A stretch of DNA of 64,000 nt from an uncultured Methylophaga sp. (GTDB lineage: Bacteria; Pseudomonadota; Gammaproteobacteria; Nitrosococcales; Methylophagaceae): contig NZ_CAMYKO010000005.1 of assembly GCF_947259025.1 (NCBI RefSeq), positions 372,001-436,000 on the forward strand, in the 5' to 3' direction. Under the pieces are notes generated by a model. The model searched no databases, was not told where the DNA came from, and saw only the letters and a list, made by a program, of their open reading frames with translations. Shown here piece by piece: positions 1-64,000 of the stretch; position 1 is the stretch's first letter, and each line of letters opens with the position of its first letter. Position numbers and translations under genes: made by a program.

Positions 1-1079
1 CGCCGCGTGAAATCAATACAGCACTCGACAACTACGTCATCGGCCAGCAGAAAGCCAAACGTTATCTGTCGGTGGCGGTGTACAACCACTACAAACGTCT
101 GCGCAGTGGCCTTAAAGACGAAGACGTCGAGTTATCAAAAAGTAATATCCTGCTGATCGGTCCTACCGGTAGCGGTAAAACCCTGCTGGCTGAGACCCTG
201 GCGCGCCAACTCAATGTACCGTTTACCATGGCCGATGCCACTACACTAACCGAAGCTGGCTACGTGGGTGAAGATGTCGAGAACATCATCCAGAAGCTGT
301 TGCAGAAATGCGATTACGATGTCGATAAGGCCGAAACCGGTATTGTCTACATCGACGAAATAGACAAGATTTCACGCAAATCAGATAACCCGTCCATTAC
401 CCGCGATGTTAGCGGCGAGGGCGTGCAGCAGGCTTTACTGAAACTGATTGAAGGCACCATTGCCTCGGTACCGCCACAGGGTGGCCGCAAGCATCCACAA
501 CAGGAATTCCTGCAGGTGGATACCAGCAAGATCCTGTTTATCTGTGGCGGCGCCTTTGCCGGTCTGGATAAAGTGATCCGTAACCGTACCCACAAAGGCG
601 GTATCGGTTTCTCTGCAGAAGTTAAGAGCCTTGATGATCAAAGACCACTGAGCGAATCTTTGCGCACCGTGGAGCCGGAAGATCTGATCCAGTACGGTCT
701 GATCCCTGAGTTTGTCGGTCGTCTGCCAGTCGTCGCCACCCTTGACGAACTGGATGAAGCGGCGCTGGTTGAGATCCTGACTGCACCCAAAAACGCGTTG
801 ACCAAACAGTACAGCCGTCTGTTTGATATGGAAGGTGCCGAGCTGGAATTCCGTGACGACGCGCTGCGTGCGATTGCCCGCAAAGCGATGGAACGTAAAA
901 CCGGTGCCCGTGGTCTCAGATCCATTATTGAAAATGTATTGCTCGACACCATGTTCGAGCTGCCATCTCTCGACAATGTCTCCAAAGTCGTTATCGATGA
1001 AAGTGTCATTGCCGGCGAAAATGCGCCAATTCTGATTTACGAAGATCAGAATGCTGACATGGCGTCAGGCGATAAATAA
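1..1079 (+). CDS. clpX: ATP-dependent Clp protease ATP-binding subunit ClpX (5' end missing)
   Basis: ClpX is the AAA+ unfoldase that feeds tagged proteins to the ClpP peptidase in the cytoplasm. The reading frame is open from base 3 at the window edge. About 358 residues remain, beginning at the linker [15 protein letters not shown], so the N-terminal zinc-binding domain (roughly 65 residues in E. coli ClpX) lies outside the window. Visible motifs in order are Walker A GPTGSGKT, pore loop GYVGED, Walker [10 protein letters not shown], the RKH pore loop, the ClpP-docking IGF loop (GGIGFSA) and sensor-2 GARGLR. An internal GTG at base 72 is not the true start. clpP would be expected just upstream, and lon follows downstream as in many gammaproteobacteria. 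Confidence 0.97.
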
Positions 1080-1120
1080 GCACTTTAACAACACAGCAAC
1101 GTCAAGCTAACTGACAGATT

Positions 1121-1145
1121 AAGCACCCGGTCAATTCGGGTGCTT
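1121..1145 (+). terminator. Hairpin after clpX, probable terminator
   Basis: Two perfectly complementary 9-base arms (AAGCACCCG at 1121-1129 and CGGGTGCTT at 1137-1145) flank a 7-base loop, 41 bases after the clpX stop. The downstream tract GATTTCTT is only moderately T-rich, so termination may be partial. The right arm overlaps the -35 element of the predicted lon heat-shock promoter. Confidence 0.6.
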
Positions 1146-1170
1146 GATTTCTTGCTGCCTGTCCCCATAT
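1143..1170 (+). promoter_or_regulatory. Sigma-32 type heat-shock promoter of lon
   Basis: CTTGATT at 1143-1149 and CCCCATAT at 1163-1170 are separated by 13 bases. The sigma-32 consensus is CTTGAAA, 13-17 bases, CCCCATNT; the -10 element matches fully and the -35 element in five of seven positions. It lies 53 bases before the lon start codon, and lon is a known heat-shock gene in E. coli. The -35 element is shared with the stem of the clpX terminator hairpin. Confidence 0.72.
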
Positions 1171-1188
1171 AAAAACCATGTTTGATTT

Positions 1189-1206
1189 AAGTGTCCACGG
1201 ACACTT
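1189..1206. promoter_or_regulatory. Perfect palindrome in the lon leader
   Basis: AAGTGTCC and GGACACTT are perfect 8-base inverted repeats around a 2-base centre (AC). The site lies between the predicted heat-shock promoter and the lon ribosome-binding site (AGAGG near 1210), and ends 17 bases before the ATG. It could be a dimeric repressor site. As RNA the 2-base loop is too small, so any hairpin would have to open at the inner base pairs. No regulator is identified. Confidence 0.45.
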
Positions 1207-1223
1207 CTAAGAGGTTTGCCTGA

Positions 1224-3656
1224 ATGGAAAATGAATTAGAAACCACCCCAACTGATAATGGCCTGCAGGTTGTCCCTGTTCTGCCGTTGCGCGATGTTGT
1301 TGTCTACCCCTACATGGTCATTCCGCTATATGTTGGCCGTGAAAAGTCGATCAAAGCGCTGGAAGTTGCCACTGACGAAAATAAGCAGATCCTGCTGCTG
1401 GCTCAAAAAGACTCGAGCGAAGATGCGCCCGATAATGATGGTCTTTATGAAACCGGCACGCTGGCCAACATTCTGCAACTGCTGAAACTGCCTGATGGCA
1501 CAGTAAAAGTACTGGTTGAAGGCACGCGCCGGGCTAAGGTGGCCTACTTCAAGCACAACGAAGAATACCTGGAAGCAGAAGCTGCCTCCTATATTGATGA
1601 AAATGCGGATGACCGTGAATCCGATGTGCTGATGCGCACACTGATGGGTCAGTTCGAGCAATACGTCAAACTCAATAAGAAAATTCCACCAGAGGTGATT
1701 GCCTCGCTGTCGAGCATTGATGAAGTGTCGCGCATGGCAGACACGGTCGCCGCGCATATGACGCTCAAACTCGAAGAAAAGCAGGAACTGCTGGAGATGA
1801 GCGACGTTAAGGCGCGGGTGGAAAAGCTGATGGCTTACCTGGAAGGTGAGATTGACATCCAGCAAATCGAAAAGCGCATCCGTAATCGCGTTAAAAAGCA
1901 AATGGAAAAAAGCCAGCGCGAATACTATCTGAACGAACAACTGAAAGCCGTTCAGAAAGAGCTGGGTGAAATTGACGAAACGGCGAATGAAGCCGATGAA
2001 CTGGCTGCCAAGCTGGAAAAAGCTGGCATGTCCACTGAAGCCCGTGAGAAAGCCGAAGCCGAGCTCAAAAAATTACGCATGATGTCGCCGATGTCAGCGG
2101 AAGCTACCGTGGTTCGCAACTACATTGAGTCGCTTCTGGAAGTGCCCTGGAAAAAACGTTCACGCGTTATGCTGGATCTGGACCGGGCGCAGAAAGTGCT
2201 GGATGAAGATCACTACGGTCTGGAAAAGGTCAAAGAGCGCATTGTTGAATACCTCGCGGTACAAAAACGCGTTAAAAAACTGAAAGGGCCAATCCTGTGC
2301 CTGGTAGGCCCACCGGGTGTCGGTAAAACCTCAATTGCGCAGTCCATTGCACGTTCGACCAACCGCAAATACACTCGCATGGCTTTGGGTGGCGTTCGTG
2401 ATGAGGCAGAGATCCGTGGTCACCGCCGCACTTACATCGGCTCGATGCCGGGTAAAGTGATCCAGAATATCAGCAAAACCGAAGTCAGAAACCCGCTGTT
2501 CCTGTTCGATGAAATCGACAAAATGGCACAGGATTTCCGCGGAGATCCGGCTTCAGCTTTGCTGGAAGTGCTGGATCCCGAGCAAAACTCAACTTTTGCA
2601 GACCACTATCTGGAAGTCGAATACGACCTGTCCGATGTGATGTTTGTCTGCACTGCGAACACACTGAATATTCCTGATGCCCTCCGGGATCGGATGGAAA
2701 TTATTCGCCTGGCCGGTTATACCGAAGATGAAAAGCTCAACATCGCGGTTAAGTACCTGTTGCCTAAAGCGATTAAGCAGAATGGCCTGAAAGCAGACGA
2801 AGTCGAGATTACCGAAGAAGCGATTCTGGAGATTATCCGCCGTTACACCCGCGAAGCCGGTGTACGTAGCCTGGAACGTGAAATTTCCAAGATCTGCCGC
2901 AAGCTGGTCAAGCAAATTCTGCAGGAAAAAAGCAAAACCAAACTGGTGGTTGATGCCAAGAACATTGAGGATTATCTCGGTGTTTATCACTTCCAGTACG
3001 GCATCGCTGAAGAGAGTGATCGCATTGGTCAGGTCACCGGCCTGGCCTGGACTGAAGTCGGTGGTGAACTGCTGACCATTGAGTCCGCCGTGATGCCGGG
3101 CAAAGGCAAATCAGCCTACACCGGTAAGCTGGGTGACGTGATGCAGGAATCCATTCAGGCGGCCACTACCGTGGTGCGCTCGCGCTCAACTGAGTGGGGC
3201 ATCAGTGAAGACTTCCTGCAAACTCATGATTTGCACGTCCACGTGCCGGAAGGGGCTACGCCTAAAGATGGCCCAAGTGCAGGTATCGGCATGTGCACCG
3301 CGCTGGTCTCGGCCGTCACCGGCATTCCGGTGAAAGCCAATGTGGCCATGACCGGTGAAATCACCCTGCGTGGTGAAGTGCTGGCCATTGGCGGGCTTAA
3401 AGAAAAGCTGCTGGCCGCTCACCGTGGTGGCATTGATACCGTGTTGATCCCCCATGAAAATGTCAAGGATTTGAAAGAGATCCCGGAAAACGTCAAAAAA
3501 GGCCTGAACATCATACCGGTACGCTGGATCAATGAAGTGCTGGAAGTGGCGCTGCAGCATATGCCCAAAGGGGCAGATGCCGGCGGTGAGACCGAAGCGA
3601 TGCTTGCCAGTGAAAAATCCAAGTATCATGAGGTAAAATCTCAAAACCGTCATTGA
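1224..3656 (+). CDS. lon: ATP-dependent protease La (Lon)
   Basis: Lon is a cytoplasmic homo-oligomeric AAA+ serine protease that degrades misfolded and short-lived regulatory proteins. The 810-residue product has the usual layout: N-terminal substrate-binding domain (about 1-210), coiled coil (about 210-290), AAA+ module with Walker [10 protein letters not shown] and Walker [11 protein letters not shown], and a C-terminal protease domain. The catalytic pair is visible as Ser685 in [11 protein letters not shown] and Lys728 in [11 protein letters not shown]. The start is supported by AGAGG upstream. The C-terminal tail after about residue 785 is polar and somewhat longer than in E. coli Lon (784 residues). 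hupB, the usual next gene in enterics, is absent; dedD follows 18 bases later. Confidence 0.98.
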
Positions 3657-3674
3657 TAAGCTTGGGAGCAGGGC

Positions 3675-4340
3675 ATGACACTGATTCAGCAACAACGTCT
3701 GTTAGGCGCCGTTTTACTGGTTTGCCTGATTGGTGTCATTGCCTGGCTTTTACTGGATACCGTCGAGCAAAATCAGCCGCAGCCGGAGCAGGAAGAGCCC
3801 ATCGCCTTTGACTCGGTGATTGAGCCGATTGCTGAAGACGTTGAGACTGTCGCGCCGGAACAAGAAGCACTGGTTGACCCGGAGCAGTTAGGTGCACCCG
3901 TGCCTGAGGTCAGCCCGGCCCCGGTTTCGCCGTCAAGCTCTGTTGCCGAGACAGAGGCACCGGCGGATACTGCACCAGCACCAGCACCAGCACCAGCACC
4001 AGCACCAGCACCAGCACCAGCTCCTGAGGCCGAGCCTGAGCCAATGCCGGAGGCCAATGTTGACAGCAAACCTGCGCCGGCAACGGCAACAGAAGCGGCC
4101 CAGCCACAGTGGGTATTGCAAGTCGCCAGTTTCACGGTCAGAAAAAATGCAGATGATTTAGCCGCCCAGCTCAGACAACTGGGCCATGAGCCAATGATTG
4201 AAACGGGAAGTAGCGCAGGTAAAGCTATTTACCGGGTCAGACTGCAGCCGGTCAGTAATCGTGCTGCGCTGGAAACAACAGCCAAAACACTGAGCGATAA
4301 ACTGAATCTCAATCCACAGATCCAGCAGTATAAACCCTGA
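3675..4340 (+). CDS. dedD: SPOR-domain cell-division protein DedD
   Basis: DedD-type proteins bind denuded glycan strands at the division septum through a C-terminal SPOR domain. The 221-residue product has a short cytoplasmic N-terminus, one membrane segment (about residues 10-28), a long acidic and Pro/Ala-rich periplasmic linker, and a SPOR domain from about residue 142 (WVLQVASFTVRKNADDLAA) to the end. The linker includes an Ala-Pro run encoded by a hexamer repeat. The ATG follows GGGAG at good spacing. The order dedD-cvpA-purF is conserved in gammaproteobacteria and supports the name. The 18-base gap from lon allows read-through transcription. Confidence 0.85.
   Translation: MTLIQQQRLLGAVLLVCLIGVIAWLLLDTVEQNQPQPEQEEPIAFDSVIEPIAEDVETVAPEQEALVDPEQLGAPVPEVSPAPVSPSSSVAETEAPADTAPAPAPAPAPAPAPAPAPEAEPEPMPEANVDSKPAPATATEAAQPQWVLQVASFTVRKNADDLAAQLRQLGHEPMIETGSSAGKAIYRVRLQPVSNRAALETTAKTLSDKLNLNPQIQQYKP
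3972..4019 (+). repeat. Eight tandem copies of GCACCA inside dedD
   Basis: Eight exact copies of the hexamer GCACCA encode (Ala-Pro)8 in the periplasmic linker of DedD; a ninth Ala-Pro pair follows with different codons (GCT CCT). The unit is a multiple of three, so slippage would change linker length without breaking the frame. Confidence 0.95.
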
Positions 4341-4447
4341 TAAAAGGGTCACATTATTATCTGCAATATCACTGTAAAAAAACTGGGTTGTTAGCCACCA
4401 ATCTGCTAAAATTCGCAGTTTAGATCGCAGGGTATTGCGGAGAGTAT

Positions 4448-4939
4448 ATGGTTTGGGTTGATTTTCTAATCATCGGGATCATCGCGATCTCGGCCGGTAT
4501 CAGTATCGTCCGGGGATTCATGAAAGAGGTGCTCTCGCTGATCAGTTGGATCCTGGCATTCTGGGTCGCCCTGATGTTTCATTCCCACCTTTCAACCCTG
4601 CTGGCAAATTACATTTCAACGCCCTCTATCCGACTGTTTCTGGCATTTTTCATTTTATTCGCCATTACGTTGATTCTGGGGGCTTTGGTCAATCATCTTA
4701 TTTGTCAGGTGGTGGAAAAAACCGGCCTGACAGGCACGGATCGATCATTGGGCGTGGTGTTTGGACTGTTACGCGGCGTGGCCATTGTCACCATACTGGT
4801 GATGGGCGCCGGCGCCACACCGATGCCTGCTGACAGTTGGTGGCAGAACTCGCTGCTGATTGATCACTTTGAGAAGCTGGCACTCTGGGTACGCGACTTG
4901 CTGCCTTTAGAGATTGCACAACACATCAATTACAACTAA
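4448..4939 (+). CDS. cvpA: CvpA family inner-membrane protein
   Basis: CvpA is a small inner-membrane protein named for its requirement in colicin V production and linked to envelope homeostasis and bile resistance in enterics; its molecular activity is unknown. The 163-residue product shows four hydrophobic segments, at roughly residues 3-20, 27-45, 60-85 and 98-120. The N-terminal pattern WVDFLIIGIIAISAGISIVRGF is typical. The ATG is preceded by GCGGAGAG. It sits directly before purF with an 18-base gap, as in E. coli. Confidence 0.9.
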   Translation: MVWVDFLIIGIIAISAGISIVRGFMKEVLSLISWILAFWVALMFHSHLSTLLANYISTPSIRLFLAFFILFAITLILGALVNHLICQVVEKTGLTGTDRSLGVVFGLLRGVAIVTILVMGAGATPMPADSWWQNSLLIDHFEKLALWVRDLLPLEIAQHINYN

Positions 4940-4957
4940 ATCCTGACAGGGCAATTT

Positions 4958-6466
4958 ATGTGCGGAATTATTGGTATTGTAGGTCATTCTGAGGTCAACC
5001 AGGCCTTATACGACGGATTGACCGTGTTGCAGCACCGGGGTCAGGATGCCGCTGGCATCATGACCTGTGACCAGGAAGGTAAGTTTTTTCTACGTAAGGA
5101 CAACGGGCTGGTTAAAGACGTCTTTCATACCCGGCATATGATCCGGCTGAAAGGCCAAATGGGTATCGGTCATATCCGTTATCCCACCGCCGGCTGTTCC
5201 AGCTCAGCCGAGTCCCAGCCTTTTTATGTCAACTCGCCTTTTGGTATTGCACTGGCGCATAACGGCAACCTGACCAATACCAAGATCCTCAAAGAAGAAC
5301 TGTTCCAGACCGACCGCCGCCATCTCAATACTGATTCTGACTCTGAAGTGCTGCTCAACGTGCTGGCTCATGAGTTGCAGACCAGCGGCAAACTCAAACC
5401 CCAACCTGAAGATATTTTCAATGCGGTACGCGAAGTCCATCGCCGTTGCCGTGGCGCCTATGCCGCGGTATCAATGATTTCCGGCGTGGGCGTGCTGGCA
5501 TTTCGCGATCCCTACGGTATCCGCCCAGTGGTCATCGGCAAAAGAGAAACAGCCAAGGGCACTGAATATATGGTGGCGTCAGAAAGCGTTGCTGTTGATA
5601 TCCTGGACTTTGAACTGGTTCGTGATGTTGAGCCGGGTGAATGTGTATTTATCGATAACAACGGTAATTTCCATTCACAGCAATGTGCGCAGAACCCGGT
5701 GAAAAATCCCTGCATCTTTGAATATGTCTACTTCGCGCGCCCTGATTCAATGATGGATGGTATTTCAGTGCATAAAAGCCGCATGCGCATGGGCACCAAA
5801 TTGGCTGAGAAAATCAAACGTGAACGGCCCGATCACGATATTGACGTCGTTATTCCGATTCCAGACACCAGTCGCAGCGCGGCTTTGCAACTGTCCTATG
5901 ATCTGGGCGTGGTCTACCGTGAGGGCTTTATTAAGAACCGTTATATCGGCCGTACCTTTATTATGCCGGGCCAGACCATGCGCAAGAAGTCAGTGCGTCA
6001 GAAGCTGAATGCCATTGATCTGGAATTCCAGGGCAAGAACGTATTGCTGGTCGATGATTCGATTGTACGTGGCACGACGTCACAGCAAATCGTGCAAATG
6101 GCGCGTGATGCGGGTGCCAACAAGGTTTATCTTGCTTCCGCGGCGCCACCAGTTCGTTTCCCCAACGTCTATGGTATTGACATGCCGTCAGTGACCGAGT
6201 TTGTGGCGCATGATCGTAATGTTGAACAGATTGCCGGGGAGCTGGGGGTTGACTGGCTGGTCTATCAGGATTTGCCGGATCTGGTCAGTGCCATCAAGAA
6301 GAAAAGCAATGTCGAGCGTTTCGATACTTCCTGCTTTGATGGTGATTACATTACCGGTGATATCGATGAAAATTATCTCTATTACATCGATGCAATGCGG
6401 AATGACGCCAGCAAAAGTGAGAAAGAAAAGGGCAATGCCGTCATTGAGTTGCACAATAACGCCTGA
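4958..6466 (+). CDS. purF: Amidophosphoribosyltransferase
   Basis: PurF makes 5-phosphoribosylamine from PRPP and glutamine, the first committed step of purine synthesis. The 502-residue protein begins MCGIIGIVG; the cysteine exposed after Met removal is the Ntn-type glutaminase nucleophile. The glutaminase domain covers about residues 2-235. The phosphoribosyltransferase domain contains the PRPP motif [14 protein letters not shown]. Length is close to that of E. coli PurF (505). It is the last gene of the dedD-cvpA-purF group. No PurR-type operator was recognised upstream of cvpA. Confidence 0.97.
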
Positions 6467-6485
6467 TGCCGCGAGCTATCAGGCG
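6460..6485 (+). terminator. Hairpin overlapping the purF stop codon
   Basis: CGCCTGAT (6460-6467) and ATCAGGCG (6478-6485) are perfect 8-base arms around a 10-base loop; the purF stop codon lies in the left arm. No T-run follows, so it may be a weak terminator or an mRNA-stabilising structure. Confidence 0.4.
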
Positions 6486-6534
6486 CTGATGCGCTTTGCT
6501 GTTTAAGCTGAATTCTTATATAATCCCGTCGATT

Positions 6535-7065
6535 ATGCGCCAGCAATTACCAAAAGAGATTGATCCGTTTCGTTTTGCCCAGACCGGGCGCGAACTGGAG
6601 GGTGAAATAAAACTGGCGACCCTGTCCCGGCTGTCAGCGTCATTGTACAAAGATGACGGTGTGGTTCAGGTCTCAATGCAGTTTGCTGTTGATGACACCG
6701 GCACACCTTATATGCAGGGGCATTTTGAGACCACGCTGTCACTGACTTGTGAGCGCTGTCTGCAGGAACTGGTCCTGCCACTGAAGATTGATACGCAGCT
6801 GGGTCTGGTACGGCATGAAAAATTGGCCGAGAAACTGTCGGATCAGTATGAGCCATGGGTGATTGAAGACCATGAGCTGGTCGATCCGGCGACTGTGGTC
6901 GAAGATGAATTGATTCTGGCACTGCCTCTGGTGCCAAAGCATGAAGAAAACTGTTTGCCGGATGAGGCATGGGTTTCAGAGGATAAAGCGGATACGCAAA
7001 TGGAGAAACCGGACAAGCCGGAGTCGCCGTTCGCAATATTATCTGAATTAAAATCAAAGAAATGA
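6535..7065 (+). CDS. yceD: YceD (DUF177) 23S rRNA accumulation protein
   Basis: YceD is a conserved cytoplasmic protein whose E. coli homologue is needed for normal 23S rRNA accumulation. The 176-residue product has the family pattern DPFRFAQTGRELEG near the start and the CERCLQEL cysteine pair near residue 68. A long acidic stretch with DEWAL-like hydrophobic residues (DELILALPLVP) follows in the C-terminal half. The ATG at 6535 gives the usual N-terminus; an upstream in-frame TTG at 6496 would add 13 atypical residues. The gene precedes rpmF by 34 bases, its standard position in bacteria. Confidence 0.9.
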   Translation: MRQQLPKEIDPFRFAQTGRELEGEIKLATLSRLSASLYKDDGVVQVSMQFAVDDTGTPYMQGHFETTLSLTCERCLQELVLPLKIDTQLGLVRHEKLAEKLSDQYEPWVIEDHELVDPATVVEDELILALPLVPKHEENCLPDEAWVSEDKADTQMEKPDKPESPFAILSELKSKK

Positions 7066-7099
7066 TTTTGCATTTTTATAGGGTTAGGAGTTTTAGCTT

Positions 7100-7279
7100 A
7101 TGGCTGTTCAACAAAACAAAAAGAGTGCTTCACGTCGCGGTATGCGTCGTTCACACGACTCACTGAAAGGTTCAACCCTGTCAGTTGATTCAACAACCGG
7201 TGAACTGCACCGTCGTCACCATGTATCTGCTGACGGTTACTACCGTGGACGCAAAGTCGTTGCTGACAAGAGCGAATAA
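7100..7279 (+). CDS. rpmF: 50S ribosomal protein L32
   Basis: L32 is a small structural protein of the large ribosomal subunit. Translation from the ATG at 7100 gives 59 residues: [20 protein letters not shown], then a Ser/Thr-rich middle and a C-terminus with [17 protein letters not shown]. The length (57 in E. coli) and the basic composition fit the family. The ribosome-binding site TTAGGAG lies about 10 bases upstream. Its place between yceD and plsX is conserved and couples ribosome and lipid genes. Confidence 0.97.
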
Positions 7280-7292
7280 GGCCAGATAAACA

Positions 7293-8312
7293 TTGAGCCT
7301 GACGATATCGATTGATGCGATGGGCGGGGATCACGGACCTGAGGTCGTGGTCCCCGCTGCCTTATCGGCACTGAAAAAACATCCTGAGGTCAGCTTTGTT
7401 CTGGTCGGTGACAAAGACACGCTCGATTATGAGCTGCAACGTCATCACGTTCAGGATGACCCGCGTATGCAAGTCCACCACGCCTCGCAGCGGGTGGAAA
7501 TGGATGATCTGCCATCACAGGCATTAAGAGGCAAGAAAGACTCCTCAATGCGGGTGGCTATTAACCTGGTCAAAGAGGGCAGAGCGGCGGCCTGCGTCAG
7601 TGCCGGCAATACCGGTGCCTTGATGGCGACCGCCCGTTTCGTACTGAAAACTTTGCCGGGTATTGAAAGGCCGGCGATTGTTTCTGCTTTGCCCACCATG
7701 ACCGGTCATACCTATGTGCTGGATCTGGGTGCCAATGTGGACTCCAGTGCTGCACATCTGGTGCAGTTTGCCGTGATGGGCTCTGTGCTGGCTGAACTGG
7801 TTGATGGCAAGCCCAACCCGACTGTGGGTCTGCTGAATATCGGTTCGGAAGAGATCAAAGGCAACGAGCGCGTTAAAGAAGCCTCGCGTCTGCTTGAGCA
7901 GACCGACCTCAACTATCAGGGCTATGTAGAAGGTGACGGCCTGTATCATGGTGATGTCGATGTGCTGGTCTGTGATGGCTTTGTCGGCAATGTCGCACTG
8001 AAAGCCAGTGAAGGCGTGGCACATATGATTCGTCATTATCTGCGAGAAGCCTTTACCCGCAACTGGCTGACCAAGCTGGCTGCTGTGATTGCCTCACCGG
8101 TATTGAAAGCGTTTCGACGTGAACTCGATCCGCGGGCATTTAACGGTGCCAACCTGATTGGTCTGCAGGGCATCGTCATCAAAAGTCATGGCAGTGCCGA
8201 TGCTTTCAGCTTTGCCAATGCCATCGATATCGCCATTGTCGAAGCGGAGAAAGACGTGCCTAACAATATCAGCAAGCACCTGGAAGATTTGCTCGAGGGA
8301 CAGGTACTGTGA
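7293..8312 (+). CDS. plsX: Phosphate acyltransferase PlsX
   Basis: PlsX converts acyl-ACP to acyl-phosphate, the donor for the first acylation of glycerol-3-phosphate in phospholipid synthesis. The 339-residue product begins [16 protein letters not shown], the family signature. The start must be TTG at 7293: the conserved N-terminus begins there and no ATG precedes it. The only RBS-like bases upstream (AAGG at the rpmF stop) are weak, so rpmF-plsX translational coupling is likely. The 3' end overlaps fabH by four bases (GTGA). Confidence 0.95.
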
Positions 8313-9271
8313 TCTATTCACGCATCGCCGGCACCGGCAGCTACCTGCCTGAAAAAGTGCTGACTAACCACGATCTGGAACAGATGGTGGAAACCAGCGA
8401 TCAATGGATCACTGAACGCACCGGCATCAAAAAGCGCCATATTGCCGCCGATGATGAGACCACCACCGATTTAGCCTATCAGGCCGCCATCAATGCCATT
8501 GATGCTGCCGGCATCAGTAATGCTGATATTGATCTGATTATTGTCGCCACTACCACGCCTACCCGAATCTTCCCCAGCACTGCCTCCTTATTGCAGGAAA
8601 AACTGGGCATCAGCGGTTGCCCAGCATTTGATATCCAGGCGGTGTGTACCGGTTTTGTTTACGGCCTGACCGTAGCGGATAAATTTATCAAGGCTGGCGG
8701 CGTTAACAACGTGCTGGTCATCGGCGCTGAAACCTTTTCCCGTATCGTTGACTGGACCGATCGCAATACCTGTGTGCTGTTCGGTGATGGTGCAGGTGCA
8801 GTCGTGCTGCAGGCCAGTGAAAACCCCGGCATTTTGTCGACTCATATCCACTCTGACGGCAGCTTCAATGAACTGCTGCATGTGCCCACCGGCCCCGGTT
8901 CTTCAACCGCCACGGATGATGCCGCTTATGTCGATATGCAGGGTAACGAAGTCTTCAAAGTGGCCGTCAAAACGCTCAGCAGCATTGTGGATGAAACCCT
9001 GCTGGCCAACCAGATGGACAAAAAAGATATCGACTGGCTGATTCCACACCAGGCTAATATCCGCATTATTGCCGCGACTGCCCGCAAGCTCAATATGTCG
9101 ATGGACCATGTGGTGGTCACCGTCGATGAGCACGGCAACACTTCGGCGGCTTCAATCCCGCTGGCGCTTGATGCCGCGGTGCGAGATGGCCGTATCCAGC
9201 GCGGTGAGACGCTCTTATTCGAAGCCTTTGGTGGTGGATTCACCTGGGGCTCAGCTTTAATTAAATACTGA
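8309..9271 (+). CDS. fabH: 3-oxoacyl-ACP synthase III (KAS III)
   Basis: FabH condenses acetyl-CoA with malonyl-ACP to start each fatty-acid chain. The 320-residue product carries the thiolase-fold motifs: Cys113 in [10 protein letters not shown], the His in [10 protein letters not shown] and the Asn in [10 protein letters not shown] form the Cys-His-Asn triad. The GTG start overlaps the plsX stop (GTGA), a sign of translational coupling. The C-terminus [16 protein letters not shown] is typical. Confidence 0.97.
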
Positions 9272-9289
9272 TTACTCAGAGGATTTTTG

Positions 9290-10228
9290 ATGAAATCAGC
9301 ATTCGTTTTTCCCGGCCAGGGCTCACAAGCCATTGGTATGCTGGCCGAACTGGCAGAACATCACAGCCAGGTCACAGACACCTTCCAACAAGCTTCCGAT
9401 GCCCTTGACTACGATCTGTGGAAACTGGTCGCGGAAGGACCGGCAGACGATCTGAACCAGACCGATCGCACGCAGCCCGCGATGCTGACTGCTGGCGTTG
9501 CTGTCTGGCGCGTCTGGCAATCAGTGTCGTCTATCAAGCCTGATTATTTTGCCGGCCATAGCCTGGGCGAATACACGGCGCTGGTTGCCGCCGAAGCATT
9601 GAGCTTCAGCGATGCCGTCAAACTGGTGGAAAAGCGTGGTCAACTCATGCAGCAGGCGGTACCAGCCGGTCAGGGCGCCATGGCGGCGATTCTGGGCCTG
9701 GAAGATGACGTGGTGCGTGATTTGTGCAGCCAGGCTGCCGAGCAGGGTGTGGTGGAAGCAGTGAACTATAACTCGCCGGGACAAGTGGTCATTGCCGGCA
9801 GCACCCCAGCCGTTCAGCAGGCGATCGAACTGGCTAAGGAAAAAGGCGCTAAACGTGCCCTGCAATTACCGGTCAGCGTGCCATCGCACTGTGAACTGAT
9901 GAAACCGGCCGCCGAGCAACTGACCATTGAGCTCAACAAGATTGAAGTGGCCTTGCCGACAACGCCGGTGATTCATAATGCCAGCGTGTCTGTTGCCAAT
10001 GACACTGCCGAGCTGAAGCAATTACTGGCACAACAACTTTATAGTCCGGTTCGCTGGGTAGAGACAATTCAGTGGTTTGCCCAGCAGGGCGTGGACAACG
10101 TGGTTGAAGCGGGTCCCGGTAAAGTGCTGGCCGGTTTGAATAAGCGGATCGACAAAGGCCTGAACGCATTACCGCTGTTTGATACAGCAACGCTGGAAAA
10201 AACAACACAAGCTTTGGGAGAAGGATAA
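9290..10228 (+). CDS. fabD: Malonyl-CoA:ACP transacylase
   Basis: FabD loads malonyl groups onto acyl carrier protein. The 312-residue product begins MKSAFVFPGQGSQ, the usual start, so the ATG at 9290 with CAGAGGA upstream is preferred over the TTG immediately before it. The nucleophile is Ser91 in the GHSLGEY elbow; the partner His is in SVPSHCELM. The stop codon shares its last base with the fabG start. Confidence 0.97.
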   Translation: MKSAFVFPGQGSQAIGMLAELAEHHSQVTDTFQQASDALDYDLWKLVAEGPADDLNQTDRTQPAMLTAGVAVWRVWQSVSSIKPDYFAGHSLGEYTALVAAEALSFSDAVKLVEKRGQLMQQAVPAGQGAMAAILGLEDDVVRDLCSQAAEQGVVEAVNYNSPGQVVIAGSTPAVQQAIELAKEKGAKRALQLPVSVPSHCELMKPAAEQLTIELNKIEVALPTTPVIHNASVSVANDTAELKQLLAQQLYSPVRWVETIQWFAQQGVDNVVEAGPGKVLAGLNKRIDKGLNALPLFDTATLEKTTQALGEG

Positions 10229-10971
10229 TGAGCCTGGAAGGAAAAGTCGCACTGGTCACCGGTGCAACACGTGGTATCGGCCATGCCATCGCTTTGAGCC
10301 TGGGAGAGCAAGGCGCAACCGTGATCGGCACGGCGACCTCGCAAAACGGTGCCGACACCATCAGTGCTTACCTCAAGGAAGCTGGTGTCAATGGCAAGGG
10401 GCTGGTTCTGAATGTTACTGACAATGAGGCAATTGAAACCGCAGTCAGCAGCATTGAAGCTGATTTCGGTGCGCCCGACATTCTCGTCAACAACGCAGGG
10501 ATCACCCGCGATAATCTGCTGATGCGGATGAAAGACGAAGAGTGGGATGACATCATCAACACCAACCTCACCCCCATCTTCAAGCTCAGCAAACGCTGCC
10601 TGCGGGCGATGACCAAAGCGCGCTGGGGCCGCATTATTACCATCACTTCTGTTGTCGGTGCCATGGGCAATGCCGGTCAGTCCAACTACGCGGCAGCGAA
10701 AGCCGGCGTGATTGGTTTCAGCAAGTCGCTGGCCCGTGAAGTCGGTGCCCGCGGTATTACCGTTAATACCGTAGCACCAGGCTTTATCGATACCGATATG
10801 ACCAGCGGCCTGCCGGAAGCGCATAAAACAGCCTTGCTGGAACAGGTGCCACTGAAACGTCTGGGTGAACCGGAAGAAATCGCCGCGGCGGTCAGTTTCC
10901 TGGCCAGCCCCAACGCCGGTTATGTGACAGGGGAGACTCTGCATGTCAACGGCGGCATGTACATGAGTTAA
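10228..10971 (+). CDS. fabG: 3-oxoacyl-ACP reductase
   Basis: FabG reduces 3-oxoacyl-ACP with NADPH in each elongation cycle. The 247-residue short-chain dehydrogenase has the cofactor motif TGATRGIG (11-18), the NNAG motif (88-91) and the catalytic Ser141, Tyr154 and Lys158 (SNYAAAKAG). The ATG overlaps the fabD stop by one base (TAATG). A 140-base gap with its own promoter separates it from acpP. Confidence 0.97.
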   Translation: MSLEGKVALVTGATRGIGHAIALSLGEQGATVIGTATSQNGADTISAYLKEAGVNGKGLVLNVTDNEAIETAVSSIEADFGAPDILVNNAGITRDNLLMRMKDEEWDDIINTNLTPIFKLSKRCLRAMTKARWGRIITITSVVGAMGNAGQSNYAAAKAGVIGFSKSLAREVGARGITVNTVAPGFIDTDMTSGLPEAHKTALLEQVPLKRLGEPEEIAAAVSFLASPNAGYVTGETLHVNGGMYMS

Positions 10972-11036
10972 TGGCACTAAGCCACTGTTAAAAAAGAATT
11001 TAATTTCGGGGAGAAACTGGCCCGGCCGGGTTTAGC

Positions 11037-11063
11037 TTGTCTCCATGGTGCTGGCACTATAAA
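11037..11063 (+). promoter_or_regulatory. Candidate sigma-70 promoter for acpP
   Basis: TTGTCT (11037-11042) and TATAAA (11058-11063) are 15 bases apart, slightly short for sigma-70. They lie about 50 bases before the acpP start. A separate acpP promoter is expected because ACP is needed in large excess over the enzymes. Confidence 0.4.
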
Positions 11064-11111
11064 ATGCCTGCACATTGTTTAATGTATTAACCACCAAAGG
11101 AAACATTAGTT

Positions 11112-11348
11112 ATGAGTGATATCGAAGCTCGCGTAAGAGAAATTGTTGTTGAGCAATTGGGCGTCAATGCGGATGAAGTCACCGCCGATGCTTCATTTAT
11201 CGATGATCTGGGCGCAGACTCACTGGACACAGTAGAGCTGGTTATGGCGCTGGAAGAAGCATTCGAATGTGAAATCCCAGACGAAGAAGCTGAGAAAATC
11301 ACTACCGTCAAAGAAGCTGTCGCCTATATTAACGCTCACCAGTCTTAA
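11112..11348 (+). CDS. acpP: Acyl carrier protein
   Basis: ACP carries growing acyl chains on a 4'-phosphopantetheine arm. The product has 78 residues, is strongly acidic and has the attachment site Ser37 in [13 protein letters not shown]. The start follows AAAGGAAA. It lies between fabG and fabF as in E. coli. Confidence 0.98.
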
Positions 11349-11368
11349 TATAGCTGAAGGCTTGATGA

Positions 11369-11404
11369 ATAGCCGTCTAGTGTGTGCGCATGCTAGGCGG
11401 CTAT
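11369..11404 (+). terminator. Long hairpin between acpP and fabF, attenuator candidate
   Basis: ATAGCCGTCTAG (11369-11380) pairs with CTAGGCGGCTAT (11393-11404) in a 12-base stem with one G-U pair and a 12-base loop. It begins 20 bases after the acpP stop. The downstream GTTGTGT is not a strong T-run, so partial termination or 3'-end protection of acpP mRNA is more likely than full termination. Confidence 0.5.
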
Positions 11405-11457
11405 GTTGTGTATAGCCCTGTGCTATCAGTCCTTGCAGGTTTTGAGGGGAAATCCTG

Positions 11458-12699
11458 ATGTCTAAAAGACGCGTTGTAGTGACCGGCCTGGGTGCCGTCA
11501 CTCCGGTTGGCTTATCTGTGAAAGAAAGCTGGGAAAATATTGTGGCTGGCAAAAGCGGTGCCGCACCGCTGACTTTGTTTGATGTATCTGATTTCAGTGT
11601 TCAGTTCGGCGCCAGTGTCAAAAACTTTGATGTCACCACGGTGCTCCCCAAAAAAGATGCCCGTAAGATGGATACCTTCATCCATTACGGTATTGCTGCC
11701 GCCAAAGAAGCGATCGAAGACGCCGGACTGGAAGTGACTGAAGATAACGCTGAGCGTATTGGTGTTTCTATTGGTTCTGGTATCGGCGGTTTGCCCGGTA
11801 TCGAAGAAGGCTATGACAGTTACCTGCAGGGTGGCCCGCGCAAGATTTCGCCGTTCTTTGTGCCCAGCAATATTATTAATATGATCTCCGGCAATCTGTC
11901 GATCATGTACGGCATGAAAGGGCCCAATACCGCTATCGTCACCGCCTGTTCCACTGGCACCCATTCCATCTCTGCCGCAGGTCGCATGATCCAGTATGGC
12001 GAAGCTGATGTGATGATTGCCGGCGGTGCGGAAATGGCGACCTCCAAAACCGGTCTGGGTGGCTTTGCTGCTGCCCGCGCTTTGTCCACCCGTAACGACA
12101 ACCCGGAAGGCGCCAGCCGCCCCTGGGATAAAGATCGTGATGGCTTTGTACTCGGCGATGGCGCCGGTGTGCTGGTACTGGAAGAGTATGAACATGCGGT
12201 GGCCCGCGGTGCGACTATCTATGCCGAACTCGCCGGTTCCGGCATGAGCAGTGATGCCTACCACATGACCATGCCATCTAAAGGCGGTGAAGGTGCGGCT
12301 CGTTGCATGAAAAACGCAATGAAAGACGCAGCGCTTAATGCCGATGAGATTGACTACATCAATGCTCACGGCACCTCGACCCCGGCCGGTGACGTGGCAG
12401 AAACCATGGCGATCAAAACGGCACTGGGTGATGCTGCGGCCAAAACAGCTGTCAGTTCCACCAAATCCATGATTGGCCATTTGCTGGGTGCTGCCGGTGG
12501 TGTAGAAGCCGTGTTCAGCGTGTTGTCTATTCGTGATCAGGTGGCACCACCGACGATTAACCTCGATAACCCGGACGAAGCCTGCGATCTGGATTATGTG
12601 CCGCACACTGCACGCCAGATGCCCATTAATGTCGCTATGTCCAACTCCTTTGGTTTTGGTGGCACAAACGGCACCGTTATTTTCAAGAAAATAAACTGA
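11458..12699 (+). CDS. fabF: 3-oxoacyl-ACP synthase II (KAS II)
   Basis: FabF condenses acyl-ACP with malonyl-ACP during chain elongation. The 413-residue product starts [18 protein letters not shown]. The triad is Cys164 in [10 protein letters not shown], one His in [11 protein letters not shown] and one His in [12 protein letters not shown]. Length matches E. coli FabF (413). The ATG follows GAGGGGAAA. Confidence 0.98.
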
Positions 12700-12715
12700 T
12701 ACCCGGAGTTGCCCG

Positions 12716-13534
12716 GTGATTCTGATAAACGGCCAACCCGATAACAGAATCCCTGTCAGCGACCGTGGTCTGCAATACGGCGACGGGGTATTTGAAACGC
12801 TGGCATTCCGTGATGGTGAACTGGAACTGCTGGACGCGCATCTGGCCCGGCTGATGCTGGGCTGTGAGCGTCTGGGTATCGCTTTTCACGAGGCTGACAA
12901 GCTCAGACTGGAGCTGGCAACACTCTGTGCCCAGACCGCAGAAGACAGCGTTATCAAGATTATCCTGACCCGCGGTGCTGGCGGCCGCGGCTATAAGGCC
13001 CCCGCAGAGCCTGAAACGCTGCGTATCCTCTCATCGCATTCCATGCCTGACTACCCGGATAATTGCCTGTCCGGCATTCATGTGCGTCAGTGTCAGCAGC
13101 GCCTCGGACTCAATCCGGCTTTGGCTGGTATTAAACATCTGAACCGGCTGGAACAGGTACTGGCCCGCAGTGAGTGGGACGATGACAGCATCCGCGAAGG
13201 CTTGATGCTGGATATCAATGACCGTCTGGTCGAAGGCACCATGAGCAACCTGTTTCTGGTGCGCGACGGTGCTTTGCTTACGCCGCCTATCAGCGATGCC
13301 GGTATCGCCGGTGTCATGCGTGCCAAAGTCATGGAGCTCGCGCGTGAACAGCATATCCCGGTGTTTGAAACAGTCCTCACGCTGGCAGAACTGGCCTCGG
13401 CAGAAGAGGTGTTTGTGACCAATAGCATCATCCAGATCTGGCCGGTCATTTTGAACACCAGCAGTGGACAAAGCTGGCCTTTCGGTCCGGTCACCCATCA
13501 ATTACAGTCAGCCCTGCAGGCAATGCGTCTTTGA
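12716..13534 (+). CDS. pabC: Aminodeoxychorismate lyase
   Basis: PabC is a PLP enzyme that releases pyruvate from 4-amino-4-deoxychorismate to give p-aminobenzoate for folate. The 272-residue class IV aminotransferase-fold protein has SDRGLQYGDGVFETL near the start, the PLP lysine in IKHLNRLEQ and the phosphate-binding EGTMSNLFLV. The start is GTG at 12716, preceded by CCGGAG. It sits between fabF and mltG, as in E. coli. Confidence 0.95.
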   Translation: MILINGQPDNRIPVSDRGLQYGDGVFETLAFRDGELELLDAHLARLMLGCERLGIAFHEADKLRLELATLCAQTAEDSVIKIILTRGAGGRGYKAPAEPETLRILSSHSMPDYPDNCLSGIHVRQCQQRLGLNPALAGIKHLNRLEQVLARSEWDDDSIREGLMLDINDRLVEGTMSNLFLVRDGALLTPPISDAGIAGVMRAKVMELAREQHIPVFETVLTLAELASAEEVFVTNSIIQIWPVILNTSSGQSWPFGPVTHQLQSALQAMRL

Positions 13535-13535
13535 A

Positions 13536-14546
13536 ATGAAACGATTTATCATAATAAAAGCGATTATCCCGGCACTGATTCTGGCTGCTATCTGCAGCTA
13601 TGGCCTGTTGCAGTATCAGCGTTTTATCGATCAGCCATTGCAGCTTGATACGCCGTTTATATTTAGTGTTGAACCGGGCAGCAACCTGAAAACCATCAGC
13701 GAAGACCTGCAGCAGCAGGGACTGACCACGATGCCGCCTTTATATCTGCAGTTGTATGGCCGGATGACAGGGCAGGCGCACCAGATCAAAGCCGGGGAGT
13801 ATCGGGTCGAACCCGAAACCACCTTACCGCAACTGCTGGAGCAGATGGTATCGGGCAAAGTGGTCATGAACGCTTTGACCATCGTTGAGGGCATGACCAC
13901 CCGTGAACTGATTGATGCAGTCCATGCCCATCCCAAAATCGTTAAAACACTGGAGACTATCGACGAAAAGGCCGTGATGACGGCCCTGGGCGAACCGGAG
14001 AAAAACGGCGAAGGCTGGTTTTTGCCGGAAACCTATCACTTTCCTTCCGGCACCAGTGATATCGATTTTCTTGAGCGTGCCTACCAGCAGATGCAGGTGT
14101 CTTTGCAGCAAGCCTGGGCACAGCGTGACGAGGACTTACCTTATGAGACGCCTTATGAGGCGCTGATTATGGCCTCCATTATCGAAAAAGAATCAGGTAT
14201 CGCAGAAGAAAGGCCACAAATAGCCGGCGTGTTTGTCAGGCGCCTTGAAAAAGGCATGCGCCTGCAGACCGATCCGACGGTGATTTATGGTATGGGTGAC
14301 AAGTTTGATGGTAATCTGCGACGTAAAGATTTGCGAACCGATACGCCGCATAACACCTACACTCGCGCTGGTCTGCCGCCGACACCGATTTGTCTGCCCA
14401 GTATCGAGTCCATCGAAGCAGCTTTGCACCCGGCTGATGGTGATAGTCTGTATTTTGTTGCTACCGGCAAGGAGGGGCGCCATGTTTTTTCCGCCACATT
14501 GCGCGAGCACAATAATGCCGTCAGGAAATATCAGCTCAAAAAATAA
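13536..14546 (+). CDS. mltG: Endolytic murein transglycosylase MltG
   Basis: MltG is an inner-membrane lytic transglycosylase that cuts nascent glycan strands and is proposed to terminate peptidoglycan polymerisation. The 336-residue product has one N-terminal membrane anchor (about residues 7-25), a LysM-like region and the YceG domain. The catalytic glutamate lies in ASIIEKESG, followed by RLEKGMRLQTDPTVIYG. The ATG at 13536 lies one base after the pabC stop; the frame runs open further upstream but inside pabC. The stop overlaps the tmk start by one base. Confidence 0.95.
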   Translation: MKRFIIIKAIIPALILAAICSYGLLQYQRFIDQPLQLDTPFIFSVEPGSNLKTISEDLQQQGLTTMPPLYLQLYGRMTGQAHQIKAGEYRVEPETTLPQLLEQMVSGKVVMNALTIVEGMTTRELIDAVHAHPKIVKTLETIDEKAVMTALGEPEKNGEGWFLPETYHFPSGTSDIDFLERAYQQMQVSLQQAWAQRDEDLPYETPYEALIMASIIEKESGIAEERPQIAGVFVRRLEKGMRLQTDPTVIYGMGDKFDGNLRRKDLRTDTPHNTYTRAGLPPTPICLPSIESIEAALHPADGDSLYFVATGKEGRHVFSATLREHNNAVRKYQLKK

Positions 14547-15172
14547 TGAACGCTAAATTTATCAGCATTGAAGGCATTGAGGGGGCGGGCAAGTCCACCC
14601 AGATAAGCTTTATCCAGCAATTTCTGGAGCAGCATGGTAAGCGGGTTGTTGTTACCCGTGAACCGGGTGGCACGGAACTGGGCGAACAAGTCCGTGAATT
14701 GCTGCTAATGCCCCGTGAAACCGGGATGAGCCATGATGCAGAGTTGCTGTTAATGTTTGCTGCCCGCGCCGAACATATCCACCAGGTGATCAAACCGGCT
14801 TTGCAGCGCGGCGACTGGGTATTATGCGATCGTTTCGTTGATGCCACCTTTGCCTACCAGGGTGGGGGACGCGGCATTCCAGCCGCGCGGATTCAAACAG
14901 TCTCTGACTGGACCTTGAATACGCTGCAGACCGATTTGACGCTGTTGTTTGATCTGCCGGTAAATATCGGTCAGCAACGCGTGGTCAAACGCCAGCAGCA
15001 AAAAGACCGCTTTGAACAGGAAAAAGCCGATTTTTTCCAGCAGATTCGTGACTGCTATCTGCAACGGGCAGCAGACGAACCGGATCGCATCCGAACGATA
15101 GATGCCAGTCATGATATCGATACCATCCAGCAACAACTGCGCGATATTCTGACGGGGCTGCTGGCGTCGTGA
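14546..15172 (+). CDS. tmk: Thymidylate kinase
   Basis: Tmk phosphorylates dTMP to dTDP. The 208-residue product has the P-loop EGIEGAGKST, the DR motif in CDRFVDATFAYQGGGRG and a C-terminal LID region rich in Gln and Arg. The ATG overlaps the mltG stop (TAATG) and the end overlaps holB by four bases, so mltG, tmk and holB are probably translated in concert. Confidence 0.97.
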   Translation: MNAKFISIEGIEGAGKSTQISFIQQFLEQHGKRVVVTREPGGTELGEQVRELLLMPRETGMSHDAELLLMFAARAEHIHQVIKPALQRGDWVLCDRFVDATFAYQGGGRGIPAARIQTVSDWTLNTLQTDLTLLFDLPVNIGQQRVVKRQQQKDRFEQEKADFFQQIRDCYLQRAADEPDRIRTIDASHDIDTIQQQLRDILTGLLAS

Positions 15173-16152
15173 GCGGCAAAGCACTGCATAGCTGGCATCA
15201 AAAACCCTGGCAGCATGTTCAGACGATGCTGCAGCAAAGTCGCTTGCCTCATGCCTTGTTGATAAGTGGTATCGACGGTTTAGGCAAGATGGCCTTTGCT
15301 GAAAGGCTGGTTGCCAGCCTGCTCTGTATTCAGCCTGATGCACAGTTTAATGCCTGTGGTCATTGCCATAGTTGCCAGTTGCTGGCAGCCCAGTCCCACC
15401 CGGATCACCTGCTGGTTGCGCCGGAAGACAGGGGCAAACAAATCAAAGTCGATCAAATCCGCAGCCTCAAACAAAGCCAGACTCTGATGCCCAAAGTGTC
15501 TGCCGCCAAAACTGTCTTGATCAGCGAAGCGGATCAGATGAATATCTCGGCCTTCAATAGTCTGCTGAAACTGCTGGAAGAGCCGCAGCCGGACTCCACC
15601 CTAATCCTGCTGTCGAACAATCCTCAGCAACTGCCGATCACTATCAAAAGTCGTTGCCAGAATGTCGTCATTCCCATACCTGACACTGATCAGGCGATGG
15701 CGTACTTGCGTGCTCAAGATCCGGCAATGCAGGACAAACATTGGCAGGCTTTATTAAAGCTGACACAGGGCGCGCCACTGGCCGCGCTGTCGCTGGGCGA
15801 CGCGGGGCTGGAACAAAGCCGCCAGGTGACGGCGGATATCGCCTTGCTGATGCAGGGACAGGGCAACCCGGTACAGATGGCGGCAGACTGGCAACAGTAT
15901 GATTTAAAATCGGTTTTACTGCAGATTCAGTCAATGATGCAGAGTAAAATCGGCCAGTTGTTGATGACAGTTGATAACTGCTCAGTCAGCTTGTTGCGTC
16001 CATACTGGTCAATAGTCGATTGCATCACTGATACTTTAAAGTTAATATCATCTCAAAATAACCCAAACAAGATATTGTTAATAGAGGATTTTATGGTGAC
16101 GGTAATGCAGCATGCTGAACAGATCCATAAGCTTCAGGGAACTCACAGGTAA
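15169..16152 (+). CDS. holB: DNA polymerase III subunit delta prime
   Basis: The delta-prime subunit is part of the clamp-loader complex that places the beta clamp on DNA. The 327-residue product has a P-loop-like GIDGLGKMAFA and the zinc-binding cysteines CGHCHSCQ at about residues 63-70. AAA+ sensor features follow in FNSLLKLLEEPQPDSTLILLSNN. The GTG start overlaps tmk (GTGA). The C-terminal third is weakly conserved, as usual for this subunit. Confidence 0.95.
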   Translation: MSGKALHSWHQKPWQHVQTMLQQSRLPHALLISGIDGLGKMAFAERLVASLLCIQPDAQFNACGHCHSCQLLAAQSHPDHLLVAPEDRGKQIKVDQIRSLKQSQTLMPKVSAAKTVLISEADQMNISAFNSLLKLLEEPQPDSTLILLSNNPQQLPITIKSRCQNVVIPIPDTDQAMAYLRAQDPAMQDKHWQALLKLTQGAPLAALSLGDAGLEQSRQVTADIALLMQGQGNPVQMAADWQQYDLKSVLLQIQSMMQSKIGQLLMTVDNCSVSLLRPYWSIVDCITDTLKLISSQNNPNKILLIEDFMVTVMQHAEQIHKLQGTHR

Positions 16153-16157
16153 TCGCT

Positions 16158-16511
16158 ATGGCTATGAACCCACGCAAAGGCATTCTGTCTTTAAAAATTA
16201 CCGACCAGAATATGCTCTATCACTCCTACATGCCGTTTCTGAAAAATGGCGGTCTGTTTATTCCCACCAACAAGGGCTATCAGGTAGGGGAAGAAGTGTT
16301 CATTTTGCTGACCCTGATGGATGAGGCAGAAAAACTGCCCGTGGCCGGCAATATCGTCTGGATCACCCCGCGGGGCGCCCAGGGCAACCAGGCTGCCGGT
16401 ATCGGCGTTCATTTCAGCGATATCGACGGTGGTGCTTCGGTCGTTCGGGGTAAAATCGAAAACTATCTGGTGGACAAACTCAAGTCCGACAAAGCAACCT
16501 ACACCATGTAA
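16158..16511 (+). CDS. pilZ: PilZ-family type IV pilus protein
   Basis: PilZ is a small cytoplasmic protein needed for type IV pilus assembly through PilB and FimX partners in Xanthomonas and Pseudomonas. The 117-residue product contains the PilZ fold (ILSLKITDQNMLYHSYMPF, then GNIVWITPRG and GIGVHF). It lacks the RxxxR and DxSxxG c-di-GMP binding motifs, like other type IV pilus PilZ proteins. The gene follows holB by five bases, its standard place in Pseudomonas. No pilus structural genes are in the window. Confidence 0.9.
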   Translation: MAMNPRKGILSLKITDQNMLYHSYMPFLKNGGLFIPTNKGYQVGEEVFILLTLMDEAEKLPVAGNIVWITPRGAQGNQAAGIGVHFSDIDGGASVVRGKIENYLVDKLKSDKATYTM

Positions 16512-16537
16512 GACCAACCCACAGCTACAAGTTTTTT

Positions 16538-17311
16538 ATGTATATCGACTCACATTGTCATCTGAACATGCTGGCCGATGAACCGGGCGGTATTGACGCC
16601 ATGGTTAACGAAGCCAGTGAAAGCGGCATCGAACACATTCTCTGTATTGCCATCGACAAGGCAAGCTGCGATGAAGTCAAATCGATTGCCGACCGTTATC
16701 CCCACATCACGGCCAGTGTCGGCATTCATCCCAATGTTGATAAAGCTGAGCAATTTACTTTGGAAGAGCTGGTCGCGCAGGCCGCACACCCCAAAGTGAT
16801 TGCCATTGGTGAGACCGGACTCGACTATTTTCGCAGCGAGGGCGATCTGGCCTGGCAGCGTGACCGCTTCCGTGTGCATATTGAGGCTGCCAAACAAACA
16901 CAGAAACCGCTGATTATCCATACTCGCGAGGCACGGGCTGACACCATGGATATCCTGGAAAATGAGCAGGCCGAAAAAGCCGGCGGCATCATTCACTGCT
17001 TTACTGAAAACTGGGAAACGGCCAAACGCGCGCTGGATATCGGCTTTTACATCTCCCTGTCAGGTATCGTCACCTTCAAAAATGCCCGTGAGCTGCAGGA
17101 TGTCGCCAAAAAGCTGCCACTGGATCGCATTCTGATAGAGACCGACTCTCCCTATCTGGCACCGGTACCGCACCGCGGCAAAACCAATAAACCGGTGTTT
17201 GTAAAACATGTTGCTGAGTTTCTGGCAGAACTTCGTGGTGACACGGTAGACAATATTGCCGCCACCACCACGGCTAACTTCCAACGCCTGTTTCCGTCCA
17301 CTGCCCAGTGA
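16538..17311 (+). CDS. TatD-family metal-dependent DNase (YcfH type)
   Basis: TatD-family proteins are TIM-barrel metallohydrolases with 3'-5' exonuclease activity. Metal ligands are visible in DSHCHLN (residues 3-9), GETGLDYFR, IIHTREA, HCFT and IETDSPYLAP. The 257-residue length fits. It lies next to holB and pilZ, as ycfH does in E. coli. The true substrate in the cell is not settled for this branch. The stop overlaps the next gene by four bases. Confidence 0.92.
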   Translation: MYIDSHCHLNMLADEPGGIDAMVNEASESGIEHILCIAIDKASCDEVKSIADRYPHITASVGIHPNVDKAEQFTLEELVAQAAHPKVIAIGETGLDYFRSEGDLAWQRDRFRVHIEAAKQTQKPLIIHTREARADTMDILENEQAEKAGGIIHCFTENWETAKRALDIGFYISLSGIVTFKNARELQDVAKKLPLDRILIETDSPYLAPVPHRGKTNKPVFVKHVAEFLAELRGDTVDNIAATTTANFQRLFPSTAQ

Positions 17312-17943
17312 AATCAGTGAAATCGAGTCGCTTTAGCCAGTGGCTAGCCATCTGCCTGCTGGTTGTACTCAGTGCCTGCGGCAGTGGTGAGCCATCACAA
17401 CAACTCGCCCCCCTGGGGCAGGATGCGATTATTCTGGCTTTTGGTGACAGCCTGACCTACGGCACCGGTGCCAATCATCAAACCGAGAGTTATCCTGCAG
17501 TCCTGGCACAGCTCAGTGGTAAAACGGTGATCAATGCCGGCGTGCCGGGCGAAGTCAGTGGGGAAGGGCTATCACGACTGAAATCTTTGCTCAATGAGCA
17601 TCAGCCAGAGCTGGTGCTACTCTGCCACGGTGGCAATGACTTGCTGCGTAAACTGGACACCGATGTCCTTAAGGATAATTTGCGGCAGATGATTCACCTT
17701 ATCAGAGAGCAGGGCGCTCAAGTGGTGATGTTATCTGTACCCAAGCCCGGTGTTTTTCTGAAAGCCGCACCGCTGTATCAGGAACTGGCCTCGACACAAC
17801 AAGTTTTGCTGGATAATGAGACTATTACAGATATCGAGTCTCAGTCTTCACTCAAGTCAGACCCGATACACCCCAATGCAGAAGGCTACCGGCAGTTAGC
17901 GGAAAAGCTGCATCAGTTACTGGATAGGGTAGGCGCTTTTTAA
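17308..17943 (+). CDS. SGNH/GDSL-family lipoprotein esterase (TesA-like)
   Basis: SGNH hydrolases cleave esters or thioesters; TesA is the multifunctional periplasmic thioesterase, arylesterase and lysophospholipase. The 211-residue product has a signal peptide ending in the lipobox LSAC (residues 22-25), so it is probably a lipoprotein. Block I is FGDSLTYG, the oxyanion Asn is in GGND, and block V is DPIHPNAEGY with the Asp and His of the triad. The GTG start overlaps the TatD gene; a second GTG lies three codons later. It converges on the next gene with a 4-base overlap at the stops. Confidence 0.85.
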   Translation: MKSVKSSRFSQWLAICLLVVLSACGSGEPSQQLAPLGQDAIILAFGDSLTYGTGANHQTESYPAVLAQLSGKTVINAGVPGEVSGEGLSRLKSLLNEHQPELVLLCHGGNDLLRKLDTDVLKDNLRQMIHLIREQGAQVVMLSVPKPGVFLKAAPLYQELASTQQVLLDNETITDIESQSSLKSDPIHPNAEGYRQLAEKLHQLLDRVGAF

Positions 17944-18890
17944 ATGACGCCAGACTCGCCCGTGATTTGTTCACTGATATCGCTGCTGACAACAACCCGG
18001 TTTCGACCTTCAGCTTTGGCCTGATAGAGCGCCTCGTCAGCCTTTGCAACGACAGGTTCAATCGCCAGTTCGCTGCTGGGTGTCAGCACGTGTACACCAA
18101 TACTGGCTGTAATTGTCAGCTCCACACGACCTACCCTGACAGTTTGCTCAGCGACAGCCTGGCGAACTCTGTCAAACAAGATTCGGGCTTTCTCAGCATT
18201 TTCGATTTCAGTGATCAACATGAACTCTTCACCACCATAACGGGAGACGATGTCATAAGGTCGCAGCGTTTTACTTAAAGTATCGGCAAAATGCTGAAGC
18301 ACTCTATCGCCCGCCTGGTGACCATATTCATCGTTGACCTTCTTGAAAAAATCAATATCGATGAGCGCCAGCGCGATATTCTGATCACGGCGCATCATTC
18401 GTTCTACTTCCACCATAAAACTGGCCTGCCCGGCGCGGCGATTAAGCACACCGGTTAACTCATCATAATAAGCCAGTTTTTCCAGCACCCGGTTGGAGTA
18501 TTTGAGCTTCTCCTGAGTATCAATAATACGACGGGCGACGGCATATTTCGCACTGAGAAAATGACCATCGATGGGTTTAGTGATGTAATCATCCGCGCCA
18601 TAAGAAAGCGCTTCGATGATCTTCTGTTCTTGTTCGTAGGCTGAAATGATAATGACGTAAGGATGATAATCTTCTGTATGAGTCTCACGGAGCAATGTGG
18701 CGACTTCAACACCAGTAAGACCGGGCATATTCCAGTCGAGAAGAATAAAATCGGGTGGCGTGTCTGACTGGATTATGTCCAGTGCCTGATTACCGGTCTC
18801 GGCTTCGATAATCTCGCAGTCATGGGGTTTGAGAAGACCGCGCAGGGTAAGCCGGCTGGTTAGTTCGTCATCGGCGATCAACACTCTCAT
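17940..18890 (-). CDS. REC-GGDEF response regulator, probable diguanylate cyclase
   Basis: This protein is predicted to make cyclic di-GMP when phosphorylated. The 316-residue product has an N-terminal receiver domain (1-120) with acidic residues DDE at 7-9, phosphoacceptor Asp52 and Lys105. A GGDEF domain (about 145-305) follows with an intact GGEEF active site at 219-223. A product-inhibition I-site RxxD is present at 210-213, five residues before it. No DNA-binding domain is present. It is the last of three minus-strand genes with short gaps (18 and 5 bases), downstream of the HPt protein that could phosphorylate it. Confidence 0.93.
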   Translation of the reverse strand: MRVLIADDELTSRLTLRGLLKPHDCEIIEAETGNQALDIIQSDTPPDFILLDWNMPGLTGVEVATLLRETHTEDYHPYVIIISAYEQEQKIIEALSYGADDYITKPIDGHFLSAKYAVARRIIDTQEKLKYSNRVLEKLAYYDELTGVLNRRAGQASFMVEVERMMRRDQNIALALIDIDFFKKVNDEYGHQAGDRVLQHFADTLSKTLRPYDIVSRYGGEEFMLITEIENAEKARILFDRVRQAVAEQTVRVGRVELTITASIGVHVLTPSSELAIEPVVAKADEALYQAKAEGRNRVVVSSDISEQITGESGVI

Positions 18891-18908
18891 TGGCTTTGGG
18901 AGACTTGA

Positions 18909-20387
18909 TTATGGATGATTTGCATGGATAGCTGACCTTTTGTTTGTTGTGTTATGACTGTCGATGTATTGGTTGATAGCGACTTGTAGCTGTTTCAAAT
19001 CGCTTTCGAGTTGTTCGACAATCACGTACGCTTTTTCCATCTCATTTTCAGTTGCGGCCTGTTCCAGCAAGCGCGCCTGTTCAACAATGGCATTAGCGCC
19101 TATCGCCGAAGCACTGCCTTTTAACTTGTGCGCAAGTAGTCTTATTCTATCACAGGCGTGAAGCGCAATCTCCTCATCAACCTGATGGATAAGACCGGGC
19201 GTTTGTTGTTGAAACATGTCGAGCATCTGCAAGAACAGATCATTATCTCCTTGCAAGCGAAACAGCGAGGCTTCCTTATCCCAGAATTGGGTGGTGCTCG
19301 GTGCCCAAGCTCTGTTTTCCAGCACAGCATACTCGCCGGTCTGCTGGGGCGTTTTGTCTGCCTGGCTATGATATGGCTTTTTGCTCATTGCTTTGCGCCA
19401 CAGCAACAGCATCACGACAATAAATAAGAGGGTGACAGCAACCAGCAATACAGCATAGAGACGATAGGGCGGAGTGCTTGACTTGATCACAGACTTGGCC
19501 GCCACCCAATTGAATACCAGTTTTCGCTCCCGGTTGAGCACATCACCGCCGGGTAGACTGAGCGTGGTTTTTGCCAGGATAAAGTCATCCTCAGCCACGC
19601 CGACACTAGAAGAGGTCTCGCTCTCTTCCTCGCCACCAGTTCTGTTGGCGGGATTATTTTTCGCCGATGTCAGCACGGGAGTAACCTGGTCACCCTGTAA
19701 ATTTTTGATAAACCATTGCTGGCCGGGCTGCAGGCTCTGGCTGACCGAACTGAGCAGCATCTCAGCATTGAAGCTGATGAAAATAACGCCCAGAACTGCA
19801 TTACCATCAAAGACCGGTGCCGCAACCCGGTAAACAAGAGAGTCTGTCTGAGGCTGAATTTCCAAGTTGGAAATATAGGTTTCGTTCCGGTTGAGCGTCG
19901 TCACCTGATGGGCAAGCTGCATGAGGTCATTGGCCGGTAACTGCTTCAAAGGCGTAGTCTTGAAGTTTGCCTCAGTCTGATGTCGATTAATGTGAAACAG
20001 ATCCTGTTTATTTTCAGTTATTACCAGCATGCCCAGCATTTCGGCAGCCGGGTGCTGTTTGAGATAGGAGATCATCAGGTCCGCCAATTGCTGTTTTTGT
20101 CTGGCGCTGGTGCTGTTCACATTCCCGTCAATGATTGCATTATAGCTACTGGCCACGGCCGGCAGATCACGTAAAAAAAGTACATCGCTGCGATGAGCTG
20201 AGAATGTTTGCTGCCATCGCAGTTTTTGTTGCAGTGCCATGCTGGCTAGACTCTGTCTGGCATGATCGAACTGCCATTTTTCGAAACCCCGGTCGATAAA
20301 ATAACTCGTTCCAGACACAGCCATGATAAGACAAACAGATGCTAACAACAGCGCTTTTCGTGCTGTGCCAGTGTTGAGGAAAAACAC
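18909..20387 (-). CDS. Membrane sensor with periplasmic Cache-like domain and C-terminal HPt domain
   Basis: This 492-residue protein has two membrane segments (about 11-27 and 311-330). They enclose a periplasmic domain of some 280 residues that looks Cache-like (VYRVAAPVFDGNAVLGVIF). A cytoplasmic HPt domain (about 368-475) carries the phosphorylatable His420 in LLAHKLKGSA. No kinase core (H-box, ATP-binding) or receiver domain is present, so it cannot autophosphorylate. It may relay or buffer phosphate between a hybrid kinase and the neighbouring receiver proteins, with transfer affected by an external ligand. The start is GTG, five bases after the stop of the gene before it, with weak TAAGG directly adjacent, suggesting coupled translation. 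Confidence 0.85.
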   Translation of the reverse strand: MFFLNTGTARKALLLASVCLIMAVSGTSYFIDRGFEKWQFDHARQSLASMALQQKLRWQQTFSAHRSDVLFLRDLPAVASSYNAIIDGNVNSTSARQKQQLADLMISYLKQHPAAEMLGMLVITENKQDLFHINRHQTEANFKTTPLKQLPANDLMQLAHQVTTLNRNETYISNLEIQPQTDSLVYRVAAPVFDGNAVLGVIFISFNAEMLLSSVSQSLQPGQQWFIKNLQGDQVTPVLTSAKNNPANRTGGEEESETSSSVGVAEDDFILAKTTLSLPGGDVLNRERKLVFNWVAAKSVIKSSTPPYRLYAVLLVAVTLLFIVVMLLLWRKAMSKKPYHSQADKTPQQTGEYAVLENRAWAPSTTQFWDKEASLFRLQGDNDLFLQMLDMFQQQTPGLIHQVDEEIALHACDRIRLLAHKLKGSASAIGANAIVEQARLLEQAATENEMEKAYVIVEQLESDLKQLQVAINQYIDSHNTTNKRSAIHANHP

Positions 20388-20392
20388 CTTAC

Positions 20393-22876
20393 TCAGGCCT
20401 TTTTATCTGACTTGAGCTGAGATTGAAGAAACTCAGAGAATTGAGTGGCATTGAGAGGGCGTGAATACAGATAGCCCTGACCGCATACGCAGCCCAGTTT
20501 GAGTAGCTCATCACGGTGTTGACTGGACTCCACCCCTTCGGCAATTAACTCAAGCTGCATCGAATTGCCCAGATTGATGATGGTCTTAACGATTTCATAG
20601 TCGCGTTGATTTTTGAGCATACCGCGCACGTAAGACATATCCAGCTTGAGCTTATCAACATCAAGCCGACGCAGATAGGTCAGGTTAGAGTAGCCTTTAC
20701 CAAAGTCATCAATCGACAGTTTAACGCCCATTTCCTTGAGTTCTTTGAACTTGTGCAGCGTCTCTTCAAAGTTGCGGATAAAAGCAGTCTCAGTCACTTC
20801 CAGCTCCAGCATGCCGGCATCCAGACCTGTCACTGAGAGGGTATCCCGAACCATAGCAACCAGGTCATCATTAAGACATTGCACGGCGGAAATATTGACC
20901 GAAACAGGCACCCTGTAGCCCGCCTGCAACCATTGCTGACACTGCTGGCAGGCCTCATGCATCACAATCGCACCCAGCTTCACGATAAGGCCGGTTTCCT
21001 CGGCAATTGGAATGAATTCAGCCGGTGACACCAATTTGCCACTAAAGTCGCGGATGCGAACCAGCGCTTCAGCGCCGATGGTAATGCTGGACGCCAGGTT
21101 GACCTTAGGCTGGTAATGCACTTCCACCATCTTGCGATCATCGAGGCACTGGCGCAGCAACTCCTCAGTCGAGCGCCTTTGCATCAGGGTGCGTTCCAGT
21201 TCTTCGGTAAAGATACGATAGCGGTCACCGCCTTCAAACTTAGCCCGGTACAAGGCCGCGTCAGCCTGCTGCATGATAGTATCCGGATCGCTGCAGCGTT
21301 GATCGATCATGCTGACACCGATACTGACGGACAGGCTGTATTTCTCCTTGCCTACGGTCAGCGGTGCTCTTAATAAGTCCAGTAGCAGGTGCAGATCATT
21401 TTCCAGTTTCTGCTGATTGTGCTCACCACGGAATAAAACCATAAATTCATCGGCGCCCAGACGGCCGATGCTGTTGTCCGGCTCATAATTCTCGAACAGC
21501 CTTCTGGCCATCACTCTGAGTACATCATCACCGGTACCGTTACCGTGGGCGTCATTGAAGAATTTAAAATTATCGACATCAATCACCGCCATCGCCATCG
21601 TCACGTTGTTGACCTTGACGGCTTCACAGGCGAGTTGCAGCTTCTCACGGATAAACAAACGGTTGGCGACACTGGTGAGCTGGTCGTAACTGGATGCCTG
21701 GTTGCGTAGCAGACTGAGACTGACGCTGTGACTGATATCGTGAATGACTGCTACCGCGCCGTTCATCTTGCCATCATGACTGCGGAGTGGGGCAGCTGTC
21801 TGCTCTATCTGGGTTAATCGGCCGTCCTTTGCCACCAGCTGGGTGTTGAGAGGCATGGATGTCACGCGTTGCTGACGCAGGGCAACCCGGATTGGATTTT
21901 CTGTATTGATTTTGGTTTCAGGGTCACGTAACTGCACCACCTGCTCAATCGGCAGGTTCAGTGCCTCTGATTGCCGCCAGCCGGTGATAAGCTCGGCTTT
22001 GGCATTAATAAAGGTCACCAGTCCCTGGTTATTGGTTGCCATCACGCCCTCGGCGACTGAGCCAAGAATGATGTTAAGGAAATCTCTCTGCTCCTGCAGA
22101 TTATGCTCAATTTGTTTTTGCTCGCTGATATCGGTCAAGGTCAGCAAAAAACCATTGTCATAGCCCTGATAGGCGGTTTCAGACCAGTTGATAATAAAAC
22201 TGCGCATATTACCCAGGCCGACTTCAAAGCTTGAGGTGGTTTGATACAGCCCCTGGCTGTCAGGTTGGGCCTGCTGCATCAGCGCGATAATATTGGCAGG
22301 GAAAATCAGTGATAGGTGCTGGCCCAACAATTCCAGCGGGCTAAAGCCAAACCAGCCAGCTTTTTCATCATTGCAGAACAGGTTGTGCCAGTCTTTGTCC
22401 CAGTAAGAAATAAAATTCGGCACCTGTGCCACCAGGTGCATGACTTCCTGACGGGCATTGAACAGCTTCTTACTTTGCTGCTGGATCGTCAGCAGATTGT
22501 TAACGCGCAGCTCGCAGGCTTTATGGTCGATGGGTTTGGCAATAAAGTCGACGGCGCCCTGACTCAAGGAGGCAATCTCATTGTCGATGCTGCTGTGGGC
22601 GGTGACAAAAATAATAGCGATATCACGGGTAGCCGGATTATCACGAATACGTTGGCAGACTTCCAGGCCATTAATGCCGGGCATTTCAATGTCCAGCAGA
22701 ATTAAGTCCGGTTTTAAATGTTCAAGCTGTGCCAGCGCGGCCTCGCCGCTATCTGCCGTGTGTACATCCCCCAGTTTGCTGAGCAATGCTTTGAGCTCCA
22801 ACTGAGTGGAGGGCTCATCATCGACAAGTAAGATTTTTACCGGGCTGGCTGTCAGGTCGCAATCCATCGTAAACAT
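20393..22876 (-). CDS. REC-PAS-PAS-GGDEF-EAL cyclic di-GMP signalling protein
   Basis: The 827-residue cytoplasmic protein has a receiver domain (14-130, phosphoacceptor Asp62), two PAS-like regions (about 145-260 and 265-385), a GGDEF domain (about 395-560) and an EAL domain (about 575-815). The cyclase signature is altered to GADEF (474-478), so cyclase activity is doubtful. The EAL domain looks competent: EALVR (603-607), an Asn in VNISAVQ, ELEVTE, DDFGKGYS and Lys in KLDMSYV. The most likely output is phosphodiesterase activity controlled by phosphorylation. The start is supported by AAGGGAG six bases upstream. It is the first gene of a likely three-gene operon. Confidence 0.92.
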   Translation of the reverse strand: MFTMDCDLTASPVKILLVDDEPSTQLELKALLSKLGDVHTADSGEAALAQLEHLKPDLILLDIEMPGINGLEVCQRIRDNPATRDIAIIFVTAHSSIDNEIASLSQGAVDFIAKPIDHKACELRVNNLLTIQQQSKKLFNARQEVMHLVAQVPNFISYWDKDWHNLFCNDEKAGWFGFSPLELLGQHLSLIFPANIIALMQQAQPDSQGLYQTTSSFEVGLGNMRSFIINWSETAYQGYDNGFLLTLTDISEQKQIEHNLQEQRDFLNIILGSVAEGVMATNNQGLVTFINAKAELITGWRQSEALNLPIEQVVQLRDPETKINTENPIRVALRQQRVTSMPLNTQLVAKDGRLTQIEQTAAPLRSHDGKMNGAVAVIHDISHSVSLSLLRNQASSYDQLTSVANRLFIREKLQLACEAVKVNNVTMAMAVIDVDNFKFFNDAHGNGTGDDVLRVMARRLFENYEPDNSIGRLGADEFMVLFRGEHNQQKLENDLHLLLDLLRAPLTVGKEKYSLSVSIGVSMIDQRCSDPDTIMQQADAALYRAKFEGGDRYRIFTEELERTLMQRRSTEELLRQCLDDRKMVEVHYQPKVNLASSITIGAEALVRIRDFSGKLVSPAEFIPIAEETGLIVKLGAIVMHEACQQCQQWLQAGYRVPVSVNISAVQCLNDDLVAMVRDTLSVTGLDAGMLELEVTETAFIRNFEETLHKFKELKEMGVKLSIDDFGKGYSNLTYLRRLDVDKLKLDMSYVRGMLKNQRDYEIVKTIINLGNSMQLELIAEGVESSQHRDELLKLGCVCGQGYLYSRPLNATQFSEFLQSQLKSDKKA

Positions 22877-23022
22877 GCAGTCTCCCTTGTGCCTGTCATT
22901 CCGTTATTAAGGCACACAGCCATTCAAGCACATTGAGACTTTAAATTCAGCAAAAATTTAATAATCGGAACTCTACTGCCCTTCACTAGTTCCTATATCA
23001 GTGTTTGACTAAAGATAAAATC

Positions 23023-23397
23023 ATGAAATTCAGTGTGTTGATAACTTTTTGCTTTTTGTGCGGATTCGCCGGCGCTGGCGTTCATGGCGAGGACTTCCTG
23101 CCTGACTTATCGACCGACTGTTATCAGGAGTGGCAGTCGCGTGGCTGGGTGATAGGCGAAGACAACACGCCTGCGCATGAGGTGCCGCGCTTTGCTCAAG
23201 GCATCAAAAAAATGTGTGAGACACGGGCTGACATGCATAGCGAGAATGCAGACATCTCACCCTACATTCAGGGCCGACTCGCTGAGCTTGCTCCCTATCT
23301 TTTTGCCGGCGATAAAGCGGCGATGCGGAGTGTAATTATAAAACTACAACAGCGGCGCCCGGGGCCGGACTTCTCCGGCGCATTTATGCGGGACTGA
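23023..23397 (+). CDS. Small secreted protein of unknown function
   Basis: I do not recognise the family. The 124-residue product has a clear signal peptide (MKFSVLITFCFLCGFAGAG, cleavage near residue 23-25). The mature part is about 100 residues, with two cysteines (in DCYQEW and KMCETR) that could form one disulfide. The ATG at 23023 is chosen because it begins the signal peptide; an in-frame TTG lies 18 bases upstream. It is divergent from the REC-PAS-GGDEF-EAL gene and convergent with the hybrid kinase, overlapping the kinase by 14 bases at the 3' ends. A periplasmic partner for one of the two sensors is a guess. Confidence 0.65.
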   Translation: MKFSVLITFCFLCGFAGAGVHGEDFLPDLSTDCYQEWQSRGWVIGEDNTPAHEVPRFAQGIKKMCETRADMHSENADISPYIQGRLAELAPYLFAGDKAAMRSVIIKLQQRRPGPDFSGAFMRD

Positions 23398-25468
23398 CTG
23401 TCAGCGATTTAAGTCTGGCGGCCAGGTCGTCAATAGCAATGGGCTTGGCCATGTAATCATTCATGCCGGCTTCGATACAGATATCCTTATATCGAATACT
23501 GGCATTGGCTGTCAGCGCGATAATCCAGGGTGACTGTAAACTGCTTTTTGCCTGCTGACGGATTTGCTTGGTGGCTTCGATGCCATCCATTACCGGCATT
23601 TCCCAGTCCATGAATATCAGATCATAGTGCTGCTGTTGCTGTTTCTCGACAGCCTCCAGACCATTTTCGGCCGTGTCACTTTTAAGCCCCAGTTTTTCCA
23701 GCATCATCACCATCATGGTGACATTCATCGGCAAATCATCGACCACCAGAATTTTCAACTCGGCTTTATCCGGCAGGGGCTGAAGTTGGGCCTCAATAGT
23801 CTCATCCGGCATGTCAGTCAGCAGTAGTGGCAGATGCAGGGTAAATTCACTGCCCTGGTTTCTGGCACTGACCACACTAATATCGCCGTCCATTAACTGT
23901 GCCAGGTTTTTGGAGATCGCCAACCCTAAACCACTGCCGCCATATTTGCGCGTGGTACTGCTATCGGCCTGAGTGAAACGCTGGAACAACTGACTCTGTT
24001 CAGTCAGGCTGAGACCGATGCCGTTATCTTTGACAGAAATAAACAATTGCTGGCTACCACCGTGATCATCAGCACTGGCTGATAACTGAATTTTTCCACC
24101 CGCCTCTGTAAATTTGATTGCATTGCTCAGCAGGTTGAGCAGTATCTGTTTACAGCGCACCTCATCAGTGTGGATCACACTACCTTGTAACGAGGGTGCC
24201 AGTGTCAGTTGTAACTGATGATTTTGCCTCTGGGCCTGGGGCGTCATGATTTCCAGGCACTGCTCGAGCATGTTTTCCAGCCTCACCGGTCGATATTCGA
24301 GATCGATTTTGCCCGCCGCAATTCTGGAAAAGTCCAGAATGTCACCAATCACGGCAGAGAGCTGGCCGGCACCAGCCTCAATACCGGAGACCAGTTTATT
24401 TTGCTGCTCATTCAGTTCGGTATTGCGCAACAGGCTGCTCAAACCAACAACGCTGTTCAACGGAGAGCGGATTTCATGACTCATACTGGCCAGAAAGGCA
24501 TCTTTGGCAGCTTCACTCTCTGCAGCACGCCGGTTGCGAGACAGTAAAATCTCGGCATAGACCGCGGCCAGCGTCAAAGCCAGCCCCATCAGCGCGATAA
24601 TAATGAGACTGGTCAGGGGGAAGGCTTGTTTATGCTCGACAGCAAGCAGCCATTGCCCGGCATCAAATACAACAGCCTGTACTTGTGGCGTTTCATTAAA
24701 TATCTGTGGATCGCCCCAGAACACCTCACCCTCGGCACCCAGTCCATGACGCCCCTTAAGCGCATAGCGAAATTTATCAGAGCTTGCCTGTTCAAGACCG
24801 GCATGACTGAGGATGGCATCCGTAGTAAACAAAACCGTGGCCAGCCCCCAGAAGTTGTCAGGGAGCAGTGACGGATCTTCATAAATGAGCTGTTGCTGCA
24901 GCCGCACAGCACTGGCATTGGGAGAATGACCGGCGAACACGGCTTTACGGGCGATAATGGCCTCGCCACCCTGAACCAGACCGATGGGGCCGGTGATGAC
25001 TTGATGGTACTGATAAATGGCGCGGATGATCTGCTGTTTACGGCTGTCATCTTCAAATAAATCATAGCCCAGCGCTTTGTCATTACCATTGCCGGTGAGA
25101 TAGCGAATGATGCCCTGCGGAGCCAGTTGCATGCTCAGAATGCCGTCAACCGACTGGTGCAATTGGCTGGAGAACTGATCAAAATGTTGCTGAAACTGCT
25201 GCTCCTGTTGCTTATCTTTGAGATCCAGCTCTGCATAACTGCTGACAAACGCATCCAACGCATCCAGTGTGAACAGGCGTTCATCCAGGGCACTCTGTAA
25301 AGCAGCAGTGGTTTTTTTCAGCTCATCATCAGCACTTTGTTCACGCTGCGCTTCAATGCTCTTGTATTGCAGCAGCATAAGAACACCAGTCATCAAACTG
25401 CCAAATAGCAGAATGACCAGTGGCAGTCGTAATTTTTCAAACTGGCTGAACAGGTTTCGCAAAATCAA
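23384..25468 (-). CDS. CHASE-domain hybrid histidine kinase
   Basis: The 694-residue protein senses an external signal and starts a phosphorelay. It has a membrane segment (about 14-34), a periplasmic CHASE-type domain (about 55-280) and a second membrane segment (about 285-310). The kinase core has His331 in FLASMSHEIRSPLNS and an ATPase domain with NLLSNAIKF, DNGIGL and GSGLGLAI. A C-terminal receiver domain carries Asp621 in FMDWEMP. There is no HPt domain, so a separate HPt protein is needed; one is encoded 3 kb away. The start is TTG at 25468, six bases after the stop of the outer-membrane protein gene; another in-frame TTG lies six bases further in. Confidence 0.93.
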   Translation of the reverse strand: MILRNLFSQFEKLRLPLVILLFGSLMTGVLMLLQYKSIEAQREQSADDELKKTTAALQSALDERLFTLDALDAFVSSYAELDLKDKQQEQQFQQHFDQFSSQLHQSVDGILSMQLAPQGIIRYLTGNGNDKALGYDLFEDDSRKQQIIRAIYQYHQVITGPIGLVQGGEAIIARKAVFAGHSPNASAVRLQQQLIYEDPSLLPDNFWGLATVLFTTDAILSHAGLEQASSDKFRYALKGRHGLGAEGEVFWGDPQIFNETPQVQAVVFDAGQWLLAVEHKQAFPLTSLIIIALMGLALTLAAVYAEILLSRNRRAAESEAAKDAFLASMSHEIRSPLNSVVGLSSLLRNTELNEQQNKLVSGIEAGAGQLSAVIGDILDFSRIAAGKIDLEYRPVRLENMLEQCLEIMTPQAQRQNHQLQLTLAPSLQGSVIHTDEVRCKQILLNLLSNAIKFTEAGGKIQLSASADDHGGSQQLFISVKDNGIGLSLTEQSQLFQRFTQADSSTTRKYGGSGLGLAISKNLAQLMDGDISVVSARNQGSEFTLHLPLLLTDMPDETIEAQLQPLPDKAELKILVVDDLPMNVTMMVMMLEKLGLKSDTAENGLEAVEKQQQQHYDLIFMDWEMPVMDGIEATKQIRQQAKSSLQSPWIIALTANASIRYKDICIEAGMNDYMAKPIAIDDLAARLKSLTVSPA

Positions 25469-25474
25469 CGCTCA

Positions 25475-26200
25475 CTAAAAGGGCACAAGGATCATGGCCT
25501 GGGGCACTTTTTCGATCACCCCGTCTATACCGAATTTGTTATACCAGTAGCTGTACTCCATGCCAATGTATAACTGATTTGTATGACCCCAGTAGTGGCC
25601 CATATCTAACAGCAGTTGTGGCTGAGCCAGCCATAAAGCTTCACCGCCGGTGGCGTCCGCACTTTGCCAATCAATAAAGCCTTTAAACAGAAAGCGGCTG
25701 CGGCCGAGTTTGAAGGTCATCGCCCAGATAGGTGACACCTGCAAGCCGGTCGTGTTCAGATTGTCGGATTTGAAGGCCATGATATCCAGCTTGAGATAAT
25801 CCATTGCCGATGCCTTGAACTTGAGTCCAGCGCCCAGCAGATAGGCCCTGAAAGGATCTTTGCGGGGCAAGTTGCCAATGTTCAGCCCGGCCACCAATGA
25901 GAGATCATCTAATAATGGCAGCGAAGGTGAAGTGCCGTTGACTGCTTTCCAGCTTATGCGCGGGTAGAATTCTGCATAGAATTCAGTGCCTTCGTCTCGG
26001 CGGTTAAAGATATTGCTGAAAAAGAAGCTTTCACCATAGCGCCAACTGCTGGCATGTTCGATGGTGATGGATTCACGGGTGGCGGGGCCCGGTTCGTATT
26101 GATTGCCGAACAGAAGCTGGATATTGCTACTGCGCCAGGCGGGCGGCTCTGCCAGCACAACATTGGTAAAGAGCATCAACACAACAACAAGCTGTTTCAT
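25475..26200 (-). CDS. Tsx-like outer-membrane channel protein
   Basis: The 241-residue product has a signal peptide (MKQLVVVLMLFTNVVLA). The mature part has alternating hydrophobic and polar stretches and ends in Phe, as expected of a small outer-membrane beta-barrel. The pattern near the mature N-terminus (SSNIQLLFGNQYE, then ITIEHASSWRYGESFFF) resembles the nucleoside-specific channel Tsx family. The substrate cannot be told. AAGGA precedes the ATG. It lies six bases upstream of the hybrid kinase, so the two are probably co-transcribed. Confidence 0.75.
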   Translation of the reverse strand: MKQLVVVLMLFTNVVLAEPPAWRSSNIQLLFGNQYEPGPATRESITIEHASSWRYGESFFFSNIFNRRDEGTEFYAEFYPRISWKAVNGTSPSLPLLDDLSLVAGLNIGNLPRKDPFRAYLLGAGLKFKASAMDYLKLDIMAFKSDNLNTTGLQVSPIWAMTFKLGRSRFLFKGFIDWQSADATGGEALWLAQPQLLLDMGHYWGHTNQLYIGMEYSYWYNKFGIDGVIEKVPQAMILVPF

Positions 26201-26257
26201 TATTTTTCCTTATCAAGCCTGTTGATATTGTCGGCGACACGCCCGCAAACGTGAGCT

Positions 26258-26623
26258 TTATTTGTTGGCGGCTGTTTGCAGTATCAGGTCCAGCATGACG
26301 GGTGACGCACCGATATGTTCGGTAACCCTGATAGTGATGTCGGGATATTGCGGTTTGATGGCGGTGATGACCTCCGGAATATCTCTGGTGACATGCTTGC
26401 CGGAGTTAAGGAAGTAGGGGAGGACAGTGATCTCTGTGGCGCCGGTTTTGGCACAGCTTTCTACGCCATCGGGTATCAGCGTATCAGCGAGTTCCAGAAA
26501 GGCCGGGACCACGATGTCGAAATCATGATCAGCACGTTTCTCCAGAATAGCGGCTAAATCAATGACTTCCTGGTTTGACTGGGGACGACGACTACCGTGG
26601 GCGATAAGTAATAAGGCTTTCAT
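26258..26623 (-). CDS. Short CbiX/SirB-type sirohydrochlorin chelatase
   Basis: The 121-residue protein has the CbiX start pattern LLLIAHGSRRPQSN, with the metal-binding His at residue 9, and the second pattern VLPYFLNSGKHVTRDIP with His77. This is the length of the small homodimeric CbiX form. It would insert iron into sirohydrochlorin to give siroheme, or cobalt for B12. Siroheme is the cofactor of the sulfite reductase encoded at 31213, which favours the iron reaction; that link is inferred. Confidence 0.85.
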   Translation of the reverse strand: MKALLLIAHGSRRPQSNQEVIDLAAILEKRADHDFDIVVPAFLELADTLIPDGVESCAKTGATEITVLPYFLNSGKHVTRDIPEVITAIKPQYPDITIRVTEHIGASPVMLDLILQTAANK

Positions 26624-26713
26624 AAAGTTTGTGCTTTTTGTTGATTTAATAAGGATTTATTGCAGACATTAGCAGTCTAGTTGCCAAGAACACGTGAATA
26701 TGACGGAGTTAAG

Positions 26714-27019
26714 ATGACTAGCTGCAAACCTTTTTTCAGTATCCTCGCCCTGTGCTTTTTTTCGCTGCCGGCCGGCGCCCAGCAGGCAGCCAAACAGTGC
26801 GAAATGATCTCGGCGATGACCGGTGATTATTATGCCCAGCGACAGGCGGGTAAAGCAAAACAGGAACTGGAACAGGCTCTGCCACCGGCGTTTGCTGACA
26901 GTGAGTTCGAGCGCACCGCAAAACTGGCCATTAATCTGGCATTCAACGTGGATGATTCATTAAACGAGGAGCAGGTCGAAACCCGTGTTTTCGACAGTTG
27001 CATGCAGCACCAGCAGTAA
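26714..27019 (+). CDS. Small secreted protein of unknown function
   Basis: The 101-residue product begins with a signal peptide (MTSCKPFFSILALCFFSLPAGA). The mature part of about 79 residues has one Cys near each end (QCEMIS and DSCMQHQQ), which could form a disulfide. The ATG at 26714 fits the signal peptide; the frame runs open 33 bases upstream. It is divergent from the chelatase gene. No family was recognised. Confidence 0.65.
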   Translation: MTSCKPFFSILALCFFSLPAGAQQAAKQCEMISAMTGDYYAQRQAGKAKQELEQALPPAFADSEFERTAKLAINLAFNVDDSLNEEQVETRVFDSCMQHQQ

Positions 27020-27021
27020 TT

Positions 27022-27399
27022 TTACAGGCAGTGCTCGCTGCGATGGCGGGCACAACAACTGACCAACCCGCCGCTGTGACGGAATTGATGGCCATGTTCA
27101 CCACAAAACATGCAACGCTGAACAGAGCGGAACTGGGCTTTCCTGACAATGTGGGCAATATCTTTGTTGCGGTTAATCACCTCACAATGCAGCCGCCCAT
27201 GGTTGACTTCAATAACCGCAACCCGTGGCAGAAACATGCGCTGGCGGGGCTTTTTATTGACCTGCTGAGCGACATCTTCAATCTGCGCACAGAGCTCGTA
27301 AACCAGCTCGAACCAGCCTTCAGGAATGCTGATCCTGGGCTCCCGGCCAAGGCTGATAGGGCAACGTAATTTTAACCGTGCTTGCTGTGATGCTTTCAT
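27022..27399 (-). CDS. Small protein with a GWF-ELxxQI motif and a C-terminal CxxCGxxG site
   Basis: The 125-residue product has IPEGWFELVYELCAQIEDV near residue 24 and RCMFCGEHGHQF followed by GGLVSCCARH near the end. This layout recalls a scattered family of hypothetical proteins (GW-LV-LC, a central VKEKFGGLRF-like block, then CxxCGxxG and CxxH), proposed here from memory. The cysteines and histidines could hold one zinc ion. The opposite strand also has an open frame here, but it lacks any recognisable motif. The ATG has no strong ribosome-binding site. Confidence 0.6.
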   Translation of the reverse strand: MKASQQARLKLRCPISLGREPRISIPEGWFELVYELCAQIEDVAQQVNKKPRQRMFLPRVAVIEVNHGRLHCEVINRNKDIAHIVRKAQFRSVQRCMFCGEHGHQFRHSGGLVSCCARHRSEHCL

Positions 27400-27528
27400 A
27401 ACACTCTAAAAAAAGGATGGCACCGAAGTACCACCCTAACAACCAAGATATAGCAAGGATAAAGCTGTCTAAATAAACAGCACTCTAACTGACAACGGCA
27501 ACAGCAGAAAATTCACTGATATTCATGT

Positions 27529-29202
27529 TTAACTTATCTGCCGCCAGTTCAATTGCCCCTCATGGCTTTGATACCACTCAATAAACTTTTCTCGTTCTAC
27601 CGGCCTGGAAATAAAATAGCCCTGCGCAATATCACAGTCTATCTGATTGAGGAAGCGCATAATACGATAGGTTTCGACGCCTTCTGCCACGGTTTTCATC
27701 TGCATCTTATGCGCCAGGCTGACCGCCGCCTGCAGAATATGGACCGCATCCTGATCATCGGGTAGTCGGCGGACGAAAGATTGATCCAGCTTGAGATGAG
27801 AAATGGGGAGTTTGTGCAAATATTGCAGTGAGGAGTAGCCGGTACCAAAATCATCAACGGTAATGGTCACGCCAGCCGCTGCCAGTCTTTGCAGTTCCCC
27901 TGCCGTGTGGTTGATATCACGTACCAGGGCGCTCTCGGTCACTTCCAGTTCCAGATAATCGCCCCGCAAACCATGCTCTGCCAGCATGGCAAAAATCGTC
28001 TCGGCGAAATCAGGCTGGCAGAGGTTGTGGGCGGATATGTTCACGGCAACCGGAATCGGCATGTCCTGAGACTGGAAAAAGCGGGCGGTTTGCATGGCTT
28101 CATCAAGCGCAAAACGGGTCAGCACATTAATCAAAGTGCTCTGTTCCGCACAGGGAATGAAAGTCCCGGGCGGAATATTACCACGCTGTGGATGATGCCA
28201 GCGCATCAGTGCTTCAACTGACAAGACGCGGCCGCTGTGAAGATCCAGGGTGGGCTGATAATGCATGGTTAACTGCTGTTGTTCCAGAGCTTTCATCAAC
28301 TCGGCCAACAGCGACATATTATCGCGGGTCGCCATTTTCAATGATGGCTGGTACTCGAGAAGATCCAGAAGCCTGTCATGAGCAGCATTGAGTGCAGACT
28401 CAGCCTGCTGAAGATAACTGGCGGGCTCTTCATCAACCTCACGAAACTGAACATAGCCGATGCGTGAGTCGACATGAATGGGAATGCCCTTAAACAGATA
28501 AGGATGACGTACTGACGATTTAAGGGCTTCCATCAGCTTCAGGGTTTTGTCAGCTTTGGCAGCAATAAGCGCGCTGATTTCCACGGTATCGGCACGGTAG
28601 ATTTTTGCCTGCCTGCTGAAAACCTGGTCAATCCGCTCGGCGCATTGTGCAATAACTGCTTCTATTACATCGTGACCAAATGCGGCTTTGAGCTCGGTGG
28701 CACTCTGCAAAGACAGCACCATCAGAACTCTATCTTCGGGAACTGTCTGGTGCTGAATCTGGGTCAAATCATCCATCAGCGCCATACGGTTGGGTAGCCG
28801 GGTGCTGATATCATGACGAAATACCCAGTACAGGTGACGAATATATGACTGGACGGTGTCACTGGCAATGCCGCTTAAGGCTCCAATCAGCACAAAAAAA
28901 CCGGCGCGGTATAGCCAGTTGATAGTGAGCTGCATTTCACCGCTTACCGTGCTGATCGGCATATATGGCCCCAGAACCAGACTGCCGAGCAGTGCAATCA
29001 GGACACCGCCGCGGGTGCCATAGAGCATGCCGGCCAGGACAATAGGCACATACATCGAATGAGAATAAACGTATTTGATTCCGCCGGTCAGGTAGACAAT
29101 AACACCGACGCCCAGCACCATCAGCAACAGAGACGGGATAGCAATGATATTGAGTGTATGATGATGGCGGTTAAACCATTTAAAAATGCCGATAATGTCC
29201 AT
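27529..29202 (-). CDS. Membrane EAL-domain phosphodiesterase with degenerate GGDEF domain
   Basis: The 557-residue protein (from the ATG at 29202) has three or four membrane segments in the first 120 residues. A GGDEF-like domain follows in which the signature is lost (YRADTVEIS in its place). The EAL domain has EALMRW, VNISAHN, ELEVTES, VDDFGTGYSS and KLDQSFV, so it should hydrolyse cyclic di-GMP. The frame extends 36 residues further upstream. The ATG is preferred because the hydrophobic region follows it closely and GGGAGTGAG lies 9-17 bases before it. It is divergent from cysJ. Confidence 0.88.
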   Translation of the reverse strand: MDIIGIFKWFNRHHHTLNIIAIPSLLLMVLGVGVIVYLTGGIKYVYSHSMYVPIVLAGMLYGTRGGVLIALLGSLVLGPYMPISTVSGEMQLTINWLYRAGFFVLIGALSGIASDTVQSYIRHLYWVFRHDISTRLPNRMALMDDLTQIQHQTVPEDRVLMVLSLQSATELKAAFGHDVIEAVIAQCAERIDQVFSRQAKIYRADTVEISALIAAKADKTLKLMEALKSSVRHPYLFKGIPIHVDSRIGYVQFREVDEEPASYLQQAESALNAAHDRLLDLLEYQPSLKMATRDNMSLLAELMKALEQQQLTMHYQPTLDLHSGRVLSVEALMRWHHPQRGNIPPGTFIPCAEQSTLINVLTRFALDEAMQTARFFQSQDMPIPVAVNISAHNLCQPDFAETIFAMLAEHGLRGDYLELEVTESALVRDINHTAGELQRLAAAGVTITVDDFGTGYSSLQYLHKLPISHLKLDQSFVRRLPDDQDAVHILQAAVSLAHKMQMKTVAEGVETYRIMRFLNQIDCDIAQGYFISRPVEREKFIEWYQSHEGQLNWRQIS

Positions 29203-29416
29203 TTGGTACAACTCACTCCCTGTTGACCCTGTGCCGGTAACCATTGCCTGAACGGTAAAGCAACTGTTCAATAGTACAACACGGTTGGCAATTGTGACAT
29301 CGCCAAGCATTGCATATTTATTTTTAATATAAACAAACTCTTAATATATATTTTATATCTATATGTAAATTTGCTATTTTGGATATATTGATTAAAAACA
29401 GAAAGATAAGCCATTA

Positions 29417-31213
29417 ATGAATATCAGATTAGATAATGCGCCTCTGACAGATGATCAAATAGAACAACTTAACCTGTTGCTGCAAGGTATGGAAGGCTGG
29501 CAGGTGGAGTGGTTATCCGGTTATCTGTCGGGGTATCGGGCCGCACAACAGGCAATCAATGAGCCGGCAGTGACGATGGAATCCGTCAGTGCTGAGCAGC
29601 CGGTGTTGACCATTCTCTATGGTTCACAAACTGGCAATGCCGAAGATCTGGCCGAGCTGCTGGCCGAAAACGCCAAGACACATGGCATTAAAGCCAGCGT
29701 CGTTGATATGGCTGCCTATAAACCCAAGCAACTGAAAAAAGAGCAGTACCTGGCAGTCTTATCTTCGACCCATGGTGAAGGCGATCCCCCTGATAATGCG
29801 CTTGATTTCTATGAATTCCTGCAAGGTCGTAAAGCGCCCAAACTGGCAGGTTTGCAATACAGTGTTTTGTCGCTGGGTGACTCAAGCTATGAGTTCTTCT
29901 GCCAGACTGGTAAGGATTTTGACAGCCGTCTGACTGAACTGGGCGCTGCGGCTATTGTGCCCCGTGTCGATTGTGATGTGGATTATGACGATGCGGCCGA
30001 GGCCTGGATCAATGATCTGGTGAATGCCCTGGCAGAGTCAGCACAACCCCAGCAGGCCAGCACTGCAGTGGCGGCCAAAGCCGCTACAAAGCAGTCTCAG
30101 TATGATCGCAAGCATCCTTTCCCCGCTACAGTGATGACAAGACAAAAGCTCAACGGCCGTGGCTCTCAAAAAGAAGTGCTGCATATCGAACTGTCACTGG
30201 AAGAGTCTAATCTGCAGTATCAGCCCGGTGATGCTGTCGGGGTGTATCCGCAAAACGACCCGTATCTGGTGGCCGAGCTGATTGATCTGATGGGCTTTGA
30301 CCATGATGAGAAAGTGGAACTGGACGATGACACGTACAAACTCAGCGAGGTGTTACTGCATTACCGGGAAATCACTGTCTTAACAAAGCCTTTACTGGAA
30401 AAATGGGCTACGTTAAGCCAGTCAGAATCTTTACAACAACTGCTGGAAGATAAAAGCGCTGTCAACGACTGGCTGCAGGGACGGGATCTGATTGATCTGC
30501 AGCAACAGTATCCGCTGGGGGATGTCACCGCCAGTGAGTTTGTGGATCTTTTACGAAAATTACCGCCCAGGTTGTATTCGATTGCTTCCAGTCAGGCTGC
30601 GGTTGAGGATGAAGTGCATCTGACTGTCGCCACAGTGAGATATACCGCCCACGACCGGGCGCGAAGCGGGGTGGCTTCAACCTGGCTGGCCGATCGGCTG
30701 AATGAAGAGGAAACCGTACCGGTTTATATAGACGGCAATAAAAATTTCAAACTGCCGCAGGATGATAATGCGCCCATCATCATGGTCGGGCCCGGCACCG
30801 GTGTCGCACCATTTCGAAGCTTTATGCAGGAACGTGAAGAACGCGAAGCCAGTGGAGCCAACTGGCTGTTTTTCGGTGATCAGCACTTCCTCACTGACTT
30901 TCTGTATCAGGTGGAGTGGCTCGGCTGGCGTGATTCCGGCCTGCTGACCCGGCTTGATGTGGCGTTCTCACGTGATCAGGAAGATAAGATTTATGTTCAG
31001 CACCGGCTGCGCGAACGCGCCGCTGATATCTGGCAATGGTTGCAGGACGGCGCTTATTTGTATGTCTGTGGTGATGCCGTCAGTATGGCGCCGGATGTCA
31101 ACGAAGCACTGCTGGACATTATCAGTGAGCAGGGCAAGATGAGCCGCGACGAGGCGAATGATTACCTGCGTAATTTGAGCAAAGATAAACGTTACCAACG
31201 CGATGTGTACTAA
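29417..31213 (+). CDS. cysJ: Sulfite reductase (NADPH) flavoprotein alpha component
   Basis: CysJ passes electrons from NADPH through FAD and FMN to the CysI hemoprotein for six-electron reduction of sulfite to sulfide. The 598-residue protein has a flavodoxin domain (about 60-200; YGSQTGNAEDLAE, STHGEGDPPDN, LGDSSYEFF). The FAD-binding domain contains RLYSIASSQ, and the NADPH domain MVGPGTGVAPFRSFMQ. The C-terminus DKRYQRDVY is typical. The upstream region (29311-29416) is very AT-rich; CysB control would be expected but no site was defined. Confidence 0.97.
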   Translation: MNIRLDNAPLTDDQIEQLNLLLQGMEGWQVEWLSGYLSGYRAAQQAINEPAVTMESVSAEQPVLTILYGSQTGNAEDLAELLAENAKTHGIKASVVDMAAYKPKQLKKEQYLAVLSSTHGEGDPPDNALDFYEFLQGRKAPKLAGLQYSVLSLGDSSYEFFCQTGKDFDSRLTELGAAAIVPRVDCDVDYDDAAEAWINDLVNALAESAQPQQASTAVAAKAATKQSQYDRKHPFPATVMTRQKLNGRGSQKEVLHIELSLEESNLQYQPGDAVGVYPQNDPYLVAELIDLMGFDHDEKVELDDDTYKLSEVLLHYREITVLTKPLLEKWATLSQSESLQQLLEDKSAVNDWLQGRDLIDLQQQYPLGDVTASEFVDLLRKLPPRLYSIASSQAAVEDEVHLTVATVRYTAHDRARSGVASTWLADRLNEEETVPVYIDGNKNFKLPQDDNAPIIMVGPGTGVAPFRSFMQEREEREASGANWLFFGDQHFLTDFLYQVEWLGWRDSGLLTRLDVAFSRDQEDKIYVQHRLRERAADIWQWLQDGAYLYVCGDAVSMAPDVNEALLDIISEQGKMSRDEANDYLRNLSKDKRYQRDVY

Positions 31214-32913
31214 TGAACGATAAACTCTCAGAAGCCGAACAACTGAAACTCAGCAGCCGTTATCTGCGTGGCGCCATTGCTGAGGGCCTGGCCGATATCG
31301 CCACCGGTGCGATTTCCGAGGATGACAACAAGCTGCTTAAATTCCATGGCAGTTATCAGCAGGATAACCGCGATCTGCGTGACGAGCGTCGCCACCAGAA
31401 GCTGGAGCCGCTGTATTCATTCATGATCCGGCTGCGACTGCCGGGTGGCGTGTTAAGCCCGGCACAGTGGCTGGGGCTGGATCAGATTGCCGATGACTGC
31501 GCCAACGGCACCTTGCGACTGACTACGCGCCAGACTTTTCAATTTCACGAAGTGCTGAAAAAAGATCTGACGCCACTGATGCGTCAGGTCAACGCGCTCA
31601 AGCTCGACACCAAAGGTGCCTGCGGTGATGTGAACCGTAATGTCGTCACCAACGTCAACCCACATTTATCAGCAGCGCATGAAGCGGTGCATCAGGCTGC
31701 ACATGAGATCAGCAATCGGCTCAACTGGCAGTCGGGGGCTTACAGTGAGATCTGGCTGGGTGAAGACTGCGTATATCAGGATGGCAAATCGGAAGAACCG
31801 TTTTATGGGGAGCGCTATCTCCCGCGTAAATTCAAAATCGCCATTGCCATTCCACCAGATAATGACTGTGATGTGCTGGCTAATGATATCGGCCTGATTG
31901 CGATTATTGAACAAGGTGAATTGCAGGGCTTTAACATAGCAGTGGGTGGCGGTTTCGGTATGAGTTATGGCGAGCCGGGCACCTATCCAAGGCTGGCCAC
32001 GGTGGCGGGCTTTGTCGAAAAAGAACGGATCGTTGATGCCTGTGAAGCGATTGCCGCAATTCAGCGTGACAACGGCGACCGCAGTAATCGTCTGCATGCC
32101 CGCTTCAAATACACCATCGACGACAACGGCCTGGACTGGTTTCAGCAGCAATTTGAAAGCTATTTCGGTGCGCCGCTGCAGGAGGCCAGAGCATTTGAAC
32201 TGACTGCTAACGGCGATCGTTTTGGCTGGACCGAGGACGACACGGGGGACTGGCATCTAACCCTGTTTATTCCTGGTGGCCGTGTTGTGGACAGAGAAAG
32301 CAGCCCGCTTCGCACCGGTTTACGGGAGATTGCTGCAATTCACCAGGGTCAATTCCGGCTGACCTGTAACCAGAACCTTGTGATCGCCAATGTCACTGCC
32401 GAACAAAAACCTCAGATAGCAGCGCTGGTAGAAAAATACCAGCTTGATGATGGCACTCGCGGTAAGCCGCTGCGTCTTAATGCCATGGCCTGTGTGGCGT
32501 TTCCCACCTGTGGTCTGGCAATGGCCGAAGCTGAACGTTATCTGCCTGAGTTTATTGAAAAGCTGGAGGGTCTGGTCGAACAGGCGGGCATTCCCGATCA
32601 GCTTATCAATATCCGCATGACCGGTTGTCCCAATGGTTGTGGTCGCCCGTACCTGGGTGAGATCGGCCTGACCGGTAAAGCGCTGGGGAAATATAACTTG
32701 TATCTGGGTGCAGACTTCAGTGGCCAGCGTCTTAACCGCCTGTATCTGGAAAATGTGGATGAAGAGACAATTCTGGATACGCTTAAGCCAATGATCAAGC
32801 AGTTTGCTGATGAGCGTGAGCAGGATGAACACTTCGGTGACTTTCTGGTACGCAAGGGCATCGTCGAAGCCGAGCGTAGCCCGGCAATGATGCATCAGCC
32901 GCTTAAAAAGTAG
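31213..32913 (+). CDS. cysI: Sulfite reductase (NADPH) hemoprotein beta component
   Basis: CysI holds the siroheme and 4Fe-4S centre where sulfite is reduced to sulfide. The 566-residue product shows the four cluster cysteines in ACVAFPTCG and TGCPNGCGRP, and sulfite-binding residues near TTRQTFQFH. The ATG overlaps the cysJ stop by one base. Length matches E. coli CysI (570). cysH, often third in this operon, is not present. Confidence 0.97.
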   Translation: MNDKLSEAEQLKLSSRYLRGAIAEGLADIATGAISEDDNKLLKFHGSYQQDNRDLRDERRHQKLEPLYSFMIRLRLPGGVLSPAQWLGLDQIADDCANGTLRLTTRQTFQFHEVLKKDLTPLMRQVNALKLDTKGACGDVNRNVVTNVNPHLSAAHEAVHQAAHEISNRLNWQSGAYSEIWLGEDCVYQDGKSEEPFYGERYLPRKFKIAIAIPPDNDCDVLANDIGLIAIIEQGELQGFNIAVGGGFGMSYGEPGTYPRLATVAGFVEKERIVDACEAIAAIQRDNGDRSNRLHARFKYTIDDNGLDWFQQQFESYFGAPLQEARAFELTANGDRFGWTEDDTGDWHLTLFIPGGRVVDRESSPLRTGLREIAAIHQGQFRLTCNQNLVIANVTAEQKPQIAALVEKYQLDDGTRGKPLRLNAMACVAFPTCGLAMAEAERYLPEFIEKLEGLVEQAGIPDQLINIRMTGCPNGCGRPYLGEIGLTGKALGKYNLYLGADFSGQRLNRLYLENVDEETILDTLKPMIKQFADEREQDEHFGDFLVRKGIVEAERSPAMMHQPLKK

Positions 32914-32929
32914 CGGTATAGAAAGCACA

Positions 32930-33111
32930 AAGGCACAGATGGAAAGCGTCCGCAGATTACGTAGATGGGCACAGATTAAACCAACAGCAACAAATAACAG
33001 GCGTTGGCCGGTTAGGCAGCTCCTAATCAGCTACACAACGTCGTCAGTCTGGTTTTTATATCTAGGAAAATCAGCGTAATCTGCGGATTTATTTTGTCTG
33101 CCTCTGCGGAT
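32930..33111. repeat. Imperfect palindromic intergenic element
   Basis: Between cysI and ettA, TCCGCAGATTACG (32949-32961) and CGTAATCTGCGGA (33075-33087) are perfect 13-base inverted repeats 113 bases apart. Weaker pairing continues outside and inside them: CACAGATGG pairs loosely with TCTGCCTCTG, and AAACCA pairs with TGGTTT. The whole region could fold into one long stem with a central loop. The repeated CAGAT/ATCTG theme suggests a mobile or dispersed repeat and not a simple terminator. It could also terminate both convergent genes. Confidence 0.55.
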
Positions 33112-33116
33112 AGAGC

Positions 33117-34775
33117 CTAGCTGATGCGGCGGTATTTAATCCGCTCAGGCTGGTGATCCTTGCCGAAACGCTTCTGGTAGTCTTCAGCGTATTCGCTGTA
33201 GTTGCCCTCAAAGAAAACCACGTTGGAGTCACCTTCATAGGCAATGATATGGGTACAGATACGATCCAGGAACCAGCGATCATGCGAAATCACCACGGCT
33301 GAACCAGGGAAGGCCAGCAGCGCCTCTTCCAGGGCACGCAGGGTTTCCACATCCAGATCATTGGTGGGTTCGTCGAGTAACAGGACATTGCCGCCGGATT
33401 TGAGCAGCTTGGCCATATGCAGGCGATTGCGCTCACCACCGGACAGAGCACCGACATATTTCTGCTGGTCCGAGCCCTTGAAGTTAAAGCGGCCGCAGTA
33501 GGCGCGGGCAGGGGTCTGGTAGTTACCCACCGTGATCATATCGGCGCCGTCAGAGATTTCCTCAAACACAGTTTTTTTGCCATCCAGTTCGCGTGACTGG
33601 TTGACATATGCCAGTTCCACCGTGCTGCCGATTTCAATTTCACCGGCATCCGGTTGTTCTTCACCACTGATCATACGGAACAGGGTGGATTTACCGGCGC
33701 CGTTGGCGCCGACGATACCGACGATGGCACCCGCAGGGATCGACAGTGTCAGATCTTCGAACAACAGCTTTTCACCATAGGATTTGGTGACATTGTTCAG
33801 CTCAATGACCTTGTCGCCCAGACGCGGACCGGGTGGAATGTAAATTTCCTGGGTTTCGTTACGCTTTTGAAACTCACGGGAGTTCATTTCTTCGAACTGC
33901 TTCAGACGCGCCTTGGATTTCGACTGGCGGCCTTTACTGCCCTGACGTACCCACTCCAGCTCGGCCTGAATGGCCTTGCGGTGGGAGGCTTCTTCCTTGG
34001 CTTCCTGTTCCAGACGTTTGTCTTTCTGCTCCAGCCAGGAAGAGTAGTTACCTTCATAAGGAATCCCCATGCCACGGTCCAGTTCCAGGATCCAGCCAGC
34101 AGCATTATCAAGGAAGTAGCGATCGTGGGTAATCGCTACCACGGTGCCGGTATATTCCTGCAGGAAACGCTCAATCCAGGCGATGGACTCGGCATCCAGG
34201 TGGTTAGTCGGCTCGTCCAGCAGCAACATATCCGGATGATCCAGCAGCAGGCGGCACAGCGCAACGCGGCGGCGTTCACCACCGGAAAGCACCGATACCG
34301 GCTGATCCCAGGGTGGCAGTCTTAAAGCATCGGCGGCACGTTCCAAAGCATTATCAAGATTATGACCATCTTTGGCCTGGATCAGGTTTTCCAGCTCACC
34401 CTGCTGTTTGGCCAGCTCATCAAAGTCGGCATCGGGTTCAGCATAGGCGGCGTAAATCTCTTCCAGCTTGGCCAGCGCGTCTTTGACGTCAGAGACCGCT
34501 TCTTCCACCACTTCCTTAACCGTCTTATTGTCATCCAGCTCCGGTTCCTGCGGCAGGTAGCCGACGTTGATACCGGGCATGGGTCTGGCTTCACCGACAT
34601 AATCCTGATCGACACCGGCCATGATGCGCAGCAGCGATGACTTACCAGCACCATTGAGGCCCAGCACGCCAATCTTGGCACCCGGAAAAAATGACAGGGA
34701 AATATCCTTGAGAATTTCGCGTTTCGGCGGCACGATTTTGCCGACGCGGTTCATACTGTATACGTATTGCGCCAT
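33117..34775 (-). CDS. ettA: Energy-dependent translational throttle protein EttA (ABC-F)
   Basis: EttA is a cytoplasmic ABC-F protein that binds the ribosomal E site and gates the first peptide bond according to ATP level. The 552-residue product has two ABC modules without membrane domains: GLNGAGKSS, LSGGERRRVAL and LLLDEPTNHLD in the first; GANGAGKST, LSGGERNRLHM and LLLDEPTNDLD in the second. A charged linker lies between them. The ATG at 34775 gives the usual MAQYVYSMNRVGKIVPP; the frame extends 29 codons further without support. Confidence 0.96.
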   Translation of the reverse strand: MAQYVYSMNRVGKIVPPKREILKDISLSFFPGAKIGVLGLNGAGKSSLLRIMAGVDQDYVGEARPMPGINVGYLPQEPELDDNKTVKEVVEEAVSDVKDALAKLEEIYAAYAEPDADFDELAKQQGELENLIQAKDGHNLDNALERAADALRLPPWDQPVSVLSGGERRRVALCRLLLDHPDMLLLDEPTNHLDAESIAWIERFLQEYTGTVVAITHDRYFLDNAAGWILELDRGMGIPYEGNYSSWLEQKDKRLEQEAKEEASHRKAIQAELEWVRQGSKGRQSKSKARLKQFEEMNSREFQKRNETQEIYIPPGPRLGDKVIELNNVTKSYGEKLLFEDLTLSIPAGAIVGIVGANGAGKSTLFRMISGEEQPDAGEIEIGSTVELAYVNQSRELDGKKTVFEEISDGADMITVGNYQTPARAYCGRFNFKGSDQQKYVGALSGGERNRLHMAKLLKSGGNVLLLDEPTNDLDVETLRALEEALLAFPGSAVVISHDRWFLDRICTHIIAYEGDSNVVFFEGNYSEYAEDYQKRFGKDHQPERIKYRRIS

Positions 34776-34931
34776 GATTGAATTCCAATAAAAACTTGAA
34801 TGACGGGGGCTTGTGCACGACAGCGCTGTTTCGCAAAAACTTTTTGCCTGGCAGCGAATCATTCAGCCTGAAAACGCAGAATTCTACATCTCCGGACGTC
34901 GGAATGCGAATCTGTGGCTTAGCAAAATCTG

Positions 34932-36329
34932 TTATTTGGCTGCGTGAATTGCTTTATAAAACTGTCGCTCAAAAGCGCGGATTTCACGTTTTTCATGACG
35001 ATGATAATCAGGGTGATGATAATTGGTCACCATCTGTACAAATAACAGCGGCTTGCCTGCTGCCGTCGACATAATACCGGCAATGTTATAGGTGCCGTAG
35101 AGGGTGCCGGTTTTGCCCCGCACCCGGCCTTTGAGTGAATCAATATAGAGGCTGTGACGATAGCGCAGGGTGCCGCTTCTTCCGGACTGGGCCATCGCCT
35201 CCACCAGCCCCAACTCAGGATGGTCGTGAATATACTGCAATACGGCCATGACCTGCTGGGCACTGACACGGTTATTGCGTGACAGACCGGAACCATCAGC
35301 CAGTGCAGCATTGGCCAGATCGATACCGGCTTGTTCTTTGAGCACCGCTTTGACGGCAGCGACCCCATTATCAAATCCCCCAGCCTCATCAAAATAACTG
35401 TAGCCAATCATTTTGAGCAGGTTATCAGCAATCAGATTATCCGAATCTTTGAGCATTTCATCGAGCAGTTCGGGTAAGGCTGCCGACTGCTGGCGACCGA
35501 TGATCTGCCCCGAAGCCCGGTCATTGCGGATAATCTTGCCCTGCAGTTCGATGCCGGCATGTTTAAGTTCACGGCGGATGACGTCAGCAGCATAGAGTTC
35601 GGTGTTTTGAATCGCAAAGTTGAGAAAACGGGGGATTTTGTGGCGGCCCAGACAGCCACCCAGGGTGTACTGATTGGTGTTATCGGCCTGCAGCCGGAAT
35701 TTGCAGTAGCGCTTTTCCAGCCCGTCGGTCAGTTCCAGCTTATCGATAATTTGGATAGGCGCGTCACGGGAAATTTCAAAACCCAGATTACGGCTGTTGT
35801 TGTCGGTGAACACCATTTTGGCAACGGCGCAGTTGTCATCCAGGGAAATACTGCTGGACGGCGCGCTGTAACAGACGCCGAGGTTATCCCAGGGCAGACC
35901 GTCGGCCAGTTCAAAATGGTCGAAAGTGGCACCGTTAAGATATATATTGCCACGAATCAGCGAGGTTTCGCCCTTGAGCTTATTGACCAGTTTGCGAATG
36001 TCATCGCGACGAAGGGAAGGGTCACCGCCAAAACGGAAAATGACGTCACCATCTTTCATTTCAATATCGGTATTGAATCGAAAGTCAGCGCCCAGTTGCA
36101 GCCTTGCAGCAAGTGCAGTGATTAATTTCAGCACACTGGCAGGGGGCCTCAGGATGTCGGCATCGTGCTGATAGAGCGTTTTACCCGAGGTTGGATCAGC
36201 CACCATTAAGCTGGCCTCGGCCCCTGCGGGCAGCATGGCAATGCTGTCGTCGCCAAAACTCAGGCTGCTGTCAGCTGATAACTGCAGCGGCAACAATAGG
36301 GTAATACTCAATAAAAGCGATTTCAGCAT
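34932..36329 (-). CDS. dacB: D-alanyl-D-alanine carboxypeptidase/endopeptidase (PBP4)
   Basis: PBP4 is a periplasmic low-molecular-weight penicillin-binding protein that trims stem peptides and cuts cross-links. The 465-residue product has a signal peptide (MLKSLLLSITLLLPLQLSA). The active-site SxxK is Ser65-Lys68 in PASVLKLI, the SxN motif is in KDSDNLIADN and the KTG motif in RGKTGTLYG. A long insert between SxxK and SxN is typical of class C PBPs. An in-frame TTG seven codons upstream is an alternative start. About 156 bases separate it from ettA downstream, including the near-palindrome GCAAAAACTTTTTGC at 34833. Confidence 0.93.
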   Translation of the reverse strand: MLKSLLLSITLLLPLQLSADSSLSFGDDSIAMLPAGAEASLMVADPTSGKTLYQHDADILRPPASVLKLITALAARLQLGADFRFNTDIEMKDGDVIFRFGGDPSLRRDDIRKLVNKLKGETSLIRGNIYLNGATFDHFELADGLPWDNLGVCYSAPSSSISLDDNCAVAKMVFTDNNSRNLGFEISRDAPIQIIDKLELTDGLEKRYCKFRLQADNTNQYTLGGCLGRHKIPRFLNFAIQNTELYAADVIRRELKHAGIELQGKIIRNDRASGQIIGRQQSAALPELLDEMLKDSDNLIADNLLKMIGYSYFDEAGGFDNGVAAVKAVLKEQAGIDLANAALADGSGLSRNNRVSAQQVMAVLQYIHDHPELGLVEAMAQSGRSGTLRYRHSLYIDSLKGRVRGKTGTLYGTYNIAGIMSTAAGKPLLFVQMVTNYHHPDYHRHEKREIRAFERQFYKAIHAAK

Positions 36330-36616
36330 AGTTATCAGGGCGTTTTGCAAAAATTTAAGTTCTAAAACTGAAAATTATTCAGTTCATTCAAGCAGAGTCT
36401 CCATAGATTCCTGCTCAATGTAAAGCCCAAACAAGTTGTGGCAGTGGGAAACGAAAACAGATCAAAAGCTTAGCGCGTAAAAAGCACAAAACCACTGTCA
36501 TCAGTGGAAAAAATAGTGAACTAGCCGTCCGCTACTGACAAAAATAATGATCAAACTTTACAAACGGCGTCAGTTCCAACAAGGTAGGAAATTATGCTTG
36601 ATGGAGGTGCGAAATC

Positions 36617-37075
36617 TTGTTGGAAGAGAGCATTATCACACTTGCCAGGCATCGCCTGAAATGGCTGAAAGTCCTGGTTGCGGACAGGCAGGCACCCTCA
36701 GTCAAAGTGCAGAATGCCTTTTATGAATTGACTGGCCTGACCAGCCTGCGCTTTGTCAAAGATAACGGCCTTCCCGAAAAAACCCGTTACGAGCTGGTGT
36801 TAATCGACAACCTAGCAATTCTCACTGTTAAACACTCGCATCCGGATGTACTGCAGTTCTTCTCCAAAGAAACCCAGAATCTGGCCGTTTATCTGGATAT
36901 GCCAGCGCGTGAACTGGTGGATCTGATTTTCAAAGACGGCGCACGCTTCAATAATGAAGAAGCCGTGTCGGTAGCAATTCACCGGGGACTGGTAGAAAAC
37001 GTTAATAATGAAGAGCAAGCCTATGAAAAGCTGGCCTCTATCGAAAAACGACTTGAAGGTAAGAACATCCCATAA
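36617..37075 (+). CDS. Conserved-looking cytoplasmic protein of unknown function
   Basis: The 152-residue product has no signal peptide or membrane segment and no family that I recognise. It has mixed alpha/beta character, with a basic N-terminus (LARHRLKWLKVLVADRQ) and an acidic, Asn-rich C-terminal part. A strong ribosome-binding site, GGAGGT at 36603-36608, points to the TTG at 36617 as start; a second TTG follows at once and no ATG or GTG is in frame between the upstream stop (36599) and this point. The 287 bases before it, back to the dacB start, hold only a small hairpin (36492-36507). Confidence 0.65.
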   Translation: MLEESIITLARHRLKWLKVLVADRQAPSVKVQNAFYELTGLTSLRFVKDNGLPEKTRYELVLIDNLAILTVKHSHPDVLQFFSKETQNLAVYLDMPARELVDLIFKDGARFNNEEAVSVAIHRGLVENVNNEEQAYEKLASIEKRLEGKNIP

Positions 37076-37199
37076 TCCTCAGTTCTCGTTATCGTTAATC
37101 ATTCACTCATCAATAAATCGGCATTTAAAATACTAATTCTCTGGTAATCCCTCCCGGTGACGGTTAGAATCTGCACCATTTTTGTGCGGTATAACCATT

Positions 37200-38177
37200 A
37201 TGTCATTGAAAGCTGTCATTTTTGAGGTTTCGCACTGGCTGGGAATAGAGCGAAACCAGACCAGTCACAGCGAAAAACTTATCTCAGCGCTGGGCGCCGC
37301 GATGGCTATCACTTTGACCGCCTGGCTGTCATTACAAAGTGGCCTCAGCAGTGATGGTCAGCTATTAATCATCAGTTCCATGGGGGCCTCGGCCGTGTTG
37401 CTGTTTGCTGTGCCTCACGGCGCGCTCTCTCAACCCTGGCCGGTGCTGGCTGGACATCTGATATCAGCCTTTATCGGCATCAGCTGCGTCCAGTTTCTAG
37501 CGGCAGATTTGTGGACAGCCGGCATCGCCGTGGGGCTGTCAGTCGCGGCAATGTATTATCTGAAATGCATTCATCCACCGGGCGGCGCTTCTGCGCTTAC
37601 TGCGGTTGTGGGCGGCCATACGGTGCTGGAGATGGGCTATGGCTTTCTGCTGTCACCGATTTTGCTCAACGTCATTGCCATCCTGCTGATCGCTGTCAGC
37701 TTTAACTTCCTGTTTGCATGGCGGCGTTATCCGGCGCATTTCAATACCCGTTATAGCAAAGAGCCTGATATCACTGTGCCACTTTCGGACTTTGTGCTCA
37801 CCACAGAGGATTTCCACGCCGCCATCGAAGAACTGGACTCTTTTGTTGATATCACTGAAGAAGGCCTGACCGAACTGCTGGAAAAGGCGAAACAACATGC
37901 GCAGTCCAATATTGAGCATCCGGGCCGCATTCAGCGCGGGCATTTCTACAGCAATGGTAATATCGGCAGAATGTGGAGCATTCGTCAGGTCATCGATGAT
38001 GTAGGCTCACAGGCCTCGACCAAAGATTTGGTGATATACAAAACGGTAGCCGGGCAGGGGGCCTATTCAACCGGCTACTGCGACCGTGAAAGCTTTCGAA
38101 GCTGGGCCCGCTTTGAGGTGATTGAACAGGATGGACTCTGGTTCAAACGCAGCGGCGAAAAAACCGGAAAATCATAA
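37200..38177 (+). CDS. HPP-family integral membrane protein
   Basis: The HPP family is named after a His-Pro-Pro motif; plant and cyanobacterial members have been linked to nitrite transport. The 325-residue product has about four membrane segments in the first 185 residues, with the motif in KCIHPPGGASAL. A soluble C-terminal region of about 130 residues follows (from RRYPAHFNTRY) with no domain I can name. It contains IGRMWSIRQVIDD and TGYCDRESFRSWARFEVI, which look conserved and may be regulatory. The ATG at 37200 is preferred to a TTG 18 bases upstream. Confidence 0.85.
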   Translation: MSLKAVIFEVSHWLGIERNQTSHSEKLISALGAAMAITLTAWLSLQSGLSSDGQLLIISSMGASAVLLFAVPHGALSQPWPVLAGHLISAFIGISCVQFLAADLWTAGIAVGLSVAAMYYLKCIHPPGGASALTAVVGGHTVLEMGYGFLLSPILLNVIAILLIAVSFNFLFAWRRYPAHFNTRYSKEPDITVPLSDFVLTTEDFHAAIEELDSFVDITEEGLTELLEKAKQHAQSNIEHPGRIQRGHFYSNGNIGRMWSIRQVIDDVGSQASTKDLVIYKTVAGQGAYSTGYCDRESFRSWARFEVIEQDGLWFKRSGEKTGKS

Positions 38178-38268
38178 ATTCCCTAGTTTCATGTTTTGCT
38201 TTCAGTCCGACAATGTCCATTCGTCAGGCGTATTAGGGCTAACTGCATTGTCACACTGATCAAATAAT

Positions 38269-38283
38269 CCCTATCATATAGGG
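38269..38283. promoter_or_regulatory. Short perfect palindrome before the cysteine desulfurase gene
   Basis: CCCTAT and ATAGGG form perfect 6-base arms around CAT, ending 37 bases before the ATG. The site could be an operator near the promoter. It does not resemble the IscR consensus, and no regulator is suggested. Confidence 0.3.
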
Positions 38284-38320
38284 CTTATCGACAGATTATT
38301 TATTCAGCAGGCGTTATTTC

Positions 38321-39472
38321 ATGCAGTTTGGTTCATCCATCTACCTTGATTATCAGGCCACCACACCGCTTGATCCGCGGGTCATTGACAAGATGTCCGC
38401 CAGCTATGAGTTGAGCTTTGCCAACCCGCATTCCACTCAGCACCTGCTGGGGCAGGAAGCGGCCCGGGAGATGGACCAGGCACGTGCCGAGATTGAAAAT
38501 TTTATCGGCGCTGAAGCAGAGGAAGTGATTTTCACCTCCGGCGCGACAGAAGCCAATAACCAGGCCATTGCCAGTGTGTTAATGGCCAGTAAAGGCCAGC
38601 GAAAAACAGTGCTGATCAGCGCCATAGAACATAAATGCATTAAAAATGCTGCTTATTTTTATGCCGATAAATTTGGCGCGGTAGTGCAGGAAATCCCGGT
38701 ACTGTCCACGGGCCTGATAGACCTGGACGCTTATCAGGCGATGCTGTCTGATAAGGTGTGTCTGGTCTGTGTGATGGCCGTCAATAATGAAATCGGCACC
38801 ATCCAGGACATTCCGCTATTGGCTGAAATGGCTCATCAACAGGGTGCTCTATTTCATTGTGATGCCGCACAGGCTCCTGAAGCTGTCGATATTGACACCA
38901 GACACTGGCAGGTGGATATGCTGAGTCTGTCAGCGCATAAGGTGTATGGCCCCAAGGGGATGGGGGCGCTGTTTATGAAAAACCTGCTGCAGGCGAGCCT
39001 GCCGCCTTTAATTCAGGGCGGCGGCCAGCAGGCAGGCATGCGCTCAGGCACGGTGCCGACGGCATTGTGTGTGGGGTTTGCAGAAGCGCTGCGCCTCAGC
39101 CGTGAACAGGCCATAGCGTCCAGAGCCCGACTGACGATGTTACGACAACGGCTGATTGAGGGGCTTGAGCAGGCCGGTATCGCATTCAGCCGCAATGGCA
39201 GTGCTGAGTTTTGTCATCCGGGCAATCTGAATATCCAGTTTGAAGGCATTGATGCCAGTCAACTTATCGAAGTTATGCAGCCGGATTTAGCAGCCTCCAC
39301 CGGTTCAGCCTGTAACAGCGAGATGGTGCTGCCTTCCCATGTGCTCAAGGCGCTGGGCCTGAGCGATGAAGCTGTCACGGCTTCTATGCGGCTAAGCCTG
39401 GGCCGCTTCAGCGATGAAAGCCAGATCGACCGGGCGGTTGAAGTGATAGCAAAGGGTATCAGCCAGCTATAG
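38321..39472 (+). CDS. Cysteine desulfurase (NifS/IscS family)
   Basis: This PLP enzyme takes sulfur from cysteine as an enzyme-bound persulfide for iron-sulfur clusters or thio-modification. The 383-residue product has YLDYQATTPLDPRV near the start, the PLP-binding Lys in SLSAHKVYGPKG and the catalytic Cys in STGSACNSEM. It is about 20 residues shorter than IscS and lacks the usual C-terminal tail. No iscU, iscR, hscAB or DNA phosphorothioation genes are nearby, so it is a lone desulfurase of unknown partner. Confidence 0.92.
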   Translation: MQFGSSIYLDYQATTPLDPRVIDKMSASYELSFANPHSTQHLLGQEAAREMDQARAEIENFIGAEAEEVIFTSGATEANNQAIASVLMASKGQRKTVLISAIEHKCIKNAAYFYADKFGAVVQEIPVLSTGLIDLDAYQAMLSDKVCLVCVMAVNNEIGTIQDIPLLAEMAHQQGALFHCDAAQAPEAVDIDTRHWQVDMLSLSAHKVYGPKGMGALFMKNLLQASLPPLIQGGGQQAGMRSGTVPTALCVGFAEALRLSREQAIASRARLTMLRQRLIEGLEQAGIAFSRNGSAEFCHPGNLNIQFEGIDASQLIEVMQPDLAASTGSACNSEMVLPSHVLKALGLSDEAVTASMRLSLGRFSDESQIDRAVEVIAKGISQL

Positions 39473-39579
39473 GCCGCATGAGTTATCGCTGATTGATCAG
39501 CGCTGCGCGTGATCCGTGTCACAACAATCTGATTGCAGATCTCTCATCATAGTGGCCCCTTCAGAAAAACAGGTTTTTC

Positions 39580-39849
39580 ATGAGTCTTTCTGACAGAACC
39601 AAGCTTGAAGAAAACGACACCTATATCGAAATAGCCCGCAAATACCCCCATATCGGTAAAAAGATTGATGCCTTCTGGGGCAGCGAGTTTTTTGAACCCT
39701 ATATTGACTCCCTGTTCACCGAAACCCGTGATGGTCAGCGCAAAGGCTTTCCCATGGCGGATGTGATGGCCCTGCTCAGTCTGCGACTGCTGCATGAGTC
39801 AGAATTCGATATTAAGCGGAGCAGGGATGTCTGGGACTCCAGCCGCTGA
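39580..39849 (+). CDS. Small cytoplasmic protein of unknown function
   Basis: The 89-residue product is highly charged, without signal peptide or membrane segment. It has a readable pattern (YPHIGKKIDAFWGS, then GFPMADVMALLSLRLLHES) that suggests a compact helical protein. No family was recognised. It starts 107 bases after the cysteine desulfurase. CAGGTTTTTC before the ATG gives a weak ribosome-binding site. Confidence 0.6.
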   Translation: MSLSDRTKLEENDTYIEIARKYPHIGKKIDAFWGSEFFEPYIDSLFTETRDGQRKGFPMADVMALLSLRLLHESEFDIKRSRDVWDSSR

Positions 39850-39922
39850 AGTTCTTTTCGCCAGCCAGCGAGGCTAGCCTGTTACAATCAGCCGCTTCGA
39901 CTTCAGCCAGACAATCGCTATC

Positions 39923-41110
39923 GTGAGCGCCACATCTGAAACTCTTTCCCTGCTAAACCCGCGGTTCAAGGTGATTGCTGCAGGTATTTGTGCGCTGATC
40001 CTGACAGTAGGCGTCGCCCGTTTTGCCTACACACCATTTCTGCCGCTGATGCTGACGCAAACCGAGTTATCGACTTTTGCCGGAGGCTGGCTTGCCACGT
40101 TAAATTACGCCGGTTACCTGTGTGGCGTGGTGCTGATTTCACTAATGCAGCGGCTTGATTTCAAGTTTTATTTCTATCGAATCAATCTGCTGGTCGCACT
40201 TGTCAGCACGCTGATGATGGGACTCACAACGGATATCCTGCTCTGGAGCCTGTCTCGTTTTATCGCCGGGGTATCCAGTACCGCCGGTATCATTCTCGCA
40301 GCAGGGTTTGTGATGACATGGCTTAAACGTCACGGATTCAAAGCCCAGTTGGGTATTCATTTTGCCGGTTTGGGGCTGGGCATCGCTATTCCCGGCATGC
40401 TTATCGTGTTGATGAATGCTCATTTCAACTGGGCTCAGCAATGGCAACTGATGGCTTTGTTTGCATTGCTGTTTTTTATTCCTGCCTGGTTGTGGATGCC
40501 AGCCCCCAACAAAATACAGACGACTGACACCGCGCAGCAGCCTCAACCAGGTAAGCAATGGCTTTGGCTGATGATCGCGGCATACTCCTGTGCCGGCGTT
40601 GGCTATGTGGTCAGTGCCACCTTTGTGGTCGCGATTCTCGAGACCATGCCGCTTTTGCAGGGCAAGGGTGACTGGGCCTGGGTATTACTCGGCCTCGCTG
40701 CCATACCCTCCTGTATTGCCTGGGATAAAATCGCCAGCCGTTTTGGGGAAACCCGTGCCCTGATAGCCAGCTATATCGTTATGCTCATTGGCATTACTGT
40801 GCCGGCTTTGAGCTCAGGCCTGATACTGAACTTGATTGGCGCTGTGCTGTATGGGGCGACATTTGCCGGCGTGGTCAGCCAGATGCTGGTCTACATCGGT
40901 CATCAGTTTCCGCTGAATCCGGCCAAAGCCATGGCAAAACTCACTATCGGCTATGGGGTCGCGCAAATCGTCGCACCGCTAATCGCTGGTTATATCTCCA
41001 CCCTGACCGGAAGCTATATTGGTTCCTTATGGTTTGCAGGCGTCGCCATGCTTTTGGGTATAGCCTGTCTATGGAAAATTCACCGGCTTTCTGTCCAGGG
41101 CCTGAAATAA
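39923..41110 (+). CDS. YbfB/YjiJ-family MFS transporter
   Basis: This 395-residue inner-membrane protein has about 12 hydrophobic segments and the family start pattern VGVARFAYTPFLPLM (about residues 30-44), which identifies the YbfB/YjiJ branch of the major facilitator superfamily. The substrate is unknown. The start is GTG at 39923. A decayed fragment of a related gene lies at 45923, on the other side of the copper genes. Confidence 0.88.
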   Translation: MSATSETLSLLNPRFKVIAAGICALILTVGVARFAYTPFLPLMLTQTELSTFAGGWLATLNYAGYLCGVVLISLMQRLDFKFYFYRINLLVALVSTLMMGLTTDILLWSLSRFIAGVSSTAGIILAAGFVMTWLKRHGFKAQLGIHFAGLGLGIAIPGMLIVLMNAHFNWAQQWQLMALFALLFFIPAWLWMPAPNKIQTTDTAQQPQPGKQWLWLMIAAYSCAGVGYVVSATFVVAILETMPLLQGKGDWAWVLLGLAAIPSCIAWDKIASRFGETRALIASYIVMLIGITVPALSSGLILNLIGAVLYGATFAGVVSQMLVYIGHQFPLNPAKAMAKLTIGYGVAQIVAPLIAGYISTLTGSYIGSLWFAGVAMLLGIACLWKIHRLSVQGLK

Positions 41111-41139
41111 AATGACTGACGCTGACGGCCTTTGCTCCT

Positions 41140-42513
41140 TTACCGTGACGGAAAAATTAGGCTGAACCGTATCTGCTGTCCGTCACTATTAAACGCCACT
41201 TCGCCACCATGAGCCTGGACGATAGATTTTACTATCGCCAACCCCAAGCCCGTCCCTTTATTCTCGGTCTCCCTGGAACGGTAAAAGCGATCAAATAGCT
41301 TCAATTCATCTGTGCCGGGCAGGAGTTCACCCGGGTTGGTGACATGAATACAGATTTTTTTTTGCCGCGTTTCAATCTCGACATCTATGCGGCTGCCGAC
41401 GGCGCTATGTTTGATGGCATTGGTCATCAGATTAGCGATCGCCCGACGCAACATCAGTCGGTTGGCTAACAAGGTGGCCTCACCGTGACAGAACAAGCCA
41501 ATCTGTTTTTCCTCGGCCAGGATTTGATAAAACTCCATCAGATCCTTGATTTCATTGGCCAGTTGAATGGGTTCAAGATCCGGTAATTGCTGGCTATTGT
41601 CGGTTTGTGCCAAAAACAGCATGTCCGCAATCATTTGACTCATGCGTTGCAACTCGTCCATGCAGGAATACAGCACTTCACGATATTCTTCGGGCTCTCT
41701 GGACGCCGACAGTGCGACTTGTGTCTGGGTCATCAACGAGCTTACCGGAGTGCGCAACTCATGAGCGATATCCGAAGAGTAGTCCGCCAGGCGCCCGAAG
41801 GCCAGATCCAGTCGCTGCATCATGGTATTGAGTGAGTCGCATAGCTGCGCCAGTTCCTTTGGCACTGCACGGGTGTCTAGCGGATTATTCAGCTGTGAGA
41901 CAGATAGCTTACGAACGCGTGCCACTATCTCCGCCAGGGGGCGCAGCGAGTAGCGAATCGCGACCCAGCCCAATATCGTCGACATCACAATAGCGGCCAG
42001 CAGGATCAGTCTCAGGCTGTGATTGAACTGGCTTAGAAAGCTTAGGTGGTAGTCGATAGCTATCGCCACCGTAATATGAAAGCGTTGACCTGCTGTGGTT
42101 TCAAACAAGTGATAACGCAGCCGGTAGTACTGCTTATCGGCTGTCTCCAAAGTAAATGACTCGTCGGTCGACTGCCGTTCGGGTGACCACTCCAATACTG
42201 TCTTTGCGGAAGGATCACTGAGGTAAAGCAGCTCTCCCTGGGCAAAAGAAACCTTCAGCAACGGATGATGATGGCCAATCAGAATATCTTCAAAGCGCTG
42301 GCCGAGATTAGCATTGCCCTGGCTTAGAGCTTTTTCGACCTGATCAATAATCGCCTGCAGTTCGGCGTTGTCACCGACTTTGAAGTGGTGGCGAATTGCC
42401 GTTTCTACAAACAGGCCCAGGCTGCCGAATACTATGATCATGATCAGTGCGAATAGCCAGGTCTGCCGGGCTGCCAGGGACAGTGATTTAAACTTAGTCC
42501 TCAAAGCTTGCAT
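41140..42513 (-). CDS. copS: Heavy-metal sensor histidine kinase (CusS/CopS type)
   Basis: The 457-residue inner-membrane kinase would sense periplasmic copper. It has two membrane segments (about 17-37 and 165-185) around a periplasmic domain, then HAMP, the H-box [12 protein letters not shown], and ATPase motifs [11 protein letters not shown] and [11 protein letters not shown]. The ATG at 42513 is preceded by GGGGTATTT and overlaps the response regulator by 20 bases; the frame extends seven codons upstream. The copper assignment rests on the adjacent copAB and the CusR-like box. Confidence 0.88.
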
Positions 42514-43177
42514 CGCACAAATACCCCATGCCACGGACGGTGTGAATCAATTTTTGTTCGAAACCTTCATCGACCTTGGCGCGTAGTCGCCGGATAGCGA
42601 CATCAATGACATTGGTATCGCTGTCAAAATTGATATCCCAGACCATGGAAGCAATCATCGATCGCGGTAAAACCTGGCCTTTGTGCTTGAGCAGCAACGT
42701 CAGTAAGCTGAATTCTTTGGCGGTAAGCTTGATCAACTGGCCACCCCGGTGCACGCGACGCCCCATCAAATCAATTTCCAGATCAGCCAGCGTCAGCCGG
42801 GTATCCTGCACTGGCTGCTGGCTGCGTCGCAACAGCGTTCTGATGCGGGCAAGCAACTCTGCAAAGGCAAAGGGTTTGACCAGGTAGTCATCGGCCCCGG
42901 CCTCAAGACCTTTGACGCGGTCTTCAATGCTGTCTTTTGCCGTTAATAATAAGACCGGCGGCACGGCAGCTTGTGACTGTATTTTTGTTAAAACCTGCAG
43001 CCCATCCATATCGGGCAGCATACGATCCAGAATAATCAGATCAAAGGCGGTATTAGCCTGTTCATGAATGCCATCCTGACCATACCGGACCCAGCTCACC
43101 ACAAACGATGCTTCGCTCAGCCCCTGGGTCAGATACTGTCCGGTTTTTTCGTCGTCTTCAATAATTAACAGGCGCAT
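42494..43177 (-). CDS. copR: OmpR-family response regulator of the copper system
   Basis: The 227-residue product has a receiver domain (1-115) with phosphoacceptor Asp51 in [13 protein letters not shown] and Lys in YLVKPFAF. A winged-helix OmpR-type DNA-binding domain follows ([28 protein letters not shown]). It would activate copAB and its own operon from the box at 43234. The ATG at 43177 begins [13 protein letters not shown]. It is divergent from copA. Confidence 0.92.
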
Positions 43178-43200
43178 TAAGCATTCCAAATAAATTCAGT

Positions 43201-43221
43201 CTGACAAGTCATAACTGTCAG
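43201..43221. promoter_or_regulatory. Second CopR-like inverted repeat
   Basis: CTGACA (43201-43206) and TGTCAG (43216-43221) form an inverted repeat with a 9-base spacer, 12 bases from the main box and close to the copR start. It uses the same TGACA half-site as the main box, so it may be a weaker second site for CopR autoregulation. Confidence 0.5.
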
Positions 43222-43233
43222 GCTGATGAAGCC

Positions 43234-43255
43234 AAGATGACAATTTTGTCATTTT
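43234..43255. promoter_or_regulatory. CusR/CopR-type copper box
   Basis: The 22 bases contain TGACAA-TT-TTGTCA, a perfect inverted repeat. Apart from one base in the left flank they match the E. coli CusR box (AAAATGACAA, two bases, TTGTCATTTT). The site is 66 bases before the copA start and 56 bases before the copR start on the other strand, the right place to control both divergent operons. Confidence 0.85.
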
Positions 43256-43321
43256 TTTGTCAGCTTGCTGAAAGTGTGGCTTTGCTAATTTAAAAGCATC
43301 ATTGAAAGCAACACGATAGTT

Positions 43322-45073
43322 ATGACACAACAACATAAGCAACAGCGACGTCATTTGCTGCAGGCATTGGCCTCCGCTGGCCTGTTGAGTACGGTTTATC
43401 CACTGATGCCAGCCTTGGCAAAAGAGGCGAGGCCCCGGCTTGTACCGGGTCAAGCAGTAGGTAACAGCGATATTTTCGACTTTACCATTGCCACTAGCCG
43501 TCTCGAAATCGACCAGCAACTGACCTCACAGGCCATAACCATTAACGGCACTTTACCGGCACCATTACTCAAGCTCAAGGAGGGCAGGGAAGCCGTGCTG
43601 CGCGTGCATAACAGTCTGGATGTAGATACCTCCATACACTGGCACGGCCTTTTGCTGCCTTACCAGATGGATGGTGTACCGGGCATATCCTTCGCCGGCA
43701 TCAAACCGGGACAAACTTTTGAATATCGTTTCCCTGTAGTGCAAAACGGCACCTACTGGTATCACAGTCATTCCGGGATGCAGGAACAGCTGGGGCATTA
43801 CGGGCCGCTGGTGATAGAACCCGAAGCAGGCGATCGCATCAGCGCCGATCAGGATCATGTCATCCTTTTATCTGACTGGACGTTCGACGATCCGGCACAG
43901 GTCATGCGTAATCTGAAAGTCGCCGAAGGCTACTATAACTACGACCAGAGAACAGTCGTGGATTTTTTTAACGATGTCGAAACCCTCGGCTGGCAGGCCG
44001 CCTGGCAGAAATCAGCGATGTGGGGACAAATGCGCATGAGTCCGCGCGATATTCTTGACGTCACCGGCAGCGAATACACATACCTGATTAACGGTAAAGC
44101 AAGCTCGGCTAACTGGACCGGACTGTACAAGCCGGGAGACAAAGTCCGTCTGCGCTTTATCAACGCCTCGGCAATGACTTTCTTTGATGTAAAAATACCC
44201 GGACTGGCCATGACCGTCGTTGCTGCGGATGGTCAGCCTGTCCAGCCGGTCAAAACCGATGAATTTAGAATCGGCGTGGCAGAGACTTACGATGTCATCG
44301 TGGAACCGACAGCCCAGGCCTATACGGTTTTCGCCCAGTCTCAGGATCGTAGTGGTTTTGTCAGCGCCACGCTGGCGAGCCGCTTTGGCCTGACGGCGCC
44401 GGTACCTCCAATGTACCCCCGCGTTGAACGTGGAATGGAGGCTATGGGCGCCGGTCATGCCATGCATGACATGATGTCGTCAGACGGTTCGCATAACGAC
44501 ATGATGCATAAGGGTCATCACCACAACGAAGCTATGACAGAAAAAGGCGGCACACTGTCACACGGCCCGGACAATCATGGTCCGGGGGCTGCCATGGTGG
44601 TCGATAAACCCAGTTTCAGACTTGATGAACCGGGGGTAGGCTTTGAGCATGTCAGCCATCGTGTATTGACCTATTCACAACTGAAAAGCCACGCTGGCTG
44701 GCCGGACAAACGCGCTCCTGCGAGGGAGATTGAGCTACACCTCACCGGCAATATGGAACGCTACATGTGGTCATTCGATGGAGAGAAGTTCTCTGAGGTC
44801 GACGGTCCCATCCGCTTTTATAAAGATGAGCGTCTGAGACTCATTCTGGTCAATGACACCATGATGGATCACCCGATTCATCTCCACGGCATGTGGATGG
44901 AGCTGGAAAATGGTCACGGCGATCTCAGGCCCAGAAAACACACGATTATTGTTAAACCCGGTGAGCGGGTATCCGCCCTGATTACGGCGGATGCTTTCGG
45001 TGACTGGGCTTTCCACTGTCATCTGATGTATCACATGAAAGCGGGCATGTTCCGCGTTGTGTCAGTGGCCTAG
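43322..45073 (+). CDS. copA: CopA-family multicopper oxidase
   Basis: CopA is a periplasmic multicopper oxidase of plasmid- and chromosome-borne copper resistance; it oxidises Cu(I) and binds copper. The 583-residue product has a twin-arginine type signal (QRRHLLQALASAGLLSTV). Copper ligands are in SIHWHGLLLP, WYHSHSGMQEQLGHYG, HPIHLHGMWM and HCHLMYHMKAGM. A Met- and His-rich stretch at about residues 375-425 (HAMHDMMSS, HNDMMHKGHHH) is the usual copper-storing insert. This periplasmic CopA is not the P-type ATPase of the same name. copB follows by nine bases. Confidence 0.95.
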   Translation: MTQQHKQQRRHLLQALASAGLLSTVYPLMPALAKEARPRLVPGQAVGNSDIFDFTIATSRLEIDQQLTSQAITINGTLPAPLLKLKEGREAVLRVHNSLDVDTSIHWHGLLLPYQMDGVPGISFAGIKPGQTFEYRFPVVQNGTYWYHSHSGMQEQLGHYGPLVIEPEAGDRISADQDHVILLSDWTFDDPAQVMRNLKVAEGYYNYDQRTVVDFFNDVETLGWQAAWQKSAMWGQMRMSPRDILDVTGSEYTYLINGKASSANWTGLYKPGDKVRLRFINASAMTFFDVKIPGLAMTVVAADGQPVQPVKTDEFRIGVAETYDVIVEPTAQAYTVFAQSQDRSGFVSATLASRFGLTAPVPPMYPRVERGMEAMGAGHAMHDMMSSDGSHNDMMHKGHHHNEAMTEKGGTLSHGPDNHGPGAAMVVDKPSFRLDEPGVGFEHVSHRVLTYSQLKSHAGWPDKRAPAREIELHLTGNMERYMWSFDGEKFSEVDGPIRFYKDERLRLILVNDTMMDHPIHLHGMWMELENGHGDLRPRKHTIIVKPGERVSALITADAFGDWAFHCHLMYHMKAGMFRVVSVA

Positions 45074-45082
45074 GAGTGTTCA

Positions 45083-45850
45083 ATGTCAATCAGTAAAAAT
45101 ATTCGCCATTTAAGCCTGCTCATCATGCTAGGCTTCAGTATCACCAGCCAGGCTGATGGCAGCGGTCTGCAGGCTGATCCCAGCTGGCCCAAGCCCGTTC
45201 ATGATGATGAGCTTTATGGACAACTGATGTTTGACCGGCTGGAAATGCAAAACATCGAGGGCAGCGAGCAGTGGCTGTGGGATGCCCAAGCCTGGTATGG
45301 CAAGGATCTTAACCGGCTCTGGCTGGAAACCGAAGGCAGTTATGATCAAGACCACCGTGGTGAGATAGAAAATCTGGATCTGCAATACAGTCGCCGTATC
45401 AGTCCATTCTGGGATCTGCAGGCCGGGTTGGGTACACAAACGAACTTTGGTGCTGCCGACAAAAAAGAGCGTTACTACGCGCTTATCGGTTTTCAGGGGC
45501 TGGCACCCTACTGGTTTGAAATCGATAGCAACCTCCGAATCAGTGATGACGGTGATAGCTGGCTCGACATTGAAGCTGAATATGACTGGCGTCTGACACA
45601 AAAACTGATACTGCAGGCCCGCGCAGAAACCAGTTATACCTTTTCCGAGGCCGAAGAGTTTGAACAGGGAGAGGGCTTGAATGGCATCACAGCCGGTTTG
45701 CGTTTGCGTTATCACCTGAGTAGAGAGTTGGCACCCTATATCGGTATCTCCCGCTCACACTGGTTTGGGGATACTAGAGAGTTCATTGAAGCGGAGGGCG
45801 GTGATAGCCATACAACAAGCTTTGTGGCTGGTGTCAGAATCTGGTTCTGA
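45083..45850 (+). CDS. copB: Copper resistance outer-membrane protein CopB
   Basis: CopB is an outer-membrane barrel found with CopA. The 255-residue product has a signal peptide (about 1-24), an entry motif ELYGQLMFDRLEM, and a barrel region with RISPFWDLQAGLGTQ and a final aromatic Phe (GVRIWF). The Met- and His-rich N-terminal extension seen in many CopB proteins is absent. copC and copD are missing, as in many chromosomal copAB modules. Confidence 0.92.
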   Translation: MSISKNIRHLSLLIMLGFSITSQADGSGLQADPSWPKPVHDDELYGQLMFDRLEMQNIEGSEQWLWDAQAWYGKDLNRLWLETEGSYDQDHRGEIENLDLQYSRRISPFWDLQAGLGTQTNFGAADKKERYYALIGFQGLAPYWFEIDSNLRISDDGDSWLDIEAEYDWRLTQKLILQARAETSYTFSEAEEFEQGEGLNGITAGLRLRYHLSRELAPYIGISRSHWFGDTREFIEAEGGDSHTTSFVAGVRIWF

Positions 45851-45922
45851 GCAATTAAGCACCATGTTTCGATGACCCACATTCTCACCTGCATATGCAT
45901 GAACTGGGATCTTTAGATAGCT

Positions 45923-46084
45923 AAGACAACATTTGCAGGTGTGGTCGGCCAGATGCTGGTCTACATTGGACTCCAGCTACATCTCAACCCTGCCCGAAAG
46001 GACCGAAAGTCACAGCAACGCGCTATGGGTGTGGGGATTGACTGTCTGCTACAAATACACAGAATCAGCTCAGAGGGTCAATGA
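45923..46084 (+). pseudogene. Decayed 3' fragment of a YbfB-type MFS transporter gene
   Basis: The bases encode TFAGVVGQMLVYIGLQ, nearly identical to TFAGVVSQMLVYIGHQ near the end of the transporter at 39923. Pieces of its last part follow: YISTL in a shifted frame, then GIDCLLQIHRISSEGQ and a stop, matching GIACLWKIHRLSVQGLK. About 35 codons between them are lost and the frame changes. Over the first 66 aligned bases some 77% are identical, with many silent differences, so the source was a diverged homologue and not a recent copy. This accounts for most of the 321-base gap between copB and fecI; 45851-45922 shows nothing recognisable. Confidence 0.8.
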
Positions 46085-46107
46085 CAGGAAATCTTGAATT
46101 AGTAAAA

Positions 46108-46126
46108 AGTAATGATTATCATTTAC
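46108..46126. promoter_or_regulatory. Fur box upstream of fecI
   Basis: The 19 bases AGTAATGATTATCATTTAC match the Fur consensus GATAATGATAATCATTATC at 14 positions, with a perfect AATGAT-T-ATCATT core. The box lies 45 bases before the fecI start, so iron-bound Fur would block sigma-factor expression. Confidence 0.75.
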
Positions 46127-46171
46127 AAATATTTACATTCTTTACAGTTCAATTTTCTGGCAAAACGTTTA

Positions 46172-46705
46172 ATGACCGAATCCGCTGCGCAGTCATTGGC
46201 ACAACTCGTTGAAGTGCATTATCAGGAATTGCTGCAATACATCACCCGACGAACCGGCTCAGAGAGTACGGCACAGGAGGTGCTGCAGGAAACCTGGATC
46301 CGTGCCAACAGCAAAAGCGGCGAATTGCCGGACAATCCGCGTGCCTATCTGTACCGAATGGCAAACAACCTGGCGATTGATCTACTGCGACGGGAAAAAA
46401 CGCGCAGCGCCACAACAGCGACCGATACCAGTGACGAACTTGTCCACTTGACGGATATTCCCTCAGCCTCGCCGTCTCCCGAGGATGCAGCCATATCAGG
46501 TCAGGAAATTAAAGCCCTTAATGCTGCAGTTGCTGAGTTACCTGAAAAGTGTCGTCAGGTTTTTCTTTATTATCGCGGGCAGGGACTGACCATGCGTCAG
46601 ATTGCCGATCGTCTGGCGATTTCGGATAAGACAGTTGAGAAACATATTGCCCGCGCAATGGTTCATTGTCGCAAACGAATGCGCGAGGCGGGGCGTAATC
46701 TCTGA
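46172..46705 (+). CDS. FecI-type ECF sigma factor for iron uptake
   Basis: The 177-residue sigma factor has region 2 (VEVHYQELLQYITRRTGSESTAQEVLQ... with YLYRMANNLAIDLLRR) and region 4 (LPEKCRQVFLYYRGQGLTMRQIADRL, KTVEKHIARAM). It directs RNA polymerase to receptor promoters when released by its FecR partner. The ATG at 46172 gives MTESAAQSLAQLVEVHY; the frame extends 20 codons upstream into the Fur-box region. It heads the fecI-fecR-receptor set. Confidence 0.92.
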   Translation: MTESAAQSLAQLVEVHYQELLQYITRRTGSESTAQEVLQETWIRANSKSGELPDNPRAYLYRMANNLAIDLLRREKTRSATTATDTSDELVHLTDIPSASPSPEDAAISGQEIKALNAAVAELPEKCRQVFLYYRGQGLTMRQIADRLAISDKTVEKHIARAMVHCRKRMREAGRNL

Positions 46706-46753
46706 CTTTCAGGCCCTCACCGTTATATCATTAATCCTTAAAAACAGCGCCTG

Positions 46754-46786
46754 ACTGGGGGATTTACCCCCAATCGTTCGTCTTAG
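46754..46786 (+). promoter_or_regulatory. FecI-type ECF promoter of fecR
   Basis: ACTGGGGGA (46754-46762), 16 bases, then CGTCTTAG (46779-46786). The same two blocks with the same spacing precede the TonB receptor gene (47897-47929). CGTC as the -10 core and a G-rich/GGA -35 fit ECF sigma promoters. It lies 60 bases before the fecR start. A G5-ATTTA-C5 hairpin can be drawn over the -35 region but is probably incidental. Confidence 0.65.
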
Positions 46787-46846
46787 TAGATACAGATATG
46801 GAATTCAACATTTTAGCTTTTGCGCACCAAGCAGGTAGCGGGTTCA

Positions 46847-47839
46847 ATGACTGATTCACCACATTCCTCGAACATTGTTATTCCAGAAGCGATTCTGGAG
46901 GATGCGGCTATCTGGCAGGCGCGACTCAGCGAATGTGAACCCGATAGCCTGCGTGGTAACACGCTGCACAAACAGTTTCAGCAATGGTTAGCGGCAGATG
47001 AGAGACATGTGCAGGCTTTCCGGGAGATGGAGCTAACGTGGGCTGCCCTGGAAGCCCCCGTTGCCAACGCATTAGACCAGAAACAAGGAAGTACCGTCTC
47101 TACGAGTGGTCTATACCAGCAATCGCTCTGGACGCGTTTTGCAACCGCTGCCTGCCTGGTACTGACACTGACTGCGGGTGTGGGCTGGCAGTCAGGCTGG
47201 TTCATGCAATGGCGCAGTGACTATACGACAGCGATTGGTGAACAAGCGCCGGTCCAACTCTCTGACGGTAGTCAGATAACACTCAACTCCGCGAGCGCTC
47301 TGGCAGTGGATTTCAGCACTGACAAACGAACAGTCAGCCTGTTGGAGGGAGAAGCCTGGTTTGATGTCGCTACTGACAGAAGCCGACCATTTGTCGTAAA
47401 CACACCGCATGGCAAGATTATCGTCACGGGTACCCGTTTCAATGTTCGACTCGACGCTGACAATGCTCACGTCAGTCTCCGGGAAGGACAAGTTCTGCTG
47501 CAGGCTGATAGTGATAAAACGGTCTCCCTGTTACCGGGGCAGCAGGCAAAACTCACAGGAAGCGGCATCAGCACTGTCAGTCACTACGATCACACCATCG
47601 TCAGTGCCTGGCAACGCGATCAGTTTGTGTTTTACAACGCCGATCTGCAGGACGTCGTTAAAGAGCTCAACCGTCAGCGAAAAGGGCACATCCTCATTAC
47701 CAGCGAAGCGCTGCACTCTCTTAAAGTGAGCGGTATTTTTTCTACCCGTGACCCTGACGCAGCACTGAATCTGATGCTGGACACCCTGGAAGTAAAACAA
47801 ACCCGGATAAGCGATTATCTGGTGTTATTGCATCAGTAA
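46847..47839 (+). CDS. FecR-type anti-sigma regulator
   Basis: The 330-residue inner-membrane protein relays receptor occupancy to the sigma factor. It has a cytoplasmic N-terminal domain with the QFQQWLAADERHVQAFREME pattern, one membrane segment (about 98-118), a periplasmic FecR domain (LSDGSQITLNSASAL, GTRFNVRLD, LREGQVLLQ) and a C-terminal secretin/STN-like domain. The ATG at 46847 is preferred over an in-frame TTG nine codons upstream. The 141-base gap from fecI contains its own predicted promoter. Confidence 0.93.
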   Translation: MTDSPHSSNIVIPEAILEDAAIWQARLSECEPDSLRGNTLHKQFQQWLAADERHVQAFREMELTWAALEAPVANALDQKQGSTVSTSGLYQQSLWTRFATAACLVLTLTAGVGWQSGWFMQWRSDYTTAIGEQAPVQLSDGSQITLNSASALAVDFSTDKRTVSLLEGEAWFDVATDRSRPFVVNTPHGKIIVTGTRFNVRLDADNAHVSLREGQVLLQADSDKTVSLLPGQQAKLTGSGISTVSHYDHTIVSAWQRDQFVFYNADLQDVVKELNRQRKGHILITSEALHSLKVSGIFSTRDPDAALNLMLDTLEVKQTRISDYLVLLHQ

Positions 47840-47896
47840 AAATCATCCTGTCTCAGCGCCGTTTCACCTGCACCTGAAAAAGTTTTTCACACCGAC

Positions 47897-47929
47897 ACTG
47901 GGGGAAACCGGTCAGCTATAACGTCATAG
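47897..47929 (+). promoter_or_regulatory. FecI-type ECF promoter of the TonB receptor gene
   Basis: ACTGGGGGA (47897-47905), 16 bases, then CGTCATAG (47922-47929), 47 bases before the receptor start. Apart from one base in the -10 block it repeats the element before fecR, while the spacer differs completely, which argues for selection on the two blocks. Confidence 0.65.
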
Positions 47930-47976
47930 TTTTATTTACTAATAAAAAGCATTATCAATTGAAATGGAATACCACT

Positions 47977-50379
47977 ATGACCTATAGCAAGAACTTTCTC
48001 AGAAATAACAAGCAACGGGCGCTTGCCGCTGCAATCAGCCTGGCATTGGCACCTGCAGTAGTAGTTGCGGCTGAGCCAGCTGACACTGATGCAGACAACC
48101 ACGCCGCAGTGAGTCAGAGCTGGCAGTTTGATATTGCGGCCAAGCCGCTGCCACAAGCGATCGCAGATTTATCTGCGACAACAGGTGCGCAGGTACTCTA
48201 CACCGAGCAGAGTACTTATGATCACCAAAGTCCTGCTCTGCAGGGAAGCTATACACTTGAACAGGCTCTGCAGCGTTTACTGGCGGGCAGCGGGCTGAGT
48301 GCACGTTTTACCAGCGATAATTCAGTCACGCTGGTCAAGGCGGACGCTGACAATGACTATGATTTACCGGCCATTCAGGTGGAAGGCAGACATCTGGCTT
48401 TGAATACCGAGGGAACTCAGTCATATGCCACTGGTGCCGTCACGCTGGGGAAAGGGGTTGAGGACTTAAGGGAGATACCGCAATCAGTCAGTGTGATTAC
48501 CAGTCAATTGATCAAAGATAAAAACCTGTTGACGCTCAATGACGCACTGCAAAATACCACCGGCGTTAGTGTCAAGACATTCGGTACCGGCACTGCCAAC
48601 TACATCATACGGGGTTTTGAGATCGACAGCATCAATGTTGACGGCATAGAAACCTCTGCCAGCGGTTTTGGCACACACGGACACGGTGCGCCCGACCTTG
48701 CCCTTTATGAGCGCGTTGAGGTCTTGCGTGGTCCTGCCGGGCTGTTGCAGGGTTCTGGTGAGCCTGGTGGCTTTATTAACCTGGTTCGCAAGCGTGCGCT
48801 GGCGGAAAACAAAGTTGCTTTTCGTGGCTCTGCCAATTCCTGGCCCGGTTACCGCACTGATCTGGATGTGACCGGGGCGCTGAATGATGCCGGCACATTA
48901 CGGGGCCGTGCCGTCGCTGCCTATGAGGATGGCGACTCGCATATTGACGATGTCGAGATGGAGAAAAAAGTTTTCTATGGCACGCTGGAACTAGATCTGG
49001 GCAGTGATACCACAATCTCCGTGGGTGCCAGCGTGGAAGATACCGATGACACACCTTATGTGGGTGTGCCTCTGTATGCCGATGGTTCGTTTGCTCCCAT
49101 CTCTCGCGATTTATACACCGGCACCGGCTTCAACTACAAAGAGAGTCGCCTGCGTCGGCAGTTTGTTGAACTTGAGCATCGCTTTGATTCAGGCGCTGAA
49201 GCCGTGGTGACACTGAATCACAGTGACCGTGACATGAATTATTTGCTTAACTACACTACTTCGCCAATTGATCCGGTCACTGGCAATGTTGATCGCTGGT
49301 CCCTGTCGGCAGACCAGGAACTGGTAGAAACCAGCTTTGATGCCCATATCAACATGCCTGTTAACTTCCTGGGCATGGAGCACAAAGTACTGCTGGGCGC
49401 CAACGGAAGCCATTCAGAAAATAATAACAAGGGCTACATGCGTGATGTTGCGTATCCGTCCATCAATGCATTCGACCCTGGCTCAGCCAGCAATCCAGTA
49501 CCTAATCTGGTCCCTGCCTACTCAGTGGGAAAAACCGATACACGTGAACGAGGTTTGTACTTCAAAACGACCTCCAGCCTGACCGAGGCAACCAAATTGA
49601 TTTTAGGTGGCCGGGTTACCGATTGGAAAACCGATGCCTTAGGCTCAGTGTCTGAATTTGATAATGAATTCACCCCTTACGCTGGCCTGGTCTATGATTT
49701 GAATGACAAGACCACCCTGTATGTCAGTGCGGCAGAATCATTTGTCCCGCAAACCAACCTGGACGCCAATGAGAAACTGCTCGAGCCGCGAACCGGTACG
49801 CAGTATGAAGTCGGTATGAAAGGAATTCTCAATAACGGTGCTGCCAACTACCAAATGGCTGTATTTCAGTTAACCGATGAGAATCGTGCTATCAATGATC
49901 CCAATAATCCTACTTTCTCCATAGCCGGCGGCAAGGTGCGTGCACGTGGTTTTGAAGCCGAGATCTCCGGTACTTTATTTGACAAGCTGGATGTGCTTGC
50001 CGGTTATGCTTACACCGATACCGAGCAGCTTAAAGCCGCTGATCCGGATTCCGAAGGCAATATCTTTAATCCCGATGCGCCGGAACACAGCCTGAAACTG
50101 TGGGGTAAATATAACTTTAACCAGCAGTGGGCGGCTGGTCTGGGCGCTGAATACAACAGCGGCACATTTTATGAAACAAATAACATCAAATGGGAGCAGG
50201 GTGGTTACACCACCATCTCAGCCATGGTTGCCTACCAGTTCAGTAACGATAGTCGTTTAATACTGAACGGAACCAACCTCACCGATAAACGCTACTACAG
50301 CCGCGTTTCTGGTCCGACCCGTCAAAGTTATTTCGGGGAACCGCTCAAAGTCACCCTGACCTTTGAAACCGCGTTTTAA
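47977..50379 (+). CDS. TonB-dependent siderophore receptor with signalling (STN) domain
   Basis: This 800-residue outer-membrane receptor imports a ferric siderophore and reports binding to FecR. It has a signal peptide (about 1-32), a secretin/TonB short N-terminal domain (about 45-105; WQFDIAAKPLPQAIADLSATTG), a plug (REIPQSVSVITSQLI to about 270) and a 22-strand barrel ending LKVTLTFETAF. The FpvA/FecA-like N-terminal extension matches the adjacent fecI-fecR. The siderophore cannot be told. The ATG at 47977 is used; a TTG six codons upstream is less likely. A half Fur-like sequence (ATTATCA) lies at 47951. Confidence 0.94.
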   Translation: MTYSKNFLRNNKQRALAAAISLALAPAVVVAAEPADTDADNHAAVSQSWQFDIAAKPLPQAIADLSATTGAQVLYTEQSTYDHQSPALQGSYTLEQALQRLLAGSGLSARFTSDNSVTLVKADADNDYDLPAIQVEGRHLALNTEGTQSYATGAVTLGKGVEDLREIPQSVSVITSQLIKDKNLLTLNDALQNTTGVSVKTFGTGTANYIIRGFEIDSINVDGIETSASGFGTHGHGAPDLALYERVEVLRGPAGLLQGSGEPGGFINLVRKRALAENKVAFRGSANSWPGYRTDLDVTGALNDAGTLRGRAVAAYEDGDSHIDDVEMEKKVFYGTLELDLGSDTTISVGASVEDTDDTPYVGVPLYADGSFAPISRDLYTGTGFNYKESRLRRQFVELEHRFDSGAEAVVTLNHSDRDMNYLLNYTTSPIDPVTGNVDRWSLSADQELVETSFDAHINMPVNFLGMEHKVLLGANGSHSENNNKGYMRDVAYPSINAFDPGSASNPVPNLVPAYSVGKTDTRERGLYFKTTSSLTEATKLILGGRVTDWKTDALGSVSEFDNEFTPYAGLVYDLNDKTTLYVSAAESFVPQTNLDANEKLLEPRTGTQYEVGMKGILNNGAANYQMAVFQLTDENRAINDPNNPTFSIAGGKVRARGFEAEISGTLFDKLDVLAGYAYTDTEQLKAADPDSEGNIFNPDAPEHSLKLWGKYNFNQQWAAGLGAEYNSGTFYETNNIKWEQGGYTTISAMVAYQFSNDSRLILNGTNLTDKRYYSRVSGPTRQSYFGEPLKVTLTFETAF

Positions 50380-50399
50380 GCATACTTGCCAGTACAGGG

Positions 50400-50440
50400 C
50401 TCCCGGACTATGCCGGGAGTCGCTGTAAGCGGCATTTTCT
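50400..50440 (+). terminator. Tandem hairpins after the TonB receptor gene
   Basis: CTCCCGG (50400-50406) and CCGGGAG (50413-50419) form a 7-base GC stem with a 6-base loop. A second small stem, CGCT-GTA-AGCG (50421-50431), follows and then GCATTTTCT. The short T-run suggests a rho-independent terminator 21 bases after the stop codon. Confidence 0.55.
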
Positions 50441-50473
50441 ACTAAACAAGCATTCAAAAAATTAGACCATGAG

Positions 50474-50689
50474 CTAGTGGCAGGCACTTTACTGCTCATA
50501 GCTTCGCCAATGCTGCGTGGGCAACAAGCGGCATGGGGGATATGGCTGACCCAGTGAATGGGGTTACTCAGTGTTGCTGCGATTAGCGCCGTGTTAATGG
50601 TCAGTTATCAACCCGCCTATCTTGTTCGTTTAATGCTGTCCGTCACTACTTTGGGTGTTATCTGCTCAGTCGTGTTACTGACAACTTAG
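50474..50689 (+). pseudogene. Broken small membrane-protein gene (possibly DUF3325-like)
   Basis: One frame reads LVAGTLLLIASPMLRGQQ, AAWGIWLTQ, an in-frame TGA (50558-50560), then MGLLSVAAISAVLMVSYQP, AYLVRLMLSVTTLGVIC and a TAG at 50687. The two hydrophobic halves look like membrane segments. From memory, the part around the TGA resembles the end of DUF3325-type proteins, which often follow siderophore receptors and have a Trp where the TGA stands (TGG to TGA is one change). There is no start codon with a ribosome-binding site, so the 5' part is lost. With the terminator it fills the 306-base gap between receptor and mocA-like gene. Confidence 0.4.
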
Positions 50690-51285
50690 ACGACAGCCGT
50701 ATCATCGACCATGTCGATATCCCGATAAATGCCGTCATCAGGGCTGCTGATATGCGATATTCGGCTGGCAGAGGCTGACAGAATGTCGCGCGCGCCTTTA
50801 TCTCCATTTAGAGGCAGTAGTTGCGGCAAAAATGCAGCCGCAAAGCCCACCGGGTGACCACGACGACCCTTATATTCAGGCTGGGTTATCACCGCACCGT
50901 CTTGCAGCAGCGCTTGCGACTCTTCAATCACGGAGGATTGAATAAACGGCATATCAGCCAGTCCAATCAGCCAGCCATCGGCCTGCTGATTCGCTTTGAT
51001 GCCACTGACCAGTGAGGCGGCCATACCCTGATGCGCATCCTCGGCGGTTATCAGTGTTAAACGGGATGAAAATGGTGACTGATTAAGCAGATCGAGTAGG
51101 GCAGTATTATCAGCACGGATAACCACATTGACTTGAGAAAACACTTCAAGCCAGGGCTTTAAAGCATGCAGAATCAGTGGCTTGCACTCATCCTGATAAG
51201 ACAGAACATGAAGCAGCTTATCACTGCCAAAGCGGCGAGCCTGACCGGCTGCCAGCAGAATAGGGCAGATGGATTGTGCTGCCAT
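50686..51285 (-). CDS. MocA-like molybdenum cofactor nucleotidyltransferase
   Basis: MocA-type enzymes transfer CMP to molybdopterin to make the MCD cofactor used by xanthine-oxidase-type enzymes. The 199-residue product has the nucleotide-binding start ICPILLAAGQARRFGSDKLL and the metal-site region GWLIGLADMPF, followed by KGRRGHPVGFA. It is the last gene of the molybdenum hydroxylase cluster and starts one base after the xdhC stop. A MobA-like guanylyltransferase is less likely given the neighbours. Confidence 0.85.
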   Translation of the reverse strand: MAAQSICPILLAAGQARRFGSDKLLHVLSYQDECKPLILHALKPWLEVFSQVNVVIRADNTALLDLLNQSPFSSRLTLITAEDAHQGMAASLVSGIKANQQADGWLIGLADMPFIQSSVIEESQALLQDGAVITQPEYKGRRGHPVGFAAAFLPQLLPLNGDKGARDILSASASRISHISSPDDGIYRDIDMVDDTAVV

Positions 51286-51286
51286 T

Positions 51287-52267
51287 TCAGCCGTTACTGA
51301 CGGCCTGGATTGCCGGTGTCTGAGCCTTCGCCTGTCTCAACTGCACCAACTGGGCCAGAATAGCGACCGCAATTTCCGCCGGGGTTTTACTGCCGATATC
51401 GAGTCCCACCGGGCCATGCAGACGATTAATCTGCGACTGGGTCAGGTCAAACATGGCAAGTCTTTCGCGACGTTTGGCATTAGTGCGTTTGGAACCCAGT
51501 GAACCGACAAAAAAAGCGTCTGATTTCAGTGCTTCCAGCAGGGCCATATCATCAAGTTTGGGATCATGGGTCAAAGTCACAATGCTGGTATCCTGATCCG
51601 GCTTGATTTTAAGCACCGCATCATCCGGCATCATCGCCAGTAATTCACCATCTTCGGCTTGCCAGGTGACTTGCATGTCCTCGCGCGGTTCGGCTACCAA
51701 CACCTGGAAATCCAGTGCTGAAGCCATCTTGGCAAGATAAGCCGAGGTTTCACCGGCGCCAATCAGTAATAGTCGGGCACGCGGACCATAAACAAACCTT
51801 ATCTCAGCCGCCGTTTCTGACACCGGGCTGCTATCAGCACCGACGTCTTCAACACGGCTTTGATGACTGCTGAGTAACAGGCGGCGACTGATCGGCAGGC
51901 GCTGTTCGATGTTATTCAGCACTGCTGTCAGCCAGCCAGCGTCCGTCACTGTCTCGATTGCGAGGCGTAAAGTACCACCGCAGGGCAGGCGGAAACGATC
52001 GCGATCAGCAACCGATTCACCATATGTCAGAAACTGGACTTCAGTAGCAGGCAGTTGACCTGCCACGGCTTTGTCTTTGAGGTCATCTTCAATACAACCG
52101 CCTGATACTGAGCCAATCAGCAGCCCGTCATCACGAATCGCACACATGGCACCCGGCTGACGTGGGCTGGAGCCATAGGTTTTGAGCACGCTGGCCAGCC
52201 ACACTAAGTGACCGTCTGCCAGCCAGTCCCGAGCCTGCTTTAATACCGTGATATCGGTGCTTTGCAT
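51287..52267 (-). CDS. xdhC: XdhC/CoxI-family molybdenum cofactor insertion protein
   Basis: XdhC proteins bind sulfurated molybdenum cofactor and insert it into xanthine-dehydrogenase-type enzymes. The 326-residue product has the XdhC N-terminal domain (GSSPRQPGAMCAIRDDG, GSVSGGCIEDDL). Its C-terminal Rossmann-like domain includes LLLIGAGETSAYLAKMA, TLTHDPKLDDMALLEAL and VGSLGSKRTNAKRRERL. The ATG directly follows the last base of the iorB stop codon, so coupling is tight. Confidence 0.92.
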   Translation of the reverse strand: MQSTDITVLKQARDWLADGHLVWLASVLKTYGSSPRQPGAMCAIRDDGLLIGSVSGGCIEDDLKDKAVAGQLPATEVQFLTYGESVADRDRFRLPCGGTLRLAIETVTDAGWLTAVLNNIEQRLPISRRLLLSSHQSRVEDVGADSSPVSETAAEIRFVYGPRARLLLIGAGETSAYLAKMASALDFQVLVAEPREDMQVTWQAEDGELLAMMPDDAVLKIKPDQDTSIVTLTHDPKLDDMALLEALKSDAFFVGSLGSKRTNAKRRERLAMFDLTQSQINRLHGPVGLDIGSKTPAEIAVAILAQLVQLRQAKAQTPAIQAVSNG

Positions 52268-54553
52268 CTAAGCCTCCAGCTGATAACGGATAGGCAGATT
52301 ACGGATGCGTTTTTGCGTGGCGTTGAAGATCGCATTACACAATGCCGGGGCAATCGGTGGCATGCCCGGTTCACCAACACCGCCGAGCGGCTGGTTGTAA
52401 TCATCAGCAGGGACAAAATGGATATTGATTTTGGCCGGCGCACCATCCATTCGGGTGACCTGGTAGCCGTCAAAATTGTCCTGTTCCGCCACACCGTCTT
52501 TAAAGCTGATTTCACCCAGCATGGCAAAGCTGATCCCCATCACACAGGCACCTTCCAGCTGGGAACGAATACGCTCCGGGTTCACCTGCGGCCCGCAGTC
52601 GATAGCAATATCCACCTGGGGTATCGTGACTTCACCGTCATCACTGACCTCAACCTCGACCACCGCTGCGACATAGGAAACAAAGCTGTAGTGCGCAGCG
52701 AGGCCTTGACCTTTACCTGACGGTAATGACTTACCCCAGCTGGCTTTGTCTGTGACAAGTTCAACAACCCGGCGCAGGCGCCCGGTATTGATGGGGTACA
52801 CCTCCGGTGACTGACCGTAATTCCAGTCATCCTGCAGGGTACGGGGGTCAATCTCGCGGTCATCACCAATCAGTTCCAGTAGCAGATCCTTGTGATCGCG
52901 CTGTTGCTGATGCGCCATTTCTGCAACGAATGACTGCACGGCGAAGGCATGAGGCAGGTTGGAGACAGAACGGAACCAGCCAATCCGGGTATGGTTTTTG
53001 GCGGCCGGGTTTTCCAGCTGGATATTGGGAATGGCAAAAGGCACATTCACCACGCCCATGCCGATTTCAATCGGCATCTGATTTACAGAGCTGGCATCAA
53101 ACGTCGATGAGATAGACGGCGCCACTGTCCGGTGCAACCAGGCTGATGTTTTGCCATTTTCATCAAACGCCGCTTCCAGGTGCTCAAAAGACACCGTGTG
53201 ATAGTAAGAATGCTGAATATCATCCTCACGCGTCCACACCAATTTGACCGGTCTCCCATCCATTGCCTTGGAGGTTAATGCAGCCTCGATCAGGTAATCC
53301 GGCTTGGACTTACGGCCAAAACCGCCACCGAGCAGCGTGACATTAACTTTGACTTGTTCCGGCTTGAGTTCCAGCCATTTGGCAACGGTATCGACACCAG
53401 CCTGGGGATTCTGTGTTGAAGCCCAGAGTTCACAGGCATCGCCCTGAAAGTGGGCCGTCGCCACCGGCGGCTCCATCGGGGCCTGTGCCAGGTGAGGAAT
53501 GTAATAACCCGCGCTGATGGTGGATTCCGCATTTTCCAGCGTCTGATAGGCATTACCCAGCTCTCTCAGCACTTTACCGCCTTTTTGTGAGGCGGATTCG
53601 GCCATTTTTTCACGAAAGGCTTTGGAGTCGTAATCGCTGTTAGGCCCTTTTTCCCACTCGATCTTCAGCTTTTTCCGACCTTCCATCGCCGCCCAGGTGT
53701 TCTCTGCAACCACAACCACACCACCGAGGGGGTTGAATACCGCAGGCGGTGGAGAAGAGGGCAGTGTCAGCGTTTTAAGCACGCCGGGGACTTTCAATGT
53801 TTCGCTGTCATCATAAGATTTCAGCGTGTCGCCATAGGCGGGCGGGTGAGCGACAACGGCGTAAACCATGTCATCAAGTTGGATGTCCATGCCATATTCA
53901 GTCTGACCGGTGGCGATAGCCTGACCATCGACGTTTTTACTACCGTTTTTGCCGATATAACGAAAATCTTCAGCAGATTTAAATTGCAGGCTTGAACGCT
54001 CAGGCACATCCAGTTTGGCTGCCGCCTGCGCCAGTTCGCCATAGCCCATTTTGCGACCAGAAGGCTGGTGAACCACTTCATGATTCAGCGCTTTCACTTC
54101 CTTGACCGGCACTGCCATCATTGCGGCAGCCGCGGTTTCCAGCATCATACGAGCCGCTGAGCCCACATTGCGCATTGGCATAAAGAAGTGGCGAACACTG
54201 CGGGAACCGTCGGTGTTCTGATTACCATATTTTTCTTCATCGCCCGGGGCCTGAACGACCTTTACCTGCTCCCAATCGGCTTCCATTTCATCGGCAACAA
54301 CCATGGGGAGACTGGTGCGCACGCCCTGACCCATCTCAGCACGGTGGGCGACGATGGTGACGGTGCCATCCTCAGCGATAGAGACAAACACCAGTGGGTC
54401 ATCAACCCAGCCATTAGGCATGGCATCACGGCCGTATTTTGGCGTTTCTTCTTTAGCGGACAAACCCGGCAGACCGACAGCCAGAACCAGACCGGTCAGG
54501 CCAAAGCCTTTAACGAAACCACGGCGGCTGATATTGACAATATTATCCTTCAT
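52268..54553 (-). CDS. Molybdopterin-binding large subunit of an IorB-type hydroxylase
   Basis: This subunit holds the molybdenum site of a two-subunit oxidoreductase related to isoquinoline 1-oxidoreductase and membrane aldehyde dehydrogenases. The 761-residue product starts [21 protein letters not shown], a twin-arginine signal, so the complex is probably folded in the cytoplasm and exported. Cofactor-binding glycine-rich patterns include [26 protein letters not shown] and [18 protein letters not shown], the last with the catalytic Glu. The substrate is unknown. The start overlaps the small subunit gene by 11 bases; the frame extends 21 codons further upstream inside that gene. Confidence 0.92.
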
Positions 54554-55013
54554 GACCGGCCTCCAGATTATCGGCAGCCTGCTTGATAGCATCTCGAATG
54601 CGGGTGTAAGTGCCACAGCGACAGATATTACCGCTCATGGCGTTGTCGATATCTTCATCGCTGGGTTTGGAATTACTATTAAGTAACGCTGTCGCCGATA
54701 CGATCTGACCGGACTGACAGTAACCGCATTGCGGTACATTGATTTCCTGCCAGGCAGCCTGAATAGCACGGCCTGCAGGTTGTTCTGAGACAGACTCAAT
54801 GGTAGTAATTTTTTTATTTTCGGCCGCTTTGACCGGCGTGACACAGGAGCGAATCGGGTTGCCGTCGAGCATTACGGTGCAGGCACCGCACAGCGACTTA
54901 CCACAGCCGAATTTGGTGCCGGTCATCCCCAGCACATCGCGTAAAGCCCAGAGTATGGGCATGTCATCCGGTACATCGACTTGATGCATTTTGTTGTTGA
55001 TAGTGATTTGCAT
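54543..55013 (-). CDS. 2Fe-2S small subunit of an IorA-type hydroxylase
   Basis: This subunit passes electrons from the molybdenum site through two 2Fe-2S clusters. The 156-residue product has the plant-ferredoxin-type cluster cysteines in [14 protein letters not shown] and SCVTP. The second cluster is in CGYCQSGQI and [11 protein letters not shown]. It has no export signal and would travel with the Tat-signal large subunit. AAGGGA lies six bases before the ATG. No FAD subunit is present, as in IorAB; a cytochrome acceptor is expected but none is encoded here. Confidence 0.95.
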
Positions 55014-55055
55014 AACAATCCCTTCAAATCTGAAAATGAGTATTGAGCTGATTCG

Positions 55056-55985
55056 TCAGCTTGTTGTTATTTGAGAGCGGGCATCTTTGCTGGGCGAGAC
55101 ACCAAACAAACGGCTGTATTCACGGCTAAACTGTGACACGCTGGAGTAACCGACATGCATGCAGGCGGTGCTGACATCCATCATGCGGTTGAGCATGACC
55201 TGTTTGGCTTCATGCAGCCGCAGCTCTTTCTGAAACTGCAGCGGGGTCATGCTGGTGACTGTTTTGAAATGACTGTGGAAGGCGGACACGCTCATATTAC
55301 TCAGCGCCGCCAGGGTTTCGACCTTCATGGGTTCGCGAAAGTGTTCGCGGATCCAGCTGATAGCTTTGGATATGCGTTGCAAACTTGAGTCTGTGGCTGC
55401 GATCTGAGCGACCAGGGTACCGATATCACTGCGTAGCAGGCGGATAAAAATTTCGTCGGTAATCAATGGTTGCAAAAATTCAGCATCGTCCGGCTGGCAT
55501 AACAACTCAAGCAGGCGGGTGCCAGCTTCGACGATTTTAGGGTTGGCCTTGCCGATAAATAAAGGTCGCGGATGCTGCACCCTGGGTAGACCATTAGGGA
55601 AGGCCTTCATGGTCAGTTCAGCCAGTTTTTGTGGCTCGATATCGACGATCAGGCACAGATAGGGTTCGGCTTCACTGGCTTTGACGATCTTCGCCGATAC
55701 CGGCACCTCGGTAGAGTAAACCGCCATCCGCGAGTTATCGTAATCGTAGACATCCTGGCCAATCAGTACACGCTTCGCACCCTGAGCGATAATGCACATG
55801 CCCGGCTTGGTGACCGCGCGGGTGGGATTGGTTTCCTGCGTTGACGTTCTCAGCAGATGGACACCGGGCAGGGGCAAATCAAACAGACCATCATGCGGTG
55901 CATAGCGGGCAATTAGCTCCGCCAGCCGGGCACGGGCCTGGGCGCTGTCATCTTTATCACTGGTCTGGATTGCTGATTGCTGCAT
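55056..55985 (-). CDS. AraC-family transcriptional regulator
   Basis: The 309-residue product has an AraC-type N-terminal ligand domain (PGVHLLRTSTQETNPTRAV, CIIAQGAKRVLIG). The C-terminal double helix-turn-helix (VETLAALSNMSVSAFHSHFK, then STACMHVGYSSVSQFSREYSRLFG) is complete. It lies 42 bases upstream of the IorA-type gene on the same strand and may head that operon. A 29-base motif 113 bases upstream recurs before the RND efflux operon, so it may control both. The inducer is unknown; such regulators often respond to aldehydes or alcohols. Confidence 0.9.
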   Translation of the reverse strand: MQQSAIQTSDKDDSAQARARLAELIARYAPHDGLFDLPLPGVHLLRTSTQETNPTRAVTKPGMCIIAQGAKRVLIGQDVYDYDNSRMAVYSTEVPVSAKIVKASEAEPYLCLIVDIEPQKLAELTMKAFPNGLPRVQHPRPLFIGKANPKIVEAGTRLLELLCQPDDAEFLQPLITDEIFIRLLRSDIGTLVAQIAATDSSLQRISKAISWIREHFREPMKVETLAALSNMSVSAFHSHFKTVTSMTPLQFQKELRLHEAKQVMLNRMMDVSTACMHVGYSSVSQFSREYSRLFGVSPSKDARSQITTS

Positions 55986-56097
55986 AATTAAAGACTTATA
56001 CTCCGCTTAAAACAAAGCACACTGATCATCGTTGAGCTAAAATCAGCTTCTGTTTCACTCACTTACCTGCACGATTGTAGAGTCAGTCCAGCAACAA

Positions 56098-56126
56098 CGC
56101 TTGCCTGAAACTGCAGGCTTATTGTC
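56098..56126. promoter_or_regulatory. 29-base repeated motif, copy 1 (upstream of the AraC gene)
   Basis: The motif begins CGCTTGCCTGAAACT and continues with CAG, CTT and TTGTC blocks. It is identical at 26 of 29 positions to the copy at 62119-62147. Both copies have the same orientation relative to the minus-strand genes they precede. It contains the small inverted repeat GCCTG...CAGGC. An operator for the AraC-type regulator is the simplest reading. Confidence 0.6.
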
Positions 56127-56179
56127 CGATACTACAAAAAAGCGCCTGTTTTAATGACAAAAACCGGCAGTGGCAGTTC

Positions 56180-57604
56180 TCAGCTATTAGCTTTGACCTG
56201 CCAGCCACCACCCAGCGCTTTGTATATCGCTATCAGATTTAATACCGCGCTGATTTCACTATTGGCCAGGGTGTCTTCGGTTTCCAGCAGGGTTCTTTCG
56301 GCATCCAGCACATCAAGAAAATCATCATAACCCTCGTCAAAGCGCTGTCTTGCGAGTTCTGCAGAATGCAGGGCTGACTTTGCTGCCTGTTGCAAAGTGG
56401 CACGACGCTCTTCCTCACGGGCAAAATCGCTGACGGCAGTGTGGGTCTCTTCCAGTGCGGCTAATACGGTTTTATCGTAAAAGGCGAGTTGTGCCTGACT
56501 GCGGGCATCGGCTTGATCAATCCGGGCGCGGACGGCATCGCGGTTAAACACTTGCCATTCCAGTGATGGTCCGACTGATCCTGCCAAAGCCGAGGTGCCG
56601 AAACTGCTCAGATTAGTGGCGACAAAGCCCAGTGAGCCGAGCAGGCGAACAGTAGGAAACAAGTCCGAGACGGCGACATTGTAGGAAGACACGCTGGCAG
56701 CCAGCGTCCTCTCTGCTGAGCGGATATCAGGGCGGCGTTTCAATAACGAACCCGCGTCACCCACCGCTACCGTCACCGGTAATTCCGGTAAAGCTTGCTT
56801 GGCGGATAGTTCTGCTCGCAGGGCGTCCGGCACCTGGCCGGTTAATACGGATAAACGATTGATAGCGGCGGTCACTGCTGCCTGTAGGGGCGGTATGGTC
56901 GACTTGGTCAGCGTTAACTGGGTTTCTGCCCTGGATACATCCAGCGCGGTGGCCCGGCCACCATCCAGCAGCACCTGTGTCAGTTCGTAAGTTTCTGCCT
57001 GGTTCTGTTGATTGCGTTCAGCAATATCGAGTCGATGCTGGGCACCGCGCAGTTCCACATAAGCACGCGCGACCTCGGCAGCGATGGTGACATAAATCTG
57101 CTGCAAATCAGCACGGGCAGCATCGGTCAGCGCTGCCTGTGTTTCAATACGCGATGAAATGCGATTGAATAAATCCAGTTCCCAGCCGGCATCAAAGCCC
57201 GCCTGAAAACTGTTATTGGTCCGGGGCAGGTTATTACCGCTGACGCTTTCCTGGGAGTTCAGGTTTCTTGACGCGTTTGCACCGGCATTAACCGATGGCT
57301 GGCGGTCATAGCCGACCTCGCGGCTCAAGGCCCGAGCTTCCTGAAGGTTGGCATAAGCGATACGTACATCCGGATTGGCTTCCAGCGCCTGTTCAACCAG
57401 GCTGGATAAGCGTGGGTCACTGAACTCATCCCACCATTCAATGACCGGCGCGGTGTTCGCCTCGATACGGGCATTATCTGCCTGCTCCAGGTCCAGCTGT
57501 TGCAGAGACTCAGGTGCCTCCGGCGCTTCATAGTCGCGAAATGAGGCACAGCCACTGGCGACCAGGCTGACACCGATTAAAGCCGTTATTAAACGCAGTT
57601 TCAT
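56180..57604 (-). CDS. RND efflux outer-membrane channel lipoprotein (NodT/OprM family)
   Basis: This TolC-fold protein forms the outer-membrane exit duct of the tripartite pump. The 474-residue product has a signal peptide with lipobox VASGC (Cys19). Two repeats of the outer-membrane efflux domain follow, with typical patterns ALEANPDVRIAYANLQEARAL and LLKRRPDIRSAERTLAA. It is the last gene of the MFP-RND-OMF operon and starts directly after the pump stop codon. The ATG is at 57604. Confidence 0.93.
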   Translation of the reverse strand: MKLRLITALIGVSLVASGCASFRDYEAPEAPESLQQLDLEQADNARIEANTAPVIEWWDEFSDPRLSSLVEQALEANPDVRIAYANLQEARALSREVGYDRQPSVNAGANASRNLNSQESVSGNNLPRTNNSFQAGFDAGWELDLFNRISSRIETQAALTDAARADLQQIYVTIAAEVARAYVELRGAQHRLDIAERNQQNQAETYELTQVLLDGGRATALDVSRAETQLTLTKSTIPPLQAAVTAAINRLSVLTGQVPDALRAELSAKQALPELPVTVAVGDAGSLLKRRPDIRSAERTLAASVSSYNVAVSDLFPTVRLLGSLGFVATNLSSFGTSALAGSVGPSLEWQVFNRDAVRARIDQADARSQAQLAFYDKTVLAALEETHTAVSDFAREEERRATLQQAAKSALHSAELARQRFDEGYDDFLDVLDAERTLLETEDTLANSEISAVLNLIAIYKALGGGWQVKANS

Positions 57605-60600
57605 TTATACAGTCTCCGAAGACAGTTTTTTCGAGTCTTTCTTGGTGCCGATAAGTGCCAGCTTGCGACACAAAACATAAAACACCGGCGTGAAAATCAA
57701 GCCGAATGCAGTCACACCCAGCATGCCCGAGAACACAGCAACGCCCAGCGCCTGGCGCATTTCAGCGCCGGCACCGGTAGCAATCACCATCGGCACCACG
57801 CCCAGAATAAAGGCAAACGAGGTCATCAGAATCGGGCGCAGTCGAAGCCGTGCTGCTTCCACCGCGGCCTGCCACATATCCCGGCCCTGATCTTCCAGTT
57901 CACGGGCGAACTCGACGATGAGGATGGCATTCTTGGAGGCAAGCCCCACCAACACCACCAGACCTATCTGGGTCAGGATGTTGTTATCCATGCCGGCTAT
58001 GTAAACGCCGGTGATCGCAGATAACAGACACATCGGCACAATCAGAATGATGGACAGAGGCAGGGTCCAGCTCTCATATTGCGCTGCCAGAAGCAAGAAG
58101 ACGAAGACTACCGCCAGCACAAAGGCCAGCACCGCGGTGTCACCGGTCGATTTTTGCTGATAGGCAATCTCAGTCCATTCATAGCCAATGCCATCCGGCA
58201 GGATCTGATCAGCCAGATCTTCCATCGCGTTCAAAGCTTCACCGGAACTGAAACCAGGGCTGGCACTACCCATTACACCGGCAGCCGGATACAGGTTGTA
58301 GCGGGGCACACGGGAGGGACCGGAGGTATTTTCCACAGTGGCAAAGGAACCGATAGGCACCATGTCGCCGTCATTATTTCGTACCCGAATCCGCAGGGCA
58401 TCATCAATGGTCAGCCGCTCTTGTGCTTCAGCTTGGGCTGTCACTCTAAAAGTACGCCCCAGGTAATTGAAATCATTGATATAAACTGAACCAATGAACA
58501 CTTCCAGCGCTTCAAACACATTATCAACGGGCACACCCAGACGCTCGGCTTTATTACGGTCAATATCCAGGTAAAGCTGCGGATTATTGGTATTAAAGAA
58601 GGTGTAGGCCGCAGTGGTGGCCGGATTATCCGGGCTGTTTGCTGCTGCAGCCATATCAATAGCTGCCTGCTCCAACACCTTCAGACCACGACCGCCTTGA
58701 TCCTGCAGCATCATTTTAAAGCCACCGGCATTACCGATGCCTGGCACCGAGGGACGCTCAAATACGGCAATACTGGCGTTTTTGAACGAGGCACCCACAG
58801 CCCGCATATCACTGAGGATAGTCTGGTACTCAATGCCTTCAGCAATACGCTTATCAAAGGATTCCAGTGGCGTAAAAATCACCGCCGCATTGGACTGCAA
58901 GGTCCGTGTGGCACCAGAAAAACCGGTGAAGCCAACGGTATTGGCCAGGCCCGGCACTTTGAGCATTTCGCGGGTCACTTCCTGAACGACTTCATCAGTT
59001 TCGCTCAGTGATGCACCCTCAGGCAGGGTAATCGACACGATTAATGAGCCCTGATCCTGTGACGGAATAAAGCCAGTCGGTACCCGGTCGAATTGAAATG
59101 CAGTCAGCGCCATCAATCCGCCATAGATCAGCAGCATGATAAAGCCCATGCGGATGGTCTTGCCGACAAACCAGCCATAGCGCTCTGACAGCCCGGACAT
59201 GCCTTTATTAAAACCATTGAAAAAGGCTTTGACTGGCGACTTATACCATTTGACCGGTTTGTCATGATTGGGATCAACCTTCATCAGGATAGCCGCCAGC
59301 GCCGGAGACAGGGTCAGCGAGACAGACACCGAGATCAGAGTAGCTACTGCGACCGTCAGACCAAAGGCCTGATAGAAGCGTCCGGAAATACCTTCCAGGA
59401 ACATGGTAGGCAGAAATACTGCTACCAGCACCAGGCCCATGGCAATCAGCGCGGTGCCGACCTCGTCCATGGTCTTGCGGGCAGACTCGCGGGGCGAGAG
59501 GCCGTTGCGCAGATTTCTTTCCATGTTTTCGACAATGACAATGGCATCATCGACCACAATACCGATAGCCAGTACCAGCCCGAACAGGGTCAGGTTATTC
59601 AGAGAGTAGCCCAGCGCTGACATCACCGCGAAGGTGCCGATCAATGACACCGGAATAGCCACAATGGGAATGATTGCCGCGCGCCAGGTCTGTAAAAACA
59701 CCAGAATAACTATCACTACCAGGAACACGGCCTCGTAGACCGTGAACTCCACGGCTTCGACTGATTGCTCGATAAACTCGGTAGGGTTGTAGGCAAATTC
59801 GTATTCAATACCCGGCGGAAAATCAGCCGCGATATCTTTCATCTCAGCGATCAATGCTTCGGTAGTGGCGATCGCATTGGAGCCGGGGCGTTGGTAGATA
59901 GGTAAAGCCACAGCAGGCTTTTCACCCAGGTACCCCTTGGTCACATACTCCTGCGCGCCCAGTTCAACACGGGCGACATCTTTCAGCCGCACAATACGGC
60001 CGTCATCGGCTTTAACGATGATCTCGCCGAACTCTTCCGGCGTTTCCAGCCGACCTTGGGTCTGAACGATATATTCATAGTAATTCTGGTCTTTCTGCGG
60101 CGCACTGTTAAGCGTACCGCTGGCGACCTGAACATTCTGGCTACGCAATGCGCTGATAATATCGCCGGCAGCGATACCAAAAGACTGCAGCAAATCAGGT
60201 TTGAGCCAGATCCGCATCGCATAGTCAGCCGCGCCGAACACACGCACATCACCGACACCTTCAATCCGACGCAGACGGTCACGAACATTGAGCACGCCGT
60301 AGTTAGCCAGGTAGTTCTGATCATAAGTGCCATCGGGGGAGGACATATTGACTACCAACATCAGATCCGGCGTGTTTTTACGGGTGGTCACCCCCATACT
60401 GCGAACCACCTCCGGCAACCGCGGTTCGGCAATGGCCACCCGATTTTGCACCAGTACCTGGGCGGTATCGAGATCAGTGCCCAGTTCAAAAGTGATAGTC
60501 AGACTCATACTGCCATCGGCTGAAGCCTGAGAATGCATGTAAAGCATGCCTTCGACGCCATTGACTTCCTGTTCTATCGGCGTGGCGACCGTTTCTGCCA

Positions 60601-60775
60601 CGGTTTCTGCGGTGGCACCGGGATAGTTTGCCGACACCTGAATAGTCGGTGGCGCTACTGAAGGATATTGCTCAATGGGCAGCGTCAGAAATGCCATCAC
60701 ACCGACGATCACGGTGATGATAGACATCACCGTGGCAAATATCGGTCGGTCGATAAAGAATTTGGGAAACTGCAT
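57605..60775 (-). CDS. RND multidrug efflux pump, inner-membrane subunit (MexF/AcrB type)
   Basis: This proton-driven exporter takes drugs or solvents from the periplasm and inner membrane to the outer channel. The 1056-residue product has 12 membrane segments and two large periplasmic loops. It starts FFIDRPIFATVMSIITVIVG, and the proton-relay aspartates are in IGIVVDDAIVIVENMERN. Overall patterns (EQYPSVAPPTIQVSANYPGA and others) look closest to the MexF/OqxB branch. Substrates cannot be predicted. It starts 12 bases after the fusion protein gene. Confidence 0.95.
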   Translation of the reverse strand: MQFPKFFIDRPIFATVMSIITVIVGVMAFLTLPIEQYPSVAPPTIQVSANYPGATAETVAETVATPIEQEVNGVEGMLYMHSQASADGSMSLTITFELGTDLDTAQVLVQNRVAIAEPRLPEVVRSMGVTTRKNTPDLMLVVNMSSPDGTYDQNYLANYGVLNVRDRLRRIEGVGDVRVFGAADYAMRIWLKPDLLQSFGIAAGDIISALRSQNVQVASGTLNSAPQKDQNYYEYIVQTQGRLETPEEFGEIIVKADDGRIVRLKDVARVELGAQEYVTKGYLGEKPAVALPIYQRPGSNAIATTEALIAEMKDIAADFPPGIEYEFAYNPTEFIEQSVEAVEFTVYEAVFLVVIVILVFLQTWRAAIIPIVAIPVSLIGTFAVMSALGYSLNNLTLFGLVLAIGIVVDDAIVIVENMERNLRNGLSPRESARKTMDEVGTALIAMGLVLVAVFLPTMFLEGISGRFYQAFGLTVAVATLISVSVSLTLSPALAAILMKVDPNHDKPVKWYKSPVKAFFNGFNKGMSGLSERYGWFVGKTIRMGFIMLLIYGGLMALTAFQFDRVPTGFIPSQDQGSLIVSITLPEGASLSETDEVVQEVTREMLKVPGLANTVGFTGFSGATRTLQSNAAVIFTPLESFDKRIAEGIEYQTILSDMRAVGASFKNASIAVFERPSVPGIGNAGGFKMMLQDQGGRGLKVLEQAAIDMAAAANSPDNPATTAAYTFFNTNNPQLYLDIDRNKAERLGVPVDNVFEALEVFIGSVYINDFNYLGRTFRVTAQAEAQERLTIDDALRIRVRNNDGDMVPIGSFATVENTSGPSRVPRYNLYPAAGVMGSASPGFSSGEALNAMEDLADQILPDGIGYEWTEIAYQQKSTGDTAVLAFVLAVVFVFLLLAAQYESWTLPLSIILIVPMCLLSAITGVYIAGMDNNILTQIGLVVLVGLASKNAILIVEFARELEDQGRDMWQAAVEAARLRLRPILMTSFAFILGVVPMVIATGAGAEMRQALGVAVFSGMLGVTAFGLIFTPVFYVLCRKLALIGTKKDSKKLSSETV

Positions 60776-60787
60776 TCAGGCTGCTCC

Positions 60788-61957
60788 TTAGTCTTGCTCT
60801 GCCGGCTGAACGGCTTCGGTGGCATTTTCTGAGTCCACCAGCGTGTCGATTTCACGCCATTCCAGTTCAGTCTCATTCGGGGTGACGGCTTGTCCGGTCT
60901 GACGGATACGCTGGATGCCGTTGATCACAACCTGTTCATCACCCGTCAGGCCATCGCTGACCACGATGTAGTCGTTGTCCAGCAGATTGCCGACGCTGAT
61001 ATAGCGACGCTGAACCTGCTCATTGTCATCAACCAGGTATACAAACTTTTTGTCCTGATCGGTGTTGATAGCACGTTCCGGTACCAGCACCGCTTCATAA
61101 TTCGAGCGTCCCAGCAGGCGGGCACGACCAAACATGCCCGGATAAAGAATGCCCTGGTCATTGTTCACTTGAGCCGTGGCCTGAATGGTGCCGGTAGAAT
61201 TGTCGATGGCATTATCTACAAAGTGCATCCGGCCCTGATGATGGAATTTATCCTCATCCATCAACTTGATATAAATCGGATTAGGCGCGGTATCACTACT
61301 GGGGCGCTGTCCTGCCCGGTCCAGGCGCAGATATTTGAGCAGATCACCCTGAGATCCCTCAAATCGAAAATGCATAGGATTGGTGCTGACAATACGGGTC
61401 AGCACGGTTTCATTTTCCTCGACCATATTGCCGATATCGACATAGCTGTCACTGACCTTGCCGTCGATAGGAGCAGTGACCTCGGTGAACCGCATCTGCA
61501 GACGGGCATTATCCAGCGTCGCCTTGGCAATCTGCAGTTCCTGGAAACGGCGGTCCACTTCTTCCTGGGAAATGGCCCGGGTTTCACGCAGGTTCTGTGC
61601 ACGCTGCCATTCCTTTTGCGCCAACTCATGCTGCGCTTCTATGCGTTGCAGTTCATAACTGAAAGGGCGTTGGTCGATCACAAACAACACGTCGCCTTTT
61701 TTCACCTGCTGACCATCTTTGAACTTTTTCTCCACCAGATATCCGGTGACCCGCGCGCGAAGCTGCACATCGTTAATGGCTTCAAAGCGGCCGGTGAATT
61801 CATCCCAATCAGTGAGCTGATGTTTGAGCGGTTGCGCGATATCAACTTCCGGTGGTGGTGGCGGGGCAGGGGCTGCATCAGCGGTGTCTGTGGTTTCCGT
61901 GCAGGCACTGCCCACCAATGTGATAAGCGTTACCAGGGCAAATAAGGTGGTTCGCAT
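60788..61957 (-). CDS. RND efflux periplasmic adaptor (membrane fusion protein)
   Basis: The adaptor links the RND pump to the outer channel. The 389-residue product (from the ATG at 61957) has a lipoprotein-type signal (LITLVGSAC, Cys19) and a Pro/Ala-rich spacer. Lipoyl-like half motifs are RARVTGYLVEKKFKDGQQVKKGD and TAPIDGKVSDSYVDIGN, with an alpha-hairpin between them and a beta-barrel after. GGAG lies seven bases before the ATG. It is the first gene of the operon; a frame extension of ten codons upstream is unlikely. Confidence 0.93.
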   Translation of the reverse strand: MRTTLFALVTLITLVGSACTETTDTADAAPAPPPPPEVDIAQPLKHQLTDWDEFTGRFEAINDVQLRARVTGYLVEKKFKDGQQVKKGDVLFVIDQRPFSYELQRIEAQHELAQKEWQRAQNLRETRAISQEEVDRRFQELQIAKATLDNARLQMRFTEVTAPIDGKVSDSYVDIGNMVEENETVLTRIVSTNPMHFRFEGSQGDLLKYLRLDRAGQRPSSDTAPNPIYIKLMDEDKFHHQGRMHFVDNAIDNSTGTIQATAQVNNDQGILYPGMFGRARLLGRSNYEAVLVPERAINTDQDKKFVYLVDDNEQVQRRYISVGNLLDNDYIVVSDGLTGDEQVVINGIQRIRQTGQAVTPNETELEWREIDTLVDSENATEAVQPAEQD

Positions 61958-62118
61958 GCTTAAACTCCATGATAGGGATGCGTTCAATCAACGCATAAAA
62001 TAATGAAAATTCAGTTAAATCAGCTGCAGTCAGGCAGAACTTAAAGACAGCGCAACAGTCTCAGACCCGCAATGGCCGGATTTTGATATTGAAAATTGTA
62101 CGAAATGGGCCCGCAGAC

Positions 62119-62147
62119 CGCTTGCCTGAAACTACAGCCTTGTTGTC
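62119..62147. promoter_or_regulatory. 29-base repeated motif, copy 2 (upstream of the RND operon)
   Basis: This is the second copy of the motif described at 56098 (26 of 29 identical), 162 bases upstream of the adaptor start on the same strand sense. The rest of the 276-base gap holds no gene that I can support. A small hairpin (ACCTGG-CTTT-CCAGGT, 62176-62191) may end the MFS transcript coming from the right. Confidence 0.6.
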
Positions 62148-62233
62148 TTATTCTCTTAAATGAATATTGATAGCCACCTGGCTTTCCAGGTTGAAATGCA
62201 GAGAAAATGAGCGGTTCCCGCAGGTTTAATCCT

Positions 62234-63409
62234 TTAAGCATTATGCAGAATCCTTTGTTTAATTAGTCGCTGATTGAGAAGCAGGGCCATGGCGGTCATC
62301 AATGCTACCGTCATTGCCAGTACAAAAGCCTGTGTCTGGAACTCGGGCAGTAAAGTCAGTGATGAGGTCAGAAACTGGCCTGAGAAAATCGCCATGGTGT
62401 AAAAAGACAGACAACGCCCCATGCTGGCCGGGTTTGAACGCTGTATGGTCATATGATTGAGCAGTGGGATGCTGAAACCAAACCCCATACCACTGAACAG
62501 GGCAGCCGGAATCAGGCTGGTCAGCGCAGAAGACAGCAAAAACAGGGCATGCGCCAGAGCAAACAAGACAAAAGCGGTGGTCAGCGTTGGCAAAGGCCCC
62601 AGCCTCTCCACAACTGCCGGCATCACATAGGCCGAGACCACAGCCATCATTGAGATAAAGGCCAGCAAATAGCCGATATCTGCTTCATCCATGCCCCGCT
62701 GACCGAGTGTTATCGGCAGTAATACGATAAGGCTGAAAAAGACGCTCATTGCCAGTAAGGTGCTGGCATAGACGGCTTTGAGTGAGAAATATCGCTGATG
62801 GCCTGTCAGGGCCGGCCCCGCCTCATCAGAGTCGGTTTCTGGCCGCGAGTTACGCTTTGGCACATAAAGGATAAACATCGCCAGAAAAAACCAGGCCAGC
62901 AGGTAAATACTCAAAGGCAGGGCCCAGTTAATCGAAGCCAGCAAACCGCCCGCAAACAGGAACACAACACCGCCGAGCTCAATCGCCATGCCTTGTTTGG
63001 CGATCATCGCCAATCTTGCCTTACCCTGATACCACTGTGAAATCAGCAGCGTACATGAGGCCATCACCAGGGCTGTGATACCGCCCATCAGGAAGCGATC
63101 GGTATAGACAGCAAGTGGCTCAGTGAGTAGAACCAGCCCCATACCCAGCAGCCCGTATAAAAATAAACCAGATAATAAACAACGGTAGGCACCGGTCTGA
63201 TCAATGATGCGCCCGGCCACAGGCGCAAACACCATAGCACCCAATGCTGGCAGGGTGACCAGCCAGCCCGGATGCGCCGACACATTCAACGCTTCGGCAA
63301 TGGACAACACGCCCGGAGCCAGCACCGAGCCCACCATGATGGTCAGACTGGCAATGCAGAGCAGGGTGAACTGGCCTGCGTTTGATAATTGTTCGATGCT
63401 GCTTTTCAT
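62234..63409 (-). CDS. MFS transporter (12 segments, drug-efflux-like)
   Basis: The 391-residue inner-membrane protein has about 12 hydrophobic segments. It shows the MFS loop pattern VAGRIIDQTGAYRCLLSGL after segment 2 and GWLVTLPALGAMVFAP before it, as in proton-driven drug or metabolite exporters. The ATG at 63409 (MKSSIEQLSNAGQFTLLC) is preferred; the frame extends 18 codons upstream without support. It is divergent from a LysR-type gene, which probably controls it. The substrate is unknown. Confidence 0.85.
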   Translation of the reverse strand: MKSSIEQLSNAGQFTLLCIASLTIMVGSVLAPGVLSIAEALNVSAHPGWLVTLPALGAMVFAPVAGRIIDQTGAYRCLLSGLFLYGLLGMGLVLLTEPLAVYTDRFLMGGITALVMASCTLLISQWYQGKARLAMIAKQGMAIELGGVVFLFAGGLLASINWALPLSIYLLAWFFLAMFILYVPKRNSRPETDSDEAGPALTGHQRYFSLKAVYASTLLAMSVFFSLIVLLPITLGQRGMDEADIGYLLAFISMMAVVSAYVMPAVVERLGPLPTLTTAFVLFALAHALFLLSSALTSLIPAALFSGMGFGFSIPLLNHMTIQRSNPASMGRCLSFYTMAIFSGQFLTSSLTLLPEFQTQAFVLAMTVALMTAMALLLNQRLIKQRILHNA

Positions 63410-63528
63410 AAGCCTGTTAAAGATGGCCGGCAAGTCGGCCCTGTTAAATCCTCTGTGGTTCAATCAACGGCGGCAGACAAGCTTGTTAATGCGCCAACTG
63501 GTGAAACAGGCTAACGACTATTAATCTA

Positions 63529-63553
63529 TAATAGAAATGTTATTTTTCTATTA
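63529..63553. promoter_or_regulatory. AT-rich inverted repeat between MFS and LysR genes
   Basis: TAATAGAAA (63529-63537) and TTTCTATTA (63545-63553) are perfect 9-base arms with a 7-base spacer, in the 179-base gap between the divergent starts. LysR-type regulators bind paired dyads in such gaps, so this and the next repeat are candidate sites. Confidence 0.5.
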
Positions 63554-63556
63554 AAT

Positions 63557-63575
63557 CTATACATATTCTGTATAG
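63557..63575. promoter_or_regulatory. LysR-type dyad (CTATACA-TATTC-TGTATAG)
   Basis: Perfect 7-base arms around a 5-base centre contain the T-N11-A core typical of LysR-regulator sites. It ends 13 bases before the LysR-type start codon, which fits autorepression plus control of the divergent MFS gene. Confidence 0.55.
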
Positions 63576-63588
63576 AAAGAAGGCAAGC

Positions 63589-64000
63589 ATGGATATTAAA
63601 ACGCTCAGAAGCTTTATCAGCGTGGCCGAAAACAAGAGTTTTTCAGCCGCCGCCAAGCAACTTCACACCGTTCAGCCCGCTATCAGTCGGCATATTGCCC
63701 AGTTGGAAGAAGCACTGGGGGTCTCACTATTTAATCGGAACTCCCGCGAGGTCGCGATCACCTCGGCCGGCAAACAGTTGCTCAGCGACGGTCAGTTGAT
63801 TTTGACGCAGATAGACACCGCCAAAACCAATGCACAACGGGCGGAGAAGGGCGAAATCGGCACGCTGAAAGTCGCGCATATGCCCTCAGCCTGCCTGCCG
63901 TTTATGGCCGGACTGGTAAATCAATACATCAACCGCTATCCGGCGGTGCATGTGAATCTCTATGAAATGACCGTCACCCAGCAGTTGGAAGCCTTCAAAA
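63589..64000 (+). CDS. LysR-family transcriptional regulator (3' end missing)
   Basis: The ATG at 63589, preceded by AGAAAGAAGG, starts MDIKTLRSFISVAENKSFSA. A complete winged helix-turn-helix follows (AAAKQLHTVQPAISRHIAQL, EEALGVSLFNRNSREVAITSAG). The effector-binding domain begins with GTLKVAHMPSACLPFMAGLV and is cut off by the window end after 137 codons. It is divergent from the MFS gene, with palindromes between them. Confidence 0.92.
   Translation, partial: MDIKTLRSFISVAENKSFSAAAKQLHTVQPAISRHIAQLEEALGVSLFNRNSREVAITSAGKQLLSDGQLILTQIDTAKTNAQRAEKGEIGTLKVAHMPSACLPFMAGLVNQYINRYPAVHVNLYEMTVTQQLEAFK

Follow-up and report, generated by a model that had tools for sequence, protein, structure and literature searches.

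A kinase-less membrane HPt protein of Methylophaga that may descend from a hybrid kinase and serve two cyclic di-GMP enzymes

Background

The closest described systems are RcsD of enterobacteria, HptB of Pseudomonas aeruginosa and RcsD-Hpt of Yersinia pestis. The literature used here comprises PMC12785465, PMC8199921, PMC5651002, PMC10191623, PMC5085249, PMC4558063, PMC9981736 and PMC7418988. RcsD sits in the inner membrane, has a large periplasmic domain and carries HPt at its C-terminus, and it does not autophosphorylate. Phosphate reaches it from a hybrid kinase's receiver and goes on to a response regulator (RcsC-RcsD-RcsB). The domain organization of RcsD and RcsC has suggested a shared ancestry by duplication. 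HptB is an HPt protein outside any kinase that is fed by orphan hybrid kinases in a diguanylate-cyclase-linked pathway; the receiver protein that it targets, HsbR, acts as a kinase/phosphatase and not as a cyclic di-GMP enzyme. In Y. pestis, a frameshift gives rise to a 103-aa HPt protein alongside full-length RcsD, and the authors suggest an ongoing process that generates orphan HPt proteins. In this literature, the origin of kinase-less HPt proteins is apparently argued from few cases.

We analysed a window of 64,000 nucleotides from an uncultured Methylophaga sp., for which a split phosphorelay acting on cyclic di-GMP had been predicted. No title or abstract opening among the open PMC papers listed describes this locus or its layout.

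Gene content of the locus

The four ORFs of the original prediction are present, and its residues His420, Asp52, Asp62 and Asp621 are located as it had stated. The features, in window coordinates, are as follows.

17940..18890, minus strand: REC-GGDEF diguanylate cyclase with Asp52 (Pfam, residues)
18909..20387, minus strand: membrane HPt protein of 492 aa, with TM1, an apparent dCache-type sensor remnant, TM2, a short linker and HPt (ORF list, Pfam)
18984..19229, minus strand: HPt domain, aa 387-468, with the codon of the phosphoacceptor His420 at 19128-19130 (Pfam, pLDDT, Foldseek)
19473..20285, minus strand: periplasmic domain, aa 35-305, Cache-like and fast-evolving (alignment, model, Foldseek)
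20393..22876, minus strand: REC-PAS-GGDEF-EAL protein with Asp62 (Pfam, residues)
23005..23397, plus strand: small ORF of no known family between the CHASE kinase and the three-gene run (kept in two relatives, G002 and G005)
23384..25468, minus strand: CHASE-HisKA-HATPase-REC hybrid kinase with His331 and Asp621, the presumed phosphate source (Pfam, residues)

The HPt gene is indeed flanked by genes for two receiver-headed cyclic di-GMP enzymes, and the gaps in this three-gene run are only 5 and 18 bp. The REC-GGDEF protein (Pfam: REC 7e-25, GGDEF 3e-44) has GGEEF at aa 219 and, five residues before it, an RxxD sequence that we take to be an inhibition-site motif. The REC-PAS-GGDEF-EAL protein has a degenerate GADEF at aa 474 and an EAL motif at aa 603, and is predicted to act mainly as a phosphodiesterase. 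Pfam found no HPt domain in the CHASE kinase, as had been claimed. Given that the opposite-strand ORF, which is conserved at this position in G002 and G005, sets this kinase apart from the three-gene run, it probably lies outside their operon.

HPt is the sole cytoplasmic signalling domain of the membrane protein, again in agreement with the prediction. The Pfam match to PF01627 (7e-13, 49.1 bits versus a cut-off of 24.6) is clear of the threshold, neither HisKA nor HATPase_c matches even with E allowed up to 1, and no HAMP domain is recognized by Pfam in the stretch from TM2 to HPt. His420 sits in HKLKGSASAIG, an HKLKG-type motif. All 492 codons are open, and the phosphoacceptor and the HKLKGSASAIGA core are intact. 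In the predicted structure, the HPt domain has blocks with pLDDT above 90 and resembles P. aeruginosa HptB (7c1i) with a TMt of 0.86, the top-ranked HPt among the Foldseek matches listed. The proposed two-segment topology also holds: hydrophobic segments that start near aa 12 and aa 305-317 bracket a periplasm-sized region, and weaker peaks at aa 188-198 fall within the predicted periplasmic part. From the end of TM2, near aa 330, a short linker leads to HPt, which starts at aa 387.

Comparison with known HPt proteins

Like RcsD, the window protein has a periplasmic domain, TM segments and a C-terminal HPt but no active kinase (Pfam, hydropathy), and its putative partner, the CHASE kinase, is a hybrid kinase without HPt. 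A sensor at the HPt step had been thought unusual, but RcsD already provides an example of a periplasmic domain on a membrane-bound HPt protein. Unlike the window protein, E. coli K-12 RcsD (890 aa) has HATPase-like and RcsD_ABL domains before its HPt; Pfam found no match to either before the window HPt. The NCBIfam RcsD model NF007907, which recognizes E. coli RcsD at 1568 bits, is absent from the window protein's six matches (E up to 0.1), and BLASTP between the two proteins gives an E-value of 3.3, with the top stretch within HPt. Given these results, the window protein looks like an independently arisen and more stripped-down version of the RcsD-like arrangement. A comparison of profile A1 with RcsD is silent on the window protein, as only the kinase part of its relatives matches, in columns without window residues. 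The targets would differ as well, being cyclic di-GMP enzymes here and RcsB for RcsD.

Like HptB, the window HPt lies outside any kinase. HptB, however, is soluble. It is also small (115 residues in 7c1i), whereas the window HPt is membrane-tethered and adjoins REC-headed cyclic di-GMP enzymes. Like Y. pestis RcsD-Hpt, a working HPt protein, the window protein would have arisen from a larger phosphotransfer protein by loss of sequence upstream of HPt. In Y. pestis the cause is a frameshift, whereas the window gene points to an internal deletion that retained the sensor and TM segments.

Descent from a full hybrid kinase

In M. thiooxydans DMS010 (G002) and the Methylophaga MAG BWSM_61 (G005), the place between REC-PAS-GGDEF-EAL and REC-GGDEF is taken by a full hybrid kinase of 1182 or 1176 aa. 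Its order is dCache-type sensor, TM, PAS, HisKA, HATPase, REC and HPt, and Pfam finds PAS and all domains after it in both genomes. By position, sensor and HPt, the M. thiooxydans kinase (L031, L065) is the counterpart of the window protein, but it has PAS, HisKA, HATPase, REC and a sensor that passes PF21623, all of which the window protein lacks. The window protein matches the two kinases in the sensor (E-values of 9e-12 and 5e-19) and in HPt (44 and 46% identity). It is short of roughly 680 aa, with PAS, the kinase core and REC missing.

In a midpoint-rooted species tree of seven neighbouring proteins, covering 20 of the 24 genus genomes (G001, G010, G015 and G019 omitted), DMS010 and BWSM_61 branch just outside the window's clade, and the fused kinase is therefore likely the ancestral form here. 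The window HPt clusters with theirs (support 0.79) in a tree of 84 HPt sequences, which omits loci repeating genomes already included and several weaker loci.

From these comparisons, the window HPt gene appears to result from an in-frame internal deletion in this lineage. In this reading, about 680 aa of an unorthodox hybrid kinase, comprising PAS, the kinase core and REC, would have been removed, and what remained would be the sensor shell with HPt and the two TM segments. The product would act as a membrane-tethered phosphotransfer adaptor, with a periplasmic domain that may have given up its original role as ligand sensor and now serve mainly as an anchor or as a re-purposed docking domain.

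Phosphate route and competing inputs

The predicted split relay is supported by gene content. In two related, near-identical genomes, the CHASE-HK-REC, free HPt and REC-GGDEF genes adjoin at the corresponding locus. Of the nine matches to HPt in the genome (E up to 0.01), the window HPt is alone in a frame without HATPase, and the CHASE kinase, present in 5 of the 24 genus genomes, co-occurs with the locus HPt and REC-GGDEF in all five. Phosphate would pass from His331 of the CHASE kinase to Asp621, then to His420 of the HPt protein, and onward to the receivers of the two cyclic di-GMP enzymes, at Asp52 in the cyclase and at Asp62 in the REC-PAS-GGDEF-EAL protein. We infer the route from Asp621 through His420 to Asp52 (and Asp62), which is supported by the fact that relatives keep HPt beside REC-GGDEF while the input kinase varies. 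Only the CHASE kinase occurs in G007 and G022, and only a dCache-type kinase in G008, where HPt is a separate adjacent ORF next to REC-GGDEF; DMS010 and BWSM_61 have both kinases. The REC-GGDEF of G008 is just 33-37% identical to the window's, a point against this reading. Features of intermediate versus terminal receivers, judged by eye, did not discriminate between the receivers here. Taken as a whole, an HPt adaptor that descends from a hybrid kinase by deletion and relays CHASE-kinase phosphate to both cyclic di-GMP enzymes has, in our estimate, a probability of about two in three.

Four HPt-less open frames with HATPase and REC occur in the genome, and the three besides the CHASE kinase (803, 906 and 889 aa) could use the window HPt instead or in addition. 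With one HPt outside any kinase for four such frames, and with HptB reported to receive phosphate from PA1611, ErcS' or SagS, the window HPt protein might mainly serve these other kinases as an HptB-like hub, the CHASE kinase being one input. We regard this as a possibility of rather low probability, given that the CHASE kinase is the sole neighbour and accompanies the locus HPt and REC-GGDEF wherever it is found. A hub would be compatible with an adaptor that descends by deletion.

The periplasmic domain

The originally predicted gating of the HPt step by the Cache-like domain is not borne out in that form. The dCache_1 match is sub-threshold (E 0.0021; 18.1 bits versus a cut-off of 45), and PF21623, which is above cut-off in the counterpart sensors of DMS010 and BWSM_61 and in G008, is not among the Pfam matches. 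The window sensor is 22-23% identical to those of DMS010 and BWSM_61, which share 48% with each other, whereas the other cassette genes of the window are roughly even or nearer BWSM_61. Branch lengths for the window are 1.71 versus 0.51/0.34 in the sensor and 1.96 versus 0.15/0.26 in TM2, and the periplasmic domain has diverged several-fold faster than neighbouring parts. The motifs REYF and R..G.L.YP..P, common to BWSM_61 and PDB 2p7j, are missing. The low sensor identity to the full kinases also counts against an adaptor derived by deletion.

Structure prediction had been suggested as a check. In a model from a 7-sequence alignment, HPt holds the blocks of high pLDDT noted above and the distal half of the periplasmic domain may keep a Cache-like fold, but pLDDT is below 50 in the membrane-proximal half (aa 225-293) and in the linker (336-366). 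Foldseek with this model matched dCache sensors (best E about 1e-5), with query TM-scores of only 0.16-0.27 among the matches listed. A search of the PDB with profile A1 gave mostly kinase domains and tells nothing about the sensor. When the sensor was evolved neutrally to 80-50% amino-acid identity, the frame stayed stop-free in 4.4-0.1% of runs (1000 each), so chance survival of the open frame is unlikely.

Periplasmic gating of the HPt step is thus weakly supported. The sensor ORF is open despite fast evolution, both TM segments are kept, the distal half of the model looks Cache-like, dCache sensors are among the Foldseek matches, and RcsD is a precedent for control through the periplasmic domain of a membrane HPt protein. 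However, the long branches, the lost motifs, the low-confidence regions and the lack of a Pfam HAMP match make it unlikely that ligand sensing persists in the domain and gives the relay a second input by gating the transfer. It is likewise doubtful that one in-frame catalytic loss was followed by re-evolution of a periplasmic domain that controls the flow of a foreign kinase's phosphate to a cyclase and a phosphodiesterase. If true, a sensor would act solely at the phosphotransfer step, without any kinase remnant.

That the cassette is being lost in the lineage, leaving the HPt protein as a remnant with little function, is improbable: the close relative G013 has no cassette at the locus, the kinase core is already gone, and sensor, TM2 and HPt alike evolve fast, but the intact frame, phosphoacceptor and core, the neutral simulation, the tight gene spacing and the little or no acceleration of the CHASE kinase, cyclase and EAL genes (the largest value being the kinase REC, 0.40 versus 0.22/0.25) all speak against decay.

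Occurrence of the layout in other genomes

The same Cache-TM-HPt layout beside REC-GGDEF, which had been proposed as something to seek elsewhere, was not found in the genomes and frames sampled. A pattern-based scan of genome contigs with the window HPt protein gave 18 stretches that fit the pattern, of which none was confirmed. An alignment-based scan gave 70 loci, and among these, with the single peptide pattern AHKLKGSA, a home-made HMM for the kinase core, TM segments called by hydropathy alone and some ORFs ending at contig edges, no HPt ORF other than L102 has a predicted TM segment and lacks a kinase core. L102 was rejected, its hydrophobic stretch falling within HPt. A whole-protein search of 369 gammaproteobacterial-class genomes, from which 20 frames of about 160-680 aa (some outside this range) were examined, found a TM segment in 0 of 18 HPt ORFs. 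A PF01627 search of 140 genomes found none in six shorter frames examined among the matches listed. Four of these run past the contig end, and all six have CheY-like ORFs nearby, so we take them to be CheA pieces. The sensor-TM-HPt layout looks rare in the sampled genomes; the stripped architecture was found once, in the window copy, a single example that says nothing of its conservation and counts against an adaptor derived by deletion.

States of the locus within the genus

One syntenic locus in one genus has several states: kinase with separate HPt, fused kinase, sensor-TM-HPt, free HPt and none. How RcsD-like membrane phosphotransfer proteins arise is therefore a testable question here. 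The last state occurs in G013, the nearest relative whose locus could be read, and fits a progressive loss of the cassette. We dropped the claim that the free HPt of G007, G022, G012, G014 and G023 reflects independent kinase losses, because G008 carries a dCache-type kinase and HPt as separate ORFs and an ancestral free HPt is equally possible.

The cassette in the window

All four open reading frames on which the original prediction built a split phosphorelay acting on cyclic di-GMP were confirmed, together with their domains and named residues. These and nearby genes are:

17940-18890: REC-GGDEF cyclase (Asp52), with GGEEF and RxxD motifs
18909-20387 (-): HPt protein of 492 amino acids (His420)
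20393-22876: REC-PAS-GGDEF-EAL protein (Asp62), with a degenerate GADEF plus an EAL motif
23384-25468: CHASE kinase (His331, Asp621)
16158-16508 (+): PilZ-domain protein near the cassette, with 79-98% identity at those genus loci that gave a match
23005-23397 (+): small ORF on the strand opposite to the CHASE kinase gene, whose 3′ end it overlaps; a hydrophobic stretch is visible by eye at its N-terminus, and Pfam gave no match; counterparts occupy the same place in the genus genomes G002 (M. thiooxydans DMS010), G005 (a Methylophaga MAG) and also G013, which no longer has the signalling cassette
27529-29310 (-): second cyclic di-GMP protein, GGDEF-EAL by Pfam, with an N-terminus hydrophobic by eye; G013 has a copy at 62% identity close to its empty locus

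The EAL, HPt and cyclase genes form a run with spacings of 5 and 18 bp. The CHASE kinase gene lies upstream, with the small opposite-strand ORF in between.

Pfam scores the HPt domain of the HPt protein at 49 bits, with Cache matching below threshold and no kinase domain matching at E up to 1. The protein has two hydrophobic segments. An AlphaFold model (7-sequence alignment) has a mean pLDDT of 69.6, with HPt blocks above 90, the membrane-distal periplasmic part at 59-90 (blocks of ten), and residues 225-293 and 336-366 below 50. Foldseek matched the model to dCache sensors (E ~1e-5; query TM-scores of 0.16-0.27 among the matches listed) and its HPt domain to HptB.

The locus across the genus

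The TatD-like gene, which was detected in 21 of the 24 genus genomes, served as the anchor for a locus survey. The neighbors that we take to be TatD, TesA, HolB, CbiX and Tsx were labeled by reading their sequences, unlike PilZ and a sub-threshold Tsx match, which came from domain search. G002 carries a full dCache-type hybrid kinase along with the REC-PAS-GGDEF-EAL, REC-GGDEF and CHASE kinase genes, and G005 has the same content over three contigs. CHASE kinase, free HPt and REC-GGDEF occur in G007 (a MAG) and G022. In G004 (a MAG), REC-GGDEF is accompanied by a REC-HPt piece that lies at the end of a contig. G012 (M. sulfidovorans), G014 (M. aminisulfidivorans) and G023 have just a free HPt. 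The sensor-TM-HPt layout was found only in the window among the fetched genus loci, and a TM check of six short frames from a wider HPt search agreed, none of the six having a TM segment (four of them run off a contig end). Ten genomes, among them the close relative G013, gave no HPt match at the locus (E up to 1e-4), and a few have a different kinase at this place. The G003 locus is unreadable, as its contig ends just past TesA. In G008, three individual genes adjoin ~4 kb from TesA, encoding a dCache-type kinase, a free HPt and a REC-GGDEF protein that is 33-37% identical to the window's.

Counterparts of the CHASE kinase occur in 5/24 genomes (E up to 1e-90), of REC-GGDEF in 7/24 (E up to 1e-60) and of REC-PAS-GGDEF-EAL in 3/24 (E up to 1e-150). 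All five CHASE-kinase genomes also have the locus HPt and REC-GGDEF. Of the seven REC-GGDEF matches, the one in G003 (40%) is at a different site, next to another kinase. The G022 CHASE kinase (L034 5451-7585) is in two frames and the near-identical G007 copy is intact; given that the TatD-like gene is likewise shortened in G022, a sequencing error is possible. Three Methylophaga genomes (loci L036, L037 and L054) retain only the free HPt at the locus, and genome-wide searches of these found neither the CHASE kinase nor REC-GGDEF at the same thresholds.

Origin of the HPt protein

The counterpart frames in G002 and G005 encode 1182 and 1176 amino acids, with a PF21623/dCache-like sensor, PAS, HisKA, HATPase, REC and HPt domains (Pfam). 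The window open frame (497 amino acids) is ~680 shorter, and aligns with 22% identity in the sensor part and 44-46% in HPt. The gap falls mostly between TM2 and HPt, with a few stray residues inside it. We read the window form as an internal deletion of the fused kinase. A midpoint-rooted tree of seven neighboring proteins branches in the order G002, G005, then window + G003 + G013 (supports 0.95, 0.82), so the fused hybrid-kinase form is probably the older one. An HPt tree (support 0.73 for ten locus HPts, 0.79 for window + G002 + G005) is consistent with this origin, with modest support.

The window protein is also strongly diverged, as seen in the following comparison.

Identities (window-G002, window-G005, G002-G005) and three-taxon branch lengths (window; G002, G005)
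Sensor: 23.5, 22.9, 47.7%; 1.71; 0.51, 0.34
TM2: 26, 18.5, 62%; 1.96; 0.15, 0.26 (few sites, rough)
HPt: 42, 44, 55%; 1.47; 0.45, 0.46 (few sites, rough)
REC-GGDEF: 60, 65, 63%
CHASE domain: 62, 60, 61%
CHASE kinase REC: branches 0.40; 0.22, 0.25 (mild excess)
Tsx-like: branches 0.33; 0.18, 0.20 (mild excess)

Outside the sensor, TM2 and HPt, the genes compared have identities that are about even or highest for window-G005, and window branches in the nine remaining segments, the last two rows included, are 0.09-0.46, at most a mild excess. Despite the divergence, the HPt protein frame is still open across 492 codons. When the G005 sensor was neutrally simulated to 80, 70, 60 and 50% identity (1000 runs each), 4.4, 1.2, 0.5 and 0.1% of runs were stop-free. 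For the G005 sensor, PDB 2p7j/3lid is a match (E 3e-9), with which it has REYF and an R..G.L.YP..P stretch in common. Both motifs may be involved in ligand binding; in the alignment, both are absent from the window sensor.

The characterized precedent for a membrane-bound HPt protein that has a periplasmic domain is RcsD. The layout of the window protein is similar, but its sequence is not: a BLASTP comparison with E. coli K-12 RcsD gave E 3.3, the NCBIfam RcsD model, which recognizes E. coli RcsD, is not among the matches of the window protein, and the HATPase-like and ABL domains of RcsD are absent. Published accounts state that IgaA controls the Rcs relay through contact with RcsD, that the way RcsD is organized into domains points to its origin, by duplication, from an ancestor common to RcsC, and that a frameshift in Y. 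pestis yields a free RcsD-HPt. To these, the window locus contributes a natural example whose likely intact-kinase ancestor can be seen at the corresponding position in sister species.

The predicted phosphorelay

Most likely, the CHASE kinase would autophosphorylate on His331 and pass phosphate to its own Asp621; His420 of the HPt protein would receive it next and hand it on to the cyclase (Asp52) and the EAL protein (Asp62). The steps from Asp621 onward are as originally predicted. Given the motifs of the two targets, opposite outputs are plausible.

The window genome (2.7 Mb in 8 contigs) has nine HPt matches, eight of them in frames that also hold HATPase; the remaining one is the window protein. 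Four open frames have HATPase and REC without HPt (three lie outside the window, and those were checked by Pfam). Judging from these counts and from the co-occurrence across the genus, the HPt protein can act for the CHASE kinase and perhaps for other kinases too. Elsewhere in this genome (L064, G000:C5:816500-823500), a CHASE8-HAMP-HisKA-HATPase-REC-HPt kinase adjoins a REC-PAS-GGDEF-EAL gene. This locus is an unsplit form of a similar circuit, and is useful as a control.
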